Assembly: GCF_021919345.1 (NCBI RefSeq)
Contig: NZ_CP089293.1
Coordinates: forward strand, 4,154,001-4,218,000
Direction: 5' to 3'
Source of the DNA: Paenarthrobacter nicotinovorans
Lineage (GTDB): Bacteria > Actinomycetota > Actinomycetes > Actinomycetales > Micrococcaceae
DNA: 64,000 nt
Positions within the stretch are counted from its first letter, which is position 1; each line of letters starts with the position of its first letter. Positions 1 through 64,000 of this stretch are shown here, piece by piece. Both the position numbers and the translations under genes were made by a program. The notes under the pieces were generated by a model. The model ran no database searches. It saw only the letters and a program-made list of their open reading frames with translations, and was not told the origin of the DNA.

Positions 1-1292
1 CCGTCGGCATCCATGGCAAAGGTATCCCCGGTGACGTTCCAGCCTCGCACCACGTAGTTCGCCTGCCGGGGATCATCCAGGTAGCGGCACCCGGTGGGCC
101 CGATGACTGCCAGGCGGCCGATGTTGCCCGCGCCGAGTTCGTTGCCGTCGTCGTCCAGGATGGTGGCCCTGAACCCCGGCACAGCACGCCCCGTGGTTCC
201 AGGACGGATATCGTCCCCGGCAGCGGAGATGAAGACGTGCAGCATCTCCGTGGCCCCGATTCCATTGACCAGGCGCAGGCCTGTGGCTTCACGGACGGCT
301 TCCCAGGTCTCCTTGGAAAGGTGCTCTCCGGCAGAGACGGCAATCCGCAGGCTGCGCAGGAGATCTCCGCGCTTCTCCTTCAGGATGGCCCGGTACGCCG
401 TGGGGGCGGTGAACAGGATGGTGGCACCGGCTGCGGCTGCGTGCTCTGCCAGTTCCACGGGTCCGGCTTTCTCGGTGAGGAGGGATGACGCGCCGAAGCG
501 GAGCGGGAAGACCACCAGGCCCCCGAGTCCGAACGTGAACGCAAGCGGAGGTGAGCCCGCAAAGACATCGTCAGCCGTGGGTTGCAGGATGTACCGGGCA
601 AACGTGTCGGCGTTGGCCAGGATGTCGCGGTGGAAATGCATGGTCACCTTGGGCACACCGGTTGTACCCGAGGTCGGTCCCAGCAGGGCAACGTCGTCCG
701 CGGCCGTGTCCACAGCGGTGAACTCCCCGCTCTTGCGCCCGCAACGGGAGGTGAGGTCGCCGTCGTCGTCCGCGTTACCGGTGGTCGATCCGTACGCCAG
801 GACAGTGACATCGTCCCCTGCCGCGATCGCGAGCTCGTCCACGAAGCGGTGGTCGGAAATCGCAACCGCCGGCTTGGTAAGTCCGATCAGGGTGGCGACC
901 TCGGTGGAGCGCAGCATGGGCATGGTGGTGACCACCACGGCTCCGGCCTTCAGGACGCCGAGCCAGGCCGCGACGATCCACGGGTTGTTGGGACCGCGCA
1001 GCAGCACGCGGTTGCCGGGAACCACGCCGAGGTCTTCGGTGAGGACCTGGGCCACCTGGTTGGAACGGGTTTGCAGCTCGCCGTAGCTCCAGACAACGCC
1101 GTCTGGAGTACGGAGGGCGGGACGGTCGGCACCGTACTGCTCGACAGCGTCGTCGATCAGCACGGCGGCAGCGTTGAGCCGGTCCGGGTATTGGAGTTCG
1201 GGGAGGGTGAATTCGAGCGCCGGCCAGGTATCGGCGGGCGGCAGGTGGTCGCGGGTGAACGTGTCCACGTGGGCCGATGGCAACATGCTCAT
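1..1292 (-). CDS. AMP-dependent CoA ligase, benzoate/2-aminobenzoate type (3' end cut off)
   Basis: Member of the ANL adenylating superfamily; it would activate an aromatic carboxylic acid to its CoA thioester. The frame is open from the ATG at 1292 (a second ATG lies at 1286) to the window edge, giving about 430 codons. The phosphate-binding motif GPTSGTTGVPK is clear near residue 190, followed by the core GIGATEM, and the ATP-binding region GWNVTGDTF sits close to the cut end. The C-terminal lysine domain lies outside the window. The sequence style resembles benzoate-CoA and 2-aminobenzoate-CoA ligases rather than fatty acyl ligases. It is last in a four-gene minus-strand series with a thioesterase, a cupin and a ring-fission-type hydrolase. 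The substrate is inferred from that context and is not proven. Confidence 0.85.
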   Translation of the reverse strand, partial: MSMLPSAHVDTFTRDHLPPADTWPALEFTLPELQYPDRLNAAAVLIDDAVEQYGADRPALRTPDGVVWSYGELQTRSNQVAQVLTEDLGVVPGNRVLLRGPNNPWIVAAWLGVLKAGAVVVTTMPMLRSTEVATLIGLTKPAVAISDHRFVDELAIAAGDDVTVLAYGSTTGNADDDGDLTSRCGRKSGEFTAVDTAADDVALLGPTSGTTGVPKVTMHFHRDILANADTFARYILQPTADDVFAGSPPLAFTFGLGGLVVFPLRFGASSLLTEKAGPVELAEHAAAAGATILFTAPTAYRAILKEKRGDLLRSLRIAVSAGEHLSKETWEAVREATGLRLVNGIGATEMLHVFISAAGDDIRPGTTGRAVPGFRATILDDDGNELGAGNIGRLAVIGPTGCRYLDDPRQANYVVRGWNVTGDTFAMDAD

Positions 1293-1363
1293 GGCCGTTC
1301 CTTTCAGTGGTGCGTCGTTGAAGCTGGGGATGGGCGTTTTGGGGCGTGCGGGTTGCGGGCCGG

Positions 1364-2236
1364 TCAGGAGCCCGCGCGGATCATGCCTTCCTGGGCGACT
1401 GTTGCCAGGAGCCTGCCTTGCCGGTCGAAGAACCGGCCCATGGCCAGGCCCCTGTTGCTCTGGCCGGATACGGCTTCCTGGGCATACAGCACCCATTCGT
1501 CGGCGCGGCCGTCGCGGTGGAACCACATGGAGTGGTCCAAGCTCGCCGTTGCGAGGCCGGGGCTGGACCAGTTCAATCCATTGACCCGGAGGAGCGGCTC
1601 CAGGATCGTGTAGTCGCAGACGTAGGCAAGGGCTGTGCGGTGGAGGTCGGCGTCGTCCGGCAAGGCATCGAAGGCTTTGACCCAGATGGCCTGCTGGGGG
1701 ACCATGCCGCCCTCCAATTCGATATATACCGGACCGGGAATATGGCGCATGTCGAAGCTGCGTCCCGTCGACCAGTACTCCGCCGCCGCGCCGTCGGCCG
1801 CTTCAAGCGCTTCCGCCGCTGACCGCAGGGATTCAGGCTCGACGGCGGCAGGCGCCTCAGGCTGGAAGTCCGGCCCGTCCTCGGGAACCTGGAAGGAACC
1901 CATCGCGGCGTACACCGGCTTGCCGTTCTGGAAGCCACGGACTGTCCGCGTTGAGTATCCGCGGCCGTCCCGAAGGCGCTCGACTTCGTAGCGGACACTG
2001 GAACCTATATCCACCGGACGCATGAAGTAGCTGTGCATCGAGTGCAATGTCCTGTCAGCGTCCACCGAGCGCATCATGGCTGCTGCGGCTTGGGCCACCA
2101 TGTCTCCACCATAGGCTTTTGGCCACGGTACGTACTGCGTGGTTGCTTCGTACGCTTCGTCGAAAACCTCCGGCGTTGCCGGGGTCAGCTGGACGGCGCG
2201 GAGGAAGGTCTCCGAGGTCAGGGTTCCAGCGATCAT
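1364..2236 (-). CDS. Acyl-CoA thioesterase II (TesB family)
   Basis: A 290-residue double hot-dog thioesterase that hydrolyses acyl- or aroyl-CoA to free acid and CoA. Both halves are recognisable: the N-terminal one carries YGGDMVAQAAAAM and SMHSYFMRPVD, and the C-terminal one carries LDHSMWFHRD followed by LYAQEAVSGQSNRGLAMG, the TesB-type catalytic region with Asp, Gln and Ser/Thr positions. The length matches the family (about 285-290). The gene starts 3 bases after the cupin stop and precedes the CoA ligase by about 70 bases, so it is probably in the same transcript. In this setting it could release a hydroxylated aromatic acid from its CoA ester before ring cleavage. A general fatty acyl role cannot be excluded. 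Confidence 0.85.
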   Translation of the reverse strand: MIAGTLTSETFLRAVQLTPATPEVFDEAYEATTQYVPWPKAYGGDMVAQAAAAMMRSVDADRTLHSMHSYFMRPVDIGSSVRYEVERLRDGRGYSTRTVRGFQNGKPVYAAMGSFQVPEDGPDFQPEAPAAVEPESLRSAAEALEAADGAAAEYWSTGRSFDMRHIPGPVYIELEGGMVPQQAIWVKAFDALPDDADLHRTALAYVCDYTILEPLLRVNGLNWSSPGLATASLDHSMWFHRDGRADEWVLYAQEAVSGQSNRGLAMGRFFDRQGRLLATVAQEGMIRAGS

Positions 2237-2239
2237 GGC

Positions 2240-2722
2240 CTACGCCCTGCGGTAGTCGGCGAGGGTCTCGTCCGGAACGTCCTCAAGGTTGACCACGAGG
2301 TTTTCCGGGGTGCGGGCGGTCAGCCACACGAGATCTTCCGTGACGGACATGTTGGCCTCGACGTGGGGCATGAACGGGGGCACGAAGACCCAGTCGCCGG
2401 CCTTCATGTCCAGGAACTCCGAGTAGTTCTCGCCAAAGTAGATCCGGCCGTGGCCCCGGAGCACATAGCCGCCGGTTTCGGCTTCACCGTGGTGGTGCGG
2501 CAGTGAACGGTACCCGGGGGTGTTGGATACCTGGCCGAACCAGATCTTGGTCGCCGGGGTGTGCTGGATGCTGACGCCGGAGACGCGGATGCAATCGCCG
2601 GACTGTGCGGTGTTGGTGTCTTCCGCACCGGCGCGGGTAACAACCGGGACAACCTTGCCGTCAGGCTGGGCGTAGATGGAGTTGTCGCCGTCGAGGACGT
2701 ATTCAGTGGTTGTCTGACTCAT
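2240..2722 (-). CDS. Single-domain cupin protein, possible metal enzyme
   Basis: A 160-residue protein with one cupin barrel. Motif 1 is visible as PHHHGEAETGGYVLRG (two or three His and a Glu) and motif 2 as PPFMPHVEAN (the final metal-binding His), so a metal site is likely. It is much shorter than gentisate 1,2-dioxygenase (about 350 residues with two cupin folds), so that name is not applied. It lies between the FAH-family hydrolase and the thioesterase in a tight operon, so a role as a ring-cleavage dioxygenase, isomerase or accessory protein of the aromatic pathway is plausible. It cannot be assigned from sequence alone. Confidence 0.75.
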   Translation of the reverse strand: MSQTTTEYVLDGDNSIYAQPDGKVVPVVTRAGAEDTNTAQSGDCIRVSGVSIQHTPATKIWFGQVSNTPGYRSLPHHHGEAETGGYVLRGHGRIYFGENYSEFLDMKAGDWVFVPPFMPHVEANMSVTEDLVWLTARTPENLVVNLEDVPDETLADYRRA

Positions 2723-2757
2723 GGGGTTTCTCCTTTGTGTGGGTTTCGGGAAGTTTG

Positions 2758-3606
2758 TTATGACGCGGGGACTGCGACGTCGGCATGGATCCGGAACAGG
2801 TTTTCCAGCCGGCCGATCCCGTCGATTTCGGTGGTGAGGACATCCCCGTCCTTCAGGAAGCGGGGCGGAGTCATGCCCATGCCCACTCCCCCGGGCGTTC
2901 CGGTGAGTACGAGGTCGCCGGGGCGCAGGACAGTGAACCGGGAGATGTAGGACAGCAGTTGCGCCGGTCCGAATACCAGGGTGCTGGTGTTTCCCTGCTG
3001 CACGAGCTCGCCGTTGACGTAGCCGCGGACGTCAAAACTCTCCCCGGCCTCGTCCGCGGTCAGCATGACCGGCCCCACCGGGGTAGTGCGGTCCCAGGCC
3101 TTGCCTTGGAACCACTGCAGGGTCCGGTTCTGCCAGTCGCGCATGGAGACGTCGTTGGCAACGGTGTACCCGGCGATGGCTTCGCGGGCCTGGTCCTCGT
3201 CCGCCCGGTACAGCTCGGAACCCACGACGACGGCGAGCTCGGCTTCCCAGTCGACGCGGTCACTGCCGTGGACTTCCACGGCGTCGTTGGCGCCGACCAG
3301 GGTGTCCGCGTACTTGGCGAACAAGGTGGGGTATTCGGGAAGCTCCCTGCCCATTTCCTGGATGTGGTCGCCGTAGTTCAGGCCGCAGCAGATGACTTTG
3401 CCGGCGCGGGGAAGCAACGGGGCAGGGTCTGCGCCGGTGATGACCGGAGCTCCGGATGCCTGCGTTTCCTCCACGAGAGCCCGCCAGCCCGACCGGCCCA
3501 GGAGTGCGCCGACGTCGCTGGCCGGAAGCGCGAGCCAGGCGTCGTCGCCGGTGGCGATGGCCGCCGTCGTTCCTCCGTTGGCCGTGCGCAAAGTGGCGAG
3601 TTTCAT
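2758..3606 (-). CDS. Fumarylacetoacetate hydrolase family protein
   Basis: A 282-residue FAH-fold enzyme that would cleave a C-C bond in an acylpyruvate or a related ring-fission product. The family signature is visible: GLNYGDHIQEMG, then PTLFAKYADTLVG, a DWEAELAVVVG segment with acidic metal ligands, and LTGTPGGVGMGM near the C-terminus. The open frame continues upstream to 3750, but the ATG at 3606 follows a good AGGGA ribosome-binding site and begins the usual MKLATLR. It is first in the operon with the cupin, thioesterase and CoA ligase, and is divergent from ridA. Acylpyruvate hydrolase (fumarylpyruvate-type) is the closest role; the exact substrate is unknown. Confidence 0.88.
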   Translation of the reverse strand: MKLATLRTANGGTTAAIATGDDAWLALPASDVGALLGRSGWRALVEETQASGAPVITGADPAPLLPRAGKVICCGLNYGDHIQEMGRELPEYPTLFAKYADTLVGANDAVEVHGSDRVDWEAELAVVVGSELYRADEDQAREAIAGYTVANDVSMRDWQNRTLQWFQGKAWDRTTPVGPVMLTADEAGESFDVRGYVNGELVQQGNTSTLVFGPAQLLSYISRFTVLRPGDLVLTGTPGGVGMGMTPPRFLKDGDVLTTEIDGIGRLENLFRIHADVAVPAS

Positions 3607-3629
3607 TGCTTGTCCCTTCGAGATTCTGG

Positions 3630-3658
3630 ATGTGTCGACTTTTTTACGATCGTCACAT
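3630..3658. promoter_or_regulatory. Candidate operator in the FAH/RidA divergent region
   Basis: An inverted repeat, ATGTGTCGA and TCGTCACAT (8 of 9 positions match), with a 12-base spacer that includes a T-run. It sits 24 bases upstream of the FAH-family start, inside the 135-base region shared with the divergent ridA. Its position fits control of the aromatic-acid operon by a regulator outside or next to this block. The binding protein is not identified. Confidence 0.4.
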
Positions 3659-3741
3659 ATGCTCAACGTAGCACGGCGGAAATGATCTGCACAGGGGCTT
3701 TTCAAAAGTTTTTGCAGTTGCCACAACCGAGGAGGAACAGC

Positions 3742-4140
3742 ATGAGTCACACAACAATCAACCCGGAGTCACTGGCCAAACCATCCGGCTACGCGCACGG
3801 AATCCTGGCCGGCAACACGGTCTTCCTGGGCGGGCAGACAGCATTGGACAAGAACATGAACATCGTTCCCGGCGGGATTGTGGAGCAGTTCAAACAGGCG
3901 TTCACCAACGTGCTCACCACCCTGCGCGAGGCCGGCGGTGAACCTGAGGACCTGGTCAACGTGACCATCTACCTCACCGACGTTGACGACTACATGGCCA
4001 ACGGCCGGGAAATCGGACGGCTGTGGCGTGAAATGGCGGGCTCGCAGTACCCGGCCATGGCCGGCATCGGCGTCACGCGCCTGTGGCAGAAGGAAGCGTT
4101 GATCGAGATCCAGGGCATCGCGGTCATCCCGGAGCGCTAA
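3742..4140 (+). CDS. RidA/YjgF family enamine/imine deaminase
   Basis: A 132-residue protein of the Rid family, the usual length. Family features include GNTVFLGGQTALD, the DLVNVTIYLTDVDDY stretch and the C-terminal MAGIGVTRLW and IEIQGIAVIPE. The open frame extends upstream, but the ATG at 3742 has a strong GAGGAGGAAC ribosome-binding site. RidA proteins hydrolyse reactive enamines/imines such as 2-aminoacrylate, and some relatives deaminate 2-aminomuconate in aminoaromatic pathways. Standing divergent from a CoA-ligase/FAH operon, a role in breaking down an amino-substituted aromatic is an attractive inference. The general housekeeping role is the alternative. Confidence 0.88.
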   Translation: MSHTTINPESLAKPSGYAHGILAGNTVFLGGQTALDKNMNIVPGGIVEQFKQAFTNVLTTLREAGGEPEDLVNVTIYLTDVDDYMANGREIGRLWREMAGSQYPAMAGIGVTRLWQKEALIEIQGIAVIPER

Positions 4141-4180
4141 GCCTCTGGCCTGGCGGGTTCCCGTGGTGAAGCATGTCCCT

Positions 4181-4525
4181 ATGGGAACTGTCACCGAATA
4201 CCTGGACACTGTCAGCGCGGGCAACCGGGGTCCGTTGGAACGGATCGTCGGGATCGCGCGGGAGCTTGCCCCTGACGCCGAGGAAGGCACCAGTTATGGG
4301 ATGCCCGCGTTGCTGGTGGATGGCAAGGGCCTCGTGAGCGTGCTCGAAACGAAGAAGCACTTGGCGCTGTACCCGTTCAGCGGCCAGATCCTCCCCGAAA
4401 TGTCGGAGGAGCTTGGCGGGTACTCGTGGTCGCCGGGAACATTGAGGTTCTCCGCGGACAACCCCGTGCCCGACTCCATGGTGCGGCGGATTCTGGAAAC
4501 GCGGCTCGCGGCGATCCGGAAGTAG
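4181..4525 (+). CDS. DUF1801/YdhG-like protein
   Basis: A protein of about 114 residues (120 if the ATG at 4163 is used) resembling the DUF1801/YdhG-like fold. It has GTSYGMPALLVDGKGLV, then LALYPFSGQILPE, and SPGTLRFSADNPVPDSMV, the phosphate-rim motif of the family. Members include proteins described as iron-chaperone-like (frataxin-fold), but no enzymatic role is established. Its stop codon is the first element of the large inverted repeat that separates it from the convergent IclR gene. The start is uncertain because no strong ribosome-binding site is visible; the internal ATG (MGTVTEYL) aligns with the usual family start. Confidence 0.7.
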   Translation: MGTVTEYLDTVSAGNRGPLERIVGIARELAPDAEEGTSYGMPALLVDGKGLVSVLETKKHLALYPFSGQILPEMSEELGGYSWSPGTLRFSADNPVPDSMVRRILETRLAAIRK

Positions 4526-4584
4526 TTTTTGTACAGCTGATGCCCTTCTGAGGCCAGCTTGCGGGCATTAGCTGTACAAAAACT
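4524..4584. terminator. Long inverted repeat between convergent genes, likely bidirectional terminator
   Basis: Two 22-base arms, AGTTTTTGTACAGCTGATG(CCC) and its complement, with a single mismatch and a 17-base loop. T-runs flank the stem in both directions. The left arm begins inside the TAG of the DUF1801 gene, and the right arm ends in the stop codon of the IclR gene. It would terminate both convergent transcripts; it may also belong to a dispersed intergenic palindrome family (compare 51323-51382). Confidence 0.75.
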
Positions 4585-5387
4585 CAGTGCTTGGCCGAGA
4601 CGTCCTGGGAAATGGCGTCGGCGGTCGCCACCACCTGCTGCCGCACTTCCTCCAGGTACTGGTCCGGATCCGGCTGCGCCGCAACGGCCTGGGCCTGCAG
4701 GGACACGTTGATCGCGGCCACGTTGTCCCCGTTGTTGTGGTTCCAGACCGGGGCGGCGATGGACATCAGCCCGAGTTCCAGCTCCTGGTCAAGCAGGCAC
4801 CAGCCCTGCTGACGGACACGCTCGACGGCGGCCCTCAAGTCGGGCACGCTGGCGACGGTTCGCGGCGTGAGCGGGGTGAGTTCCGCCGTCGTCAGGTATG
4901 CCTCGAGCTTGGCCTGCGGAAGTCCGGCAAGCAGCACCCGGCCCATGGATGTCGCGTAGGCGGGGAACCGCGTGCCGACCGTGATTCCGACGTTCATGAT
5001 GCGTTTGGTGGCGACCCGCGCCACGTAGAAAATGTCCTGCCCGTCGAGGACTGCGGCCGACGTGGATTCCCCAAGTTTCAGGCTGAGCTGCTCCAAGTGG
5101 GGCTGGGCGAGTTGCGGCAGGGACAGGGCGGAGAGGTACGAGTAGCCGAGCTGCAGCACTTTGGCCGTGAGCGCAAAGGTCTTTCCGTCGGTGCGGACGT
5201 AGCCGAGCTCAACCAGGGTATGCAGGAACCGGCGAGCCGTAGCGCGGGTCAGGTCCGTGCGGGCTGCGACTTCGCTCAACGTCATGACGGGGTTGTTTGC
5301 GTCGAACGCCCGGATCACGGCGAGGCCCCGGGCCAGCGACTGGACGTACTGGTCGCTGGCCTGCGGGGTAACTGCGGAGTCGGTCAT
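4584..5387 (-). CDS. IclR-family regulator, PcaR/PobR-like
   Basis: A 267-residue IclR regulator that probably controls protocatechuate (beta-ketoadipate) genes. The N-terminal winged helix-turn-helix is seen at about residues 25-65 (MTLSEVAARTDL, RATARRFLHTLVELGYV). The effector domain contains the typical PAYATSMGRVLLAGLP and a C-terminal DNVAAINVSLQA. The style matches the PcaR/PcaU/PobR subgroup. The ATG at 5387 is chosen; a TTG at 5396 is in frame. It lies downstream of pcaJ on the same strand but is separated from it by the 73-bp repeat array, so it may be transcribed from its own promoter. The function is inferred from subgroup and location. Confidence 0.82.
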   Translation of the reverse strand: MTDSAVTPQASDQYVQSLARGLAVIRAFDANNPVMTLSEVAARTDLTRATARRFLHTLVELGYVRTDGKTFALTAKVLQLGYSYLSALSLPQLAQPHLEQLSLKLGESTSAAVLDGQDIFYVARVATKRIMNVGITVGTRFPAYATSMGRVLLAGLPQAKLEAYLTTAELTPLTPRTVASVPDLRAAVERVRQQGWCLLDQELELGLMSIAAPVWNHNNGDNVAAINVSLQAQAVAAQPDPDQYLEEVRQQVVATADAISQDVSAKH

Positions 5388-5406
5388 GGTTACCAATCCT
5401 AGGTGG

Positions 5407-5917
5407 CGTTGCGGGGTCCGCTTTGCGCCCTAAGCGGGAAAAATAATATGCAAAGCGGGCCTCACAACGGGGAGCCCAGATTTGCGGGGCCTACTCTGCG
5501 CGCCATGCCAAGGGGATAGCCCGCAAAGCGGGCCCCACAACAGGGAGCCCAAACTTGCGGGGCCTACCCTGCGCGCCATGCCGAAACAGGGCCCACGCCG
5601 CCCGGGTTCCCTGACCAAGCTTGCGAGGTTAGGGAGGCGGTGGGGATGTAGAGCGGGCCTCACAACGGGGAGCCCAGATTTGCGGGGCCTACTCTGCGCG
5701 CCATGCCAAGGGGATAGCACGCAAAGCGGGCCTCACAACGGGGAGCCCAAACTTGCGGGGCCTACTCTGCGGGCCATGCCAAGGGGATAGCACGCAAAGC
5801 GGGCCTCACAACGGGGAGCCCAGATTTGCGGGGCCTACTCTGCGGGCTATGCCGAGGGGATAGCACGTAGAGCGGGCCTCACAACGGAGAGCCCAAACTT
5901 GCGGGGCCTACTCTGCC
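5407..5917. repeat. Tandem array of palindromic repeats with 73-bp period
   Basis: Six right arms of the type GCAAAGCGGGCCTCACAACG (starts near 5450, 5523, 5648, 5721, 5794 and 5867) alternate with left arms of the type TTGCGGGGCCTACTCTGCGC. A seventh left arm starts near 5407. The spacing is exactly 73 bases, except between copies two and three, where 52 extra bases carry their own small inverted repeat (CCCTGACC/GGTTAGGG). Left and right arms are reverse complements with only transitions, so strong alternative hairpins can form. The last left arm contains the TAG stop of pcaJ. The array fills the whole 520-base gap between pcaJ and the PcaR-like gene; no gene is seen in it. Confidence 0.92.
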
Positions 5918-6576
5918 TTTTTCAGCGGAAGGGGCACGAGTTCCTGGATCTCGTCGAAGGTGCAGCCGAAGGTCTCGCGGACGGTGACGCCGTCGGGTCC
6001 TGTGAGGAACACTGCCTTGTCCGTGTAGACGCGGGTAACGCAGCCGACGCCGGTCAGCGGGTACGTGCACTTCTCCACGAGCTTGGACACGCCCTCGCGG
6101 GTCAGCAGGGTCATCATCACGAAGACATCCTTGGCGCCGGTGGCGAGGTCCATCGCGCCACCCACGGCGGGAATAGCGTCCGGAGCCCCGGTGTGCCAGT
6201 TGGCGAGGTCGCCGGTGGCGGAGACTTGGAAGGCCCCGAGGACGCAGATGTCCAGGTGCCCGCCGCGCATGATCGCGAACGAGTCGGCGTGGTGGAAGTA
6301 CGAAGCTCCGGGAAGTTCGGTGACGGGGATTTTGCCGGCGTTGATCAAATCACCGTCAATCTCCTCGCCAACAGCTGCCGGGCCCATGCCGAGCATCCCG
6401 TTCTCCGTGTGGAGCGTGATGTTCTGTTCCTCGGTGAGGTAGTTGGACACGAGCGTCGGCTGGCCAATGCCCAGGTTCACGAACGAACCGGGAGCGATAT
6501 CGCGGGCCACCAGCTGGGCGAGTTCGTCGCGGCCCAGCGGCTTTTCGGAGGTTTGGATGCTTGTCTGGGTGCTCAT
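5908..6576 (-). CDS. pcaJ: 3-oxoadipate CoA-transferase subunit B
   Basis: A 222-residue beta subunit of the succinyl-CoA:3-oxoadipate CoA-transferase, which makes 3-oxoadipyl-CoA in the beta-ketoadipate pathway. The catalytic glutamate motif is seen in LHTENGMLGMGP (about residue 55), followed by GGHLDICVLGAFQV and GGAMDLATGAKDVFVMM, all typical of family I CoA-transferase B subunits. It starts 2 bases after the pcaI stop. The last codons and the stop (AAG GCA GAG TAG) coincide with the first arm of the downstream repeat array, so the C-terminus may have been reshaped by the repeat. Confidence 0.95.
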   Translation of the reverse strand: MSTQTSIQTSEKPLGRDELAQLVARDIAPGSFVNLGIGQPTLVSNYLTEEQNITLHTENGMLGMGPAAVGEEIDGDLINAGKIPVTELPGASYFHHADSFAIMRGGHLDICVLGAFQVSATGDLANWHTGAPDAIPAVGGAMDLATGAKDVFVMMTLLTREGVSKLVEKCTYPLTGVGCVTRVYTDKAVFLTGPDGVTVRETFGCTFDEIQELVPLPLKKAE

Positions 6577-6578
6577 GA

Positions 6579-7262
6579 TCAGGCCACCTGCTCTGCTCGG
6601 GAACCGCCGACGCGGACCACGCTGTTGACGTAAATACCGGGTGTCACCACGTTCTCCGGATCCAGCGAACCGGTGGGGACGATCTCCGAGACCTGCACAA
6701 TGGTGTGCTTGGCTGCGGCGGCCATGATCGGGCCGAAATTACGGGCGGTCTTGCGGTAGACGAGGTTGCCCTTGCCGTCGGCCTTGAGTGCCTTGATCAG
6801 CGCGACGTCGGCGTGGATCGGGGTCTCAAACACCTGCCACTTCCCATCCAGCAACCGGGTTTCCTTGCCTTCAGCCAAGGTGGTGCCGTAGCCGGTGGGG
6901 GTGAAGAACCCGCCAATCCCGGCGCCGGCGGCTCGGATACGCTCAGCCAGGTTGCCCTGCGGCACGAGCTCCAGCTCGATCTCACCGGCATGGAACTTGG
7001 CGTCGAAGTGCCAGGAATCGGACTGCCGCGGGAAGGAACAGATCATTTTGCGGACCCGGCCTTCCTTGATCAGCAACGCCAGGCCCTGATCGCCCTGGCC
7101 GGCGTTGTTGTTCACCACGGTCAGGTCCTTCGCGCCACAATCCATCAGGGCATCAATGAGTTCGAACGGCTGCCCGGCATTGCCGAACCCGCCGATCATC
7201 ACCGTGGACCCGTCCTTGATGCCGGCGACAGCCTCGCCAACAGTGTCAATGAAATTCAACAT
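6579..7262 (-). CDS. pcaI: 3-oxoadipate CoA-transferase subunit A
   Basis: A 227-residue alpha subunit partner of PcaJ. The glycine-rich CoA-binding loop GGFGNAGQPFELI lies near residue 25, and GGFFTPTGYGTTLAEGKE and KTARNFGPIMAAAAKHTIV are typical of the A subunit. The two subunits form the enzyme that activates 3-oxoadipate using succinyl-CoA. The gene sits 4 bases downstream of the pcaF stop and 2 bases upstream of the pcaJ start, so translation is probably coupled. Confidence 0.95.
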   Translation of the reverse strand: MLNFIDTVGEAVAGIKDGSTVMIGGFGNAGQPFELIDALMDCGAKDLTVVNNNAGQGDQGLALLIKEGRVRKMICSFPRQSDSWHFDAKFHAGEIELELVPQGNLAERIRAAGAGIGGFFTPTGYGTTLAEGKETRLLDGKWQVFETPIHADVALIKALKADGKGNLVYRKTARNFGPIMAAAAKHTIVQVSEIVPTGSLDPENVVTPGIYVNSVVRVGGSRAEQVA

Positions 7263-7266
7263 CGCC

Positions 7267-8487
7267 CTAGACTCCTTCTGAAACTCCGGCAGTTACGTTT
7301 TCCAGCACCACGGCCAGGCCTTGACCGACGCCGATGCAGATCGCCGCGACGCCCCAGCGCTGACCGGAAGCCTGCAAGGACCGGGCCAGCGTGCCGAGGA
7401 TGCGGGTACCGGAGGCACCGAGCGGGTGGCCCATCGCGATCGCACCGCCGTGGCGGTTCACGATTCCGGGGTCGATTCCCCACGCGTCAACGCACGCCAG
7501 CGATTGCGCGGCGAACGCTTCGTTAAGTTCGACGGCGCCCACCTGGTCCCAGCCGATGCCCGCCTTCGCCAGGGCCTTGTTCGCGGCCTCCACCGGGGCG
7601 AACCCGAAGAACTGGGGATCGTTGCCATGCGCGCCACGGCCGGCAATACGGGCCAAGGGATCCAAACCAAGAATCCCCGCAGCGGCTTCCGAACCGATCC
7701 ACGCAGCCGAAGCACCATCGGACAAAGGTGAGGCGTTCCCGGCGGTGACCGTACCGCCGTCGGGCCCGTCAGACTCAGGGCGGAACACGGTCTTCAAACC
7801 CGCGAGCTTCTCAGCGGAAGAACCGGCACGGATGCCCTCGTCCCGGACGAGATCAGTGCCCGGAACCGCCGTGACCAAAGAATCGTAGAAGCCTTCGTTC
7901 CACGCGGCGTCGGCCAGGTTGTGCGAGTCCGCCGCAAAAGCGTCCTGCCGTTCCCGGGTGATCCCGTACTTCTCGCGCAGTCGTTCGGTGGCTTCGCCCA
8001 GGGAGATGGTCCAGTCCTTGTTCATGGCCGGGTTCACCAAACGCCAACCAAGCGTGGTGGATGCCAGGGTCATGTCACCGGCCGGGTAGGGCTTGGACGT
8101 CTTGGGCAGCACCCACGGCGCACGGGACATGGACTCGGCACCGCCCACCAGCATGAGGTCGGCGTCGCCGGCGTTGATCTGGCGCGAAGCAATGATGGCC
8201 GCGTCCAGGGACGAGCCACACAAACGGTTGACCGTAGTGCCCGGAATGGACACGGGCAGGCCGGCCAACAGGGTGGCCATGCGGGCCACGTTGCGGTTTT
8301 CCTCGCCTGCACCGTTGGCGTTGCCGAACACGACCTCGTCGATCCGCTCAACATCCAGCCCGGGTGCCCGCTTCACGGACTCGCGGACCACGTGCGCGGC
8401 AAGGTCATCGGGACGGACAGCGGCAAGGCCGGAGCCGAACTTGCCAAAGGGCGTGCGCACGGCGTCGTACACAAAAGCCTGGTTCAT
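7267..8487 (-). CDS. pcaF: 3-oxoadipyl-CoA thiolase
   Basis: A 406-residue thiolase carrying out the last step of the beta-ketoadipate pathway: 3-oxoadipyl-CoA plus CoA gives succinyl-CoA and acetyl-CoA. The active-site cysteine is Cys90 in NRLCGSSLDAA. The C-terminal catalytic His and Cys are in GGAIAMGHPLGASGTR and AAICIGVGQG. The length matches the family (about 400). The frame is open further upstream, but the ATG at 8487 follows GAAGGAAAC and gives the standard MNQAFVYDAVRTP. It lies 43 bases after pcaC and 4 bases before pcaI. Confidence 0.95.
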   Translation of the reverse strand: MNQAFVYDAVRTPFGKFGSGLAAVRPDDLAAHVVRESVKRAPGLDVERIDEVVFGNANGAGEENRNVARMATLLAGLPVSIPGTTVNRLCGSSLDAAIIASRQINAGDADLMLVGGAESMSRAPWVLPKTSKPYPAGDMTLASTTLGWRLVNPAMNKDWTISLGEATERLREKYGITRERQDAFAADSHNLADAAWNEGFYDSLVTAVPGTDLVRDEGIRAGSSAEKLAGLKTVFRPESDGPDGGTVTAGNASPLSDGASAAWIGSEAAAGILGLDPLARIAGRGAHGNDPQFFGFAPVEAANKALAKAGIGWDQVGAVELNEAFAAQSLACVDAWGIDPGIVNRHGGAIAMGHPLGASGTRILGTLARSLQASGQRWGVAAICIGVGQGLAVVLENVTAGVSEGV

Positions 8488-8530
8488 GGTGTTTCCTTCG
8501 TTTCTGCCTGACCAACCAGGGGACCTGGGG

Positions 8531-8983
8531 TCAGTTGGGTTCGGTGGCGTCGATTTCGGCGAATACTTTTTGGGCCGTCTTGAAGGCCGAGTTGGCCGAC
8601 GGCACACTGCAATAAATGGCGGTCTGCAGCAGAATTTCCTTGATTTCGTCCCTGCTCAGGCCGTTGTTGAGGGCTGCCCGGACGTGCATGGCCAGCTCTT
8701 CCCAGTGACCGTGCGCCACCAGCGCCGTGAGGGTGACCGCGGAACGCATTTGCCGGCTCAGGCCAGGCCGCGTCCAGATGCCACCCCAGGCGATCCTGGT
8801 GATCATGTCCTGGTAGTCCTCGGTGAAGGAATCCTTGCCGGCATTCGCCCGGTCCACGTGCGCGTCGCCGAGCACTTCGCGGCGGACCACCATGCCGGCG
8901 TCGTAGATATCCTGCGCGGTGGCGTCCGCCTGTACGGCACCATTGCGTGCCGCGTCGTTGCTTTCGGAAGCTGTAGAGCTCAT
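8531..8983 (-). CDS. pcaC: 4-carboxymuconolactone decarboxylase
   Basis: A 150-residue protein of the CMD/AhpD fold that decarboxylates 4-carboxymuconolactone to 3-oxoadipate enol-lactone. Family features are VRREVLGDAHVDRAN, the FTEDYQDMITRIAWGGIW segment and SRQMRSAVTLTALVAHGHWEELAMHVRAALNN, of which the SAVT/HGHWEEL and LLQTAIYCSVPS parts carry the expected active-site and fold residues. Its ATG overlaps the stop of pcaD by four bases (ATGA). In many actinobacteria this enzyme is fused to PcaD as PcaL; here the two remain separate reading frames. Confidence 0.94.
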   Translation of the reverse strand: MSSTASESNDAARNGAVQADATAQDIYDAGMVVRREVLGDAHVDRANAGKDSFTEDYQDMITRIAWGGIWTRPGLSRQMRSAVTLTALVAHGHWEELAMHVRAALNNGLSRDEIKEILLQTAIYCSVPSANSAFKTAQKVFAEIDATEPN

Positions 8984-9789
8984 CGTCCGTTCTCCTTCAT
9001 GAAGGTGTGCATCAGCGATGCCACGACTTTCGGTGCCTCTGCGGGCGCGAGGTGCCCGACGCCGTCGAGCGTCACGGCCTCAGCAGTGCCGCCACCGGCG
9101 ACGATGCTGTTGACGAGCTCTTCAGCCATCGACGGCGGTGCGACCTGGTCCTCTTCACCGGCAATCACCTGCGTGGGGACGGTGATGCTGCCGAGCTGAT
9201 CGCGGACGTCCAAGCGGGCCAGGGCTTCGCAGCAGAACGAATAGCTGAACCTGTCGGCGTCGCGGAGTGCGTGCAGCAGGCGGCTGCTGATCTCCGGCTG
9301 GCGATCCATGAATCCGTGGCCGAACCAGCGCTCAGCGGAACCCTGGATCATCACCGGAGTACCCAGGGAGCGCACGGTTTCCGCACGGTCCAGCCAGCCC
9401 TCCGGAGTGCCGAGCTTCGGCCCGGAGCACTGGACGGACAAGCTGCGGAGGCGGTCGCCGTGCTTGATGCCGAGCTGCAGGCCGGTGGCTCCGCCCAGGG
9501 AGACACCCGCGTAGTGGAACGTCGCAGCCGTGTTTCCGGTGACAGAGTCCACAAGGTCGACGACGGCGTCCGCCAGGTCCGCGACGTGGAAACCTTCGGC
9601 GGCGGCCGGCGAGATGCCGTGGCCGGGCAGGTCCCAGCCGATGACGTCGTATTCGTCGCCCAGGAGCGCGGCGGTTTCGGACCACAGAACGGTGGAGGTA
9701 CCCAGCGACGGGCCGACCACCAGGAGCGGTTTCGCTCCGAGTTCACGCTTCGGGGACAGCAACACGGCCTTGATGGTTGGCTTAGCCAC
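8980..9789 (-). CDS. pcaD: 3-oxoadipate enol-lactonase
   Basis: A 269-residue alpha/beta hydrolase that opens 3-oxoadipate enol-lactone to 3-oxoadipate. It shows GPSLGTSTVLW (oxyanion region), WDLPGHGISP, the nucleophile elbow AGVSLGGATGLQLG, the acid in VIAGEEDQVAP and the catalytic His in GVGHLAPAEAP. The GTG at 9789 is chosen as start because it overlaps the pcaB stop (GTGGCTAA), as expected for translational coupling. The open frame continues further upstream only as a shadow of pcaB. It ends in a four-base overlap with pcaC. Confidence 0.93.
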   Translation of the reverse strand: MAKPTIKAVLLSPKRELGAKPLLVVGPSLGTSTVLWSETAALLGDEYDVIGWDLPGHGISPAAAEGFHVADLADAVVDLVDSVTGNTAATFHYAGVSLGGATGLQLGIKHGDRLRSLSVQCSGPKLGTPEGWLDRAETVRSLGTPVMIQGSAERWFGHGFMDRQPEISSRLLHALRDADRFSYSFCCEALARLDVRDQLGSITVPTQVIAGEEDQVAPPSMAEELVNSIVAGGGTAEAVTLDGVGHLAPAEAPKVVASLMHTFMKENGR

Positions 9790-11203
9790 GAGGGGCTCCT
9801 TTCGCAGGGGATCCGGTGAAGCCGGGGTAGGCGGCGAGGATCCGACGGCTGATCTCCTGTGCCTCGCCCAGGTAGCTTGCCGGATCCAGCAGTGCCTCAA
9901 GCCCGGCGTCGGAGAGCTTGTTGGATGGAACGGTTTCACGGAGGAGCTTGCGGTACGTGTCCCCCTGTTCGGTTGCCGGAGCAGCAAGGGTCCGGTCGAC
10001 GACGGCCTGCAGCTTCTGCTTTCCGTCCTCGCCCAGCAGAGGGGCGACGGCGGCCGACACACCTTCGCTGAGGAGCAGCGGGCCCGACAACTGCAGGTTC
10101 CTGCGCATCGCTTCCGGGAAGACACGGAGACCCTCGGTGAGTTCGCGGAGGTGGGAAGCAGCGCCCATCGCCAGGCCCAGCAGGCGACGCAGCGCCGGCC
10201 ATTCGCTGTGCCAGGCGCCGTCGGGGCGTTCGTCATTGAAAGTGGCCGCGGCCAGGTGCAGCTGAGATGCGAGGCCGGGAGCCTGCAACGCTGCGCTGCG
10301 GATGAGCACGGAGAGCACCGGATTCTGCTTCTGCGGCATGGCCGAAGAGACACCGCGGCCGGCAGCCAGGGGCTCGCCAAGTTCGGCAACCTCCGGACGG
10401 CTCAGGAACAACAGGTCCGCTGCGATCTTCCCGAAGGAATCGACCAGTGCCGCAAGCCCGTCACCGAGGGCCGTCACCACCAGGCGGTTGGTGTGCCAGG
10501 GAGCCGCCGCCGGGGCCAACCCCAGCGCAGCCGCCCACGAATCGGACAGTGTAAAGGGCGTTGAACCGGAGCCCGCGGCCAGCCTGGTCCCGGAGGCCAA
10601 GGTTCCGCCGGCCCCGCCGAACTGTACGGGCAACTCCAACGACTCCAGGCGCGCAGCCGCAGCGGCCACGCCCTGGAACCACTGCGCAGCCCTGAGCCCG
10701 AACGAGTACGGAAGCGCATGCTGCGTCAGGCTCCTGCCCACGCACAGCGTTTCCGCATGCTGTTCCGCCAAGGTGGCGAGCGCCGTCGTCGTGCCCTTGA
10801 CTTCGGCCAGGAGCGCCGCGATGGTCCTGCGGGCGAGCAGCATGAGGGCGGAGTCGAGGACGTCCTGGCTGGTGAGCGAGGCGTGGACCGCCTTGCCCGC
10901 ACCGATGCCGGCGGTGTCCAGCCCGCGGACCCGGGCGCGGAGGTCGCCGAGCAGCGGAATCACCGGGTTGCCTCCGCCTTGGGCCCGTTCAGCGATATCC
11001 GCGACGTCGTAGGACGCGGGGTTGGCGGCTTCGGCCACCACAGCGGCGGATCCCGCCGGGGCAAGCCCGGCTTCCTCGAGGACAGCCGCCCAGGCAGCTT
11101 CGACGTCGAGGATTGCCGCGATCACGGCACGGTCGCCCGTCAGCGCGGCCACGGAGGGCGACGCCGAGACGGGGCTGAGGAGGCCGAAGTCGCCGTCGAT
11201 CAT
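9782..11203 (-). CDS. pcaB: 3-carboxy-cis,cis-muconate cycloisomerase
   Basis: A 473-residue member of the fumarase/aspartase superfamily that lactonises 3-carboxymuconate to 4-carboxymuconolactone. The three conserved regions are visible: VHASLTSQDVLDSALML, GRSLTQHALPYSFGLRAAQW, and the signature GVSSAMPQKQNPVLS (the flexible SS loop). Its ATG overlaps the pcaG stop by four bases, and its end overlaps the pcaD start by eight. The length is slightly above the usual 450 because of an Ala-rich C-terminal extension. Confidence 0.95.
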   Translation of the reverse strand: MIDGDFGLLSPVSASPSVAALTGDRAVIAAILDVEAAWAAVLEEAGLAPAGSAAVVAEAANPASYDVADIAERAQGGGNPVIPLLGDLRARVRGLDTAGIGAGKAVHASLTSQDVLDSALMLLARRTIAALLAEVKGTTTALATLAEQHAETLCVGRSLTQHALPYSFGLRAAQWFQGVAAAAARLESLELPVQFGGAGGTLASGTRLAAGSGSTPFTLSDSWAAALGLAPAAAPWHTNRLVVTALGDGLAALVDSFGKIAADLLFLSRPEVAELGEPLAAGRGVSSAMPQKQNPVLSVLIRSAALQAPGLASQLHLAAATFNDERPDGAWHSEWPALRRLLGLAMGAASHLRELTEGLRVFPEAMRRNLQLSGPLLLSEGVSAAVAPLLGEDGKQKLQAVVDRTLAAPATEQGDTYRKLLRETVPSNKLSDAGLEALLDPASYLGEAQEISRRILAAYPGFTGSPAKGAPRG

Positions 11204-11820
11204 GCCAGGTTTTCCCTTGCCGGCGAGTCCCCGCTGTTGCCGACGCTGTTGTCGAGCGAACCGTCTTGCTGGAAGTCCAGGAACACGGTCTCGTCGCCAC
11301 CCTGCAGGCGGATGTCCCAGGTGAGGCCACCGTCGGGGTCGCGACGGGCGATGAGCGTCTTGCGGCGTTCCGGATCCAGGGAGCTCAGCAAGGGATCATT
11401 GGCCAGTGCTTCCTCGTTTTCCGGCAGGTACACGCGGGTGAAGAGGCGGTTCATGAGGCCGCGGGCGAAAACGGCCACCGAGATGAACGCTGCCGCTCCG
11501 GGCTTGGTGGGACCCGGGTTGACCGTGGTGAACGTGTACACGCCGGAGTTGCCCACGGAGCCCCGGCCCCAGCCGGTGAACGTGTAGCCGTCACGGACCA
11601 GGGAGCCGGTGCGCTGGACGATGTTGCCTTCGGTATCCGGCTGCCAGATCTCAAGGATGGCGTCCGGGATGGGGTTGCCCGCGCCGTCGTACACCGTGCC
11701 TTGAAGGCGGATGCTGCCGGGGCTGCCCGGGGCCAGGAGCTCGTTGTCCTTGGTGAAGGGGAGGGCGTAGCCGTAGAAGGGGCCCACGGTCTGGCCCGGT
11801 GTGGGTGTCAGCTTGCTCAT
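11200..11820 (-). CDS. pcaG: Protocatechuate 3,4-dioxygenase alpha subunit
   Basis: A 206-residue intradiol dioxygenase alpha chain. It begins with PTPGQTVGPFYGYALPF, followed by GTVYDGAGNPIPDAILEIWQPD and GVYTFTTVNPG, then RLFTRVYLPENEEA. Like other alpha chains it lacks the iron-ligand set carried by the beta chain. With PcaH it forms the non-haem Fe(III) enzyme that cleaves protocatechuate between the two hydroxyls. It begins 4 bases after the pcaH stop and its own stop overlaps pcaB. Confidence 0.95.
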   Translation of the reverse strand: MSKLTPTPGQTVGPFYGYALPFTKDNELLAPGSPGSIRLQGTVYDGAGNPIPDAILEIWQPDTEGNIVQRTGSLVRDGYTFTGWGRGSVGNSGVYTFTTVNPGPTKPGAAAFISVAVFARGLMNRLFTRVYLPENEEALANDPLLSSLDPERRKTLIARRDPDGGLTWDIRLQGGDETVFLDFQQDGSLDNSVGNSGDSPARENLA

Positions 11821-11824
11821 GTGC

Positions 11825-12694
11825 TTACTCCTCGTCCCCGGCGTCGCCGTATGCTTCGTTTTCCGTCCAGGTCCGCTTGGAACCGGTCAGGATGATGTCC
11901 CACTTGTAGCCGAGGGCCCACTCGGGGCTGGTCAGCTCGTGGTCGTACTGTGCCACCAGGCGGTCGCGGGCGTCCTGGTCCACGATCGATTGGTAGATGG
12001 GGTCCAACGGGAACAACTGGTCACCCGGGAAGTACATCTGGGTGACGATGCGCTGCGTGAACTCCGAGCCGAACATGGAGAAGTGGATGTGCGCCGGACG
12101 CCAGGCATTCAGGTGGTTCTTCCACGGGTAGGCGCCGGGTTTGATGGTGGTGAAGGAGTACGAGCCGTCGGCGCCGGTAATGCAGCGTCCGACGCCGGTG
12201 AAGTTCGGGTCGAGCGGTGCGGGGTGCTGGTCGCGCTTGTGGATGTAGCGGCCCGATGCGTTGGCCTGCCAGATCTCCACGAGCTGGCCGGCCACCGGGC
12301 GGCCGTCGCCGTCCAGCACGCGGCCGGCGACGATGATGCGCTCACCCTGCGGCTCGCCGTTGTGCTGGATGGTCAGGTCCGATTCCAGTGCGTGCACGTC
12401 CTGGTGTCCGAAGGCCGGCGAGTAGAGCTCGATGGTCTCCGGGTCCGCGTGGTGCAGGCTCTTGGTGGGGTGGCGCAGGATGCTGCTGCGGTAGGGCGCA
12501 TAGTCCAGCCGCGGCATGGTTTCAGGTCCTTTGCCGTCCTTCAGTGCCTGGGCGTAACGATCCCCGATGGCCTTGATCTCAGCGCTGAGGTCCGCCTGCG
12601 TCTCAACCTTCCTGGCATCGTGCGCGGCATGCGGCTCTGCTGGCGGCACGAGTTCCTCGGATTCTAGAGCTTGTGCAGTGTTGTCTTGCGGCAC
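11825..12694 (-). CDS. pcaH: Protocatechuate 3,4-dioxygenase beta subunit
   Basis: A 289-residue intradiol dioxygenase beta chain that holds the catalytic Fe(III). The expected ligands are visible as Tyr150 in ASGRYIHKRDQ, Tyr189 in GAYPWKNHLN, and His202 and His204 in RPAHIHFSMFG. The N-terminal 60 residues are longer and more charged than in proteobacterial versions, which is common in actinobacteria. The gene lies 41 bases downstream of quiC and heads the pcaHGBDCFIJ series. A GAAAGGAGCC ribosome-binding site precedes the ATG at 12694. Confidence 0.96.
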   Translation of the reverse strand: MPQDNTAQALESEELVPPAEPHAAHDARKVETQADLSAEIKAIGDRYAQALKDGKGPETMPRLDYAPYRSSILRHPTKSLHHADPETIELYSPAFGHQDVHALESDLTIQHNGEPQGERIIVAGRVLDGDGRPVAGQLVEIWQANASGRYIHKRDQHPAPLDPNFTGVGRCITGADGSYSFTTIKPGAYPWKNHLNAWRPAHIHFSMFGSEFTQRIVTQMYFPGDQLFPLDPIYQSIVDQDARDRLVAQYDHELTSPEWALGYKWDIILTGSKRTWTENEAYGDAGDEE

Positions 12695-12735
12695 AACCGG
12701 CTCCTTTCTATGGATTCTTTGTGAGGTTCGGGCAG

Positions 12736-14607
12736 CTATGCCCGGTGAAGTGAGTCGTATTGGACGGCATGGCGGACTGGGGCATTCGGGGCTCCGTAGC
12801 CGTTGTAGCTGCCACGGCGCTCCACCATTTCAAAAAACACACTGCCTACTGTGGCCGTGTAGAAGTGGAGGAATTCGCCGTTGGCGTCCCGGTCATACAG
12901 GAGGTTGAGCTCCTGGAGGGTGGCCAGGAAGCCCGGTTCAAGATCGAACCGTGCGTCCAGGTCCTCGTAATAGTTGGCCGGAATCTGCAGGAACTCAAGG
13001 CCGCGGTCCCGGGCGGACCGCGCCGTGGCTACGAGGTCGTCCACGGCGAAGGCGATGTGTTCCTGGTACGTTTTGCGGGCGTTCTGCGCTTGCTGGGCCG
13101 GCGCCAGGTTCAGCACCAGCCGCACCGCGCCGGTGCTGGTTTCCATGACCTGCGAGCGCACCAGGCCGCTGGGGCTCGGGACCTCTGCGAACGGCAGCGG
13201 TTCCAGGGCCAATGCGCTGGTGTAGAAGAGGACGGCTTCGTCAAAGTGCTGCCACGGCTGGGCGAGGTTCACGTGGTCAATGACCGCGTTCTGCCCGCTG
13301 GGAACGTGTTCCAGGCCTTCGCCGAACTCGTGCGTCCAGGCTGCGGTTCCGTCAGGGCTGCCTTGGCACAGGAAGATCTCGGTGGAGTCCGGGGCGGAGA
13401 TGCCTTGGAAAACTTCCTCGTCGGCCTGGACCTTGCGCGCCACTACGGGCGCCTTGAGTTGCTGGGCGCGAGCGGAGGCAATCACTGGAGAGTCGACGTC
13501 GAACCCCAGGGCCGCGATGGCCGGTTCCGAGTGCGAGGCCGCTTGCTCGTTGATGATGACGCGTGCCTGGCCCATGGTCCAGAGCTGGACGTCCTTGGTG
13601 CGGTGGCGTCCCTCGAATCCGAAGCCGAGCTGCCCCAGGAGCTTCTCGAGCTGCGCGGTGTCGTCGGCTTTGACCTCGGCGAAGTTGAAGCCGGCTGGTT
13701 CGTTGACCTTGGGCAGCGTGGCAAGTTCCATGGGATAACGACGGCGGGACGAGGCTGCTGCTTCCGTTCCGGCTTCCGCGGAGGTGCCGGCCAGCCACTT
13801 TGCGCTCTGTTCTTCCAGCCAGATGAGTGAACGCATGGCATCCACTGCGGTCCGTTCCACGTCCGACTGGCGGAAGACGTCATTGAAGACCTCAAGCGAT
13901 ACCGGCCCGGTGTAGCCCGCACGGACGACGTGGCCCATGAACTTGGCGAGCTCGAACTGTCCCTCCCCGGGGAAGACCCGGTAGTGGCGGCTCCAGGAGA
14001 GCACGTCCATGGAGAGCTTGGGGGCGTCGGCAACCTGCACGAAGAAGATCTTCTCCGCGTTGATGTCCTCGATCGGGGCGGTGTCCCAGTCGCGGGAAAG
14101 GATATGGAAGGAGTCCAGGCAGGTGCCGAGGTTCGGGTGGTCCACCATTTCCACCAGGCGGTAGGCGTGCTCGTAGTCGTTGACGTACTTGCCCCAGGCC
14201 AAGGCCTCGTAGGCAACCTTGACCCCGTGGTCTCCTGCCAGTCCGGCGAGCGCTGCCAGCTGTTCGGCCCGCAGCTGGTCGTCATCGATGGTGGCCGTGG
14301 CCACGTTGGAGCAGACCAGGATGGTGTCCATGCCCAGGCGCGACATGAGCTTGAACTTGGCCTCGGCCCGCTTGAGGTTGGCCTTCAGCAGGGCCGGAGT
14401 GACGCCGTCGAAATCCCGGAACGGCTGGTAGAGATCCAGGCCCAGGCCGAGGTCGGCGGCCATCTTCCGGATGTCCTCGGGACTCAGCGGGGACGTGACG
14501 AGGTCCTGCTCGAAGATCTCGATGCCGTCGAAGCCCGCGATGGCGCAGGCCTGCATCTTTTCCTTCAAGGTGCCCGACAGGCAGACAGTGGCGATTCCGG
14601 TGCGCAT
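12736..14607 (-). CDS. quiC: 3-dehydroshikimate dehydratase, QuiC type (TIM barrel fused to HPPD-like domain)
   Basis: A 623-residue two-domain protein. Residues 1 to about 280 form a sugar-phosphate-isomerase-like TIM barrel with candidate metal ligands in VAYEALAWG, TCLDSFHIL, FFVQVADAP and VSLEVFNDVF. The remainder is a 4-hydroxyphenylpyruvate-dioxygenase-like (vicinal oxygen chelate) domain, for example NAVIDHVNLAQPW and HIAFAVDDLVATA. This architecture is that of bacterial QuiC enzymes, in which the barrel converts 3-dehydroshikimate to protocatechuate. Its ATG overlaps the last base of the shikimate dehydrogenase stop, and pcaHG follow directly, so its product feeds the next enzymes in the same transcript. 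Confidence 0.92.
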   Translation of the reverse strand: MRTGIATVCLSGTLKEKMQACAIAGFDGIEIFEQDLVTSPLSPEDIRKMAADLGLGLDLYQPFRDFDGVTPALLKANLKRAEAKFKLMSRLGMDTILVCSNVATATIDDDQLRAEQLAALAGLAGDHGVKVAYEALAWGKYVNDYEHAYRLVEMVDHPNLGTCLDSFHILSRDWDTAPIEDINAEKIFFVQVADAPKLSMDVLSWSRHYRVFPGEGQFELAKFMGHVVRAGYTGPVSLEVFNDVFRQSDVERTAVDAMRSLIWLEEQSAKWLAGTSAEAGTEAAASSRRRYPMELATLPKVNEPAGFNFAEVKADDTAQLEKLLGQLGFGFEGRHRTKDVQLWTMGQARVIINEQAASHSEPAIAALGFDVDSPVIASARAQQLKAPVVARKVQADEEVFQGISAPDSTEIFLCQGSPDGTAAWTHEFGEGLEHVPSGQNAVIDHVNLAQPWQHFDEAVLFYTSALALEPLPFAEVPSPSGLVRSQVMETSTGAVRLVLNLAPAQQAQNARKTYQEHIAFAVDDLVATARSARDRGLEFLQIPANYYEDLDARFDLEPGFLATLQELNLLYDRDANGEFLHFYTATVGSVFFEMVERRGSYNGYGAPNAPVRHAVQYDSLHRA

Positions 14608-15524
14608 CAGTGGGCCGCCTTTGCGAGGGTGCCGGCGGAGAGCGCGGTTGCGGCGTCTTCCAGGGCGATCAGCTCCAGGAAGTGCTCCCGCATGCGGTTG
14701 CGGTCGGCGTCCCGTCCGGTGAAGAGCTTGAAGGCGTCGGCCGCCTGACCGACTGCCATGCGGCCGCCGTCGAGGACTTTGCAGCCCTTGGCCCGTGCTT
14801 CGCGGACCAGTTGCGTTTCGATGGGGCGGTAGACGATGTCCGCCACCCAGTGCCGCGGCTCCACGAGTCCCAGGTCCAGCGGCAGTCCGGGGTGGGCGGC
14901 CATGCCGATCGGGGTGCAGTGCACCAGGCCGTCGGCCAGGGGCATGATCTGCGGGAGTTCGTCCGTGCTGCGCGGGGTGACGGTGGCCGCCGGGAAAAGT
15001 CCGCTGAGTTCGTCGGCACGTTCCGCGGCCCGGGCAGGATCCACGTCCACCAGGTCCAGGGTGGTGACGCCGGCCTTGAGGAGCGCGTAGGCGACGGCCG
15101 AACCGGCCCCGCCGGCGCCAAGCTGGACGACGCGGCCCAAGGTGGCGTCCGGAAGTCCATCCCTCAAGGCCGAACCGAAGCCGGAGAAGTCCGTGTTGTG
15201 TCCTATGAACCGGCCGTCTTGGATCAGGACGGTATTGACGGCACCCAGGCGCGCGGCGTCGTCGGAAATTTCATCAAGGTGCCCAAGCACCAGCTGCTTG
15301 CACGGGTGAGTGATGTTAAGGCCGTTGAAGCCCATGCGGGCGGCTGCGGTGAGGAGGTCCCCGACGGCGGCGGCCGGCAAGGCCAGCTCCAGCAGGTCGA
15401 TGGGGCGGTACAGCAAGCGAAGGCCCTGCACATCGGCTTCGCGTTCATGCATGGGCGGCGTGAGCGAGGGCATGACCCCTTCGCCAACGAGGCCCACCAG
15501 AACGGACTCGGCTCGGTTGCTCAT
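14607..15524 (-). CDS. Shikimate/quinate dehydrogenase, catabolic (QsuD-like)
   Basis: A 305-residue shikimate dehydrogenase family protein. Substrate-binding elements are MPSLTPPMHE and NITHPCKQLVLGHLDE (catalytic Lys), with the conserved Asp in GHNTDFSGFG. The dinucleotide fold follows with QLGAGGAGSAVAYALL and DLVDVDPARA; an acidic residue after the second strand is more consistent with NAD than NADP. Placement in front of quiC-pca shows a catabolic role: oxidising shikimate (and possibly quinate) to the 3-dehydro acid. No 3-dehydroquinate dehydratase is present here, so only the shikimate route is complete locally. AGGAGC lies before the ATG. Confidence 0.9.
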   Translation of the reverse strand: MSNRAESVLVGLVGEGVMPSLTPPMHEREADVQGLRLLYRPIDLLELALPAAAVGDLLTAAARMGFNGLNITHPCKQLVLGHLDEISDDAARLGAVNTVLIQDGRFIGHNTDFSGFGSALRDGLPDATLGRVVQLGAGGAGSAVAYALLKAGVTTLDLVDVDPARAAERADELSGLFPAATVTPRSTDELPQIMPLADGLVHCTPIGMAAHPGLPLDLGLVEPRHWVADIVYRPIETQLVREARAKGCKVLDGGRMAVGQAADAFKLFTGRDADRNRMREHFLELIALEDAATALSAGTLAKAAH

Positions 15525-15682
15525 CCTAAAGCTCCTTTGACTTCAGCACCGCAGCCATTGACGTTTTCTGGGGCGTCGACGGCCGGGTGTTATCCAGATT
15601 ACTACAAGTGTTCATATTCCGCACGCTTGTTCTTATCGCGAACAAATGATGTGCCGGATGCGTTGCGTCGGGCTGATTTTTG

Positions 15683-15745
15683 CGTTGCGGGGCCTGCTTT
15701 GCGCGCCCAGAGTCACGTTTAGCGCGCAGAACGGGCCTCGCAACG
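15683..15745. repeat. Single palindromic element related to the 73-bp array
   Basis: Two 24-base arms (left starting CGTTGCGGGGCCTGCTTTGC, right ending GGGCCTCGCAACG) with four transition differences and a 15-base loop. The arms match those of the tandem array at 5407-5917, so this is a solo copy of the same family. It ends 4 bases from the stop codon of the IclR gene and lies about 160 bases upstream of the shikimate dehydrogenase start. Confidence 0.85.
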
Positions 15746-15749
15746 AAGC

Positions 15750-16520
15750 TCAGCGCTGCGGCAGGCGGGCCGCGAGTTCAGCCGCAGCCTCCTGCAGGGT
15801 GGGCACATGGGCGATGAGTTCCTCCATGCTGAGTCGGAAAACCGGAACGGCAGTGGCCAGGGAAGCGAACGCGTGGCCCTGGGAGTTGAGGACCGGGACA
15901 GCGACGGCACGCATGCCGATCTCGTTTTCCTCGTCCATCACGGCGTAGCCCTGCCGGCGCACCTGTTCAATTTCCGCCCGGAACTTGTCGCGGTCGGTGA
16001 TGGAATGCTCAGTGAGCGGGTCCAGGGGAAGTTCCTCGATCAGGCGTTTTCGCTCGGGCTCATCCTCGAACGCAACCAGGGCCTTGCCCACCGACGTCGT
16101 GTGCAACGCTCCCAGATGTCCGGGGTCACTGGTGACGCGGAACGTCTTGGGCCCGTCCACCTTGTTGACCGTGAGGTGGTGGTCGCCGTCGCGGACCGAG
16201 AGGATGGTGGCCTCATGCGTACTGTCGGTGACCCGCTGCAGGACCGGCAGCGCTGTGGCAGCGAAGCCGTGATGGTTGGAGACGCGTTGCCCGAGCTGGA
16301 AGACGCGCAGGCCCAGGTGGTAGCGGCGGCCATCGGGTTCGTAGTCAACGAATCCGTCGCGGGTCAACGAGCCCAGCAGCCGGTAGGTAGTACTGAAAGG
16401 CAGTCCGGCGCTTCTGGCCAGATCCGCCGCACTTGCACCCTTCGGCTCGTTTCCCAGCAGGACCAGCAGGCCCAGGGCTTTGCCGACCATGTCGGTCTTT
16501 GTGTCCTCTTTCACACTCAT
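15750..16520 (-). CDS. IclR-family regulator of shikimate/quinate genes (inferred)
   Basis: A 256-residue IclR protein. The winged helix-turn-helix is at about residues 10-65 (GASAADLARSAGLPFSTTYR, LLGSLTRDGFVDY). The effector domain contains LGALHTTSVGKALVAFED and the C-terminal IGMRAVAVPVLNSQG. It is divergent from the MHS transporter and immediately upstream of the dehydrogenase-quiC-pca genes, so it most likely senses shikimate, quinate or protocatechuate and controls both. The nearly perfect palindrome at 16529-16547, 9 bases from its own start, would allow autoregulation. This regulatory role is inferred from position. Confidence 0.85.
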   Translation of the reverse strand: MSVKEDTKTDMVGKALGLLVLLGNEPKGASAADLARSAGLPFSTTYRLLGSLTRDGFVDYEPDGRRYHLGLRVFQLGQRVSNHHGFAATALPVLQRVTDSTHEATILSVRDGDHHLTVNKVDGPKTFRVTSDPGHLGALHTTSVGKALVAFEDEPERKRLIEELPLDPLTEHSITDRDKFRAEIEQVRRQGYAVMDEENEIGMRAVAVPVLNSQGHAFASLATAVPVFRLSMEELIAHVPTLQEAAAELAARLPQR

Positions 16521-16528
16521 AACCCGAT

Positions 16529-16547
16529 GCTCTCACATAGTGAGAGC
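16529..16547. promoter_or_regulatory. Perfect palindrome, candidate IclR operator
   Basis: GCTCTCAC-ATA-GTGAGAGC, with perfect 8-base arms, in the 205-base gap between the divergent IclR and MHS transporter genes. A second half-site GCTCTCAC recurs at 16621-16628, and a TTGACA box lies at 16573-16578. The layout fits a regulator binding between the two divergent promoters. Confidence 0.6.
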
Positions 16548-16725
16548 TATTTCTAGATGGTGATTACACCTCTTGACAAGTGACCATACTCACAGGGATC
16601 ATTGCTGTATTACGCAAGTAGCTCTCACCATGTGGTTACTAGCTAAGGGATTGACCGGCCGCACCTCGCTTGGGTCTCCCGCTGAAGCTCTATTCGCGAC
16701 ATCGTCGTCACAGAAGGAACACCCA

Positions 16726-18045
16726 ATGAGCCAAACAATGCCGTCAGCGACGCCAGGCATCACCGAAACCACCGGGACACCCAAGAAGGCTGCCCTCGCC
16801 AGCTTCCTGGGCAGCGCCGTGGAGTACTACGACTTCTTCATCTTCGGATCTGCCGCGGCCTTGATTTTCCCGCACGTCTTCTTCCCGGACGCAGACACCA
16901 ATGCGGCCGTCATGTCCTTTGCCACGTTCGGCTTCGCCTACCTTGCACGGCCCATCGGCGCTGCGTTCCTGGGTCACTTCGGCGACCGGATCGGCCGGCA
17001 GAAGGTCCTCATGTTCACCCTGGTGCTCATGGGCGCCTCGACCTTCGTGATCGGCTGCCTCCCCGACTTCAAAACCATCGGCTGGGGTGCCCCGATCCTC
17101 CTGGTACTTGCCCGGCTCTGCCAGGGTTTGTCGGCAGCAGGCGAGCAGGCCGGCGCGTCATCCATGACCCTGGAGCACGCCCCGGACAACCGCCGCTCCT
17201 TCTTCACCTCATGGACCTTGACGGGAACGCAGGGCGGCCAGATCCTGGCAGCGCTCGTGTTCATTCCCGTGGTGGCACTGCCGGATGACATCAAGTACGG
17301 CATCGGCTGGCGTATTCCGTTCTGGCTCAGCGCAGTAGTGGTGCTGGTTGCCTTCTTCATCCGCCGCACCCTGCACGAGCCACCCGCATTCGCTGAGGCA
17401 CAGAAGAACAACCAGATTGCCAAGCTCCCTATCGCCGACCTCCTCAAGCACCACTGGCAGGACGTCCTCCGCGTGATCTGCTGCGCGTTCATTGCCGCAG
17501 TCAGCACGGTCTTCGGCACCCTGGCCATCAAGTACGCCCAGGACGTTGCGCACGTGAACAGCACCATCACCCTATGGCTGGTGGTTGTGGCCAACCTCGT
17601 GGCTCTGGGAACCCAGCCGCTCTTCGGCACGCTGGCAGACCGCATCGGCCGCAAGCCCGTGTTCATCTACGGAGCAGTGGCCAGCGCCATCATGACGCCG
17701 GTCTTCTTCCTGAGCTTCGAGTCCGGTTCCACGCCGCTGATGTTCCTGGCCGCCGTCGTGTACTTCTCCCTTGGCTACGCTGCCGCCAACGCCGTCTGGC
17801 CGTCGTTCTACGGTGAAATGTTCAGCACCAAGGTCCGCTTCTCCGGCCTGGCCATCGGCACGCAGCTCGGCTTCCTCGCCGCAGGTTTCGCCCCGACCAT
17901 CGTGACCGCCATCGGTGGCACCAAACCCGGTGGATGGGTTCCCGTGTCCATCTTCACGGCCATCGTCTGCCTCATCGCCATCGTCTCGGCCTCCACGGCA
18001 CGCGAATCGGCAAAGGTCCCGACGGCGGAACTCGGCCTGCGCTAG
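16726..18045 (+). CDS. MHS-family MFS transporter, likely shikimate/aromatic acid uptake
   Basis: A 439-residue major facilitator protein with about 12 membrane segments, of the metabolite:H+ symporter subfamily (ShiA/ProP/KgtP relatives). Hallmarks are FLGSAVEYYDFFIFGSAAAL at the start, FLGHFGDRIGRQKVLM between helices 2 and 3, and FGTLADRIGRKPVF in the second half. The ATG at 16726 follows GAAGGAACACCC; the upstream extension of the frame is not expected to be translated. It is divergent from the IclR gene and next to the shikimate block, so shikimate, quinate or protocatechuate import is the best guess. Confidence 0.88.
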   Translation: MSQTMPSATPGITETTGTPKKAALASFLGSAVEYYDFFIFGSAAALIFPHVFFPDADTNAAVMSFATFGFAYLARPIGAAFLGHFGDRIGRQKVLMFTLVLMGASTFVIGCLPDFKTIGWGAPILLVLARLCQGLSAAGEQAGASSMTLEHAPDNRRSFFTSWTLTGTQGGQILAALVFIPVVALPDDIKYGIGWRIPFWLSAVVVLVAFFIRRTLHEPPAFAEAQKNNQIAKLPIADLLKHHWQDVLRVICCAFIAAVSTVFGTLAIKYAQDVAHVNSTITLWLVVVANLVALGTQPLFGTLADRIGRKPVFIYGAVASAIMTPVFFLSFESGSTPLMFLAAVVYFSLGYAAANAVWPSFYGEMFSTKVRFSGLAIGTQLGFLAAGFAPTIVTAIGGTKPGGWVPVSIFTAIVCLIAIVSASTARESAKVPTAELGLR

Positions 18046-18094
18046 AACGTCACCTCTCCGGCGCTCCAGCCCTGTTGCCGGAGCGCCGGAACGG

Positions 18095-18132
18095 GGAAAG
18101 CCCGGCATGTCTCCTGACATGCCGGGCTTTCC
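18095..18132. terminator. Strong hairpin terminator between convergent genes
   Basis: GGAAAGCCCGGCATGT and ACATGCCGGGCTTTCC are perfect complements around a short loop, 50 bases after the transporter stop and 52 bases before the convergent metalloprotease stop. The stem ends in A/T-rich flanks in both directions, so it can serve both genes. Confidence 0.8.
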
Positions 18133-18183
18133 GCTGCCCGGTCTGGTGTTCAGGCAAGGCAAGCGGCAAGGAACATCCCAGGC

Positions 18184-20907
18184 CTACCGTGGATCCAGCA
18201 GCACGGACTGAAAGCTCCCCTGACCGGTTCCTGTGTACAGGAAGAGCTCCCCGTTTCCGCCAACACCCACAACTGACGGATTTCCCGTTCCCGTGAAGCC
18301 TGTCCCCAAGGCCGCGAACGAGCTGAAAGTGTTCCAGCCGGAACCCAGGGCAACGCGGGCCAGGAATCCGCCGCTGCCATTGCCCGGATACAGCCACAAC
18401 GCCCCGTCAGTGCCCCGGGCCATGATGTCCTCCCGGCCATCGCCGTTGAAGTCCCCACCCTGCACTACCGAGTCAAAAATGTCCCACCCCGTGCCGATCT
18501 GCTTCCACGGGAGGAAGCCGCCCGAACCGTTACCCGGGTAAAGCCACAAAGTGCCGTTGGCTGCCCGGGCCACAAGGTCAGCTTTTCCGTCACCGTTGAA
18601 GTCACCCGGAGCCAGCAGCTCGTTGAAACCCTGCCAGCCGACACCGATCTGCTTGCGGGCCAGGAACTGGCCCCGGCCGTCTGTCGGGTACAACCACAGC
18701 GCTCCGCCGGCTGTCCGTGCGACCAGGTCCGGGTGGCCATCGCCGTCGAAATCTCCGGCACTCAGGACAGTATTGAAAGCATTCCACCCCGACCCCACCT
18801 GGACGCGGGGCAGAAAGCCGCCGGAACCGTTCCCCGGATAGAGCCACAACGCACCGTCAGTACCGCGGGCCAGGATGTCGGCGACTGCATCTCCGTCGAA
18901 ATCTCCCGCCTCCCAGACCTGGCTGAACTGGTTCCAACCGGCACCGATGACCAAGCGTTCGGCAAAGCCCGAACCGCTGCCCGGGTAGAGCCGCATGGAC
19001 CCCCCGGAGGTCACCGTCAGGACATCGGACTTCTTATCACCCGTGAAGTCCTGTCCGCTCACGATGTCGCCCACCGCGTTCCAACCGCTGCCGATTGCGA
19101 CGCGCGGCACGAAACCACCCCAGCCGTTGCCGGGGTACAGGTAGAGGGTGCCGTCGCTTGCCCGCGCCAGAAGCCCGAAGGAGCCATCGGAAGTGATGCT
19201 GGTGAAGCCGTTCCAACCCGATCCGATCTGCGACCAGGCACGGAAGCCGCCCTGGCCATCTCCTGAGTAAAGCCAGAGAGTGCCATCCGGCTTGGTCGCC
19301 ATGACGTCGAGGCGGGCATCGCCGTCGAAATCGCCCACGCCAATGATGTTCGTGAAGCCCTGCCAGCCGGATCCGATTTGCCGCTTGGCGAGGAAACCGC
19401 CGTTTCCGTCGCCCGGGTATAGCCAGAGGACACCGTCGCTGGTGCGCGCCAGGATGTCGCTTCGTCCGTCTCCATCGAAATCCGAAAAGCCGGTGATGGC
19501 ATCGAAAATGTTCCACCCGGAGCCCACCTGGCGCGGATTATCCAGCCTGTTGCCGGGCAAACCCGAATACAGCATCAGGGAGCCGTCGGGCTCGCGGGAG
19601 AAGACATCGGCGAGTCCATCGCCGTCGAAATCTCCCGTAGAAAAGCGGACCTTGGCGGTGAGCCGCGGGTCGGCAGTGATGGTGATGGTGGCCGACGTCG
19701 ACGACACCGAATTCATGGTCACCTGCGTACCGGTGTACGTGGTGAAGGTGCTCCCTGCCTGCCAGGCGTGGTTGCTGGCGTACCACGGGTCGGAGAAAGG
19801 CTTGGTGGAGGGCATCAGAATCAGGGAAGAAGCGATGGTGGCGCCGCCGCGCTGGACGACCTTCACGCCCATGTTTCCGGGTTTGCCGGCTGTTCCCAGG
19901 TAATTGTCAAAGCCGGCAGGTTCCCGCAGCTCCAGGTAATAGACCTCTTTGCTGACGGGATCGGTGAATTTGATCGCCCGCTGGGCTTCGGTGCCTCCCC
20001 ACGGCTTGAGCGTGTAGCTCTTGGAACCCGTTGCGACGCCCACGTCCCGGATCTCATCCCCGCGGCCCAGGCCCGCATAGTCCCAGAACGTGGAACTCAC
20101 AACCGGCGTCGCGTACTGGGCAGCTCCCATGATGTCGGTGGTGTCGCCGTACTCGCGGATGTAGCAGGACGGATCGGTGAACTGGCCGTTGCTGTTGACC
20201 CCGATGTCGGACACTCCGCTGCCGCACTGCAGGGCATCTGCGTGCATCAGGCCTATGACGTGGCCGAACTCGTGGCTCATCACGTTGTTGGTGAAGCTGC
20301 TGATCTGGGGCAGGAGCACCCGGCCGCTGTAACTGCCGCTGCTGTACCCGGCGCCCAGGGCGTTGCCGGACAACGTGGACGTCGGAATGAAGATGACCAG
20401 CGCTGTGTAAGGACTGGCCGACCAGTTCAACTCCCCCGTGATGGTGGAGATGATGGTGCTGTAACTGTCCGTGGAGCGGGCTTTGGATTGGTGGCCGGCG
20501 ACTTTGCTGGCCACCGTCATGGACAGCTTGTTGGCCGTCATGGCTTTCCAGTAGTTGCTGGTGGACACCACAGCCTTTTCAGCGTCCGTCATGGAAACCG
20601 GGTTGGTGTTGTCCGCCAGTTTCGCGGTGACCAGCCGGACGTTGATGGTGCCGCCCGGACCGGCTGCCGCAGCTCCGTCACGGAGCAGCGAGTCGACGTC
20701 GGCCTGACCCTTGGTGGGCTGCTTGGTTTCCGGGAGGGGCGTCTCGAAAACATGCTCCGAGTGCGGTGTGCCCTCAACGAATTGGACGTTCGGATTATCG
20801 GGCCCGGGAAGTGGAACTGCCGTGGCAGGAGCCTGGACAGAAAACAGGCCGGCGGCAAAAACCACCAAGCCTGTGGACAGCGCGAGCGATCGCCGTAAAA
20901 CACCCAT
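18184..20907 (-). CDS. Secreted metzincin-like metalloprotease with FG-GAP/VCBS repeats
   Basis: A 907-residue exported protein. A Sec signal peptide (LSTGLVVFAAGLFSVQAPATA) occupies residues 1-30. The zinc motif HEFGHVIGLMH at 212-222 (His212, Glu213, His216, His222) marks a metzincin-type peptidase of about residues 80-400. A short domain follows, and then ten FG-GAP-like repeats of about 45 residues fill the C-terminal half (for example GDFDGDGRSDILARTSDG and ALWLYPGNGSGGFL). The DxDGDG cores suggest calcium-binding blades of a beta-propeller. One repeat (SDGSFGLLARASDG) has lost its acidic core. It probably acts on extracellular protein or surface targets. It stands alone between two unrelated blocks. 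Confidence 0.87.
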   Translation of the reverse strand: MGVLRRSLALSTGLVVFAAGLFSVQAPATAVPLPGPDNPNVQFVEGTPHSEHVFETPLPETKQPTKGQADVDSLLRDGAAAAGPGGTINVRLVTAKLADNTNPVSMTDAEKAVVSTSNYWKAMTANKLSMTVASKVAGHQSKARSTDSYSTIISTITGELNWSASPYTALVIFIPTSTLSGNALGAGYSSGSYSGRVLLPQISSFTNNVMSHEFGHVIGLMHADALQCGSGVSDIGVNSNGQFTDPSCYIREYGDTTDIMGAAQYATPVVSSTFWDYAGLGRGDEIRDVGVATGSKSYTLKPWGGTEAQRAIKFTDPVSKEVYYLELREPAGFDNYLGTAGKPGNMGVKVVQRGGATIASSLILMPSTKPFSDPWYASNHAWQAGSTFTTYTGTQVTMNSVSSTSATITITADPRLTAKVRFSTGDFDGDGLADVFSREPDGSLMLYSGLPGNRLDNPRQVGSGWNIFDAITGFSDFDGDGRSDILARTSDGVLWLYPGDGNGGFLAKRQIGSGWQGFTNIIGVGDFDGDARLDVMATKPDGTLWLYSGDGQGGFRAWSQIGSGWNGFTSITSDGSFGLLARASDGTLYLYPGNGWGGFVPRVAIGSGWNAVGDIVSGQDFTGDKKSDVLTVTSGGSMRLYPGSGSGFAERLVIGAGWNQFSQVWEAGDFDGDAVADILARGTDGALWLYPGNGSGGFLPRVQVGSGWNAFNTVLSAGDFDGDGHPDLVARTAGGALWLYPTDGRGQFLARKQIGVGWQGFNELLAPGDFNGDGKADLVARAANGTLWLYPGNGSGGFLPWKQIGTGWDIFDSVVQGGDFNGDGREDIMARGTDGALWLYPGNGSGGFLARVALGSGWNTFSSFAALGTGFTGTGNPSVVGVGGNGELFLYTGTGQGSFQSVLLDPR

Positions 20908-21181
20908 TGGTTCTCCCGGGAGGACGGAGCCTGTGGTTGCTGTAAATCTCAGTAACCGAGATCAGGCTACAACCGCGTCGGCACTGGCCTGCGGAGGCGC
21001 CGGACTTCAGGCGGGCGCGTCTTGTCGCCGTCCGTCGCGGCGGCGCCCGCGCACGGGCGGAAACGCAACCATCCCGGAATGCTAACCGGACCCTAACCAC
21101 GCCGAAATACCGTGGCAACATTGCCCCTCCACACTGGAATAGCCGGCAAGTGCAGGCACCAGCTCCAGCCAGGAGGACACC

Positions 21182-21418
21182 ATGCTGAAGGAAGTAACCA
21201 CTCAAACAACACGAATACGCGCGATCAGCCAGCTCCACCGCGGAGACGAGATCGAGGCCCGCCTGTCGGTTGGGCCCGCTTACGACGACGTGGTCATACG
21301 CCGCGGACGCGTCCAGGAAACGGCCCCGGGAATCGGCGTCGTCTGGATCATGGATTACGCCTCCGGGATGAGGAAAGCCATCAATACCGACGAATGCAGT
21401 GTTTGGCGCGTCGCCTGA
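21182..21418 (+). CDS. Hypothetical protein, 78 residues
   Basis: A small basic protein preceded by a strong AGGAGG ribosome-binding site (about 21172) at ideal spacing, so it is likely translated. No family is recognised. It is predicted soluble with alternating strands (RIRAISQLHRGDEIEARLSV, VIRRGRVQETAPGIGVVWIM), suggesting a small beta-barrel. It is divergent from the metalloprotease and convergent with the MoaD-like gene. No function is assigned. Confidence 0.65.
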   Translation: MLKEVTTQTTRIRAISQLHRGDEIEARLSVGPAYDDVVIRRGRVQETAPGIGVVWIMDYASGMRKAINTDECSVWRVA

Positions 21419-21460
21419 ACAGTCTCTGCTGGAGACCAGGCTGGACGCCCTTCTTCACCC

Positions 21461-21748
21461 TCAGCCGCCGGCCACGGACTGGACAATCAAGACCTCCTGG
21501 CCCGCCGCAACTTCCGTTTCAAGACCATTCAACCGCCGGACCTCGTCACCGTTAACGTAAATATTCACGAAACGGCGCAGTGCCCCGGTTTCATCACGCA
21601 AACGCCTGGCCAGGACCGGATAATCTCCGGTCACCGAGTCCAAGAGCTGTCCAACGGTCACAGCACCGTCGGCGGACGCAGTCAGACAGGACTGTCCGCC
21701 GACGAGCGGCTGCAGGACACCAGGCAACAGGACCGTAAAGTCAGCCAC
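21461..21748 (-). CDS. MoaD/ThiS-family ubiquitin-like sulfur-carrier protein
   Basis: A 95-residue beta-grasp protein ending in VAGG. The C-terminal Gly-Gly is the residue pair that MoaD, ThiS and related carriers use for adenylation and thiocarboxylation. Other family features are FTVLLPGVLQPLVGG, VGQLLDSVTGDYPVLARRL and FVNIYVNGDEVRRLNGLET. The likely start is the GTG at 21748, 7 bases after the stop of the upstream BNR-propeller gene. No MoaE, MoeB or ThiG homologue is nearby, so it is not part of a local molybdopterin or thiamine operon. Its partner is unknown; the propeller protein is the obvious candidate. Confidence 0.85.
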   Translation of the reverse strand: MADFTVLLPGVLQPLVGGQSCLTASADGAVTVGQLLDSVTGDYPVLARRLRDETGALRRFVNIYVNGDEVRRLNGLETEVAAGQEVLIVQSVAGG

Positions 21749-21755
21749 AACGGAC

Positions 21756-22907
21756 CTAACCAGGTACCGGGGCGCTGGCTGCTGATTGCTCGACGGCGGT
21801 GGCTCCGGCGTCGCTGCCAACAACGACGGCCGCACGAACGCAAAGCACGTCCGGCAAGTGCGAGACCACTTCATTGAAGGTCTCGCCCTCGTCGGCGCTG
21901 GCGTACACGGAACCACCGCGGGTTCCGAAGTACACACCCACGGGTTCGGCGGTATCCACGGATGCGGCATCGCGGAGCACCGCGTTGTATTCGTGATCCG
22001 GCAGGCCCGTGTGCAGTTCCTTCCAGGTGTTACCGGCATCGTCGGTTCGGTGGACGCTGAGCTTGCTGCCAGGCGGGATGCGTTCACCGTCAGCCTTGAG
22101 CGGGATGACCCAGGCCGTCCCTTCCCGGCGCGGATGGGTGAGCATGACGAAACCGAAATCGGCCGGCAGCCCTTCGGCGATGGAATCCCAATTCTCGCCG
22201 TTGTCATCCGTCCGGTACACGCCGTGGTGGTTCTGCGCGTAAAGACGACCTTCCACGGAGGCATCGGCTGCGATCTTGTGCACGCACTGGCCGAACTCGG
22301 GATTGGGGTCCGGCATGAAGTACGCCGAAATGCCCTTGTTGCGGGGCTCCCAGGAGGTCCCGCCGTCGAGGGATCTGTAGACGCCGCCAGTGCTCATGGC
22401 GATGTGGACCTTCTCGCCGGATGGATCCACCACAATCGAGTGTGCCGCCGCGCCGCCGTAGCCCGCACCCCATTCACTGCGGTGGGGGTGGTCCCATAGT
22501 CCGCGGTTCAGCTCGAAGTGTTCGCCGCCGTCGGTGGACTTCCACACCGAAATCGGCTCGCAACCGGCCCACACGACGCCTGGGCGGGAGTCGGCGTCGG
22601 GGTAGATCTGCCAAACCCGTTCCAGGGCGGCGTCGGTGCCGTCCGGGAATTTGATGGCGCCTTGCTCGGGCTCGGTCCATGTGGCGCCGAGGTCGTCTGA
22701 ATGGGCCACAGTGGGTCCCCAGTGCTCAGACCTTACCCCCACCATGATTCGTGTTTTGCCGTCCCGCGTGTCTATCCCGATGCTGGGTATCTCGCTCATC
22801 AGGAAGTGCGGACCGGAGAGGGACCATTCTTTTCGGTCCGGGCTGGTTGCCAGCCACAGGCCTTTCTTGGTTCCGATCGCCAGGACATAACTCTCTGCGG
22901 TAGCCAT
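21756..22907 (-). CDS. BNR/sialidase-like beta-propeller protein
   Basis: A cytoplasmic protein of 383 residues (386 if the in-frame ATG at 22916 is used) made of repeated Asp-box/BNR-like blades: SVWKSTDGGEHFE, GVYRSLDGGTSWEPRN, GVYRTDDNGENWDS, SVHRTDDAGNTWKELH and SVYASADEGETFNEVV. There is no signal peptide. It resembles the exo-alpha-sialidase/WD40-like group often annotated as glycosyl hydrolase, but sialidase catalytic residues cannot be confirmed by eye. The last residues lie 7 bases upstream of a MoaD/ThiS-like gene, suggesting co-translation and a joint role. Neither start has a convincing ribosome-binding site. Confidence 0.8.
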   Translation of the reverse strand: MATAESYVLAIGTKKGLWLATSPDRKEWSLSGPHFLMSEIPSIGIDTRDGKTRIMVGVRSEHWGPTVAHSDDLGATWTEPEQGAIKFPDGTDAALERVWQIYPDADSRPGVVWAGCEPISVWKSTDGGEHFELNRGLWDHPHRSEWGAGYGGAAAHSIVVDPSGEKVHIAMSTGGVYRSLDGGTSWEPRNKGISAYFMPDPNPEFGQCVHKIAADASVEGRLYAQNHHGVYRTDDNGENWDSIAEGLPADFGFVMLTHPRREGTAWVIPLKADGERIPPGSKLSVHRTDDAGNTWKELHTGLPDHEYNAVLRDAASVDTAEPVGVYFGTRGGSVYASADEGETFNEVVSHLPDVLCVRAAVVVGSDAGATAVEQSAASAPVPG

Positions 22908-23076
22908 GAGTCCCATCGAACCATCGTGGGGTGGGGAGGGCAATGGGTTTTTGGAGCCATGTGGAGAATTCACGAGGGCTTGCGCTTGGTCCTGGGATTC
23001 GGGTCCCGGCACCGGATTCCCGATGCGTGGCCACACCAGCTACGAGTACCTCAGGCAACCTTCGTGTTGTGTGATG

Positions 23077-24240
23077 TCAGGTGGCGGAGGCCGCGTCCAA
23101 AGGACCATCGGCCTTGAACGCGCGGTTCCTGCCCGCTGCTTTGGCTTGGTAAAGGGCCCCATCGGCGGTGTGGATCAGCTGGGCCAGCGTTGAGCCTGAA
23201 ATTGCAGTGGATGAAATCCCGTAGCTGACGGTGGGAAACTCCAGCCCGTCAGGTGCGGGCGCAGCGGCCAGGCGCCGGCTGATCTCGGTGGTGATGGCTT
23301 CCGCCGCGACCTCGTCGGCACCCGGCAGGAAAATGACAAATTCCTCCCCGCCGTACCGGCCCACCAAGTCGGTCCTGCGCAACGAACCCTTGCACGCCAC
23401 GGCAAACGCCCGGATGGCAGCGTCCCCGGCGGCATGCCCGTGGGTATCGTTCACGGACTTGAAATGATCAAGGTCGGCCAGGACAACGGCCGCCGACCTG
23501 CCCGCCGTTTGCAGGGCAGCGAGCTCCCGCTCAGCCAATTCCATGAAAGCCTGGCGATTGAACAAGCCCGTCATTCCGTCGCGCGATGCCCGCTCATTGA
23601 GCCTCGTGATGAGCTGGTGGCTATTGAGCGCGGTCATGCTGAAGGAAACCAGGACCAGCAGCATGATCAGCAGCAAGCACGTCACCGCCGGGCTGAAATA
23701 GGACTGCAGGACCTCGCTGTCCGGCCCGGCCACGGCATAGACCACGATGCGGCAACCGAAGTAGGCCACCAGGACAGCAGCGACAACCAGCAGCGGCCGG
23801 TGAGCTTGCGAGGCCCGCGACTTCAGCAAGGCCAGTTCCCGGGCGGCGAGCGCCATCCCGGTCGCCATCAAAGCGAAGTACACCAACCCGCCCTGCCACG
23901 CGCCGTCGGGGTCGGTTTCAATGACTGTCGCCGAAGCCGTTACTGCCGGAGCCGCAAATAGCAGCCACAACGGCGTGCCAAGGTTCCGCAAGGAACGGAA
24001 CCCCGCCCAGACACCGAAGGCTCCGGCGACCGTAAGAGCGTTGCCCAGGGGGCTGGCTACCCAGCCCCAGTCCGTTTCCTTCAGCCAGTACGCCACGTTG
24101 CCCGCAAGCCAGCACCCCAAGGCAGCACACCAATAGGCGCTGTAGAGCGATCGGGTCCTCCGGTAAGAACCCAGGAAAAGAACCCACAGTGTTAACGTCA
24201 CAACAGCAAGAGCAAGTTTCATGCTCAACAAATCCAACAT
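23077..24240 (-). CDS. Membrane-anchored diguanylate cyclase (GGDEF)
   Basis: About 387 residues (391 from the ATG at 24252). The N-terminal 200 residues contain about six hydrophobic membrane segments. A short linker (LITRLNERASRDGMTGLFNR) leads to a full GGDEF domain with VVLADLDHFKSVNDTHGH and the active-site signature GRYGGEEFVIFLPG. The intact GGEEF motif indicates that it can make cyclic di-GMP. No RxxD inhibitory site is obvious. The gene lies about 95 bases downstream of a cupin gene on the same strand, and no clear operon partner is seen. Confidence 0.9.
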   Translation of the reverse strand: MLDLLSMKLALAVVTLTLWVLFLGSYRRTRSLYSAYWCAALGCWLAGNVAYWLKETDWGWVASPLGNALTVAGAFGVWAGFRSLRNLGTPLWLLFAAPAVTASATVIETDPDGAWQGGLVYFALMATGMALAARELALLKSRASQAHRPLLVVAAVLVAYFGCRIVVYAVAGPDSEVLQSYFSPAVTCLLLIMLLVLVSFSMTALNSHQLITRLNERASRDGMTGLFNRQAFMELAERELAALQTAGRSAAVVLADLDHFKSVNDTHGHAAGDAAIRAFAVACKGSLRRTDLVGRYGGEEFVIFLPGADEVAAEAITTEISRRLAAAPAPDGLEFPTVSYGISSTAISGSTLAQLIHTADGALYQAKAAGRNRAFKADGPLDAASAT

Positions 24241-24347
24241 CGAATCCCCCATTCACCGGCCAGCATAAGGGCCGGGAGGAGAATGGGCGGGACACGACGC
24301 GGCGGAGGACCGCAGCTGCAGGGCGGGCTATGCCCGGAAAGAGCTGC

Positions 24348-24743
24348 TCAGGCCCCATAGTCCTCGTCCGTGACGTGTTCCAGCCAGGTCACGACCTGGC
24401 CGTTCCCGTCGGCCTCCTGCATCGCGATATGTGCCATGAACCGGTCCGGGGTGGCGCCGTGCCAGTGTTCCTCGCCGGGTTCGATGTAGACAACGTCGCC
24501 GGGGCGGATCTCCTGTATCCCGCCGTCCCGCGTAGCCACCAGACCTATTCCGTCGGTGACATACAGGGTTTGTCCCTTGGGGTGGTGGTGCCAGGCAGTC
24601 CGTGCACCGGGAGCGAACCGGACGTGTGCGCAGCCGATGGCTGATTGCCCATCCGGGTTCCGGATACCGTCGATCTGCACGGTTCCCGTGAACCATTCCT
24701 TCGGGCCGGCTGCTGTCGGGTTGCCGCTTTTCATGTACTTCAT
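24348..24743 (-). CDS. Small cupin protein
   Basis: A 131-residue single cupin of the type often annotated as a quercetin-2,3-dioxygenase-like or carboxymuconolactone-decarboxylase-associated cupin. The metal site is visible as TAWHHHPKGQTLYVTDG and EPGEEHWHGATPD. The ATG at 24743 has GAGGAGC at the right distance; the longer open frame upstream is not needed. It is 17 bases downstream of the XRE regulator and may be co-transcribed with it. The substrate is unknown. Confidence 0.8.
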   Translation of the reverse strand: MKYMKSGNPTAAGPKEWFTGTVQIDGIRNPDGQSAIGCAHVRFAPGARTAWHHHPKGQTLYVTDGIGLVATRDGGIQEIRPGDVVYIEPGEEHWHGATPDRFMAHIAMQEADGNGQVVTWLEHVTDEDYGA

Positions 24744-24760
24744 GTTTCGCTCCTCAAGAA

Positions 24761-25639
24761 TCAGCGCGTGCCTGCCGTGGCCTTTTCGACGACGTTTTCG
24801 GTAGCCGCCCAGGACGCCAGGAGTTTCAAGCCTTCCTCGCTGGCACTTCCTGGCACGGCCGGGTAGACGGTGACGTGGAGGCCGGTATCCTCGTCGAGTT
24901 CGAGCTGCTGGTAAGTCAGTTCCAGCGATCCGACCACCGGGTGCTGGAAGGTCTTCATTCCCGAGCGGTGCCGCCGGACATTGTGCGCGGCCCAAAGGGT
25001 GCGGAATTCCTCGCTCCGCATGGACAACTCGCCCACGAGTTCGGCGATTGCCTTGTCATGGGGGAAGCGACCCGCGTGGCGGCGCAGGATCTCCACGTTG
25101 GTGTTCGCAGCGCGGTTCCAATCGGGATAAAAATCCCGTCCGCGGGGATCCAGGAAGATGAACCGGGAGTGGTTCGCGGGGCCGGCCGTGCTCCTGAAGA
25201 GGTCGAAGTACATGGCGTAACCCAGAGCATTAGCAGCCACCACGTCCATGCGGTTGTTGGAGATCAAAGCCGGTGCTCCCGTAATGGAATCCAGGAAAAA
25301 CTGGAGCGCGGGATCGATCGTGCGGGCCGCCTTCTTGACCTTCGTGCGCCCGCCCCGGTTGGCTGTCCGGGCGAGGTCATAGAGGTGCTCGAGTTCTGCG
25401 CGGTCCAGTTGCAGAGCCCCGGCGATGGCGTCCAGGACGCTGTCCGATACGCCGGAGAGATTTCCCCGCTCCAACCGGATGTAGTAGTCGATACTGACGC
25501 CTGCAAGCCGCGCCACTTCATCGCGCCGCAGGCCGGTGACCCGCCGTCGAATGCCGAAAGCTTCGATGCCTGCCTGCTCCGGGGTGATGCGTGCGCGGCG
25601 GGACATCAGGAACTCCCGCACTTCCGACCGATTGTCCAT
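24761..25639 (-). CDS. XRE-family transcriptional regulator with MmyB-like ligand domain
   Basis: A 292-residue regulator. The helix-turn-helix at about residues 30-85 includes GLRRDEVARLAGVSIDYYIR and LERGNLSGVSDSVLDAIAGAL. The C-terminal MmyB-like (PAS-type) domain contains NNRMDVVAANALGYAMY, FIFLDPRGRDFYPDW and LTYQQLELDEDTGLHVTVY, a combination very common in actinobacteria. The start at 25639 follows GGAGG. It is divergent from an MFS transporter and upstream of a small cupin gene, so it likely controls both. The ligand is unknown. Confidence 0.88.
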   Translation of the reverse strand: MDNRSEVREFLMSRRARITPEQAGIEAFGIRRRVTGLRRDEVARLAGVSIDYYIRLERGNLSGVSDSVLDAIAGALQLDRAELEHLYDLARTANRGGRTKVKKAARTIDPALQFFLDSITGAPALISNNRMDVVAANALGYAMYFDLFRSTAGPANHSRFIFLDPRGRDFYPDWNRAANTNVEILRRHAGRFPHDKAIAELVGELSMRSEEFRTLWAAHNVRRHRSGMKTFQHPVVGSLELTYQQLELDEDTGLHVTVYPAVPGSASEEGLKLLASWAATENVVEKATAGTR

Positions 25640-25676
25640 GTCCTCCACGTTACGACCCCCGTTGCCCGTGGTGAGA

Positions 25677-25702
25677 GGTTCTGTTGGAACCCGTATAAAC
25701 GG
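25677..25702. promoter_or_regulatory. Adjacent palindromes in the XRE/MFS divergent region
   Basis: Two short palindromes in tandem, GGTTC-TGTTG-GAACC (25677-25691) and CCGT-ATAA-ACGG (25691-25702), about 40 bases upstream of the regulator and 64 bases upstream of the transporter. They are a candidate operator for the divergent XRE regulator; the GTATAA core could also be a -10 element. Confidence 0.4.
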
Positions 25703-25765
25703 TCCCTCCCACCTATCCGCCAAGCCATGGTCCGATGGATCCCAGTTCACCTGAGAGGCCAATCC

Positions 25766-26983
25766 ATGTCAGCAGATACCCGTACCGCCACGCCCGGCGC
25801 ACACAAAGAGGGCCCGAACCCCGTGAGCCGTTGGGGCGGCGTCTTCGCCATGTCCTTTGGAGCGTTCGCCGTGGTGGCCTCCGAATTCATGCCCGTGAGT
25901 CTCCTGACTCCCATGGCCAATGATCTCCAGGTCTCCGAAGGGTTGGTGGGCCAGGGAATTGCGATCTCCGGGCTGTTCGCCGTCCTCACCAGCCTTTCCG
26001 TGTCCGCGGTAACCGGCAGGATGAACCGGCGCACCTTGCTGATCGGGTTGGCCGCGTTGATGGGTGCCTCCGGCGCCCTGATCGCCTTGGCCCCGGGGTA
26101 CCTGCCATTCATGGTGGGCCGGGCATCCATCGGTGTTGTCATCGGCGGTTTCTGGTCCATGTCCGCTGCCACCGCCATGCGGCTCGTCGCTCCGGCGCAG
26201 GTCCCGCGTGCGCTGGCGATCGTCAACGGCGGCAATGCCCTGGCCACCGTTCTTGCTGCGCCGCTTGGCAGTTACCTGGGTTCGTTCATTGGTTGGCGGG
26301 GAGCTTTTCTCTGCCTTGTGCCTGTCTCCGTGGTTTGTGTGGTGTGGCTCTGGATTTCCTTGCCGTCCCTCGCAGCGCCTGTCAGCAGGACCAAGGCCCG
26401 CGACATCCTGACCATCTTCACGGCTTTCAAGGACCGGACTGTCGCATGGGGCATGGCCGCCTGCGGGAGCTTCTTCATGGGCCAGTTCATCCTCTTCACC
26501 TACGTGCGGCCCTTCCTGGAAACCGTGACCGGGGCGGAGGGAGCCCTGGTGTCCCTCGTGTTGCTGGTCATGGGCCTATCCGGATTCGTCGGGACCGTGC
26601 TCATCGGCCGGTTCCTGGGTGCTGGCCTGTACCGGACACTCATGGTGATCCCTGTCGTCATGGCCCTCGTCGCGGTTGCCTTGATCCCGTTCGGTGGCGT
26701 GTTCGCCGTCGTCGTTGTTCTGTTGGGTTTCTGGGGGCTGTTGGGAACGTCCGCTCCGGTGGGCTGGTGGAGTTGGGTGGCGCAAGCGATGCCGCGCAAC
26801 GCCGAACAGGGCGGTGGGCTCATGGTGGCCGTGGTCCAGACATGCATTGCCTTGGGCTCCACAGTTGGCGGAGTGCTGTTCGACTCGCTGGGCTTTGAAA
26901 GCACCTTCCTGGCCAGTTCCGTGGTCCTTCTGGTGTCGGCGTTCCTGGCGTTCATGACGAAGCGCGTGTCACGCAGGCGGTAG
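25766..26983 (+). CDS. MFS efflux transporter (drug/nucleoside H+ antiporter-like)
   Basis: A 405-residue protein with 12 hydrophobic segments of the DHA1 group, resembling purine-ribonucleoside and arabinose efflux permeases (NepI/PbuE/AraJ type). Typical are ASEFMPVSLLTPMANDL in helix 1, AISGLFAVLTSLSVSAVTGR and RALAIVNGGNALATVLAAPL. The ATG at 25766 follows GAGAGG; the longer frame upstream overlaps the divergent regulator antisense and is discarded. It is likely regulated by the adjacent XRE protein. The exported compound is unknown. Confidence 0.87.
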   Translation: MSADTRTATPGAHKEGPNPVSRWGGVFAMSFGAFAVVASEFMPVSLLTPMANDLQVSEGLVGQGIAISGLFAVLTSLSVSAVTGRMNRRTLLIGLAALMGASGALIALAPGYLPFMVGRASIGVVIGGFWSMSAATAMRLVAPAQVPRALAIVNGGNALATVLAAPLGSYLGSFIGWRGAFLCLVPVSVVCVVWLWISLPSLAAPVSRTKARDILTIFTAFKDRTVAWGMAACGSFFMGQFILFTYVRPFLETVTGAEGALVSLVLLVMGLSGFVGTVLIGRFLGAGLYRTLMVIPVVMALVAVALIPFGGVFAVVVVLLGFWGLLGTSAPVGWWSWVAQAMPRNAEQGGGLMVAVVQTCIALGSTVGGVLFDSLGFESTFLASSVVLLVSAFLAFMTKRVSRRR

Positions 26984-27167
26984 CCGCGATCTGGCGCCCC
27001 GGCCCGCAGCTGTTGTAAATTGAGGGCGAACGTAGGCAGACGCAATCCATCCGGTGGGCCTGCTCGCAGCGGTCAATGCATCGCGAACCCCACCGGGCCT
27101 GATGCCGCCGCGCACCCCTGGTATCCCTCGTGCAGCGGCCGGCAGCATATTGCGAAAGGTGCCGCCC

Positions 27168-29669
27168 ATGCGTGCAATTCCCGTTCCCCCTTCCCGCTTG
27201 CTCGAGCAGGAACTCATGGCCCGTCTTGCGCGCCTGGACCTGGAAGCCAAGGTCCGGCTGCTGTCGGGCAAGGACCACTGGAGCACCTACGCCGATGAAT
27301 CGATCGGGCTGCGCTCCCTTGTTCTCTCCGACGGAACCGTGGGAATCCGCGGCGTGCGGTGGACCGAGGCGGACACCTCCATCAATATCCCTTCGGCGAC
27401 GGCGCTGGCAGCAACGTTCGACGCTCGCGTGGCGGCCGCCATGGGTGGCGTCATCGGCGCGGAAGCCAGGCGCAAGGGCGTGGACGTCGTTCTTGGCCCG
27501 GTGGTCAATCTTCAGCGCACCCCTTACGGCGGCCGCCACTTCGAAGCGTTCAGCGAGGACCCGTACCTCACGGCCATCATGGGGGCGGCCATGGTGCGGG
27601 GAATCCAAGCCGAGGGCCCGGCCACCACAGCCAAACACTTCATCGCGAACGAGGCCGAAACGGACAGGCTGAATTCGAACTCGGTGGTCCCTGAGAATGT
27701 ATTGCGGGAGGCCTACTTGGCCCCGTTCGAAGCGATCGTCAAAGCCGGTGGCCTCGGCATCATGTCCTCCTACAATCGGGTCAACGGCACCCCGGCCGTT
27801 GAGTCGGACCTCCTGACGGAGATTTTGGAGCGCGAATGGGGATTCGACGGTTTGGTGGTTTCCGACTGGGGAGCCATCCGGACTGTGGAGTCGACGGCGC
27901 TGGGTGGTACCGACCTGGCGATGCCCGGCCCCAGGACCATGTGGGCTGCGGGCCTCGTGGATGCAGTCCGCCAAGGACGCGTCCCGGAGGCGGCCGTCGA
28001 CAACAAGGTGCTCCGGCTGCTGCGGCTGGCGGCCCGGCTCGGAGCCCTCGACGGCATTGAGCCACTGGTGGACCGGGACGCCCTCCCCACGCCACCGTCC
28101 GCGGAATCGTCCGGGATACGCCGGCTTCTGCGGGACACCGGGGCCAAGGGCATGGTGCTGTTGCGCAATGAGGACCGGGCCTTGCCGTTGACGACGGCGG
28201 CACGGAAGATCGCCGTCGTCGGTCCTGCCGCTGTTGTGCCGAGAACCAACGGCGGCGGCAGCGCGGCGGTCATCGCTCCCCCGACCGTGCCGCCCCTGGA
28301 GGCGCTGCGCGCGGCCATGCCGGACACCCTGTTCCATTACAGCGAGGGGGTCCGCCCCACCACGCTGGTGAAGACCCTTTCCGCAGCGAACGGCTCCGCG
28401 CCGGGAGGCCAGGGCGTGGTCCTCATTGAATTCCTGGACCAGGAAGGCCGCACGCTGGGCAGCGAAACACGCGACCGCTGCGACACACTGACGTACGGGA
28501 TGGGCTACCCCGACGGCGTTCCGGAGGACGAGGTCAAGGCCATCCGGGCAAGCACCCTCCTCACCGCCGACACCCCGGGCGATTACGTGTTCTCCGCGGC
28601 GGGCGTGGGCCACGCGCAGGTGACCGTGGACGGCGTCGCCCGGTTCGATGGGGAGCTCATCCCTATTAATGCCGACGCCGTGGTGGGCATGTCCCTGCCG
28701 CCGCAAGCGCTGATTGACCTCGCCATGGCACCGGGACAGGCCGTGGGGGTGGTCTTCACCTACGCGCCGGCACAGCGGACCGTGGCCTCCCTCCGTTTGG
28801 GCTTTGATTCAGCAGCACCCGACGCCGACCTGCTGATCGCGGAGGCGGTGGAGTCGGCCCGCGATGCGGACTGCGTCATCGTCTTTGCCGGCACCGGTTC
28901 GGAAGACGAAGCTGAAGGTTTCGACCGGACCACGCTCGCTCTGCCGGGGCGCCAGGACGAACTGGTGGCAGCGGTGGCGGCCGTGAGCGCGAAGACCATC
29001 GTGGTGGTCAATTCCGGGGCGCCCGTTCTCCTCCCCTGGCGTGACCAGGTGGATGCCATCCTCCTGACGTGGTTCGGCGGCCAGGAAATGGGCTGGGCTG
29101 TGGCGGACGTTCTGACCGGAGAGGCAGAGCCCGGTGGCAGGCTGCCCGTCACCTTCCCGTCCAGCGAGGAAGGTCTGGCTTCGCCGCAGCCGCAGAATGG
29201 CGACGTGGTCTATCGCGAAGGGCTCGCCATCGGCTACCGCGCCGGGGCGGAAACCGCACCCGCTTACGCCTTCGGGCACGGACTGGGCTACGGAAGCTGG
29301 AGCCTGTCACATCTGGAGGTCCGGGCACAGGAGGAGGACGTCGCTGTGACCGTCCGGCTCAGGAACCATTCCGCCCGGGCGTCCCGCGAAGTGGTTCAGC
29401 TCTACCTCTCCCGGGGGCAGAGCCGGGTGGAAAGGCCCGCCCTGTGGTTCGCGGGTGCGGCCGTTTCCGAGCTGCCTGCAGGAGCGGAAGACACGGTTTC
29501 CGTGACGATTCCCCGGCGTTTGTTCGGGCACTGGGACACCGCCGCCGGCTCCTGGTCCCTGGAGCCGGGGATCTTCCACCTCCGCGCGGGGACATCCAGT
29601 GCGGATTTACCTTTGATGACGGACATCCGGGTGGACTTGGCCGGGGCGGATGCGTTGCGTTTAGGCTGA
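27168..29669 (+). CDS. Glycoside hydrolase family 3 beta-glucosidase with PA14 insert
   Basis: An 833-residue GH3 enzyme without a signal peptide, so intracellular. The barrel carries GPVVNLQRTPYGGRHFEAF, KHFIANEAE and the nucleophile Asp233 in GLVVSDWGA. The second domain includes VLLRNEDRALPL and a PA14-like insertion (about residues 400-560, GDYVFSAAGVGHAQVTVDG), then VIVFAGTGSEDEAEGFDR. A C-terminal fibronectin-III-like domain follows (YLSRGQSRVERP). This layout matches actinobacterial beta-glucosidases of the BglB type. The ATG at 27168 has GAAAGGT upstream. No sugar transporter is adjacent. Confidence 0.9.
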   Translation: MRAIPVPPSRLLEQELMARLARLDLEAKVRLLSGKDHWSTYADESIGLRSLVLSDGTVGIRGVRWTEADTSINIPSATALAATFDARVAAAMGGVIGAEARRKGVDVVLGPVVNLQRTPYGGRHFEAFSEDPYLTAIMGAAMVRGIQAEGPATTAKHFIANEAETDRLNSNSVVPENVLREAYLAPFEAIVKAGGLGIMSSYNRVNGTPAVESDLLTEILEREWGFDGLVVSDWGAIRTVESTALGGTDLAMPGPRTMWAAGLVDAVRQGRVPEAAVDNKVLRLLRLAARLGALDGIEPLVDRDALPTPPSAESSGIRRLLRDTGAKGMVLLRNEDRALPLTTAARKIAVVGPAAVVPRTNGGGSAAVIAPPTVPPLEALRAAMPDTLFHYSEGVRPTTLVKTLSAANGSAPGGQGVVLIEFLDQEGRTLGSETRDRCDTLTYGMGYPDGVPEDEVKAIRASTLLTADTPGDYVFSAAGVGHAQVTVDGVARFDGELIPINADAVVGMSLPPQALIDLAMAPGQAVGVVFTYAPAQRTVASLRLGFDSAAPDADLLIAEAVESARDADCVIVFAGTGSEDEAEGFDRTTLALPGRQDELVAAVAAVSAKTIVVVNSGAPVLLPWRDQVDAILLTWFGGQEMGWAVADVLTGEAEPGGRLPVTFPSSEEGLASPQPQNGDVVYREGLAIGYRAGAETAPAYAFGHGLGYGSWSLSHLEVRAQEEDVAVTVRLRNHSARASREVVQLYLSRGQSRVERPALWFAGAAVSELPAGAEDTVSVTIPRRLFGHWDTAAGSWSLEPGIFHLRAGTSSADLPLMTDIRVDLAGADALRLG

Positions 29670-29709
29670 ACGTGGCACCAACTCCCTACCGAGGATGACG
29701 GAGAAAACC

Positions 29710-30489
29710 ATGACTGAAGCAAACACGACTGCACGCGCAGAACAACTGAAGGCCCTGCATGAAGCGCCGGAAATCCTGAGTGTCGTCAATGTTTGGGATG
29801 CGGTCAGTGCCACCACGGTGGCAGCCCTCCCCCAGACAAAAGCCATCGCCACCGCCGGGCACTCCATCGCCGCGGCTTTTGGCTATAAGGACGGAACCAT
29901 GCCCTTGGACGTGGCGCTCAGCGGAGTGGAGAGGATCGTCAAGGCTGTGGACGTCCCCGTCACTGCAGATCTCGACGACGGATATGAGGATCCTGCCGAA
30001 ACCATCCGGCGCGCTATTGGCATCGGAGTCGTGGGCGCCAACGTTGAGGACCGCCTGCGGCCGTTCGACGAAGCGGTTGCCCGCGTCAAGGCGATCATCG
30101 ATGCCGCCAACGCCGAGGGTATTCCGTTCCAGCTGAACGCCCGCACGGACGCGATCGTCCGTGGTGGTGACCGTCCGATCAAGGACAGCATCGAGGACGC
30201 CATCGCACGGGGTCGCGCCTTCCTCGACGCCGGTGCAGCGCTGGTTTTCGTGCCGGGCGCGCTGAACCGTGATCTCATCGAACCGCTGGTTGAGGGCCTC
30301 GGCCACGGCAAGCTCTCCGTGATCGGCGCTCCCGGAGCGTTGCCTGCTGCCGAGCTCCAGGAACTCGGCGTAGCCCGGGTGTCCTACGGTCCGTTCACCC
30401 AGCGGGTGGCCCTCCGCGCTCTTCAGGATCTGGCCTCTGACCTGTACGGCTCCGGCGTCATCCCAACGGACACCCCGGCGCTGAACTAG
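29710..30489 (+). CDS. Isocitrate lyase/PEP mutase superfamily protein
   Basis: A 259-residue TIM-barrel protein of the PEP mutase/ICL superfamily. It carries VVNVWDAVSATTVAAL, TAGHSIAAAFGYKDG, and the metal-binding VPVTADLDDGYEDPAETI, followed by VGANVEDR. Many actinobacteria have this single-copy protein annotated as a carboxyvinyl-carboxyphosphonate phosphorylmutase relative with an uncertain C-C lyase role. The ATG at 29710 follows ACGGAGAAAACC; an in-frame ATG at 29695 also exists. It lies 40 bases after the glucosidase and may share its transcript. The substrate is unknown. Confidence 0.82.
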   Translation: MTEANTTARAEQLKALHEAPEILSVVNVWDAVSATTVAALPQTKAIATAGHSIAAAFGYKDGTMPLDVALSGVERIVKAVDVPVTADLDDGYEDPAETIRRAIGIGVVGANVEDRLRPFDEAVARVKAIIDAANAEGIPFQLNARTDAIVRGGDRPIKDSIEDAIARGRAFLDAGAALVFVPGALNRDLIEPLVEGLGHGKLSVIGAPGALPAAELQELGVARVSYGPFTQRVALRALQDLASDLYGSGVIPTDTPALN

Positions 30490-30500
30490 GCCTAAGCCGT

Positions 30501-30529
30501 CCCGGCCCGCTCTGAGTGAGCGGACCGGG
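30501..30529 (+). terminator. GC-rich hairpin after the PEP-mutase-family gene
   Basis: CCCGGCCCGCTC and GAGCGGACCGGG form a 12-base stem with one mismatch and a 5-base loop, 12 bases after the stop codon. There is no long T-run, so termination may be Rho-assisted or weak. Confidence 0.5.
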
Positions 30530-30638
30530 AGCGGCCTTGGCCAGCGTTTCCCGGCACCTCTTTCAGTGCTTGCTGCGTGGTCCTAAAATTACTGTGCAAT
30601 GCGGGCAACAGAGACCGAGCAGAAGGGGCGCGGTTGCC

Positions 30639-30872
30639 ATGGCCAAAAGTCCATTCCACCACGGTAAACCGGATCAAAACAGTGACGGCAAGGTGCACAG
30701 GACCCGCTTCGGCGAGTGGCTGCAGCGCGAGGACTCAGGCGTGGAGGGAACCGGCAGCAGTATTTTCATACGGCGCCACGATGACCACCAGCCACCTGAA
30801 CGCACGTGCATCCAAGGCCACGAGATAGCGCCGGGGGAAACGCACTGCTCCCAAGGACACCCAGTAGGTTGA
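30639..30872 (+). CDS. Hypothetical 77-residue protein with Cys/His-rich C-terminus
   Basis: A small hydrophilic protein whose tail has RTCIQGHEIAPGETHCSQGH, a Cys/His pattern that could bind zinc. The N-terminal part (SPFHHGKPDQNSDGKVHR) looks disordered. An AAGGGG box lies about 11 bases before the ATG at 30639. It is convergent with the LysR gene, with a 19-base gap. I recognise no family. Confidence 0.5.
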   Translation: MAKSPFHHGKPDQNSDGKVHRTRFGEWLQREDSGVEGTGSSIFIRRHDDHQPPERTCIQGHEIAPGETHCSQGHPVG

Positions 30873-30891
30873 CGCTCCAGGCCGTAACCGG

Positions 30892-31815
30892 TTACGAAGT
30901 CGACCGCGTGTCAAAATCCGCCGCAGATTCCCGCAGGAGCCGGGCCACCGTGTCCAACGGAAGGCTTGTCGGCCTTCGCCTGTCGAACCGACGCAGCGCG
31001 ATGTGCCTCGTCCCCAAACCCGGCACATCAAGGATGTCCACCTGGTCCTGGACCACTCCTGTCAGCGCCAGGGTGGGCACTATCGCAACACCTTCCCCGG
31101 CCGCCACCAGCGCCAAGGCAGTCAGTGTGTCCTGGTATTGGTGAATCGTCTCGATGTGGGCACCCGTCGAATGGCGCAGTCGGCCAAGCACGGCAATGTT
31201 GGCTGCGGACGGCTCTACGCCCAGCCACGGCAGGGGCAGACGGCTCAGGTCAAGATTGTCCGTGCTGAGCAGTGATCCCGCCGGCACCACCAGCTTCCAC
31301 GGCTCATCCAGCAGTGGTTCTTCCACCATCCCGGCTGCCAGGGGACGTTGGTCCGAGGTCGTCGAATCCTGCTCGACCACCACGGCGTCCAGCTGGCGTT
31401 GTCGGAAGAGACGCATGAGCGCCGGGAAGCCGTCCTCCACCAGCTGGATCTGTAGTTGCGGGTACTGGACGCGCCACTCCGGAAGGCGCGGAATGACCAC
31501 CGTGCGCATGAAGCTGGTGAACCCACCTACCCGCACAACTCCCGCGACCTCCGCTTCTCCCTGCATCCGCGAGCGCGCCACGTTCAACGCCCGCTCTATT
31601 TCCTCCCCGGCTTCCGCCATGGCCAGTCCGGCCGGTGTCAGCACTGAACCTTTGGGGGTTCGGAGGAGCAGGGCCTGGCCCGCTTCGTTCTCCAATTTGG
31701 TGAGTTGCTGGGACACCGCGGACGGCGTGATCCGCAGTTCGTCGGCAGCGGCGAGGACCCCTCCGGTACGGGCGACGGCGAGGAGGACGAGCAGGCGTCG
31801 GGGGTCCATTTCCAT
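30892..31815 (-). CDS. LysR-family transcriptional regulator
   Basis: A 307-residue LysR protein. The helix-turn-helix is at residues 5-65 (LAVARTGGVLAAADELRI, TPSAVSQQLTKLENEAG). The effector-binding half contains VRVGGFTSFMRTVVIPRL, LDAVVVEQD and ALALVAAGEGVAIVPTLAL. It starts at 31815 (or 31809) and is divergent from a small membrane protein. A perfect 10-base inverted repeat lies between them. The effector is unknown. Confidence 0.9.
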   Translation of the reverse strand: MEMDPRRLLVLLAVARTGGVLAAADELRITPSAVSQQLTKLENEAGQALLLRTPKGSVLTPAGLAMAEAGEEIERALNVARSRMQGEAEVAGVVRVGGFTSFMRTVVIPRLPEWRVQYPQLQIQLVEDGFPALMRLFRQRQLDAVVVEQDSTTSDQRPLAAGMVEEPLLDEPWKLVVPAGSLLSTDNLDLSRLPLPWLGVEPSAANIAVLGRLRHSTGAHIETIHQYQDTLTALALVAAGEGVAIVPTLALTGVVQDQVDILDVPGLGTRHIALRRFDRRRPTSLPLDTVARLLRESAADFDTRSTS

Positions 31816-31853
31816 GTTCAGAGATTCTAAATACGGGCTTCAGAATAATGCAA

Positions 31854-31891
31854 TTGAACTAAAGGCAGCTATCCCTCAAAATTTAGTTCAA
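31854..31891. promoter_or_regulatory. Perfect 10-base inverted repeat, candidate LysR operator
   Basis: TTGAACTAAA and TTTAGTTCAA are exact complements separated by 18 bases, 39 bases upstream of the LysR start. LysR-type binding sites commonly have inverted arms with an AT-rich character and an outer T...A pair, as seen here. It lies in the 180-base divergent region between the regulator and the CBU_0592-like gene. Confidence 0.6.
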
Positions 31892-31997
31892 GGCCGCTCT
31901 TCGCTCTGAAGGGCCGGTCTCTGCATTCGGCAGAAAAACCCCTGAAACCATTCGTCGCCCGGCCACTTCCGGCTGCCTGGACATGAGAGGACCCCCG

Positions 31998-32405
31998 ATG
32001 GAACTGCTGTGGGAAATTACCGGTTGGGCCGGTGCGGCGGCGATGCTCTGTGCCTACATGACAGTGTCCATGGGATGGATCAAGCCGGGCAGTACCTTCC
32101 AGGCCGTGAACCTGTTTGGCTCCTGCGCGTTCATCATCAACGGCACCCTCCACCAAGCGTGGCCCTCGGTGGTGACCAACGTGGCATGGTTCCTCATCTC
32201 AGCGGTGGCGCTGCTGCGGATGCGCTCCCGGACGGAGGCTGCAGTCGCCGAGCCCGAACCAATGACCGCCCCGGCCCTCGCCACCATGGACCCAGCCGGC
32301 TGGAACACAGGCGCCAGGGACTCAGGCACCAGGGACATCAGCATCACGGACACAGCCGCGCAGATGGTCATCCCGCGGCCCAGCCAGGCAGTCAACTGCG
32401 CGTAA
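31998..32405 (+). CDS. CBU_0592-family small membrane protein
   Basis: A 135-residue protein whose first 80 residues form three hydrophobic segments: EITGWAGAAAMLCAYMTVSM, STFQAVNLFGSCAFIINGTL and SVVTNVAWFLISAVALLR. This pattern is that of the CBU_0592/CBU_1274 family found next to various regulators. The C-terminal 55 residues are hydrophilic and low-complexity. The ATG at 31998 follows GAGAGGA. Function is unknown; the divergent LysR gene is its likely regulator. Confidence 0.75.
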   Translation: MELLWEITGWAGAAAMLCAYMTVSMGWIKPGSTFQAVNLFGSCAFIINGTLHQAWPSVVTNVAWFLISAVALLRMRSRTEAAVAEPEPMTAPALATMDPAGWNTGARDSGTRDISITDTAAQMVIPRPSQAVNCA

Positions 32406-32511
32406 TCCGCGTATCCCTGGGCTGCACATCACACAAGGTAACCTCCCGTCGTCGTCGTAAGCGGCAACGCTTAGGGTGGGCACTAAGCGCCGACCGACAG
32501 AGAAGGAAGCC

Positions 32512-33546
32512 ATGCCCACCCCAGACCGTCCGCTGCGCAAGCTTGGATTCCTCACCATCGGCCTGTTCGATCCCGCGGATCCGGCTGCGGGGCACCGCTC
32601 CACCCTGGAGATCATCGAACTCGGCGAGCGCTTGGGATTCGACAGTGCCTGGTTGCGCCACCGGCACCTGCAGTACGGAATTTCGTCGCCGGTTGCGGTG
32701 ATGGCAGCGGCCAGCCAACGGACCTCGAAGATCGAGCTGGGCACCGCGGTGACCCCGCTGGGTTGGGAGAATCCGCTTCGCCTGGCCGAGGACCTGGCCA
32801 CAGTGGACCTACTCAGCGGAGGCCGCATCAATCCGGGGGTCAGCGTCGGCGTACCGATGCACTACGACACCGTCAAGCACGAGCTCTACCCTGATTCCGC
32901 GGACACCGAAGATTTCAGCTACGCCCGTGTGGACCGTTTTGCCCGGCTGGTCGCCGGCGGGAAGGTGCGGGAGTTTTCCGGCAAGCAGGGCGTGGTGGAG
33001 GAGTTCTCAAACCGCGTGGAACCCCATTCCGCCGGGCTGCGTGAACGGATCTGGTATGGAGCAGCGAGCCTGAAGTCGGCAACGTGGGCCGGGGAGAACG
33101 GCTTCAACCTGCTTACCAGCAGCGTGGTGTTCCCGGGCCAGGATGAAGAGCCGGATTTTGCTGCAGTACAGCAACGGCAGATCCGCGCTTTCCGTGGCGC
33201 GGCTGAAGCAGGCGGCAGCAGCACCGCCCGCGTCTCGCAAGGACTGGTGGTGATCCCCACGGATTCCGCTTCCAGTGCCCAGCGGGAGAAGTACCAGCGC
33301 TATGTCGATGAGCGGACTCCGCGCACCAGCGCGCCCCAAGGCCCGCAGCGCATGATGTTCGCGCGGGACCTCATCGGCAGCAGCGATCAGATTGCCGAAC
33401 AGTTGTACGCGCACCAGGGCTTCCAGGAAGTGGACGAGGTAGCGTTCGCGTTGCCGTTCAGCTTTGAGCACGAGGACTACGTGCAGATCCTCACCGATAT
33501 CGCGGGCACGTTGGGGCCGGCGCTGGGGTGGGCGCCGACGGAATAG
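32512..33546 (+). CDS. Luciferase-like (LLM class) flavin-dependent oxidoreductase
   Basis: A 344-residue flavin-dependent monooxygenase family protein. It shows LTIGLFDPADPAAGHRSTLE, LGERLGFDSAWLRHRHLQYG, TAVTPLGWENPLRLAEDLA and VDLLSGGRINPGVSVGVP, all typical of the bacterial luciferase-like fold. AGAAGGAAGCC precedes the ATG at 32512. It ends 2 bases before a convergent small gene. The substrate is not predictable; reduced FMN would come from a separate reductase. Confidence 0.87.
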   Translation: MPTPDRPLRKLGFLTIGLFDPADPAAGHRSTLEIIELGERLGFDSAWLRHRHLQYGISSPVAVMAAASQRTSKIELGTAVTPLGWENPLRLAEDLATVDLLSGGRINPGVSVGVPMHYDTVKHELYPDSADTEDFSYARVDRFARLVAGGKVREFSGKQGVVEEFSNRVEPHSAGLRERIWYGAASLKSATWAGENGFNLLTSSVVFPGQDEEPDFAAVQQRQIRAFRGAAEAGGSSTARVSQGLVVIPTDSASSAQREKYQRYVDERTPRTSAPQGPQRMMFARDLIGSSDQIAEQLYAHQGFQEVDEVAFALPFSFEHEDYVQILTDIAGTLGPALGWAPTE

Positions 33547-33548
33547 CC

Positions 33549-33749
33549 TCAGTCCACGAATTCGGACTGGGTCTCGATGAAGTCCCAGTCGGCCGTGGTC
33601 AGCACACCGCTGACTTTGTCCGGATGGGGACCGCCGGCCTCGGCGATATGTTGCAGGACCTGCAGGGGGAGTTCTTCCACGCGCAGGTTCTCGCGCAGCC
33701 ATTCCTTGCTGTCCATGTGCAGATCAAGCCACCACATGTAGATTTCCAC
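33549..33749 (-). CDS. Small protein next to the CHAT gene, possible module partner
   Basis: A 66-residue acidic protein from the GTG at 33749 (GGAAGGTGG lies at good spacing), or 62 residues from the ATG at 33737. It is rich in Trp and Leu (MWWLDLHMDSKEWLREN, LPLQVLQHIAEAGG) and ends DWDFIETQSEFVD, the look of a compact folded helical domain. The much longer open frame on this strand is the shadow of the CHAT gene and is rejected. It is divergent from the CHAT gene with 123 bases between. No family is recognised with confidence. Confidence 0.6.
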   Translation of the reverse strand: MEIYMWWLDLHMDSKEWLRENLRVEELPLQVLQHIAEAGGPHPDKVSGVLTTADWDFIETQSEFVD

Positions 33750-33872
33750 CGCGGGACCACCTTCCGTCGGTTTAACGGTAGGCCTGGTCGGTTGCCGCTT
33801 CAAGGCCTGAAACCCCTTGCGGGGTGGCCGTCGTAGGGCCAATCTGTACGTAGGAACCACAAGGGACCCGCG

Positions 33873-36320
33873 ATGGACTGTGACATCGAGCTGGAAATCG
33901 ACGCTGGCTCTGCACGCGGTGAATATACGGTGCACGTGGTCCGTGCGCCGGCGGGAGGGCATGCGTCCGGAGCCTTCACCTTGGACGTAGATGGCATCCA
34001 GGACCGGCTTCCGCAGCTTGAGGCCACCGTCCTGGCTTCCGCGGTCGCCGCCCGGCGGACGTTGCCTATCGCCGAGGTTGCGGTTCGGGAAGTGGGGCAG
34101 GAACTCTTTCAAGCACTCTTTACCCGTGAGGTGTACGGCACTTACAGGGCAAGCCTTGGGGCAACACAGCATTCGGGCCAGCAACTTCGCGTGGTGCTTC
34201 GGCTCGCGGCTCCGGAGTTGGCCATGATGCCGTGGGAGACCCTCTTCGACCCCGGGACTGAGACCTACCTTTGCCAGACAGAGCCGCTCATCCGGCACAT
34301 CCCGGCCCCCGATTACAACCAGAACCCGCTGGACGTCGCACCTCCGCTGAGGATTCTGGGCATCGTCGCATCGCCGCGCGACCTGCCTGCCCTTGACGTC
34401 GAGACCGAGAAGGACCACTTGGGCCGGGCTTTGGCCGGCCCCATGAGCGAGGGCCGCGTGGAACTGGTGTGGTCCAAAACCGGGACCTGGGATGACGTCC
34501 AGTCGATGCTCCTCGCCGGCCCATGGCATGTGGTTCATTTTGTCGGGCATGGCGACTACGACCCCCGCACGGACGAGGGCCGGATCGCCCTGGTGGGCCA
34601 GGACGGGCGTGCAGCCATGGTCCGCGCCGTCCGCTTGATGGCCCTGCTCAGCGTGGCCTCCCCCAGGCCACGGCTGGTGGTGCTCAATTCGTGTTCTTCC
34701 GGTGAGATGGGCCAGACCGACCTCTTCTCCGGGACGGCTGCCGCGCTGGTCAGGAGCGGAATAGGCGCTGTGGCGGCCATGCAGTTCGCCATCAGCGACG
34801 CCGCCGCGATCGCCTTCGCCCACGGCTTCTACGCCGCAATCGCCAACGGCCGCACGGTGGACGAAGCCGCCCGCGTTGGCCGCATCTCGGTCATGGCCAG
34901 CCCCGACGGCACGTTGGAATGGGTCACGCCGGCCCTCTACGTCCGGGGCGGCTCCACGCAGCTCTTCACGCTGACGGGGCCGCCGCGCGCACCGGCTTAC
35001 AGTGAAAGCACGACGGCGGCCGCCGCGTCGGGCGGTCAGGCTGCGGTGCCGCCCCCTGCTGTTGCGAACACCGAACAAGCCCACACCGATCAGGCGATGA
35101 AGCGGGCCCAGCTGAGGGCGTTGTACGTGCAGGCAACCGCGGAATTGCGTGCCCGGCGATTCGAGCAGGCCGTCGAGTTGTTTGAGGACCTACTCACTCT
35201 GGAACCCGGTTATAGGGACGCTGCAACGCAAAGGGATGCGGCCCGCAGACGGCTGGAGCTGGCACGTATCTACCGCGAGGCGCTCCAGGCGGAGGAATCC
35301 GGCGATTGGTTGGCCGCTGCGGACGGCTTCGCCTTGGTCCTGGACGACCCCGAGTATCCCCAGGCCGCAGCGCGCAAACAGGACTGCGAGCGAAAGCAAC
35401 GCGTCTCCGACCTAGAGGGGGAACTGCGGTACCACTCCTCCCAGGGCTCCTGGCAGGCAGTGCTCGACGTTTCCAGTGAATTGGCTTCAGTGGACCCCTC
35501 GGCGGCGGATCCCGGCGGGCTCGCCACGGCAGCGCGTGCCGAAATCGAGAAGGCCAAGCCAAAGCAAACCCCTTCCGCGGAGGAGTCCCAAACTGATATG
35601 GCCGGCACCCGGGGTTCGTACACCACCGTGTATCAGCCCCCGCCCCAACCGCGCGCTGCGCCGCTGACCGGTGTGCCGGCGTCGAATATTGCAGCTGCCC
35701 AAGCCGGGCAAAGCCCGGTGGCATCACAGCCGGGCGCGTCCGCGCCATTGAATGCGGTTCCCCTTGCCTGGGGCGGTGCCGTCCTGGCGGTGGCCGGCGG
35801 GCTTGGGGTGTGCTTTGCCGTCTACTTCCTGTGGTTCGATGACAACTATTGGTACGAGAGCGGCGGCGACGCATCCCTGAGGATCCTCTACGGTTTGGTG
35901 GCTCCCCTGGGATACCTGCTGCTGGCCGTCGCCGGCCTTCCGGATCGGACCATCATCGGACGCCTGGTGATGGCCGGAGTTGTTGTCTCAGGTGCGGTCT
36001 TTGGACTTTCGGGACTGAATTACAGCGTGGAACTGACAGCTGTGGTGTTCAGCTTTGTGCATGCAGGTTTTGGGTTGTGCGCGGGCATCCTGGCCATGCG
36101 TTCCAGTCAATCCAGGCTTATGGGCTGGCTGCTGCTCTGGCCCACACTGTCCGTGCCGCTGGTCTGGGTCCAGGACAAGGGAGTGTTCCTTGAGTCCTGG
36201 TACCGGACACACGCCTACTTTGCCTTGATACAGCTTTTTGTGGTTTGCGCGGCCGGTATGGCTTTCCTGGCGGCCTCCCGCCGCCTGCGTGCGCGGTCAA
36301 CGGAAAGGACTGAAAAATGA
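33873..36320 (+). CDS. CHAT-domain protease with TPR region and C-terminal membrane domain
   Basis: An 815-residue protein. The CHAT (caspase-like) domain spans about residues 75-360, with the catalytic pair His226 in VHFVGHGDYD and Cys274 in LNSCSSGEMG. Residues 410-560 are helical and TPR-like (RFEQAVELFEDLLTLEPGYRD and a repeat of this pattern). A Pro/Ala/Gln-rich linker follows. From about residue 640 there are some six membrane helices (GGAVLAVAGGLGVCFAVYFL onward), anchoring the protease to the membrane. The gene overlaps a Trypco1-type gene by four bases. Proteases of this class act in bacterial conflict, stress or cell-death systems; the target here is unknown. Confidence 0.87.
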   Translation: MDCDIELEIDAGSARGEYTVHVVRAPAGGHASGAFTLDVDGIQDRLPQLEATVLASAVAARRTLPIAEVAVREVGQELFQALFTREVYGTYRASLGATQHSGQQLRVVLRLAAPELAMMPWETLFDPGTETYLCQTEPLIRHIPAPDYNQNPLDVAPPLRILGIVASPRDLPALDVETEKDHLGRALAGPMSEGRVELVWSKTGTWDDVQSMLLAGPWHVVHFVGHGDYDPRTDEGRIALVGQDGRAAMVRAVRLMALLSVASPRPRLVVLNSCSSGEMGQTDLFSGTAAALVRSGIGAVAAMQFAISDAAAIAFAHGFYAAIANGRTVDEAARVGRISVMASPDGTLEWVTPALYVRGGSTQLFTLTGPPRAPAYSESTTAAAASGGQAAVPPPAVANTEQAHTDQAMKRAQLRALYVQATAELRARRFEQAVELFEDLLTLEPGYRDAATQRDAARRRLELARIYREALQAEESGDWLAAADGFALVLDDPEYPQAAARKQDCERKQRVSDLEGELRYHSSQGSWQAVLDVSSELASVDPSAADPGGLATAARAEIEKAKPKQTPSAEESQTDMAGTRGSYTTVYQPPPQPRAAPLTGVPASNIAAAQAGQSPVASQPGASAPLNAVPLAWGGAVLAVAGGLGVCFAVYFLWFDDNYWYESGGDASLRILYGLVAPLGYLLLAVAGLPDRTIIGRLVMAGVVVSGAVFGLSGLNYSVELTAVVFSFVHAGFGLCAGILAMRSSQSRLMGWLLLWPTLSVPLVWVQDKGVFLESWYRTHAYFALIQLFVVCAAGMAFLAASRRLRARSTERTEK

Positions 36321-36676
36321 CGCACCTGGTGGAGTTCGCAACGGATGACGGCGGCACGGTGATCGTGGAGGTGGCGAGCACTGCCGGCAGCCTGGTGACA
36401 CGGGGTGGTGAGCACACGGCCGATCACTCGGGGGTCTTCGCGCGTGCCCAGCAGACGTTCCAACGGGCCCTCGAGCATGTCCGTCCCGCGGTCCAAGGCG
36501 TCATTGACGAGTTGCTCAGCCTCGAAAACCGCCCCGACGAGCTGAGTGTGGAGTTCGGGATAGACCTTCATGCGGAGGCGGGCGCCTTTATCGCATCGGC
36601 CAGCACGGCATCCAACTTCAAGGTGCGGCTGACGTGGAACAAGCCTGTTCAACAGCACGGCGCGGCGCAACAATAA
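36317..36676 (+). CDS. CU044_2847/Trypco1-domain protein
   Basis: A 119-residue soluble protein matching the trypsin-co-occurring domain 1 pattern: MTHLVEFATDDGGTVIVEV, FQRALEHVRPAVQGVIDELL, PDELSVEFGIDLHAEAGAFI and ASNFKVRLTW. This domain is known from its association with trypsin-like and CHAT proteases in bacterial conflict systems. Its ATG overlaps the CHAT stop (ATGA), so the two are translationally coupled. It is probably an adaptor, substrate or regulator of the protease. Confidence 0.82.
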   Translation: MTHLVEFATDDGGTVIVEVASTAGSLVTRGGEHTADHSGVFARAQQTFQRALEHVRPAVQGVIDELLSLENRPDELSVEFGIDLHAEAGAFIASASTASNFKVRLTWNKPVQQHGAAQQ

Positions 36677-36680
36677 GGGT

Positions 36681-37187
36681 ATGGCTGAGGAAAATTTCAG
36701 CGGGCCCATTCCCCTCGTGGTGGGCGTCCTTCCCGACCAGCACGTGGAGGTGCTGCAAACGGCCCGGACCCTGGCCGAGCAGCTCGGCGTGCCGCTGGTG
36801 TGCGCCTACGTGGACGAGGCCAGCTACCTCGTGGAGTGGGATCCCTCCCGCGAAACCCACAGGATGTCGCTGCACCCGGAAAAAGACGACGCCGAGGTGG
36901 ACGCGGTCCGGGGGGATCTCGGCAAGATGATCGGGGAAGCCATGGACGGCGGCAGCGCCGACTGGACCCTGCGGCTGCTGGCCGGCGATCCCGCCCGGGC
37001 CCTGGGGCGGCTGGCGGCGGACATCAACGCGTCCATGATCATTGTGGGCTCGCCGGAACCTGGTTTGGGGCACCGGATTTCCGAGGCCCTCAACGGTTCC
37101 GTGGCTGCCTGGCTCAGCCATCACCAGCGCCGGCCGGTGCTGATTGTGCCCCAGAAAAAGCGCCATGACGGGGACCGGAGAAACTAA
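36681..37187 (+). CDS. Universal stress protein (UspA family)
   Basis: A 168-residue single Usp domain: IPLVVGVLPDQHVEVLQTAR at the start, ADINASMIIVGSPEPGLGHR, and SVAAWLSHHQRRPVLIVP at the end. The ATP-binding glycine motif (GSPxxGxxxR...GS) is roughly preserved. It starts 4 bases after the Trypco1 stop, making it the third gene of the CHAT transcript, or a gene read through from it. Its link to the module could be functional or only positional. Confidence 0.87.
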   Translation: MAEENFSGPIPLVVGVLPDQHVEVLQTARTLAEQLGVPLVCAYVDEASYLVEWDPSRETHRMSLHPEKDDAEVDAVRGDLGKMIGEAMDGGSADWTLRLLAGDPARALGRLAADINASMIIVGSPEPGLGHRISEALNGSVAAWLSHHQRRPVLIVPQKKRHDGDRRN

Positions 37188-37240
37188 AGCGAAAGTACTT
37201 ATTCGAGGTGGTGGCATTGGCGTCCCATGGCACGTAGAGT

Positions 37241-37322
37241 GATGAGTGCAGGAAGCGAAAGCGCCTGCTCAAAGACCGCTCCGGAGTGCGTATCCCCCAA
37301 TAACGCACTCCGGAGCTCTTTG
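37241..37322 (+). ncRNA. Candidate small RNA with two hairpins and a C-run loop
   Basis: The 306-base gap between the universal stress gene and the permease has no gene. It does hold a possible transcript: GAGTGCAGG pairs with CCTGCTC around a GCGAAAGC core, followed by a perfect 13-base stem (GCTCCGGAGTGCG at 37278, complement at 37304). The stem loop contains CCCCC, and TCTTTGCTTT follows. A TAGAGT box lies at 37235-37240. The order (structured 5' hairpin, then terminator hairpin with a C-rich loop) is reminiscent of actinobacterial 6C-type RNAs but does not match that consensus fully. It could also simply be the terminator of the upstream operon. Confidence 0.4.
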
Positions 37323-37386
37323 CTTTAACGGCAGCGCGATGCGGCCGCAGCCGCGCCCGATGCGGCCACTACATGCTTAAAGCACA

Positions 37387-37426
37387 ACGGCCCCGGCATG
37401 CCTTTTGACAGGCATGCCGGGGCCGT
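37387..37426. terminator. Strong hairpin, terminator of the permease operon
   Basis: ACGGCCCCGGCATGCC and GGCATGCCGGGGCCGT are perfect 16-base complements with an 8-base loop. It lies 69 bases downstream of the gntP-like stop on the minus strand. A T-rich tract follows on that side. Confidence 0.8.
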
Positions 37427-37494
37427 TCCGGTTTCACATTGGCTCGTGACGGTAGAAGCTCACGACGCCGGAACCCACCGTGGGTGCCGGCGGT

Positions 37495-38886
37495 TCACCT
37501 CACGAAGGTGTACAGCAGGGCCGCCATTCCGAAGCCCACAATGGACAGCACGGTTTCCAGCACGGTCCAGGTCTTCAGGGTGTCCTTGACGGACATGTTG
37601 AAGTACTTGGAGATGATCCAGAATCCGCCGTCGTTGACGTGGCTGGCGATGATGGAGCCGGAGGAAATGGCCACCACGATCAGGGCGAGCTGCGGCTGGG
37701 AGTACCCGGTGGCCAGGCTCGGTGCCAGGATGCCGCCGGTGGTCACGATTGCCACGGTGGCCGAGCCTTGGGCGATGCGCATGCCCGCACTGATGACGAA
37801 CGCGGACAGGATGATCGGCAGGCCGGCCTGGGACAGCGAGTCCGCAACAGCCTTACCAACACCCGTGGCGGACAGGACTGCTCCGAAGAAGGCACCGGCA
37901 CCGACCACGAGGAGAATCATGCCTACGGGCCGCAGCGAAGATCCCGTGATTTCACTGAGCTCGGCGGAGGTCATGCCGCGGCGGATGCCCAGCAGCCACA
38001 TGGCCAGCAGCACGGCCACGGTCAATGCGATGGCCGGGTTGCCGAAGAACTGGAGGACGTCCCGGAAAGCCCCGGGAGGAGCGAAGATGTTGCCGAACGT
38101 GCCGCCAAGGATGAGGATCATGGGCAGGCCGATGGCCAGCAGCACCAGGCCGATGGACGGTTCGTGGCCCCGGGCTCCCTCGGCCTCGGGAACGATCCGG
38201 TCTTCCGGAACGGACACCATCACGCGCTTGCCGATGTACGTACCCCACAGGATGCCGGAAGCGAACCAGGCGGGGATGCCGCAGATGAGGCCCATGAGGA
38301 TGATCCAGCCAAGGTCAACGTGGAAGAGGCCGGCAGCGGCAACAGGGCCGGGGTGCGGAGGCAGGAAGGCGTGGGTTACGGAAAGGCCTGCCAGCAGCGG
38401 CAGTGCGTACAGTGCCAGGGACTTGCCGCCGCGGATGGCGGCAACATAGACCAGCGGCGCAAGGACGAAGATGCCGATATCGAAGAACACCGGAATACCC
38501 AGTACGAAGCCGGTGATGCCCATGGCAAGCGGGGTGCCCTTTTCACCGAAGATCTTCACGAGCCTGCCGAGCAGCACTTCCGCGCCGCCGGACCGTTCCA
38601 GGATGGCGCCCAGCACGGTACCGAGGCCGATGATCACGGTGATGTGGCCGAGGATGCCGGCGAAGCCCTTTTCGATGAGGGCGTCGCTGCTCTTGGTGGC
38701 CGAACCCACCAGGGCTTCCACGGAAATCCCGCCGACCAGGGCCACGATCACACCCGTCCCCACGAGGGCGATGAACGGTTCGAGCTTGACCTTGATGATC
38801 AGGAACAGCAGCAACGCGATGCCCGCGCCTGCCAGGAGGAGCAGGCCGGCGGTGTCGTGCCGCAGCCATTCAAGAAATTCATTCAT
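37495..38886 (-). CDS. GntP-family permease (gluconate or related sugar acid)
   Basis: A 463-residue membrane protein with 12-14 hydrophobic segments of the gluconate:H+ symporter family. It shows HDTAGLLLLAGAGIALLL, IGLGTVLGAILERSGGAEVL, FFDIGIFVLAPLVY, HAFLPPHPGPVAAA (the hallmark PPHPGP) and SHVNDGGFWIISKYFNM near the end. The ATG at 38886 is chosen. It stands 23 bases downstream of a KDPG-aldolase gene in an operon for amino-sugar-acid breakdown, so the natural substrate may be an N-acylated aldonic acid rather than gluconate. Confidence 0.9.
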   Translation of the reverse strand: MNEFLEWLRHDTAGLLLLAGAGIALLLFLIIKVKLEPFIALVGTGVIVALVGGISVEALVGSATKSSDALIEKGFAGILGHITVIIGLGTVLGAILERSGGAEVLLGRLVKIFGEKGTPLAMGITGFVLGIPVFFDIGIFVLAPLVYVAAIRGGKSLALYALPLLAGLSVTHAFLPPHPGPVAAAGLFHVDLGWIILMGLICGIPAWFASGILWGTYIGKRVMVSVPEDRIVPEAEGARGHEPSIGLVLLAIGLPMILILGGTFGNIFAPPGAFRDVLQFFGNPAIALTVAVLLAMWLLGIRRGMTSAELSEITGSSLRPVGMILLVVGAGAFFGAVLSATGVGKAVADSLSQAGLPIILSAFVISAGMRIAQGSATVAIVTTGGILAPSLATGYSQPQLALIVVAISSGSIIASHVNDGGFWIISKYFNMSVKDTLKTWTVLETVLSIVGFGMAALLYTFVR

Positions 38887-38909
38887 GGGCGTTTCTTTCT
38901 GGGTGAGTC

Positions 38910-39545
38910 CTACTTGAGGGTGCTGGTGAAGGCTGCGGCACGTGCCGCGATGTCTGCCCAATCGCCGGCAGCGACTGCTGCGGGCGGGACCACGCTGGTG
39001 CCACAGCAGACTGCGGCAGCACCGGCGTCGAGATAGCTCTTGGCGTTGGAGGCGTCGATGCCTCCCGAAGGCAGCAAACGGATGCCCGGGTACGGGCCCT
39101 GCAAGTCCTTCAGATACGCCGGACCGAGCTGGCGGGCGGGGAAAATCTTGACGGCGGCCGAACCCAGGTCCAGGGCCTGCGCCACCTCTGTGGGGGTCAT
39201 GGCGCCGAGGCTGAAGGGAATTCCCGCAGCCGCAGCAACTGCCGCGACCTCCGGCCTGAGCCCGGGCGTCACCAGGAACTTCGCCCCGGCGTCGATCGCT
39301 GCGCGGGCTTGGTCACCGGTCATGACGGTGCCGATTCCGACGGCGGCACCGTGGTCCGCTGCCGTCTCGGCCGCGCGCTTGACGTGCTTGAGCGCATCCG
39401 GCGTGGTGAACGTCAGCTCGACGCTGCGGATGCCGCCGCTGGCCAAGGCACGGCAGAGGTCGGCCGCGTCCGTAATGGAGGGCGCCCGGACCACAGCGAG
39501 CGTGCGGTCCGTTTCGAGCTGCTGGAGGAATTCTTCGGGGGTCAT
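38910..39545 (-). CDS. eda: 2-dehydro-3-deoxy-6-phosphogluconate (KDPG) aldolase
   Basis: A 211-residue class I aldolase that splits KDPG to pyruvate and glyceraldehyde-3-phosphate. The catalytic elements are the general base Glu in SVELTFTTPDAL and the Schiff-base Lys in AAVKIFPARQLG, with the phosphate loop LPSGGID. The length is typical (about 205-215). The ATG at 39545 overlaps the stop of the D-aminoacylase gene (ATGA). With the KDG kinase across the divergent promoter it completes the lower half of an Entner-Doudoroff-type branch. Confidence 0.92.
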   Translation of the reverse strand: MTPEEFLQQLETDRTLAVVRAPSITDAADLCRALASGGIRSVELTFTTPDALKHVKRAAETAADHGAAVGIGTVMTGDQARAAIDAGAKFLVTPGLRPEVAAVAAAAGIPFSLGAMTPTEVAQALDLGSAAVKIFPARQLGPAYLKDLQGPYPGIRLLPSGGIDASNAKSYLDAGAAAVCCGTSVVPPAAVAAGDWADIAARAAAFTSTLK

Positions 39546-41191
39546 GAGGTGCTGCTTCCTACTCGGGTGAGGCCGTCGCTGTGTCTGCGGAGGGCGCGGC
39601 CGGCGCGTGCGCCGGTGGGTTTGCCGCCGTCGATCGCTGCCATGCCATTGACGAACACGTAGTGGATGCCGTCGGCGGCCTGGCGGGGATTCTCGAACGT
39701 GGCGGTATCGCGGATGGTTGCGGGGTCGAAGAGCACGACGTCGGCTGCGCAACCTTCGCGGACCAGTCCCCTGCCGCTGAGCTTGAGGCGGGCGGCGGGC
39801 CGGCCCGTGAGGTGGTGGACTGTTTCTTCGAGGCTGAGCAGGCCGAGGTCGCGGGAGTAATGGCCGAGGTAGCGCGGGAACGTGCCCCAGGCGCGGGGGT
39901 GTGGTTTGGCGCCGACCAGGAGTCCGTCGCTGCCGCCGGTGTGCGTGCGGTGCTTCATGATGGCCTGGACGTTTTCCTCGTGACCGACGTGTTGCAGGAT
40001 GCCGGTGCCGAGGCGGTCTTCGGTGAGGATGCGCACGAACACGTCGAAGGGATCCTGCCGGGCTTCGGCCGCGATGTCCTTGATGGTCTTTCCCACGAGT
40101 TCTGCGAGCGCCGGGTTCTGCACTCCGCTGATTTCCAGGGTGTCCCACTCGGCAACGACGCCGTGGCAGCCGTCGGAGCCGTAGATCTCCACGGCTTCGC
40201 GGATGCGCGCGCGGGTGTCCGGGTCCGCCAGCCGGGCCAGGGTGGCCTCGGTTCCGCCGGATGAGGCCCAACTCGGCAGGATCGCGGAGAGCGTGGTGGC
40301 GCCGGGGAGGTAGGGGTAGGTGTCCAGGGTGATGTCCACGCCTTGGTCCAGGGCTTGGTCGATCAAGTCCAGGAGTTCCCCGGCGCGGCCCTTGTTTTCG
40401 GCGAAGTTCATGGTGGCGTGGGAAAGGTGGAGGGCGCAGCCGGTATCGCGGCTGAGGGAGATCATCTCGGCGTAGGCTCCCAGGGCGCCCTTGCCGTAGG
40501 AGCGGTGGTGCGGTGCGTAGAAGCCGCCCAACTCACCCACCGTGCGGAGGAGCCCGGCAAGTTCCTCGGTCTGCGCGTACATACCGGGCGTGTAGGTCAG
40601 CCCGGAGCTCATGCCGAGGGCGCCTTCTTCCATCGCCGTGCGGATGACGTCCTGCATGTGCTGTTGTTGCTCCGGCGTGGGGTCTCCTTCAGCGAAACCC
40701 ATCACCATGGCCCGGACGGTCCCTTGGGGTACCAGGTAGGCGGCGTTGGTGGCGATGCGGCCGCCCTCTTCTACGCTGTCGAGGCGGTCGAGGTACTCGC
40801 CCACGGTCCGCCAGTTCCAGTCGAAGCCGGCCGGGTTGTCGTTCCAGCCCGCGATTTTCTCCCGGACACCGGCCAGTGTGGCGTCGTCCACGGGCGCATA
40901 GGACAGTCCGTCCTGGCCCAACAGTTCCGTGGTGACGCCTTGGCTGAGCTTGGCGTAGTGGTCCCGGTTGACCAACAACTGCAGGTCGGAATGCGCGTGC
41001 ATGTCGATGAAACCGGGACTCAGGACCAGGCCGCTGGCATCGATGACACGCTCGGCGCCCGTGTCCGCTGGGGTGAGGCTACCGGCGTCGACGACGGCGG
41101 CAATCACCGCGCCGTCCAGCAGGACGTCCGCTGGGCGGCGGTCCGCTCCGGTTCCGTCCACCAGGGTGGCATTGCTGATGAGGGTCTTCAT
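39542..41191 (-). CDS. N-acyl-D-amino acid deacylase family amidohydrolase
   Basis: A 549-residue amidohydrolase of the D-aminoacylase/dihydroorotase-like group. The metal motif is FIDMHAHSDLQLL, followed by GQDGLSYAPVDD, HHRSYGKGALGAYAEMI, LHLSHATMNFA and the catalytic Asp region TGGSDGLLVGAKPHPRAWG, and it ends with VNGMAAIDGGKPTGARAGR. Known relatives deacylate N-acyl-D-amino acids, and some act on N-acetylated sugar acids. Tight coupling to the PLP deaminase and KDPG aldolase favours an N-acylated 2-amino sugar acid as substrate. The start at 41191 is preferred over an upstream shadow. Confidence 0.87.
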   Translation of the reverse strand: MKTLISNATLVDGTGADRRPADVLLDGAVIAAVVDAGSLTPADTGAERVIDASGLVLSPGFIDMHAHSDLQLLVNRDHYAKLSQGVTTELLGQDGLSYAPVDDATLAGVREKIAGWNDNPAGFDWNWRTVGEYLDRLDSVEEGGRIATNAAYLVPQGTVRAMVMGFAEGDPTPEQQQHMQDVIRTAMEEGALGMSSGLTYTPGMYAQTEELAGLLRTVGELGGFYAPHHRSYGKGALGAYAEMISLSRDTGCALHLSHATMNFAENKGRAGELLDLIDQALDQGVDITLDTYPYLPGATTLSAILPSWASSGGTEATLARLADPDTRARIREAVEIYGSDGCHGVVAEWDTLEISGVQNPALAELVGKTIKDIAAEARQDPFDVFVRILTEDRLGTGILQHVGHEENVQAIMKHRTHTGGSDGLLVGAKPHPRAWGTFPRYLGHYSRDLGLLSLEETVHHLTGRPAARLKLSGRGLVREGCAADVVLFDPATIRDTATFENPRQAADGIHYVFVNGMAAIDGGKPTGARAGRALRRHSDGLTRVGSSTS

Positions 41192-41199
41192 GGCGGGTC

Positions 41200-42519
41200 C
41201 TAGAAGAAGGTGTGGATGAGGTCGACGACGGTCTGGTCGCCGCCCGGCGTGGAATCCGCGAGCACCGGGATGACCGTCCATTTGTCGAAGGCGGTGCACG
41301 GATGGGACAGGCCCAGCCGGACGACGTCGCCGGGGCGGACGGTGGTGGTGTCGGGGTTGAAGGTCAGGAAGCTGTGCTGGTCGTTGACCGAAGTGATTTC
41401 GGCTCCGACCAGGGGCTCCATGGCTCCGCCGAGGGTTGAGCCGATGAACTGCGGCTCGGGCAGGCCTTCGTCGAACGGAAGGTCCCGCTTGCCGGCGTCG
41501 AGGAGTGCAAGGCCCGGTTCCGGTTGCGACACAACCCGTGCCCAGCCGTACATTCCGGGGCTGAAGGGTTGGTTGCCCGCCCGGGAGAACGGCGAGATTC
41601 CGCGGTAGAAACCGTCGTCGTGGATGATGTAGGCGCCGCTGCGGATCATGAGATCCACTTTCAAGGAATGAGACACAGTCGGGGCCGCCTCCGCTGTGGT
41701 GCTGATGCAGGGGGACAGCACAGTGACGACGTCGTCGAAGTACGCGCTGCCACCGGCCGTGATGATGACGGAGCCGGAACCGTACAACCCGGCGGCGAGC
41801 AGCTCCTCGTGAAGCAGCCGCATCTTGGCGAGGTACCCGCGGACGGCGGCCAGTCCGGCGTCGTCCGCTGTGTGCGCGAGCGAGCCTTCGTACCCGGCGA
41901 CGCCCACAAGGCGAAGGTGCTCCGCGGCATCAACGGCCCGGGCAACCTCAAGCGCGGCATCCACACCGCGGGCTCCGGTCCGCCCACCGTGTGCGCCCAG
42001 CTCAACCAGGACATCCAGAACAGAGTCGGTGCCGGCCAAGGTCCGTTCGATCAGCGCGACCGTGTCCACTGAATCAACCCAGGACAGGATGGCGGAGTCC
42101 TGCTCCGCCACCCACTGGATGGCGTGGGGATCCGTGAGGCTGTTGGCGAGCTGCAGGTTGCGGACTCCGAACCCGCGGGCCACCCGCAGCTGCGCGAAGT
42201 TGGCCAGCGTGATGCCCCAGGCTCCCCGGTTGAGCTGCTCGGCCCAGAGCTGCGGGGACATGGTGGTTTTGCCGTGGGGAGCGAGCAGCACGCCCTTGTC
42301 TGCGCACCACTTCGCCAGGTGGTCGGCGTTGCCCTGGAGTGCCTGGGCGTCGAGGGTGAGCAGCGGGGTCTGCAGCGCGGCCAGAGTTGGCTTGGCCGCA
42401 AGGAAATCAGCGTGCGTGATCCCGTTGGCGGCGGCGGGGATGGCCTTGTGGCGCCAGTCGAGCCGGCGCTCGGCCAAGGATGCCACGGCGGTTGCCGAGA
42501 TGGCTTCGGAAGTGTCCAC
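41200..42519 (-). CDS. PLP-dependent D-amino acid deaminase (D-serine dehydratase/D-threonine aldolase-like fold)
   Basis: A 439-residue fold-type III PLP enzyme. Lys84 in LLAPHGKTTMSP is the Schiff-base lysine, and LGLSHPCTAFDKW near the C-terminus carries the His/Cys pair that binds zinc in DSD1-type D-serine dehydratases. Other family elements are ELGAHGGRTGARG and ITAGGSAYFDDVV. In this operon it could dehydrate and deaminate a 2-amino-2-deoxy aldonic acid (glucosaminate) to 2-keto-3-deoxygluconate, the substrate of the adjacent kinase; the alternative is ordinary D-amino acid deamination. It heads the minus-strand operon. Confidence 0.86.
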   Translation of the reverse strand: MDTSEAISATAVASLAERRLDWRHKAIPAAANGITHADFLAAKPTLAALQTPLLTLDAQALQGNADHLAKWCADKGVLLAPHGKTTMSPQLWAEQLNRGAWGITLANFAQLRVARGFGVRNLQLANSLTDPHAIQWVAEQDSAILSWVDSVDTVALIERTLAGTDSVLDVLVELGAHGGRTGARGVDAALEVARAVDAAEHLRLVGVAGYEGSLAHTADDAGLAAVRGYLAKMRLLHEELLAAGLYGSGSVIITAGGSAYFDDVVTVLSPCISTTAEAAPTVSHSLKVDLMIRSGAYIIHDDGFYRGISPFSRAGNQPFSPGMYGWARVVSQPEPGLALLDAGKRDLPFDEGLPEPQFIGSTLGGAMEPLVGAEITSVNDQHSFLTFNPDTTTVRPGDVVRLGLSHPCTAFDKWTVIPVLADSTPGGDQTVVDLIHTFF

Positions 42520-42577
42520 GCGTTGATTCCCTTCGCGGTGCTGCGGCGTTGAAGCTGCGTTTTGGGTTGATTCTCTT

Positions 42578-42598
42578 GCGTTGCGTATTTTGCAACGC
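42578..42598. promoter_or_regulatory. Inverted repeat in the deaminase/kinase divergent promoter
   Basis: GCGTTGC-GTATTTT-GCAACGC: perfect 7-base arms with a 7-base AT-rich spacer, overlapped by a further TTGCA(ACGCTGG)TTGCAA arrangement up to 42610. It lies midway in the 156-base region between the divergent operons and is a good candidate for the adjacent IclR regulator. Confidence 0.6.
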
Positions 42599-42675
42599 TG
42601 GTTGCAAACCTGCTGGTGATATGTCTAACATGGTGGCGGATAGAGAGTCAAGGCCGCTGCGAAGCGCGCGAACCT

Positions 42676-43695
42676 ATGGGAGAACGAGTGCTTTCAGCTG
42701 TATGTGTCGGCGAAACCATGGCCATGCTTACCCCTGTCCAAGCCGTCCCCCTGCACCTGGCAACGGAGCTGCACTGCGGGATCGGCGGCGCCGAATCCAA
42801 CGTCGCCATGGGCCTGGCAGCCATGGGACTGGACACCCACTGGGTCAGCCGGGTGGGCCACGACGGCTTCGGCACGCGCATCCTCCACGATCTCCGGAAC
42901 CACGGAGTGGGCGTCTCAGGCGTCGACATCGACTCCCAGCGTCCCACCGGCCTTTACGTGAAGGTCCCGGCCCAGGATTCAGACCCCGACGGCGGCAGCT
43001 CAGTCCTCTACTACCGGCAAGGATCCGCGGCATCGGCCATGGGACGGGACACACTCGCCAATCCCGCGGTGTCCTCCCTGCTGGAAAAAGCTGCCCTGAT
43101 CCACTTGAGCGGAATCACCGCCGCCCTCTCCCCCGAGTGCTTGTCCCTCCTCGAAGCGATCCTCACCGCACCCCGGAACGGCCGGACCATCAGCTTCGAC
43201 GTCAACTGGCGCGAAGCCTTGTGGGCAGGCCAAGACCGTTCCGTCCTGCAGCGCCTGGCGAACCTGGCCGACGTCGTGCTTGTTGGGAAAGACGAAGCCG
43301 AGCACGCCTTCGGAACCACTGATGAAGCCGAACTCCGCCGCCTGATGCCCGACCCCAAGGTCCTGGTCATCAAGAACGAGGCCATCAGCGCCATCTCTTT
43401 GGACCGGAGCGGCACCCGGGAAGAGGTGCCCGCACTGTCGGTCGCCGTCGTCGAACCTGTTGGCGCCGGTGACTCGTTCGCCGCCGGGTACCTCAGCGGC
43501 ATGCTGTTCGGACTCGGCCAGAAAGAGAGCCTCCGCCGCGGCCATGTCGCCGCTGCCTGCACGCTGACGGTCCACGGCGACCGGGGTCCGCTGCCGTCCG
43601 CGGAGGACCTCGCGGCCATCCTCGATTCTTCGGATGGGGCTTGGGCTGCTATCCATGTTGAAGACGGACAATTCAACACCGGAACCGGAGCGTGA
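42676..43695 (+). CDS. kdgK: PfkB-family sugar kinase, likely 2-keto-3-deoxygluconate kinase
   Basis: A 339-residue ribokinase-family kinase. N-terminal AVCVGETMAMLTP and GGAESNVAMGLAAMG bind the sugar acid, and the C-terminal signature VVEPVGAGDSFAAGYLSGML contains the catalytic Asp. It begins at the ATG at 42676; a GTG at 42688 has a better GGGAG box. It is divergent from the deaminase-deacylase-aldolase-permease operon and is followed by IclR and RidA genes. Supplying KDPG to the aldolase encoded opposite is the most economical explanation. Confidence 0.85.
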   Translation: MGERVLSAVCVGETMAMLTPVQAVPLHLATELHCGIGGAESNVAMGLAAMGLDTHWVSRVGHDGFGTRILHDLRNHGVGVSGVDIDSQRPTGLYVKVPAQDSDPDGGSSVLYYRQGSAASAMGRDTLANPAVSSLLEKAALIHLSGITAALSPECLSLLEAILTAPRNGRTISFDVNWREALWAGQDRSVLQRLANLADVVLVGKDEAEHAFGTTDEAELRRLMPDPKVLVIKNEAISAISLDRSGTREEVPALSVAVVEPVGAGDSFAAGYLSGMLFGLGQKESLRRGHVAAACTLTVHGDRGPLPSAEDLAAILDSSDGAWAAIHVEDGQFNTGTGA

Positions 43696-44461
43696 CACCT
43701 TGAGCCAAAGCCTCCTGCGGGCCATCGACCTGCTCGGCGAACTCGCCGCGAAGCCAGCCACCCTGGATGAACTCTCATCCAAGGCATCCGTACACAAGAC
43801 GACCGTGATGCGGCTCCTCCACGCCCTCGAAGAAAAACGGCTGGTAGTGCGGGACGAGGACCAACGGTTCATGCTCGGCTCCAAGCTGTTCGAACTGTCC
43901 TCGCTGGCGCTGGAACAGCGGGACATCCGCAAAGTGGCCCACCCCCATCTGGCCGAACTCAACGGCAAGACCGGGCACACCGTGCACCTTGCCGCCTTCG
44001 AAGGAAGCGAGGTGGTGTACATCGACAAGTTCGAGTCCCACCACCCCGTCCGCATGTACTCGCGCATCGGCCTGACTGCATCGCTGCACTCGGCCGCTGT
44101 GTCCAAAGTCCTCCTCGCCGACATGCCGCGCAGCCGGCAGGAAAAGATCGCGGCGGGGCTGGACTACGTGAAAGTTACCGAGAACACCCTGACCTCGCCG
44201 GAGGCCTTGTTGGCCGAACTCGAGCAGGTCAAGGAACAGGGCTGGGCACACGACAACGCCGAGCACGAAGCGTTCGTGCACTGCATCGCGGCCCCCATCC
44301 GCGACGCCAGCGGCGCCGTTGTTGCCGCAGCCTCTTGTTCGGTACCGGTAGTGATGCTCAGCTATGAAGGCTTGCTTGAGCTGCTGCCCGACCTTAAAGC
44401 CAGCACCGAGGCCATCTCCAACGACCTCGGCTGGATCAGCCACGAAAGGAACCCAGCATGA
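43655..44461 (+). CDS. IclR-family regulator of the sugar-acid operons
   Basis: A 268-residue IclR protein. The helix-turn-helix lies at about residues 20-65 (ATLDELSSKASVHKTTVMR, LLHALEEKRLVVRDE). The effector domain shows SRIGLTASLHSAAVSKVLLA and HCIAAPIRDASGAVVAAAS. The ATG at 43655 lies inside the end of the kinase gene (a 41-base overlap); later TTG starts are possible. It overlaps ridA by four bases. Co-transcription with the kinase and closeness to the palindrome at 42578 point to local control, probably by KDG or a related acid. Confidence 0.87.
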   Translation: MLKTDNSTPEPERDTLSQSLLRAIDLLGELAAKPATLDELSSKASVHKTTVMRLLHALEEKRLVVRDEDQRFMLGSKLFELSSLALEQRDIRKVAHPHLAELNGKTGHTVHLAAFEGSEVVYIDKFESHHPVRMYSRIGLTASLHSAAVSKVLLADMPRSRQEKIAAGLDYVKVTENTLTSPEALLAELEQVKEQGWAHDNAEHEAFVHCIAAPIRDASGAVVAAASCSVPVVMLSYEGLLELLPDLKASTEAISNDLGWISHERNPA

Positions 44462-44862
44462 GTGAAAAGACCGTAGTACTGACCGAAAACGCCCCCGCCC
44501 CGGCGCACGTATTCTCCCAGGGCATCAAGAAGGGCGGCATGTTCCAGGTTTCGGGCCAGGGCCCCATGGACCCCGCCACCAATCAGTACATCGGCGAGGG
44601 CGACGTCCGCGTCCAGACCCGCCGCACCCTGGAGAACGTCAAGGCCATCCTGGAAGCCGGCGGATCCTCCGTCGAAGACGTCCTCATGTTCCGCGTCTAC
44701 CTCACCACCCGCGACGACTTCGCCGCCATGAACGAAGTCTACGGCGAGTTCATCCGCGAGAACGTCCCCAGCGGCCAGCTGCCCAGCCGCACCACCGTGT
44801 TCGTGGACCTGCCGCACGAGGTCATGCTGGTGGAGATCGACGCCCTGGCAGTCACCGCGTAA
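44458..44862 (+). CDS. RidA family protein of the sugar-acid operon
   Basis: A 134-residue Rid protein with SQGIKKGGMFQVSGQGPMD, VRVQTRRTLENVKAILEAGG, DVLMFRVYLTTRDDF and the C-terminal RTTVFVDLPHEVMLVEIDA. In an operon with a PLP-dependent dehydratase/deaminase, it would hydrolyse the enamine/imine released from that enzyme and speed keto acid formation. Its ATG overlaps the IclR stop by four bases. The TAA stop is part of the first unit of a 32-bp tandem repeat. Confidence 0.9.
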   Translation: MSEKTVVLTENAPAPAHVFSQGIKKGGMFQVSGQGPMDPATNQYIGEGDVRVQTRRTLENVKAILEAGGSSVEDVLMFRVYLTTRDDFAAMNEVYGEFIRENVPSGQLPSRTTVFVDLPHEVMLVEIDALAVTA

Positions 44863-44970
44863 CGCTCGCGCGCATCCCTCAAGCTTGAGGCCAACGCTCG
44901 CGCACATCCCTCAAGCTTGAACCCAACGCTCCCGCACATCCCTCAAGCTTGAAGCCAACGCTCCCGCACA
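44861..44970. repeat. Tandem repeat with 32-bp period
   Basis: Three full units and part of a fourth start with AACGCT at 44861, 44893, 44925 and 44957. Each has the form AACGCTCSCGCACATCCC followed by a perfect palindrome TCAAGCTTGA. The first unit starts inside the TAA stop of ridA. Units differ by single substitutions. There is no spacer between units, so it is not a CRISPR. Confidence 0.9.
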
Positions 44971-44975
44971 GGGAT

Positions 44976-45019
44976 AAAGCCCGACGGCGGCACTCACTTG
45001 GGTGCCGCCGTCGGGCTTT
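44976..45019. terminator. Strong bidirectional hairpin terminator
   Basis: AAAGCCCGACGGCGGCAC and GTGCCGCCGTCGGGCTTT are perfect 18-base complements with a short loop, flanked by A-run and T-run. It lies between the convergent ridA and glycosyltransferase genes, after the 32-bp repeats. Confidence 0.85.
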
Positions 45020-45033
45020 AAGAGTTTGGCGCC

Positions 45034-45792
45034 TTAGAAGGCGGTCACCCGTGCGGGTGCCTCCACCTTCTGGAAGCGGAGCTTCCACGGGGTGAGCGCG
45101 GATTCGAGTTGTTCGCGAAGGTCCATCTTGGATGCGCCTTCCACCCGCTCTTCAAAATGAATGGGAACCTCCATGATCTTCAGGCCGTGCCGGGCTGCCC
45201 GGTAGTTCATCTCCACCTGGAATGAATATCCGTCGCTTTGGATGGACGCCACATCGATCTGTTGCAGCGCAGAAGCTGTCCACGCCTTGTATCCCGCCGT
45301 GGCATCCTTGACCTTCAATCCCAGGATTGCGCCGACATAGAAGTTGGCCCACGCCGAGAGGGCCTTGCGGTGCCAGGGCCATTCGGCCGCAGTTGAGCCG
45401 CCAGTGACGTAGCGCGAACCAATCACGAGCGCAGCCCCGGAATCCTGGATCCGTTCAAGCATGGTGTGGATTGCAGCTACAGGGTGGGACAGATCTGCGT
45501 CCATTTGGATGATGATCTCCGAGTTCCCGGCCAGCGCCTCGGTCATTCCCGCCACATAGGCCCGGCCCAGTCCATCCTTTTCCTTCCGGTGCAGGACGGA
45601 CACTGTTCCCCGGGATTCCGCCGACAATCGATCAGCCACCATCCCGGTCCCGTCAGGTGAGCTGTCATCAACAACCAGCACGTGCAGATTCGGAATACTG
45701 AGTGCCTGGAGCTGGGCGACAAGAACCGGCAGGTTCTCGCGCTCATTGTAGGTAGGCACAACGACGGTAACTTTCGGAAAAACAGCAGTCAA
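45034..45792 (-). CDS. Family 2 glycosyltransferase, polyprenol monophosphomannose synthase-like
   Basis: About 252 residues from the TTG at 45792 (after GGGGACC); an in-frame GTG at 45861 would add 23 residues. It has a typical GT-A fold with VTVVVPTYNERENLPVLV, VDDSSPDGTGMVADRL, GLGRAYVAGM, the DXD-like QMDADLSHP, and VIGSRYVTGG, then GYSFQVEMNYRA. This is the DPM1-like pattern, transferring mannose (or glucose) to a polyprenyl phosphate for wall or membrane glycans. No membrane segment follows the catalytic domain. Confidence 0.87.
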   Translation of the reverse strand: MTAVFPKVTVVVPTYNERENLPVLVAQLQALSIPNLHVLVVDDSSPDGTGMVADRLSAESRGTVSVLHRKEKDGLGRAYVAGMTEALAGNSEIIIQMDADLSHPVAAIHTMLERIQDSGAALVIGSRYVTGGSTAAEWPWHRKALSAWANFYVGAILGLKVKDATAGYKAWTASALQQIDVASIQSDGYSFQVEMNYRAARHGLKIMEVPIHFEERVEGASKMDLREQLESALTPWKLRFQKVEAPARVTAF

Positions 45793-45938
45793 AACGAGGG
45801 TCCCCAATTCGGTGTTCGATAATTGCCGGGGCTCAATGCTGCTATGCGCGGCCCCGGGCACCGCCAGTCTATTGAGCCAAGCTGAAGAATCGTGGAAAGC
45901 TGTACCTCCACGACCCGCTTTGAATCTGAAACGCCCCC

Positions 45939-45963
45939 GACACGCCGGAAACTACGGCGTGTC
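45939..45963. terminator. Hairpin downstream of the LssY_C gene
   Basis: GACACGCCG and CGGCGTGTC form a 9-base stem with a 7-base loop, 26 bases downstream of the minus-strand LssY_C stop. It is a probable terminator; no long T-run is seen. Confidence 0.5.
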
Positions 45964-45988
45964 CCGGCACTCCCGGCTTGAAAGAGGG

Positions 45989-47302
45989 TCAGGAAGAGAC
46001 GCGGCGCCCGACGACCGAGGCAGGCACGGCCGGAATTCGCTGCCGTTTGGCGTAGACCCTCGCCCGCTGGCTGGAAAGTGCCAGGAGAACCAGGATGTCG
46101 GTGGCCAGGCCTGAGAGTCCGGCTTCGAGGGTGATGTTGGTGCTTCCGGTGAAGTAGTCAATGGCCTGGACAACCACCGATATGGAACTGAGGCCCATTG
46201 CGATCACCCGGGCTCCGTTGCTGCCCAGGAAAATCCGCCAGGCAAGGAAAATCTCACCCAGGCCGAACAACAGCACCGCGATGGCAACGAAGGTGACCAC
46301 CGCCGTCGTGGTTTGCGGGTCAAGGGGGTCGCCGTCGGCGGTGAGGTCCGTGAAGACCTCGGACGAAGTCAGCAGCGTCAGGGCGAGGACGAAGGCCGCG
46401 ATGGACCTGGCCACCACCAACGCGGCACCCATCATGGTGGGAGCCGGCCGCCTGTCACGGCTGTCAGTGGGACGGGAAGGCTGGCCGGCCGGGACAGTCA
46501 CGGACCGCGCGTCGATAATGGGCAGGTCGCCGTCAGTGGAGATTGAATCACCGCCGCCGTTCCGGGAGTGGTAGCCGGTAGAGAAGTCCTTGATGACGTG
46601 AACGGCCACCGCGGGCCCGGCGTCGGAAACTGTCCGCACGATGTGGTCACGCTCAACGTCCGTGTTCTGCTCGATCTTATGCGTGATCTGGAGGGTGAAC
46701 AGCGAGAAACCGACGCTGCGGTCGTAGGTTCCGGCGGCAAGCCAGTCCACCTTATGACCGCCCGGCAGGAGCCAGCCATCGGGGCAGCGCCAGAACCGGA
46801 CGTGGTGGCGTTTGCCGGGGTTGTTGTCCACTTCCTGCTGATAGGCGAAATCCTGTTGCCGGTCGAACAGGTAGAGCGGGCTGACCGGCGCCTCGGAATA
46901 GCTTTGCCTGAAAATGGTGGAGCTGATGATGCGGCGGCTGCTGCCGAAGGTGACGTCGTCCGCCTGCGTCCAGCCGGCAGCGCGCATGATGGCGTGGATT
47001 TGCGGCTCGTGGCCGAGCAACGCGACGTTCACGGGATCGCCCAGGAGTCCGTCACTGGTCCGGGCGCGCCCGATGAAGTAGCCCGGAACGTAAATAGTGG
47101 TCAGGATGCGGTGCAGGCGGGGCAGGAGCAGATAAGCAAGAAATACCCAGAAGAAGAAGTAGAACCACACCTGGCCCCACCCCAGATGGAAGCTCTCCCC
47201 CACCAGCAGGAACGCCAGCCACACCGCAGCCGCCCCGCCCAGAATGAAGAACGCATGGTCCAGCCGGCTGTCAGTCACGTCCCTGCTCGGCGCCTTGTAC
47301 AC
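45989..47302 (-). CDS. LssY C-terminal-domain membrane protein
   Basis: A 437-residue protein. Two membrane segments near the N-terminus (FFILGGAAAVWLAFLLVG, VWFYFFFWVFLAYLLLPRL) are followed by an LssY_C-type domain at about residues 85-240: GDPVNVALLGHEPQIHAIMR, AAGWTQADDVTFGSSRRII, PVSPLYLFDRQQDFAYQQE and RHHVRFWRCPDGWLLPGG. After a polar linker come four more membrane helices. LssY_C proteins often occur next to phosphatase-like membrane enzymes, but their activity is not established. The start codon is the ATG at 47302. Confidence 0.78.
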   Translation of the reverse strand: MYKAPSRDVTDSRLDHAFFILGGAAAVWLAFLLVGESFHLGWGQVWFYFFFWVFLAYLLLPRLHRILTTIYVPGYFIGRARTSDGLLGDPVNVALLGHEPQIHAIMRAAGWTQADDVTFGSSRRIISSTIFRQSYSEAPVSPLYLFDRQQDFAYQQEVDNNPGKRHHVRFWRCPDGWLLPGGHKVDWLAAGTYDRSVGFSLFTLQITHKIEQNTDVERDHIVRTVSDAGPAVAVHVIKDFSTGYHSRNGGGDSISTDGDLPIIDARSVTVPAGQPSRPTDSRDRRPAPTMMGAALVVARSIAAFVLALTLLTSSEVFTDLTADGDPLDPQTTTAVVTFVAIAVLLFGLGEIFLAWRIFLGSNGARVIAMGLSSISVVVQAIDYFTGSTNITLEAGLSGLATDILVLLALSSQRARVYAKRQRIPAVPASVVGRRVSS

Positions 47303-47369
47303 AGAGAGCCCCCTTTGCTTGCTTCAAGCTTCGGGCCTCGCGCGGGGGATGTACAGATACCGTTCAGGT

Positions 47370-48341
47370 TCAGTCGGGGCTGCTGACCTTGAGTTGCCCG
47401 TGGTCAACGAGCCAGCGCAGGGACTCGTGCACGGCCTGTTCGGGCTCGTAGCGCGGTGCGTAGCCCAGGAGGGATTTGGCTTTTTCGATGGTGAGGCAAT
47501 GGTTGCGGGACAAGTGGGCCCAGCTAGTGTCGGCGTGTTCCGGTGTGCTGGTCCGGCGGAATTCGTCCCATCCGACCGTCTCAAGATGCGGCTCCTGGCC
47601 GAACCAGGACGCCGCAATCCTGGCGTAGCCGCGAACGCTCAGGGCCGTGGGAGCGACGATGTTGAAGTCTTCGCCGGCCGCCGCATCACGGCGGTCGATG
47701 GCCTTCTCAAAGGCCTGCGCGAGGTCGTCGGCATGGACGTGATGCATCATTTCCGCACCGCTTCCCGGCATGAGCACTGTCTGCCCGCCGGAGATCTTCT
47801 GCCACACCGTGGGATCGAAATTCCCAAGCGGCCCCACCGGATGCCAGCCCGGCCCCACGATATGCCCGGGATGCAGCGACGTCGTGACCAGGCCGCCGGA
47901 CGCCGTCTCCTCCTTCAGCATGCGGGCGATGTCGCGCTTCTGGATGCCGTACTCATCAGTCGGTTCGAGGGCGGAATCCGAGCCCTCCGCCAACGGCAAC
48001 TTCAAGCTCTCGCCGTACCGCCAGATGGATCCACAGTGCAGGAGATGCCCCACCTCGCCACGGAGACGGTTCACCAGCGCGGTGGCCGAGTCGAGCGTGA
48101 AGCAGACAAGGTCAACCACGACGTCGGCACCCAGCTCCGCGACCCTGTCACCGAAGGTGCCGGCACGGTCCTCCTGCTCACGGTCCGCAGCGACCTGGCG
48201 GACCTGCTGCCATTCGGGTGAATCCGTGTAGGGCGTGCTGGTTCCGCGGCTGATGTTGACCACCTCATGCCCCGCACGGACGAGCCTGGGAACGAGGAAG
48301 GAGCCGATGTGGCCGCTGCCTCCGATGACAACTGTCTTCAT
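47370..48341 (-). CDS. NAD-dependent epimerase/dehydratase family protein
   Basis: A 323-residue extended short-chain dehydrogenase fold: MKTVVIGGSGHIGSFLVPRL at the start is the dinucleotide loop, VVVDLVCFTLDSATALV follows, and the active-site region has WRYGESLKLP and DEYGIQKRDIARML (Tyr-x-x-x-Lys). The C-terminal half contains HVHADDLAQAFEKAI. The ATG at 48341 is chosen because it begins the glycine loop; the frame extends upstream without homology. It may act on a nucleotide sugar or another carbonyl compound. No operon partner is evident. Confidence 0.87.
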   Translation of the reverse strand: MKTVVIGGSGHIGSFLVPRLVRAGHEVVNISRGTSTPYTDSPEWQQVRQVAADREQEDRAGTFGDRVAELGADVVVDLVCFTLDSATALVNRLRGEVGHLLHCGSIWRYGESLKLPLAEGSDSALEPTDEYGIQKRDIARMLKEETASGGLVTTSLHPGHIVGPGWHPVGPLGNFDPTVWQKISGGQTVLMPGSGAEMMHHVHADDLAQAFEKAIDRRDAAAGEDFNIVAPTALSVRGYARIAASWFGQEPHLETVGWDEFRRTSTPEHADTSWAHLSRNHCLTIEKAKSLLGYAPRYEPEQAVHESLRWLVDHGQLKVSSPD

Positions 48342-48400
48342 GGTGTCCACTTCGCCTTTGCTCCGGGGCCGGGAGTTCCAGCGTAGTCCGGCTTCGTGGT

Positions 48401-48715
48401 TTACAGCAGCGCGATGGCGTTCGCCGGCGAACCCGTGCCTCCCACGATGTTGAGCGGCTTGATGCTGACAAAGGCGTCCCAGTTTCCGGTTGACCTCATG
48501 TGCCGGGCCAATGGACCCAGTCGCCAAAGCTCACCGAGGGGCATGCCGAGTTTGGCGAGGAGTTGCTGGTGCATCATGCCGTTGCCATTCGGCGCCGCCT
48601 CCAGGAACGGGCTGCCTGCCACGGCCGGGAGGCATTCGAAGGCGAAGTTGTCGGCGGCCAGCAGCGCAATTTGGTTGTCCCACGCCCAGGCGACGAACTC
48701 CTGGGATTGTTCCAC
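48401..48715 (-). pseudogene. C-terminal remnant of a cyclase-family (kynurenine formamidase-like) gene
   Basis: The frame encodes about 104 residues that look like the end of a PF04199-type cyclase family protein: ALLAADNFAFECLPA, MMHQQLLAKLGMPLGELWRL and VSIKPLNIVGGTGSPANAIA. Family members are usually 250-330 residues, and the metal-binding HxGTHxDxP region expected upstream is missing. The frame starts only at a GTG (48715) with no good ribosome-binding site, so a 5' deletion is likely. The next 130 bases carry a fragment of another gene on the opposite strand. Confidence 0.65.
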
Positions 48716-48720
48716 GCCTG

Positions 48721-48843
48721 ATGCCTTCCTGCTGGTTCGGCCCAGTGGAATCCGTCACCGACAAAGCGTTGAGGGCCGGCGTACCGGAACTAAGGCGTGC
48801 AGCGGGCCGGCTTTCGGAGCTGCTGGAAGGGTCCGTCTACTAG
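48721..48843 (+). pseudogene. Possible C-terminal remnant of another gene
   Basis: A 40-residue open frame reading MPSCWFGPVESVTDKALRAG and then an Ala/Arg/Leu-rich helix ending in a stop at 48843. It has no ribosome-binding site and abuts the cyclase remnant on the other strand, as expected at a deletion junction. It resembles the tail of a helical protein (perhaps a regulator), but identity cannot be given. The remaining 180 bases up to the GH13 gene hold only a palindrome. Confidence 0.3.
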
Positions 48844-48910
48844 CGCAGCAACAGTCTTCGGGCGGACATTAGCCAGCAACCTGACGACTCACTTCTCCCA
48901 AGTTCGACAA

Positions 48911-48922
48911 ACCGCATGCGGT
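48911..48922. promoter_or_regulatory. Perfect 12-base palindrome upstream of the GH13 gene
   Basis: ACCGCATGCGGT, 101 bases before the GH13 start. It could be an operator for that gene; no adjacent regulator is present. Confidence 0.3.
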
Positions 48923-49023
48923 CGTGCCTAGCATGAATACTCCGGGTAAGCCCGGGTACGTGAACTCTTGAACGACCCCCTCGGAAGGTCGGCGCCAGCG
49001 CCGGCCACGTAAAGGAGAATGCT

Positions 49024-51309
49024 GTGCGGGAGCCTGTAGTCAACGAGAGCGCGGCAGAAGTCAGCGCTGATCCATCTGAATCACAGGAAGAACCGCAGGT
49101 AACTGAGGAAACCGCAACAGAGTCACCGGAAATCACGTTCGACGAGCAGTTCTACCCTGCGCGGCCCAAAGCGCTGAGGCCGATTGCCCGCCGTCGTCAG
49201 TTCTTTGCAGCCCGACCGTCCCTGGAGTTCGACGGACTGAACTCCACGTACGTCGATTGGCTGCGCAACCAGTCCATGCTCGGCGACGCCAACACCATGG
49301 CCCGGCAGCTTTCGGGGCAAGCCAGCATGTGGCAGAACTCCTACGCCAGGCCGAACCCGCGCTCCGCAGTGGAGCGCGCACCTGTCTGGTTCACGGCCTA
49401 CCCCCTGTCCTTCATCACCAAGGACGGCCAGTCGTTCCTTTCTGCGCTCGGTGACCCTGCACTGTGGGATGCGTTCAGCCAGATCGGCATCCGGGGGCTG
49501 CACACTGGGCCGGTCAAGCTTGCCGGCGGCATCCGCGGATGGTCGCAGACACCAAGCGTCGACGGGCACTTCGACCGCATCAGCATGGCGATCGACCCTG
49601 CGTTCGGCACCGAGGAAGAATTCCGGCAGATGTGCGAGGTCGCCGTCGAGCACGGCGGCACGATCATCGACGACATTGTTCCCGGGCACACCGGCAAGGG
49701 TGCTGACTTCCGGCTTGCCGAAATGAACTTCCGGGACTACCCCGGCATTTATCACATGGTGGACATCCCCGAAGAGGACTGGCACCTCCTGCCGGACGTT
49801 CCCGAGAACGAGGACTCCGTCAACATCAGTCCCGAGACGGAGAAGGCCCTCCAGCAGGCCGGCTACATCATCGGCCGCCTGCAGCGGGTCATCTTCTACG
49901 AGCCGGGCGTGAAGGAAACCAACTGGAGCGCGACCAAGGCAATCGTCGACACCACCGGCAAGAAACGCCGCTGGGTGTACCTCCACTATTTCAAGGCCGG
50001 GCAGCCGTCCATTAACTGGCTGGACCCCACCTTTGCCGGCATGCGCCTGGTGGTGGGCGATGCCCTGCATTCCCTGCTGGACCTTGGAACGGGCGCACTG
50101 CGCCTGGACGCCAACGGCTTCCTGGGTGTTGAGAAAAGCGCCGAGGAAGAGCCGGGCTGGTCCGAAGGCCACCCGTTGTCCGAGGCAGCGAACCAGCTGA
50201 TCGGCTCGATGATCCGCAAAGTGGGTGGCTTCTCCTTCCAGGAACTCAACCTCACCATTGATGACATCAAGGCCCAGTCCGAGTCGGGTCCGGACCTGTC
50301 CTACGACTTCGTCACCAGGCCCGCCTACCACTACGCCCTGGTGACCGGTGATACCGAGTTCCTGCGCCTGACCTTGAAGCTCGCCATGGAGATCGGCGTC
50401 GACCAGGCGTCCTTGGTCCACGCACTCCAGAACCACGACGAACTGACCTACGAACTGCTGCACTTCGCGGCCGGCCACAGGGACGACATTTTCGAGCTCG
50501 GCGGGGAAGAACTGACGGGCGCGGAGGTGGCCGAGAAAGTACAGGACACCCTGCGGGAGCGCCTCACAGGTGAGAACGGCCCTTACAACGCCGTCTTCAC
50601 CACCAACGGCATCGCCTGCACCACCGTCAGCTTCATCATGGCCACGTTGGGGATCAAGGACCCGGACGCCATCACGGCGGAACAGGAAGCCCAAGTACTG
50701 GATGCCCACGTCCTGCTGTCCATGTACAACGCTTTGCAGCCGGGCGTCTTCGCACTGTCCGGTTGGGACCTCACCGGCATCACTGCCCTGGACCGTGAGA
50801 CTGTCCGCGAGTTGACGTCCCAGGGCGACACCCGCTGGATCAACCGCGGAGCCCACGATCTCATGGGGACCAGCCCGGACGCAACGACCTCCTTGGCGGG
50901 CATGGCCCGGGCACGCAGCCTCTACGGCCCGCTGCCCGAGCAGCTCAAGGATCCGGCGTCCTATGCGCGGCGGCTCCAGAAGATCCTCACGGTGCGGGAA
51001 GAGTCCGGGATCGCAACCAGTACGCTCCTGGATGTCCCGGACGTGTCCAACCGTGGACTGTTGGTGATGGTCAACCAGCTCGCTGACGGTGCGGTGCAAG
51101 TGACGGTCCTGAACTTCTCCGACCAGGACATCGCAGGCAGCATCCAGTCCTCGCATCTGGTGCCTGGCGCGACGGTCCACGATCTGTTCAGCGGCGAAGA
51201 TGTGGGCCAGGTGGATGACCTGGGCAGTTTCTTCCTGGAACTGCGGCCCTTCCAGGGCACGGCACTCCTGTTGAAGGATCCGGTCGCCGAGGACGAAGCT
51301 ACCGAATAG
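49024..51309 (+). CDS. GH13 enzyme, trehalose-synthase/maltose glucosyltransferase-like
   Basis: A 761-residue cytoplasmic alpha-amylase-family enzyme. The nucleophile Asp is in [12 protein letters not shown], the acid/base Glu in [11 protein letters not shown], and the third acidic residue in [14 protein letters not shown], the last resembling trehalose synthase (TreS). The first 55 residues are an acidic Glu/Ser-rich extension ([16 protein letters not shown]) not usual in TreS, and the typical TreS block after RLDA is different. It starts at a GTG with AAAGGAG upstream. It probably interconverts maltose and trehalose or transfers glucosyl groups, but its specificity is uncertain. It has no maltokinase or glycogen gene nearby. 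Confidence 0.8.
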
Positions 51310-51322
51310 GAAGCCCGACGTT

Positions 51323-51382
51323 CCGCGAGTTGGCACCTAATGACTTTGCCCCAAAACATGGGCATTAAATGCCAACTCGCGG
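51323..51382. terminator. Long inverted repeat between convergent GH13 and membrane-protein genes
   Basis: CCGCGAGTTGGCACCTAATG and CATTAAATGCCAACTCGCGG (two transition differences) enclose a 20-base loop. The right arm ends 2 bases before the stop of the convergent gene, and the left arm begins 13 bases after the GH13 stop. The loop side carries GGGCATTA, also seen in the element at 4524-4584. It is a likely bidirectional terminator and may belong to a dispersed intergenic repeat family. Confidence 0.7.
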
Positions 51383-51384
51383 GC

Positions 51385-52086
51385 TCACCAACTCTGGACC
51401 AGGAACGCTGCACCGGTCGGAGAGCACACGCCGGGGTCCCTGGTACCGGGCGCGAGTCCTCCTCCGAACGCAAAGTCGTCGCCCACATTGACTGCAGTTC
51501 CGTCGGGCAAGATGACTCCCGTCCCGGTGACCTGGGTTCCGAAGGGGAAGATGAGGCCCGTCGATGTTCCGTCCGGGCGGATTTCGGCGAAGCACCCTCC
51601 GCTGTTCAGGCCGAGCCTGCCTGAGTTGAGAGCCTCCATGAAGACGTTGACGCCTTGATCCGTAGAGACGGCGGCCTTGTTGCCGTTGCCTCCGACGACG
51701 ATTTCGGCAGCGCCCGTCGCCGCCTTGGCGCCGATAATTTCAGGCAATGATGGAGACGCGGACGAATCTGTTTCCGGTGCGGCAGCAGACGGGGTGGCGG
51801 CTGGACCCGCCTGCTCATTGAGCGGCGCGGACAGGGACGACGCCACGAAAACACCGGCGAGGACTGCCGCTGCCGCCAACCCGGCCCCCGCAGCCAGCCG
51901 GAAACGTCGACGCGGGCGTCGCTGATGGAAGTCGTCGATGGAGCCGCCGGGTACGAGTTGCTCCGAGTCAGTGAACCTGACAGCAAGGCTTTTCTCCCGG
52001 CTCCGGGCCAGTTCCTCTTCCGTGACGGCCACGCCCGGATCGGCGCCCGTCAATCGTTCCACAGCGGCCGTTTCCTCATGCCTCAT
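51385..52086 (-). CDS. Single-pass membrane protein, putative anti-sigma factor/partner of the ECF sigma
   Basis: A 233-residue protein with a short cytoplasmic N-terminus (about 60 residues, including RREEE-like charged helices), one membrane helix (FRLAAGAGLAAAAVLAGVFV) and an extracytoplasmic C-terminal domain after a Ser/Ala/Pro-rich linker. The outer domain has GGCFAEIRPDGTSTGLIFPF and DPGVCSPTGAAFLV, with two cysteines that could form a disulfide. There is no zinc-binding HxxxCxxC motif. Its ATG overlaps the sigma factor stop by four bases, the usual arrangement for a cognate membrane regulator. Confidence 0.7.
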   Translation of the reverse strand: MRHEETAAVERLTGADPGVAVTEEELARSREKSLAVRFTDSEQLVPGGSIDDFHQRRPRRRFRLAAGAGLAAAAVLAGVFVASSLSAPLNEQAGPAATPSAAAPETDSSASPSLPEIIGAKAATGAAEIVVGGNGNKAAVSTDQGVNVFMEALNSGRLGLNSGGCFAEIRPDGTSTGLIFPFGTQVTGTGVILPDGTAVNVGDDFAFGGGLAPGTRDPGVCSPTGAAFLVQSW

Positions 52087-52610
52087 CGCTGCACATCCTC
52101 TATCTCTCGCTCTGCCCGAAGTAGTTGGCTGAGATGTCTTCGAGCCCGGTGCAGCCGCATCCTGACAGCGGTGGCCGAGACATCGAGCAGTTCCGCAACT
52201 TCGGCCGAGGTGAAGCCGTCCCAGTACGTCAGGAGGAGAACCTCACGGTCCTCGGGCTTGAGCCGGTCCAGCGCGTCCCGCACCTCGCCGTCGTCGCTAA
52301 CCGGTTCCCTGGTCTGCTGCCGTTCCAGTTGCTGCGCGAGGTTGATCGAGCGGACGGCGGAACGGTTGTGGTTGCGGAGAACATTCCGGGCAATACCGAA
52401 CACGATCAGCACGGACAATTCCTGGTCCTGACGGCACTTCTCCCAGGCGATGCGGAAGACTTCGGCGCATAGGTCCTCCGCAGTGGACGGGTCCCCGGCG
52501 CGCCGCCGGAAATAGCGATAGACCTTGTCATGGCAGGCCGAGTGGGCTGCCAGGAAGTGTTCCTGTCTGGCCGGCTCCACGCGATCTCCTTGGTCCGTCT
52601 GCACGCTCAT
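52083..52610 (-). CDS. ECF-type RNA polymerase sigma factor
   Basis: A 175-residue sigma-70 family protein with region 2 (HDKVYRYFRRRAGDPSTAED, CAEVFRIAWEK) and region 4 (DALDRLKPEDREVLLLTYWD, TSAEVAELLDVSATAVRMR, LHRARRHLSQLL). It lacks extra domains. It overlaps the downstream membrane protein gene by four bases, so the pair forms a sigma/anti-sigma-like unit. It starts 118 bases downstream of the ppk2 stop, beyond a perfect hairpin, so it has its own promoter, possibly autoregulated. Confidence 0.88.
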   Translation of the reverse strand: MSVQTDQGDRVEPARQEHFLAAHSACHDKVYRYFRRRAGDPSTAEDLCAEVFRIAWEKCRQDQELSVLIVFGIARNVLRNHNRSAVRSINLAQQLERQQTREPVSDDGEVRDALDRLKPEDREVLLLTYWDGFTSAEVAELLDVSATAVRMRLHRARRHLSQLLRAEREIEDVQR

Positions 52611-52664
52611 ACCCGGTTAATGTCCGGCAGTCAGAAGAATGTAACGGAACTTTTCAGGAAAAGC

Positions 52665-52699
52665 GCGACGTCGGCACTTACGGTAAGTGCCGACGTCGC
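52665..52699. terminator. Perfect 16-base hairpin after ppk2
   Basis: GCGACGTCGGCACTTA and TAAGTGCCGACGTCGC are exact complements with a 3-base loop, 29 bases after the ppk2 stop and 55 bases before the sigma factor start on the minus strand. It is probably the ppk2 terminator; its A/T-rich continuation supports this. Confidence 0.7.
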
Positions 52700-52727
52700 G
52701 GTTTGCCGGGTTTTGCGCGTAGAGCGA

Positions 52728-53663
52728 CTAGTCGCCTACGGCGTCGCGGCCGCGGCGGACGATCAGCGGATCCGCCGGGAAGACCACCGAGGTGTCCTTG
52801 TCCTCGTAGTCGAATTGGTTGAGGAAGAAGCGCATGGCGTTGATCCTGGCACGCTTCTTGTCGTTGGACTTGATGGTGATCCACGGTGCGTGATCGGAGT
52901 CCGTGTGGAGGAAGGTCTGCTCTTTGGCCTCGGTGTATTCATCCCAGCGGCCCAGTGACGCGAGGTCCATTGGTGAAAGTTTCCAGCGCCGCACGGGGTC
53001 GATCTGGCGGATCGCGAAACGGGTGCGCTGCTCTTGCCGGGTCACGGAGAACCAGAACTTGGTGACGTGGATTCCGGCGTCCACCAGCATTTTTTCAAAG
53101 ACGGGCGCCTGGCCCATGAAGGTGTCGTATTCCTCGTCGGTGCAGAACCCCATGACGCGTTCCACGTTGGCCCGGTTGTACCAGGACCTGTCGAACATGA
53201 CGATCTCCCCGGCAGTGGGCAGGTGCTGGATGTAGCGCTGGAAATACCACTGGCCCTGCTCGCGGTCGGAGGGCTTGGCGAGCGCCACGGTCCGGGCCGA
53301 GCGGGGATCCAGGTGCTCGGTGAAACGCTTGATGGTTCCGCCCTTGCCCGCGGCGTCCCTGCCTTCGAACACGATCACATGCTTCAGGCCCAGATCCTGG
53401 CCCCAGTATTGGAACTTCAACAGCTCTATCTGCAGGTGGTACTTCTCGATCTCGTACTCGTCGCGGGTCATCCGCTCCGGGTAGGGGTATTCGTCGCTCC
53501 ATGTTTCCACGGCCGATCCGCCGGGATCGATGAGCTCAGGGTCTTCCCCTTGGCCTCCGCTGATGGTGTATCCCAGCTCCACCAGATGGTCGATGGTCTC
53601 GCGCAGGTTGTCCCTGACCCACCAGTTGTCCAGCGATGTGGCGAGTGGGTTTGCGTCCGTCAT
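52728..53663 (-). CDS. ppk2: Polyphosphate kinase 2 family protein
   Basis: A 311-residue PPK2 that transfers phosphate between polyphosphate and nucleoside di- or monophosphates. Walker A is at 101-109 (EGRDAAGKGG), the lid region includes PSDREQGQWYFQRYI, and Walker B is IVMFDRSWYNR. The extended N-terminal 70 residues (RDNLRETIDHLVELGYTI) fit the actinobacterial single-domain PPK2 group. It has its own terminator downstream. Whether ADP or AMP is the preferred acceptor cannot be told by eye. Confidence 0.92.
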   Translation of the reverse strand: MTDANPLATSLDNWWVRDNLRETIDHLVELGYTISGGQGEDPELIDPGGSAVETWSDEYPYPERMTRDEYEIEKYHLQIELLKFQYWGQDLGLKHVIVFEGRDAAGKGGTIKRFTEHLDPRSARTVALAKPSDREQGQWYFQRYIQHLPTAGEIVMFDRSWYNRANVERVMGFCTDEEYDTFMGQAPVFEKMLVDAGIHVTKFWFSVTRQEQRTRFAIRQIDPVRRWKLSPMDLASLGRWDEYTEAKEQTFLHTDSDHAPWITIKSNDKKRARINAMRFFLNQFDYEDKDTSVVFPADPLIVRRGRDAVGD

Positions 53664-53732
53664 GCGGTCCTCCTGCTAAGCCGTGTGGTGCACGGCAGGC
53701 TAACAAGGCTTGGTGACGGGAACATGAACAGC

Positions 53733-54254
53733 CTAGAGGTCGATCCAATAGCGGCGGAAGAGTCGCCCATCGGCGTCGGTTCGCGCATCCTCAAGGAGCC
53801 CGCCCGCGCGTTCAATGGTTTTGGCGGACGCGGCATTGGAGTCATCGCAGGTCAAGAGAACCCGATCAGGCTCTCCTCGTGCAGCCAGGTGAGCGCACAG
53901 TTCCTGGAGGGCCCAGGATGCCGCCCCCCGTCCACGATCGGATGGCCTTACGCCGTAGCCGATATGCCCGCCGGAGTTCAGAAGGGCTGGGGTGAGATAG
54001 TGGCGGAACGCAATGGAGCCCACATACCGCGGGCCCTCCGTTATCCACCGGAACGTGCAGGGAACAATACCGTCCTTTTCGACGGCCCGTTCAGCGTCCA
54101 GCAGCTTGCGGACCCAGCGCTCAAAGCCCTTTTGACTGGTGACGTCATCCCCCGGGAACAGCCCGGCACCGTCCTGGTGGGCACCGTCCCACTCGCTGTG
54201 GGACTCGGTAAACGACTGATGAAAGGAAGCATCCGGAGCAACGAGGGTGAACAT
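53733..54254 (-). CDS. GNAT-family acetyltransferase
   Basis: A 173-residue GNAT protein. The acetyl-CoA loop is GYGVRPSDRGRGAASWAL, flanked by RYVGSIAFRHYLTPALL and LLTCDDSNAASAKTIERAGG. It resembles amino-group acetyltransferases annotated as YafQ/RimJ-like. The ATG at 54254 overlaps the stop of the MurR-like regulator (TGATG), so it is the second gene of that operon. In a muramic acid context it may act on an amino sugar or peptide, but this is only a suggestion. Confidence 0.82.
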   Translation of the reverse strand: MFTLVAPDASFHQSFTESHSEWDGAHQDGAGLFPGDDVTSQKGFERWVRKLLDAERAVEKDGIVPCTFRWITEGPRYVGSIAFRHYLTPALLNSGGHIGYGVRPSDRGRGAASWALQELCAHLAARGEPDRVLLTCDDSNAASAKTIERAGGLLEDARTDADGRLFRRYWIDL

Positions 54255-55180
54255 CACACGACTATATTCGGCTGGGGCGGTGTATGCCCGCGCGGCACTT
54301 TCCTGCCTTGGACGGCCGCGTGCGTCTTGCGCAGCGCTGAGATGGAAGCGTCGTACGAATGCTGGGCGACCCCCACGAAAAGGCAATCAACCACCATCAT
54401 CTGGGCGATCCGGCTCCCCATCGCGCCTGGCCTGAAGGGTGTCTCACGCGCTGCGGTGCTGAGCACAATGTCGGCGTCACGGCCCAACGGCGAGTCAGCA
54501 TGGTTGGTGATGGCGATCGTCGTGGCCCCGGCATCCTTGGCCGCCCTGAGGAAATCGACCGTATCCGCGGTGGTGCCGGAGTGCGAGATGCCCACCGCCA
54601 CACCGTTCCCGTCCAGAAGTGCTGCGGACGTCAACGCGACATGAACTTCGGGCCAGTTGAAGGAAGTCAGGCCTATCCGGTGCAGTTTCTGCTGCAGGTC
54701 GTGGCCGACCAACCCTCCGGCGCCCACACCAAAGATGTCGATCTTCCGCGAGAGGGTGATGACCTCGATGGCTGTGGCCAGTTCGTGAACGTCGAGCACC
54801 TGGGCGGTGTCAGCGATGGACATCGTTTCGTTGAAAGCGATCTTGGAAATGATGTCGGGAAGCGAATCCGACGGGTTCACGTCGTCGTAAACCGTAGCGG
54901 GCACGGGGTTGGCTGAACTCTCCCTGGCCGCTTCCCTGGCGAGGTCGAGGCGCAGCTCGGAGTACCCGCGGTAGCCCACCTTTTTGTAGAAGCGGACAAC
55001 TGACGTGGTGGACGTTCCGCAGTGCTCGGCGAGGTCGCCGATGGACAACGTCGCGGCCCGCGAAGGGTCCGCCAGGACAAGCTCGGCAACAGAGCGCTCG
55101 GATGGGCGAAGGGCCGGCAGGGCAGATCTGATCCGGACCAAAACAGTACGCGATGCCTGCGTGTTCAGCTCCTGGTCCAC
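54254..55180 (-). CDS. MurR/RpiR-family transcriptional regulator
   Basis: A 308-residue regulator with an N-terminal RpiR helix-turn-helix (PSERSVAELVLADPSRAATL, SIGDLAEHCGTSTTSVVRFY) and a C-terminal SIS domain that binds phosphosugars (IDIFGVGAGGLVGHDL, GVAVGISHSGTTADTVDF, TTIAITNHADSPLG). The GTG start at 55180 is preceded by GGAAGGAG. It is divergent from the NamZ- and NagZ-like genes and is likely their repressor, with MurNAc-6-phosphate as the natural effector of the MurR group. That role is inferred. Confidence 0.87.
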   Translation of the reverse strand: MDQELNTQASRTVLVRIRSALPALRPSERSVAELVLADPSRAATLSIGDLAEHCGTSTTSVVRFYKKVGYRGYSELRLDLAREAARESSANPVPATVYDDVNPSDSLPDIISKIAFNETMSIADTAQVLDVHELATAIEVITLSRKIDIFGVGAGGLVGHDLQQKLHRIGLTSFNWPEVHVALTSAALLDGNGVAVGISHSGTTADTVDFLRAAKDAGATTIAITNHADSPLGRDADIVLSTAARETPFRPGAMGSRIAQMMVVDCLFVGVAQHSYDASISALRKTHAAVQGRKVPRGHTPPQPNIVV

Positions 55181-55228
55181 GGCGGACTCCTTCCAACGGC
55201 TGGGTCCAAAAGTACGGGCTTGTAAATA

Positions 55229-55258
55229 AGTTACCTAAACGTGGATACGAAGGTAAGT
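55229..55258. promoter_or_regulatory. Candidate MurR operator
   Basis: AGTTACCT and AGGTAAGT form an imperfect inverted repeat (7 of 8) with a 14-base spacer, about 50 bases upstream of the regulator start and about 107 bases before the NamZ-like start. It is well placed to control both divergent promoters. Confidence 0.45.
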
Positions 55259-55364
55259 CATTGACGCATCTCCACGAGGGGAATACGGTCGATGTAAGGA
55301 AAATCACAAATGTTGTCAAGGAATCCCCACCTGAGCACGGCAGCACCTTTCCGAAAGGCACCCC

Positions 55365-56657
55365 ATGAACCTCAACCGCAGAAGACTGATCCATGCCTCG
55401 GGGCTGGCCGCAGCGGCCGCCGTCGTCGCACCCTTCACGCCTGCCGCCGTCGCGCAGCCGCCGGGCACGCGACCCGGAAAGCCGGGCGCCGCCGTCAACG
55501 GAGCCGACCTCGCCGCCGCCGATAACTGGAGCATCTTCGCCGGTCGCAAGGTAGGTGTCATCACAAATCCCACCGGCGTCCTGGCCAACTTCCGCTCCAT
55601 CGTGGACGACATGGCGGACAAGGGCGTCGACGTCGGGGCCGTCTTCGGACCCGAGCACGGCTTCCGCGGAACCGCCCAGGACGGCGGCAGCGAAGGCACC
55701 TCGGTGGACCCGCGGACCGGCATCACCGTCTATGACTCCTACGGCGCCGAAGTTGCCGACTACGTGGGCTTTTACGAAGCATCCGGCGTGGACACCATCT
55801 GCTTCGACATCCAGGACGTCGGAGCCCGGTTCTATACCTACATCTGGACTATGTGGGGCGCCATGCAGGCGGCGTCCCGGACCGGCACCAAGTTTGTGGT
55901 CCTGGACCGCCCCAATCCCATCGGCGGCCAGGCGCGCGGACCGGTCCTCCAACCCGGCTTCGAGTCCGGAGTGGGACGGTTGGGCATAGCCCTGCAACAC
56001 GGCATGACCGTGGGCGAGCTCGCCACCTGCTTCAACGCCGTCTACCTCCCGGCCGCCGGTCTCACGCCCATCAAGGACCTTCACGTGGTGCAGGTTCAGG
56101 GCTGGCGCCGCGAGATGACCGGACCGGATAACAGGGCAGCCTGGATTCTCCCGAGTCCCAACATGCCCACGCCGGAAACAGCCACCTTGTATCCCGGTAC
56201 AGCCTTGTTCGAGGCGACCAACATGTCCGAAGGCCGCGGAACCACCCGGCCTTTCGAAATCATCGGCGCGCCTTATGTGGACTACCGATGGGCCGAAGCG
56301 TTGAACGGCAAGGGTCTCAACGGCGTCACCTTTCGTGAGGCTTACTTCCAGCCCACGCTGTCGAAAAACCAAGGCCTCATCTGTGGGGGCGTCCAGGTCC
56401 ACATCACCGACGCCACCCGCGTTGAAGCGCTTGAGGTGGGCACCCACATGCTGGTCGAAGCCAAGCGTCTGTACCCGGGCTTCGACTGGCGCGGCGACGG
56501 CGGCCGTTGGATGGGCCTGCTGAGCGGTTCGGCCCGCTTCGCCGAACAGCTCGACGCCGGCGCTGACGCCAGGACGATCATGGACAGCTGGCGGCAGGAT
56601 TTGGGTCAGTTCGTTCGCGATACCCGCCCGTACCTCCTCTACAACGGGCCACGCTAA
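55365..56657 (+). CDS. NamZ-like exo-beta-N-acetylmuramidase (DUF1343)
   Basis: A 430-residue exported protein. A Tat-type signal is seen: RRRLIHASGLAAAAAVVAPF with a twin arginine, cleaved near AVAQP. The DUF1343/GH171 core includes GRKVGVITNPTGV, DVGAVFGPEHGFRGTAQDGG, TICFDIQDVGARFYTYIWTM, DRPNPIGG and NMSEGRGTTRPFEIIGAP. The family includes NamZ, which releases MurNAc from the non-reducing end of peptidoglycan fragments. It is followed by a NagZ-like gene and divergent from a MurR-like regulator, consistent with a joint wall-recycling or scavenging role outside the cell. Confidence 0.87.
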   Translation: MNLNRRRLIHASGLAAAAAVVAPFTPAAVAQPPGTRPGKPGAAVNGADLAAADNWSIFAGRKVGVITNPTGVLANFRSIVDDMADKGVDVGAVFGPEHGFRGTAQDGGSEGTSVDPRTGITVYDSYGAEVADYVGFYEASGVDTICFDIQDVGARFYTYIWTMWGAMQAASRTGTKFVVLDRPNPIGGQARGPVLQPGFESGVGRLGIALQHGMTVGELATCFNAVYLPAAGLTPIKDLHVVQVQGWRREMTGPDNRAAWILPSPNMPTPETATLYPGTALFEATNMSEGRGTTRPFEIIGAPYVDYRWAEALNGKGLNGVTFREAYFQPTLSKNQGLICGGVQVHITDATRVEALEVGTHMLVEAKRLYPGFDWRGDGGRWMGLLSGSARFAEQLDAGADARTIMDSWRQDLGQFVRDTRPYLLYNGPR

Positions 56658-56714
56658 GCGCGCAGAAACACCCCGCCTCAACCAACAAACAAGGACGATG
56701 GGATTGGGATCCAC

Positions 56715-58742
56715 ATGTACAGAAAAGGAACTACCCTCATGACGGCGGCCGCCACGGCGCTGCTCATGACCGGCGCGGGCACTGCAGTCGCCGCCGTGCC
56801 CACCAGCACGGTAATGACGACGGCGGCCTCCGCCTCACCGGACATCGACGCAATGATTGCGGGCATGACTCTGGACGAAAAGATCGGCCAGATGACGTGG
56901 ACCCATGTTTATGGTTCGTCCGCGGATGACACGTCCATGGCGTCAAGCAACCAGGAGCGGTACGGCGTCAATACGCCAGCCGAGGTGGTGGAGAAGTACA
57001 ACCTGGGCGGCGTCCTCTACTTCGCTTGGTCCGGCAACACGGCCAACCCCGGGCAGGTTGCAGGCCTTTCGAACGGCCTGCAGAAGGCGGCCGTGGGCGC
57101 AGACGGAAAAGGCATTCCGCTGGCCGTGACCATCGACCAGGAAGGTGGCCTTGTGGCCCGGATCGGGCCGCCCGCCACTGTACTCCCGGGCAACATGGCA
57201 CTGGGTGCCACCGGAGATGAGGAGCTTGCACGGGCCCAGGGCGGAATCCTGGGGTCGGAGATGCGCGCCATGGGCATCAACGTGGACTTCGCCCCGGTAT
57301 TGGACCTCAACTCCAACCCGGACAACCCTGTCATCGGAATCCGTTCCATGAGTGAAGACCCCGCACTGGTCAGCAAACTTGGCGTCGCCCAGATCGACGG
57401 CCTGCAGGCACATAACGTGGGGGCTGCGGCCAAGCACTTCCCCGGCCACGGCGACACTTCAGTGGACTCCCATTACGGACTGCCAACGGTCACCTACGAC
57501 CGCGCGACCCTGAACAAGCACCTCCAGCCGTTCAAAGCCGCGATCGATGCCGGCGTGGACATGGTCATGACGGCACACATCATTGTGGAGGCCATCGATC
57601 CGGACATGCCGGGAACCCTGTCCCACAAGGTGCTCACCGGCCTGCTCCGTGATGAGCTCGGCTTCAAGGGGCTCGTCACCACCGACGCTTTGGACATGGC
57701 CGCGATGGCCGCCGAATGGCCCCAGGAAAAAATCGCGGTCAAGGCCATCCAGGCCGGGTCCGACATCCTCCTCAACTCCCCCGACGTGGAGGCGTCGTTC
57801 GCCGGGGTGCGTGCCGCCGTCGGGTCCGGAGAGATCACTGAAGCCCGCCTGGACGAGTCCGTCCGACGGATCCTCGAGTGGAAGGTCAAGCGCGGCGTCT
57901 TCGACCAGCCCATGACCGATCCCGGCGCCGTGGACACGCTTGTTGGCACTGCCGAAAACCTCGGCACGGCCAATCTGATCTCCGACCGCGCCGTCACGTT
58001 GGTCCGCAATGAGGACCGCGTCCTGCCGCTCCCGTCCAAGAGCTCGGTGCTCATGGTTGGTTCCGGTTCAGCGTGGCCGGAACTGGCTGGTCCCATGCTC
58101 AAAATGCAAGGATTCGCAGTCACTGAAGATTACGAGAATGGCGCATCGCCCTCCACGGCCTACCGGGCCCGGGCGGTGGCCGCTGCCCGAGGAGTGGATG
58201 CGGTCGTCTTCGCCTCCTACAACGCCACCGGCAACGCTGCGCAACAGCAGATGGTGGCTGAGCTCGCGGCGACCGGAACGCCGGTGATCGTCATTGCCAC
58301 GCGCAACCCTTACGACATCAACGTCTTCCCGGGCGCCGACGCCGTTCTCAACAGTTACGGGGTCAAGGAGGTCAACTTCCATGGCGCCGTCCGCGCCATT
58401 GCCGGCGCGGTCAACCCCAGCGGCAAACTGCCGGTGAACGTCCCGAAGGCCGACGGCGACGGCGTCCTCCTGCCGCTCGGCTTCGGCCTCAGCTATGACA
58501 CCGCGACGCCGGCAGCCGTCACCTTTACGGACCGGCCGGGCAAGGGGCAGGATTCGTACACCATCCCCGCAGTTCCGGGCGTGACGTACCTCGTTGACGG
58601 CAAGGAGGTTGCAGCTGGGTCCTACCGGAAGCCGGCGGGCACCGTGACAGTCACCGCTGCACCCGACAAGGGGTACGTCTTCACGGACGGCGCCGTCACC
58701 GAGTGGAGCCACACCTTCACCACCGGGCTCCCCAACCCATAG
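56715..58742 (+). CDS. Secreted GH3 beta-N-acetylglucosaminidase (NagZ-like)
   Basis: A 675-residue exported GH3 protein with a signal peptide (MTAAATALLMTGAGTAVAA). The NagZ-type motif KHFPGHGDTSVDSHYGLP holds the catalytic Asp-His dyad that distinguishes NagZ from glucosidases. The nucleophile is in GLVTTDALDMAAM, and VTIDQEGGLVARIG lies before. The second GH3 domain and a C-terminal beta-rich tail of about 80 residues (YLVDGKEVAAGSYRKPAG) follow. It would remove GlcNAc from peptidoglycan chains so that NamZ can act, or the reverse. It starts 57 bases after the NamZ stop. Confidence 0.88.
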   Translation: MYRKGTTLMTAAATALLMTGAGTAVAAVPTSTVMTTAASASPDIDAMIAGMTLDEKIGQMTWTHVYGSSADDTSMASSNQERYGVNTPAEVVEKYNLGGVLYFAWSGNTANPGQVAGLSNGLQKAAVGADGKGIPLAVTIDQEGGLVARIGPPATVLPGNMALGATGDEELARAQGGILGSEMRAMGINVDFAPVLDLNSNPDNPVIGIRSMSEDPALVSKLGVAQIDGLQAHNVGAAAKHFPGHGDTSVDSHYGLPTVTYDRATLNKHLQPFKAAIDAGVDMVMTAHIIVEAIDPDMPGTLSHKVLTGLLRDELGFKGLVTTDALDMAAMAAEWPQEKIAVKAIQAGSDILLNSPDVEASFAGVRAAVGSGEITEARLDESVRRILEWKVKRGVFDQPMTDPGAVDTLVGTAENLGTANLISDRAVTLVRNEDRVLPLPSKSSVLMVGSGSAWPELAGPMLKMQGFAVTEDYENGASPSTAYRARAVAAARGVDAVVFASYNATGNAAQQQMVAELAATGTPVIVIATRNPYDINVFPGADAVLNSYGVKEVNFHGAVRAIAGAVNPSGKLPVNVPKADGDGVLLPLGFGLSYDTATPAAVTFTDRPGKGQDSYTIPAVPGVTYLVDGKEVAAGSYRKPAGTVTVTAAPDKGYVFTDGAVTEWSHTFTTGLPNP

Positions 58743-58748
58743 GAAGAG

Positions 58749-59759
58749 CTACACCACCGGAGAGTTCATCAGTGCGACCGTGATGAGCAGGGCAATCCCG
58801 AACATCGGCAGGCAGAGTACTGCGTTGGTCAGGCGGTTGTCCCTCATCACGGCCACGAACTCCCTAAGGAACGCGCTGGGCACAAAATACCTGGCGGTCG
58901 GAGCACCCACCACCTCTGCGTTGATCTTCTGCCGACGGGACAGGAGGGCGGCGCGGAGTACGTGGTAGTTGTTGGTGCACACCAGCAGCGGCCCCTGGAT
59001 TCCCCTGTCGGCCAGCAGTGCGACGGAGTAGGCAAGGTTCTCGCGGGTGGTGGTGGCTTTGTTCTCCTCCACCACATCGCCGGGAGCGGCACCCTTGGTC
59101 ACCAGGTAGTCCTTCATCGCCGAGGACTCGGGCCGGGGTTCATCGGGGCCTTGGCCCCCGGAAGGTACCAAAACGGGCCTGACCGGAGTGACGGCGTCGT
59201 AAATTTCCAGAGCCTTGTTCAGGCGTGCGGCGAGCAGCGGCGGAACCTTGCCGTCAATGAGCCCTGAACCCAGGACGATGACCGCCGCCGGGTTCGGGCT
59301 GAAGCGCATCTTGGAGTACACCACGGCATAGCCCAGGAACACCACGAATGCGCAGCCGAGGTAGGCGCAGAGGAAGAACGCAAGGGCTGCGATGCCGGCC
59401 AGTACGGGCTGCCCGCTCAGCACGAAGAGGAAGGCCACCACCGGTGCCAGGAAAACAGCCATTCCCACTGCCATGGGCAAAAAGCTGGTGATGCTTGGGC
59501 CTTCCCTGCGGACCATGGTGACGCCGTTCGCGAGCAAGAAGCCGGCGAAGACGAAAATGCTGACTACGGGCACTACGACAATTACGAGGTTCAGCCATTC
59601 GAACCATGGATTCAGGTCAATCAGGAAGTCCAGGAGGGCCTGCAGTAAAAACCAGGCCGCAACCAGAAGGAAGACGCCATTCCTTAGCCGGCGCCGGTCC
59701 GACTGGAATGAGGCAAGGAAAAGGCCCGCAAAGAGAAGTCCTAGGACCAGGGTCAGCAT
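58749..59759 (-). CDS. DUF218/YdcF-SanA-like membrane protein
   Basis: A 336-residue protein with about five membrane helices in the first 150 residues. A DUF218 domain follows: AAVIVLGSGLIDGKVPPLLA, VLVPSGGQGPDEPRPES, KATTTRENLAYSV and LLVCTNNYHVLRAALLSRR. A final membrane helix ends the protein. Homologues such as YdcF and SanA are linked to envelope integrity and bind nucleotide-like ligands, but their reaction is uncertain. It is convergent with the NagZ-like gene, with 6 bases between. Confidence 0.82.
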   Translation of the reverse strand: MLTLVLGLLFAGLFLASFQSDRRRLRNGVFLLVAAWFLLQALLDFLIDLNPWFEWLNLVIVVVPVVSIFVFAGFLLANGVTMVRREGPSITSFLPMAVGMAVFLAPVVAFLFVLSGQPVLAGIAALAFFLCAYLGCAFVVFLGYAVVYSKMRFSPNPAAVIVLGSGLIDGKVPPLLAARLNKALEIYDAVTPVRPVLVPSGGQGPDEPRPESSAMKDYLVTKGAAPGDVVEENKATTTRENLAYSVALLADRGIQGPLLVCTNNYHVLRAALLSRRQKINAEVVGAPTARYFVPSAFLREFVAVMRDNRLTNAVLCLPMFGIALLITVALMNSPVV

Positions 59760-59834
59760 GATCCAAGCCTATGCGGTGCCGTTACCACTCGCGGTGTCTC
59801 GTGGAGGCTTTGGGATGAGGGAGGCTCCGTGAAG

Positions 59835-60482
59835 TCAGAGGCCAATCTTTCCGGCAAAGTCGACAAGAGCTCCAGCTACAGCGCCCGGGTGACTCAGCGT
59901 GGCGTAGTGACCGCCCGGGATGTCCACTGGTTCGATGCCCAGCCGGTCGCGTATCTGGCGACTCATGAACGACGCAGGGAAGAGCAAATCGTCACGGCAG
60001 AAAATCCCCAGGGTTGGCACGCTCGGATGCTTTCCCGGCCAGGGGTCTGACATCCATGCACCTTGCTGGTCACGCTCCCTGTCGGTGGCCTGTTGCACCA
60101 ATTCCGCGGGGACAAGATTGAAATATGGTTCGTCGGGGATGGCCTCGCGGTCATGGCCTGTCTTGGTCCACCACTCGCCGAAGGTCTCCCCCGGCATCGG
60201 AATCATTGCCGAGAGGTACACAAGGCCGTTGGAATGGAGCTTTTCGCAAACCAAGGGTGCCGTGAAACCGCCCAGCGAGTGCCCCACCACGATGGTGTGC
60301 GGGGCTTTGCCAACGGCGGCCGTCACTGCGCGGGCGTAGTCCTCGAGCCGGGCATCAACGTCTTCGATGGGCAGGTCGACGGCCACCACGTCATGCCCGG
60401 CCGCTTCAAGAAGCGGGCCAACCAAATGCCAGTCCCACGCCGTGGAACCACCGCCGTGGACCAGTACGAAAGTCGTCATCAT
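59835..60482 (-). CDS. Alpha/beta hydrolase (HNL/esterase-like)
   Basis: About 215 residues. It shows TFVLVHGGGSTAWDWHLV, the nucleophile elbow IVVGHSLGGFTAP, acid-loop FCRDDLLFPASFM and the His in PGGHYATLSHPGAV, a complete Ser-Asp-His triad. It resembles EstC/salicylate-esterase-like hydrolases of plant hydroxynitrile lyase type. The start at 60482 (ATG) or the next codon is favoured; the GTG at 60494 is an alternative. It lies 13 bases downstream of the rhodanese gene and may share its transcript. The substrate is unknown. Confidence 0.82.
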   Translation of the reverse strand: MMTTFVLVHGGGSTAWDWHLVGPLLEAAGHDVVAVDLPIEDVDARLEDYARAVTAAVGKAPHTIVVGHSLGGFTAPLVCEKLHSNGLVYLSAMIPMPGETFGEWWTKTGHDREAIPDEPYFNLVPAELVQQATDRERDQQGAWMSDPWPGKHPSVPTLGIFCRDDLLFPASFMSRQIRDRLGIEPVDIPGGHYATLSHPGAVAGALVDFAGKIGL

Positions 60483-60495
60483 GCCCCGTTTCACA

Positions 60496-60933
60496 TCAGG
60501 CCGTGTGCGCTGTCACCAATACATCGGGCGCTCCCTGAACGATACCCGCGTCAGTTTCAACGGGCAGCCCGTTCCTGATCCAATATTCGATGCCTCCTAT
60601 CAACTCCTTCACGGAGTAGCCGAGTTCCGCGAACGCGAGCGCAGCAAAGGTGCTGCCGTTGCAGCCCGGGCCCCAGGAATACACCACTACCTGTGAGCCA
60701 GCGGGGACAAGGTCCGGAGCCTGGGATGGGATCAGCGCCGTAGGTATATGTACGGCTTGAGGAATATGTCCGTGGTCCCAGGAAGATCGGCGTCGGGTGT
60801 CCACGACAAACAGCGTTTCCGGGTCCGCCTCGGCCACCTCCATGACATCAATCTCGCACTGAAGCTTGGCCCGGAAATAGTCGGCGGGGTCGAGCTTCAT
60901 GCCAAAAATCCCGGCCTGATCGTCGGACGCCAT
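60496..60933 (-). CDS. Rhodanese-domain protein
   Basis: A 145-residue single rhodanese domain. The catalytic Cys91 lies in SWGPGCNGSTFAA, with FVVDTRRRSSWDHGHIPQAV upstream (the CH2A-like DxR motif). The active loop (CNGSTF) differs from classical thiosulfate sulfurtransferases. The gene is divergent from csoR, and the copper operators lie between, so copper control of this side is possible. It may manage sulfur or persulfide stress. Confidence 0.87.
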   Translation of the reverse strand: MASDDQAGIFGMKLDPADYFRAKLQCEIDVMEVAEADPETLFVVDTRRRSSWDHGHIPQAVHIPTALIPSQAPDLVPAGSQVVVYSWGPGCNGSTFAALAFAELGYSVKELIGGIEYWIRNGLPVETDAGIVQGAPDVLVTAHTA

Positions 60934-60976
60934 TCAGTCACCTTGCCTTATTGAGGGTTCTTTCACCTCCTCACCA

Positions 60977-61019
60977 TACCCCCTGGGGGTACTTGACGCA
61001 TACCCCCTTGGGGTATAGG
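60977..61019 (+). promoter_or_regulatory. csoR promoter with two G/C-tract CsoR operators
   Basis: Two palindromes, TACCCCCTGGGGGTA (60977-60991) and ATACCCCCTTGGGGTAT (61000-61016), of the type bound by CsoR repressors, flank and overlap a TTGACG -35 (60993-60998) and TATAGG -10 (61014-61019). Occupancy would block the promoter directly. The -10 lies 8 bases before the csoR ATG, suggesting a leaderless transcript. Confidence 0.75.
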
Positions 61020-61027
61020 TTGAGGAC

Positions 61028-61393
61028 ATGAATTCACCAGACCTGAAACTGAGCCACCCGGATGCGCCAGTCATCGAGGTGGACCTGGAACCCTCCGCGC
61101 ACCACGGCTACACCAGCAATAAGGACGCGTACCTCAAGAGGTTGAAACGAATCGAAGGCCAAGTCCGCGGGATCGCGCGCATGGTGGAAGACGACAAATA
61201 CTGCATCGACATCCTCACGCAGGTCGCAGCTGCCACCAAAGCCCTCCACGCAGTGAGCCTGGGCCTCGTTGAGGAGCACATCGGCCACTGCGTCGTTGGC
61301 GCTGCCTCCGAGCCCGACCCCGAAGCCCGCGCCGAACAAATCGACGCGAAAGTCAAGGAGGCCACCGATGCCATCGGGCGCCTGCTGCGGTAA
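61028..61393 (+). CDS. csoR: Copper-sensing repressor CsoR
   Basis: A 121-residue metal-sensitive repressor. The Cu(I) ligands Cys59 (DDKYCIDILTQ), His84 and Cys88 (EEHIGHCVV) are all present, as is the basic helix LKRLKRIEGQVRGIARMV used for DNA binding. It represses its own operon through the G/C-tract operators just upstream and is released by Cu(I). The ATG at 61028 lies close to the -10, so the mRNA may be leaderless; a GAGG also precedes it. copZ and copA follow. Confidence 0.93.
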   Translation: MNSPDLKLSHPDAPVIEVDLEPSAHHGYTSNKDAYLKRLKRIEGQVRGIARMVEDDKYCIDILTQVAAATKALHAVSLGLVEEHIGHCVVGAASEPDPEARAEQIDAKVKEATDAIGRLLR

Positions 61394-61442
61394 CCCCGCT
61401 ACCACCCACCACACCATCCAACTCAGCACCAAGGAGCACTCC

Positions 61443-61676
61443 ATGAGCCAAACCATCCAGACCAACGTGAACGTTTCCGGCATGACCTGCGGCCACTGTG
61501 TTTCCAGCGTGAGCGAAGAACTCGAATCTCTTAGCGGCGTCCAGAATGTCGCAGTCGACCTCAACCCCGGCGGCCTGTCCACCGTCACCATCACATCCAC
61601 CCATGAACTCTCGCCGTCAGAAATTGGCGAGGCCGTGGCAGAAGCCGGCTACCTGGTGGTAGCCAACGAAGCCTAG
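61443..61676 (+). CDS. copZ: Copper chaperone CopZ (HMA domain)
   Basis: A 77-residue single HMA domain with the Cu(I)-binding motif MTCGHC (Cys16 and Cys19) and the fold residues GVQNVAVDLNPGGLSTVTI. AAGGAGCACTCC precedes the ATG at 61443. It lies 49 bases after csoR and 9 bases before the copA start, and should deliver Cu(I) to the pump. Confidence 0.92.
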   Translation: MSQTIQTNVNVSGMTCGHCVSSVSEELESLSGVQNVAVDLNPGGLSTVTITSTHELSPSEIGEAVAEAGYLVVANEA

Positions 61677-61685
61677 GGGGCTCCC

Positions 61686-64000
61686 TTGAGTAACCAGGAA
61701 ACCTTCAACCAACCCGCACAACGGGTGATCGAGCTGGACATTGAGGGCATGACCTGCGCCTCATGCGTCAATCGGGTGGAACGGAAACTGGGCAAGCTCG
61801 AAGGCGTCGAGGCGAGCGTCAACCTGCCCCTCGAATCAGCCCATGTCACCGTCCCCGCCACCGTGACGGACCAGCAGATCGTGGACACGGTCAATGCGAC
61901 GGGGTACAAAGCCACCCTGCGCCAGGCACCCGCGCCGCATACCCGCCCGGCCGCCGGTGACACGGCAAACAGTCCCGGGCATGAGCATCACAATCATCAT
62001 CACGACGCTGAGCCCATGCACGACGAGCATTCCGGGCACGAAAACCATATGGATCACGGTCCGTCGGCATCGACACTCCGGCCGCGCCTGATCCTGGCTG
62101 CCGTCCTGACCGTTCCTGTGTTTGCGATCTCCATGATTCCCGCCCTGCAGTTCGCCAACTGGGGCTGGGTTGTGGGCGCCCTGGCGCTGCCGGTGGTGAG
62201 TTGGGCAGCCTGGCCCTTCCACAGGGCTGCTGCCATCAATGCGCGGCATCTGGCGTCCACCATGGACACCCTTGTTTCCATTGGTGTGATCGCGGCCTAC
62301 GTGTACTCGGCCTGGCAGTTGTTCGCCGACCCGCGAATGACCGAACACCCCGGCATGGAAAGCATGTCCGGCGGGGGGCTGTACTTCGAGGTCGCGGCTG
62401 TTGTCACCACGTTCCTCCTCCTTGGCCGTTACCTGGAAGCGAACGCGAAGGCCAAAGCGGGCAATGCCCTCAAGGCCCTCCTGAACCTGGGCGCGAAGGA
62501 TGCAACCATCCTCGAACGGGGCATTGAGCGGAAGATCCCTGCGGATCAGCTCCTCGTGGATGATGTGTTCGTTGTCCGCCCCGGCGAGAAGATCGCGACG
62601 GACGGCGTTGTCACGGACGGCGCTTCCGCCGTCGACGCTTCCTTGGTTACCGGCGAATCGGTGCCGGTTGAAGTGGGGCCGGGCAGCACGGTGACCGGGG
62701 CTACGATCAATACCTCCGGGCGCCTGTTGGTCCGGGCCACGCGCGTTGGCTCCGACACCACGCTCGCCCAGATGGGGCGGCTGGTCAGCCAGGCCCAAAC
62801 GGGCAAAGCGCCGATTGCGCGGCTCGCGGACAGGATCAGCTCGGTCTTCGTCCCGATCGTGCTGGTCATCGCGCTGGCAACGTTCGTGCTCTGGCTGTTC
62901 ATCTCCGGCGACCTGAATGCCGCATTCACCGCCGCCGTTGCTGTCCTGGTGATCGCTTGCCCCTGCGCCTTGGGTCTGGCGACGCCGGTTGGCCTGCTGA
63001 CCGGAACGGGTCGTGGAGCCCAATTGGGCATCCTCATCAAGGGTCCGCAGGTTCTCGAGGACACCCGGCACGTTGACACCATCCTGTTGGACAAGACCGG
63101 TACCGTTACCAGCGGCAAGCTGGCCGTGGACCACACCGTAGCCCTGAACGGGCATTCCCCCGCCGCAGTGCTCACCCTGGCGGGTGCCGTCGAGTCAGCG
63201 TCGGAGCACCCGATCGCCCACGCGATTGCCGCCGCGGCAAAAGACGCAATGCCCGACGCCGGAGCCCTGCCTGCCGTGGACGGCTTCAGTTCCGCTCCCG
63301 GCGGCGGAGTGCGGGGCCGGGTTGTGCTGGACGGCAGCCCGAAGGCTGTGGTCGTAGGTCGCTCGGGTTGGCTTGAAGAGAACGGTATCTCCCTCGAAGC
63401 GGGCCATCGGGAAATGCTGGCAGACGAGGAGAACGGGGGCGCCACCGCCATCTGGGTCGCCGTTGACGGAGCACCCGCTGGAATTGTGAGCCTGAGCGAC
63501 ACCATCAAGCCCGGCTCGGCGGCAGCGATCCAGAAGCTCAAGGATCTGGGCATCCGTCCGATCCTTTTGACCGGAGACAACGCTGCCGTGGCCGCCCAAG
63601 TGGCTGCCGCCGTCGGAATATCCCCGGAGGACGTATTCGCCGGGGTGCTGCCGGAAGGAAAAGTGGAGGCAGTTCGGAAGCTTCAGGCCTCCGGGGCGAC
63701 AGTCGCCATGGCCGGAGATGGTGTCAACGACGCCGCGGCCCTGGCGCAATCGGATCTGGGGATCGCGATGGGTTCCGGCACAGATGTCGCCATCGAAGCC
63801 TCGGATCTGACGGTCATGGGCAGCGACCTGGGTCAGCTCGTCCAGGCAATCGAACTGTCCCGGAAGACCCTCTCCACGATCAAGACCAACTTGTTCTGGG
63901 CGTTCTTCTACAACGCGATCGGCATTCCCGTAGCCGCGTTGGGGCTGCTGAATCCGATGATCGCGGGGGCAGCGATGGCGGCCAGCTCGGTCCTGGTGGT
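61686..64000 (+). CDS. copA: Copper-exporting P1B-type ATPase (3' end cut off)
   Basis: About 771 codons are present; perhaps 15-30 are missing. The start is a TTG at 61686 after GGGGGG (a GTG at 61725 is possible). An N-terminal HMA domain (DIEGMTCASCVNRVERKLG) is followed by a His/Met-rich stretch at about residues 100-125 (HEHHNHHHDAEPMHDEHSG), then membrane helices, the Cu site VIACPCALGLATP, the phosphorylation motif LDKTGTVTSGK, and the hinge AGDGVNDAAALAQSD. The order matches a Cu(I) exporter. It is co-transcribed with csoR and copZ. Confidence 0.94.
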   Translation, partial: MSNQETFNQPAQRVIELDIEGMTCASCVNRVERKLGKLEGVEASVNLPLESAHVTVPATVTDQQIVDTVNATGYKATLRQAPAPHTRPAAGDTANSPGHEHHNHHHDAEPMHDEHSGHENHMDHGPSASTLRPRLILAAVLTVPVFAISMIPALQFANWGWVVGALALPVVSWAAWPFHRAAAINARHLASTMDTLVSIGVIAAYVYSAWQLFADPRMTEHPGMESMSGGGLYFEVAAVVTTFLLLGRYLEANAKAKAGNALKALLNLGAKDATILERGIERKIPADQLLVDDVFVVRPGEKIATDGVVTDGASAVDASLVTGESVPVEVGPGSTVTGATINTSGRLLVRATRVGSDTTLAQMGRLVSQAQTGKAPIARLADRISSVFVPIVLVIALATFVLWLFISGDLNAAFTAAVAVLVIACPCALGLATPVGLLTGTGRGAQLGILIKGPQVLEDTRHVDTILLDKTGTVTSGKLAVDHTVALNGHSPAAVLTLAGAVESASEHPIAHAIAAAAKDAMPDAGALPAVDGFSSAPGGGVRGRVVLDGSPKAVVVGRSGWLEENGISLEAGHREMLADEENGGATAIWVAVDGAPAGIVSLSDTIKPGSAAAIQKLKDLGIRPILLTGDNAAVAAQVAAAVGISPEDVFAGVLPEGKVEAVRKLQASGATVAMAGDGVNDAAALAQSDLGIAMGSGTDVAIEASDLTVMGSDLGQLVQAIELSRKTLSTIKTNLFWAFFYNAIGIPVAALGLLNPMIAGAAMAASSVLV

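Follow-up and report, generated by a model that had tools for sequence, protein, structure and literature searches.

We suggest that the membrane-anchored CHAT protease and the adjoining Trypco1 protein of Paenarthrobacter nicotinovorans form one two-gene unit, as judged from sequence, within the window (the whole 64,000-nucleotide stretch of DNA analysed). The best explanation, to which we assign a probability of roughly 0.6, is a two-gene operon in which a cytosolic CHAT protease on a six-helix membrane bundle works with Trypco1 by the mechanism proposed below. The original prediction had described a conflict system of four genes, with a universal stress protein (Usp) and a small divergent protein as further members. 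All four genes proved real and lie where it had placed them (Table 1), the Trypco1 ATG overlaps the CHAT stop and usp begins 4 bases past the Trypco1 stop. What stands is the linkage between Trypco1 and a CHAT protease that is anchored in the membrane and has its dyad intact; the membership of Usp and the small protein is not supported.

Table 1. Features of the CHAT-Trypco1 locus and its flanks (window positions)
Feature	Position	Strand	Remarks
CHAT protease	33873-36320	+	815 aa; PF12770 E 2.6e-27, residues 73-344
CHAT domain, residues 73-344	34089..34904	+	His226 34548-34550, Cys274 34692-34694
Helical TPR-like region, residues 399-561	35067..35555	+	model pLDDT >90 over most; sub-threshold TPR matches
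Linker, residues 562-627	35556..35753	+	mostly low-confidence model; fast evolving, indel rich
Six transmembrane helices, residues 628-814	35754..36314	+	predicted; N-in/C-in suggested by charge
Trypco1 protein, 119 aa	36317-36676	+	PF19493 E 2.8e-27; start overlaps CHAT stop
Universal stress protein (usp)	36681-37187	+	PF00582 E 2.1e-12; flanking gene, outside module
66-aa conserved protein (small gene)	33549-33749	-	flanking gene, outside module
Block upstream of CHAT	33835..33854	+	candidate own promoter; similar in most listed occupied sites, uncounted
Conserved usp boxes CTGTTC-N19-ACAAT	36645..36674	+	overlap trypco1 3' end; 41/41 upstream regions
Stretch missing from the L017 empty site	33806..36641	+	flank alignments 235/254 and 480/543 identical

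Both proteins belong to their Pfam families (CHAT, 96.4 bits against PF12770, cut-off 24; Trypco1, 95.6 bits against PF19493, cut-off 24.6). Close matches, defined as E 1e-190 or better for CHAT and E 3.2e-40 or better for Trypco1, coincide: of 198 genomes from the genus, the same 31 carry both. Among the remaining 167 genomes the best hits are two remnants (G145, G160), beyond which no CHAT match is better than 6.7e-14 and no Trypco1 match better than 9.8e-12. A second CHAT, 62% identical, occurs in three of the 31 genomes (G207, G084, G135), with no Trypco1 within the 9.5-10 kb fetched around it. The pair is present at this site in some soil bacteria and absent from close relatives, of which L017 is the nearest fetched, and the empty sites are nested among occupied ones. 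The pair seems to be an old resident of the site that has been lost more than once. No relative was confirmed in the viral contigs, and the phage database gave one record (35% over 45% of the query). The plasmid search gave nine, of which eight stay below 60% and the other, a record of 1.35 Mb, reaches 72%.

The pairing extends to the wider CHAT family. A Trypco1 frame was detected at 43 of 79 related CHAT loci, each at most 1.4 kb from CHAT (on the same strand in 39 cases, 33 of them downstream and 6 upstream, and on the opposite strand in 4), and the paired loci fall in 14 of 27 labelled groups; these varied positions and this spread suggest that the pairing outlives gene order. No Trypco1 frame was detected at the other 36 loci with an HMM built from close members, where some contigs end early. 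At one of the loci where none was found, L154 of Williamsia, the neighbours of a multi-transmembrane CHAT include a gene for a C14 caspase (E 9.8e-5) and one with a weak match to alpha/beta-hydrolases (E 0.004, below the cut-off); we liken the caspase neighbour to the alternative peptidase pairing described for VMAP systems in the text of PMC7159879.

An order-wide sample of 198 genomes yielded 16 Trypco1 loci, five of them near a CHAT gene of this family (two of the five are from the genus, counting the window's own), one beside a Trypsin_2-CHAT fusion and four beside Trypsin_2. A scan for the GDSGG trypsin motif missed Trypsin_2 proteins that Pfam detected and was not used as evidence of absence. 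Another 17 Trypco1 loci from the genus had no clear peptidase among their scanned neighbours, where Peptidase_S9/S15 matches occurred in hydrolase parts but stayed below the cut-off; eight adjoin PRTase-DLH genes, three tandem Usp genes, one a HAD gene and five aminotransferase and/or thioredoxin genes. Trypco1 alone thus does not mark conflict.

The CHAT protein has the His/Cys dyad and caspase-like fold of its family, and the dyad at His226 and Cys274 is intact as predicted. Of 79 related frames, 77 retain the His, one has Tyr there and a short one has a gap; the Cys is retained in 78, the sole exception being the same gap. These counts come from a replacement analysis made after a catalytic-motif pattern had given false misses (NSCQ, NSCE and others). 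The TPR region claimed originally holds in part: its TPR Pfam matches fall below the cut-off, while residues 399-561 are modelled confidently as all-helical and repeat-like. The membrane anchor is borne out as a predicted six-helix bundle, which the model separates from the TPR-like part by a disordered linker. Trypco1 itself was modelled poorly, at pLDDT 61.

Median dN/dS is 0.046 for CHAT and 0.063 for Trypco1, compared with 0.24 for the transmembrane part and 0.39 for the linker, which has a mean identity of 39% and a gap fraction of 0.30. The C-terminal modules differ among related CHAT proteins, several of which carry beta-propeller repeats. A search of 197 genomes of the family for just the transmembrane module gave three matches (the window's own, G176 and G122), all of them in CHAT carriers, the frames being 827-900 residues long.

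The small gene and usp appear to be separate neighbours of the module. The small gene is real, since 16 aligned members share 26 invariant columns and its median dN/dS is 0.054 among 10 genomes. One source names it DUF2795; an identity as DUF2795 or DUF6794 was rejected, the 16 members having given single weak Pfam matches. It occurs in 190 of the 198 genus genomes, compared with 31 for close CHAT. In favour of the original reading, in which Usp would be a signalling partner and the 66-residue protein would serve as either substrate or inhibitor, are the small gene adjoining CHAT in 30 of 31 cassette genomes, the counts at 18 loci inspected for the full set of four (usp in 16, small gene in 17) and the Trypco1 paralogs beside tandem Usp genes mentioned above. 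However, the small gene directly adjoins usp, without CHAT and Trypco1, in 12 of 30 fetched sites, that is, in all 12 that lack the pair, and the pair occurs without either flanking gene in 14 kb of G004 (locus L140) and without usp at locus L138. The boxes upstream of usp are conserved in all 41 distinct filter-passing regions, whether the site is occupied or empty, although they were chosen after inspecting the same sequences and rest on conservation alone; their retention with or without the pair marks usp as a separate unit. A sigma-70 consensus scan of positions 33500-37400 found no promoter, the block upstream of CHAT included. The four-gene system was rejected because of the empty sites, the wide occurrence of the small gene and the conservation of the usp boxes; the data already speak against an obligate unit of this kind, and we consider the system highly improbable.

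In the mechanism that we propose for the two-gene operon, the CHAT protease would be cytosolic and tied to the membrane by the six-helix bundle, with Trypco1 as a small cytosolic partner. The bundle may sense membrane disturbance, such as phage entry, depolarisation or envelope stress, and Trypco1 may bind the protease or its TPR-like region and either license or restrain it. Once active, the protease would cleave cellular targets, possibly including itself in the disordered linker, leading to arrest or death, or to a protective response. A conflict function of the pair is plausible. A wider reading, which we hold tentatively, is an actinobacterial family of membrane-receptor-like proteases with a constant cytosolic CHAT and exchangeable C-terminal sensors (six-transmembrane bundle, transmembrane plus beta-propeller, WD40), where Trypco1 might be a general peptidase partner for two unrelated folds, trypsin and caspase-like CHAT.

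The pair could instead carry out housekeeping-type regulated proteolysis of an envelope, division or transcription regulator with no conflict role, on the model of HetF, which has been proposed to degrade PatU3 in Anabaena. The presence of the pair in only 31 of 198 genomes with nested empty sites, the fast evolution of the membrane part and the varying C-terminal modules all argue against such a role, which we regard as unlikely. Less probable still is that CHAT serves as an unvarying processing protease, the effector being the variable C-terminus, so that a cut in the linker would free the six-helix bundle to harm the membrane, as proposed for System 4. The modelled linker fits that arrangement, and section 33 of PMC7159879 proposes that as many as 50 C-terminal domains, each following a caspase that stays constant, are deployed by auto-proteolysis. 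On the other side, the linker evolves fast and no conserved cut site was seen, because no residue at about 562-630 is conserved in 70% of 32 members, and the beta-propeller repeats of several relatives look more like sensors. This alternative shares the two-gene unit with the sensor-protease operon that we prefer, so the odds of the two are not exclusive.

If the preferred reading is true, Trypco1 would be not a trypsin-specific accessory but a partner common to two protease folds. A module of only two genes, in a soil genus that can be cultured, would then offer a tractable route to the role of Trypco1, with the natural empty sites as matched controls for genetics.

Judged by its sequence, the module resembles a known type of self-defence or stress module of bacteria, of which it would be a variant. 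HetF of cyanobacteria shares a CHAT-related region with it at 48 bits, far below the NCBIfam equivalog cut-off of 1200, and we know of no Trypco1 partner for HetF. SAVED-CHAT and the Craspase TPR-CHAT differ in that the protein studied here has a membrane bundle and Trypco1 and no SAVED family in a Pfam scan at E 1; PADLOC on the four proteins returned only a match of the CHAT part to SAVED_CHAT, covering 143-319 of 498. The original prediction took CHAT and Trypco1 to be known partners. This is partly supported by PMC10907252 (2024), whose text mentions loci in which peptidase effectors of the trypsin- or caspase-like kind lie near a Trypco1 or Trypco2 adapter, and a single Trypco2 locus with CHAT in the target protein. 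The naming paper, PMC7159879, ties Trypco1 to trypsin, 'CHAT' occurring 0 times in its main text; since Trypco1 was named for its trypsin partners, the CHAT pairing is a variant. No description of a stand-alone CHAT-Trypco1 pair was found in the literature searched, which covered few subscription journals and no supplements. The vWA-MoxR ternary (VMAP) systems, which according to the text of PMC7159879 include a Trypco1-trypsin pairing, likewise have Trypco1 adjoining a peptidase gene, whereas here CHAT replaces trypsin: the genes adjacent to Trypco1 are CHAT and usp. A VMAP-C search gave no match either in the bacterium's own genome or in any control genome.

The closest known design is the EACC1-caspase 'System 4', as described in the text of PMC7159879. 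There the partner is EACC1, encoded by the 5' gene, whereas here it is Trypco1, encoded downstream, and the peptidase is CHAT (18.2 bits against the caspase_w_EACC1 model, cut-off 140); an EACC1 search of the own genome gave no match, nor did the control genomes. Common to both are two genes with a small constant partner, the System 4 kind being prevalent in actinobacteria, and an architecture with a caspase-like peptidase at the N-terminus and a C-terminus that varies strongly and in some cases has transmembrane helices, a trait that the CHAT family shares in its constant peptidase and changing C-terminal modules.

The best-supported unit at this locus consists of two genes, encoding a membrane-anchored CHAT protease and a Trypco1 protein, which together would act as a sensor-effector. 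The original prediction identified the CHAT, Trypco1 and Usp products correctly, as confirmed by the Pfam scan, and in the window sequence the CHAT stop overlaps the Trypco1 start and four bases separate Trypco1 from usp, the universal stress protein gene. For the four proteins of the locus, PADLOC matched only part of CHAT, to SAVED_CHAT; as the Pfam scan covered just two further window genes, both upstream neighbours, the locus could still belong to a defence island.

Features of the locus, in window positions, with Pfam matches of the products
Feature	Position	Strand	Pfam match	E value
Small divergent gene	33549-33749	-		
CHAT protease gene	33873-36320	+	PF12770	2.6e-27
Trypco1 gene	36317-36676	+	PF19493	2.8e-27
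usp upstream boxes to ATG	36645-36681			
usp	36681-37187	+	PF00582	2.1e-12

Of the 198 genus genomes sampled, 31 carry a close CHAT relative (E at most 1e-190), and the same 31 carry a close Trypco1 relative (E at most 3.2e-40), with thresholds chosen once the gap in scores was visible; any CHAT match occurs in 39 genomes and any Trypco1 match in 87. The best matches in the other 167 genomes were remnants of the pair, followed by 6.7e-14 (CHAT) and 9.8e-12 (Trypco1). Three of the 31 genomes (G207, G084, G135) have an additional second CHAT, 62% identical, and no Trypco1 was detected in the 9.5-10 kb fetched around these copies (L222, L223, L224), one of which bears WD40 repeats.

The small divergent gene is real, as predicted: its 66-residue product has 26 invariant columns among 16 aligned members, with a median dN/dS of 0.054, and the Pfam scan of the window copy and members found no family. 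CHAT is its neighbour in 30 of 31 close-CHAT genomes and at 18 of the 30 fetched small-gene loci. The proposal that all four genes form one system is not supported, the small gene being present in 190 of 198 genomes versus 31 for close CHAT, and usp directly adjoining it at the 12 other fetched loci (empty sites), where neither CHAT nor Trypco1 lies between and the intergenic stretch is 106-156 bases. Compared with L017, the closest of the empty relatives fetched, the window loses homology near 33805 and regains it near 36642, the shared right flank taking in the last trypco1 codons because the usp upstream boxes sit there. Neither small gene nor usp was found within the 14 kb fetched from G004 (L140), and locus L138 has the small gene, with usp missing. 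A 77% identical copy of the small protein is listed for Mycobacterium dioxanotrophicus (P0250).

The usp boxes, CTGTT(C/T) and, 19 bases from its end, ACAAT, followed after 5-6 bases by ATG, were found in 41/41 distinct upstream regions passing the filter: 12 come from empty sites, and 29 retain the pair wholly or in part, one of these being the G145 remnant. Of the window's 568 open frames that start with ATG, a single one is preceded by the two elements, and this must be usp. Since the boxes were picked after inspection of the sequences and do not match the sigma-70 consensus, they are a putative promoter; their spacing to the ATG suggests a leaderless message. A block upstream of CHAT, judged by eye, is alike in most occupied sites listed.

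The FastTree tree of small gene and usp has 29 tips, made up of 16 occupied sites, 12 empty sites and one remnant; L128, L138 and L140, with usp cut or missing, were left out. Its three main groups all hold occupied sites, with empty sites nested among them and L017 as sister of the window. CHAT distances track those of the flanking genes (Mantel r 0.91 over 16 genomes, with 0/2000 permutations as high). The G145 site, which retains only CHAT residues 1-77 and Trypco1 79-111, is a deletion scar; in G160, Trypco1 survives as a broken fragment, and the 3.5 kb fetched there shows no CHAT. The nested empty sites, the correlation and the two remnants therefore make the pair look like an old resident that purifying selection maintains where it occurs and that has been lost on more than one occasion. 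The pair may instead have been gained in part of the genus, since the empty-site sample is skewed toward the closest small-gene relatives.

Of 99 confirmed stretches the 80 best were retained, and among the 79 CHAT loci in named genomes taken from them, 43 have a Trypco1 frame no more than 1.4 kb from CHAT. On the CHAT strand this frame follows CHAT at 33 loci and precedes it at 6, and at 4 it lies on the other strand; the pairing occurs in 14 of 27 labelled groups. The C-termini of related CHATs vary: WD40, Kelch, LpqN-like or PF13672 (a PP2C-type domain), a single TM helix followed by PD40 or NHL-type beta-propeller repeats, a multi-TM region (L153, L154, L174), or no recognised module. The family-wide sample gave any match in 24/345 genomes, including three of other genera with CHATs 49-64% identical; in one (L055) Trypco1 lies upstream of CHAT, and in the remaining two no Trypco1 was seen within the short stretch covered. 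In the Rhodococcus aetherivorans relative L150, a Tyr aligns with the catalytic His.

Order-wide, 16 Trypco1 matches in 13/198 genomes neighbour the same CHAT family (5, including the window), Trypsin_2 (4) or a Trypsin_2-CHAT fusion (1), and incomplete neighbour scans showed no peptidase at 6. The fusion, L236:1632-3281, is a single protein adjoining the Trypco1 gene. Seventeen other Trypco1 loci of the genus, hand-chosen from weaker matches, have no clear peptidase among scanned neighbours, so that Trypco1 by itself is weak evidence for conflict. Eight (L207, L208, L209, L211, L212, L215, L216, L217) lie beside a phosphoribosyltransferase-dienelactone hydrolase fusion that resembles mycobacterial Rv0571c; the hydrolase parts of these fusions give only sub-cut-off Peptidase_S9/S15 matches. 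One adjoins HAD, and five adjoin aminotransferase and/or thioredoxin genes, two of them with RibD or deaminase genes. The remaining three (L206, L213, L214) adjoin tandem Usp genes, another Usp-Trypco1 neighbourhood.

Within the two-gene unit, Trypco1 would control the protease; we infer the sign of this control, as well as the sensor, the trigger and the protease targets. A conflict or suicide role appears somewhat favoured over housekeeping proteolysis, because of the patchy retention, the changing modules and the similarity to System 4, an EACC1-caspase design. Alternatively, a cut in the linker would free the six-helix bundle, which would harm the membrane; this shares the two-gene unit with the best-supported explanation, and the odds of the two are not exclusive.

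In PMC7159879, which defines Trypco1, Trypco1 is linked with trypsin, and caspases with alpha/beta-hydrolase; PMC10907252 describes DGR loci holding Trypco adapters together with trypsin- or caspase-like peptidases. Williamsia faeni L154:3318-8277 has a C14 caspase gene, a weak alpha/beta-hydrolase and a multi-TM CHAT in a row, with no Trypco1 found at the locus, which hints that partners are exchangeable between such designs. System 4 of PMC7159879, two genes with a membrane-associated caspase and up to 50 C-terminal domains, is the closest design to the CHAT-Trypco1 pair, from which it differs in its EACC1 partner and its caspase type.
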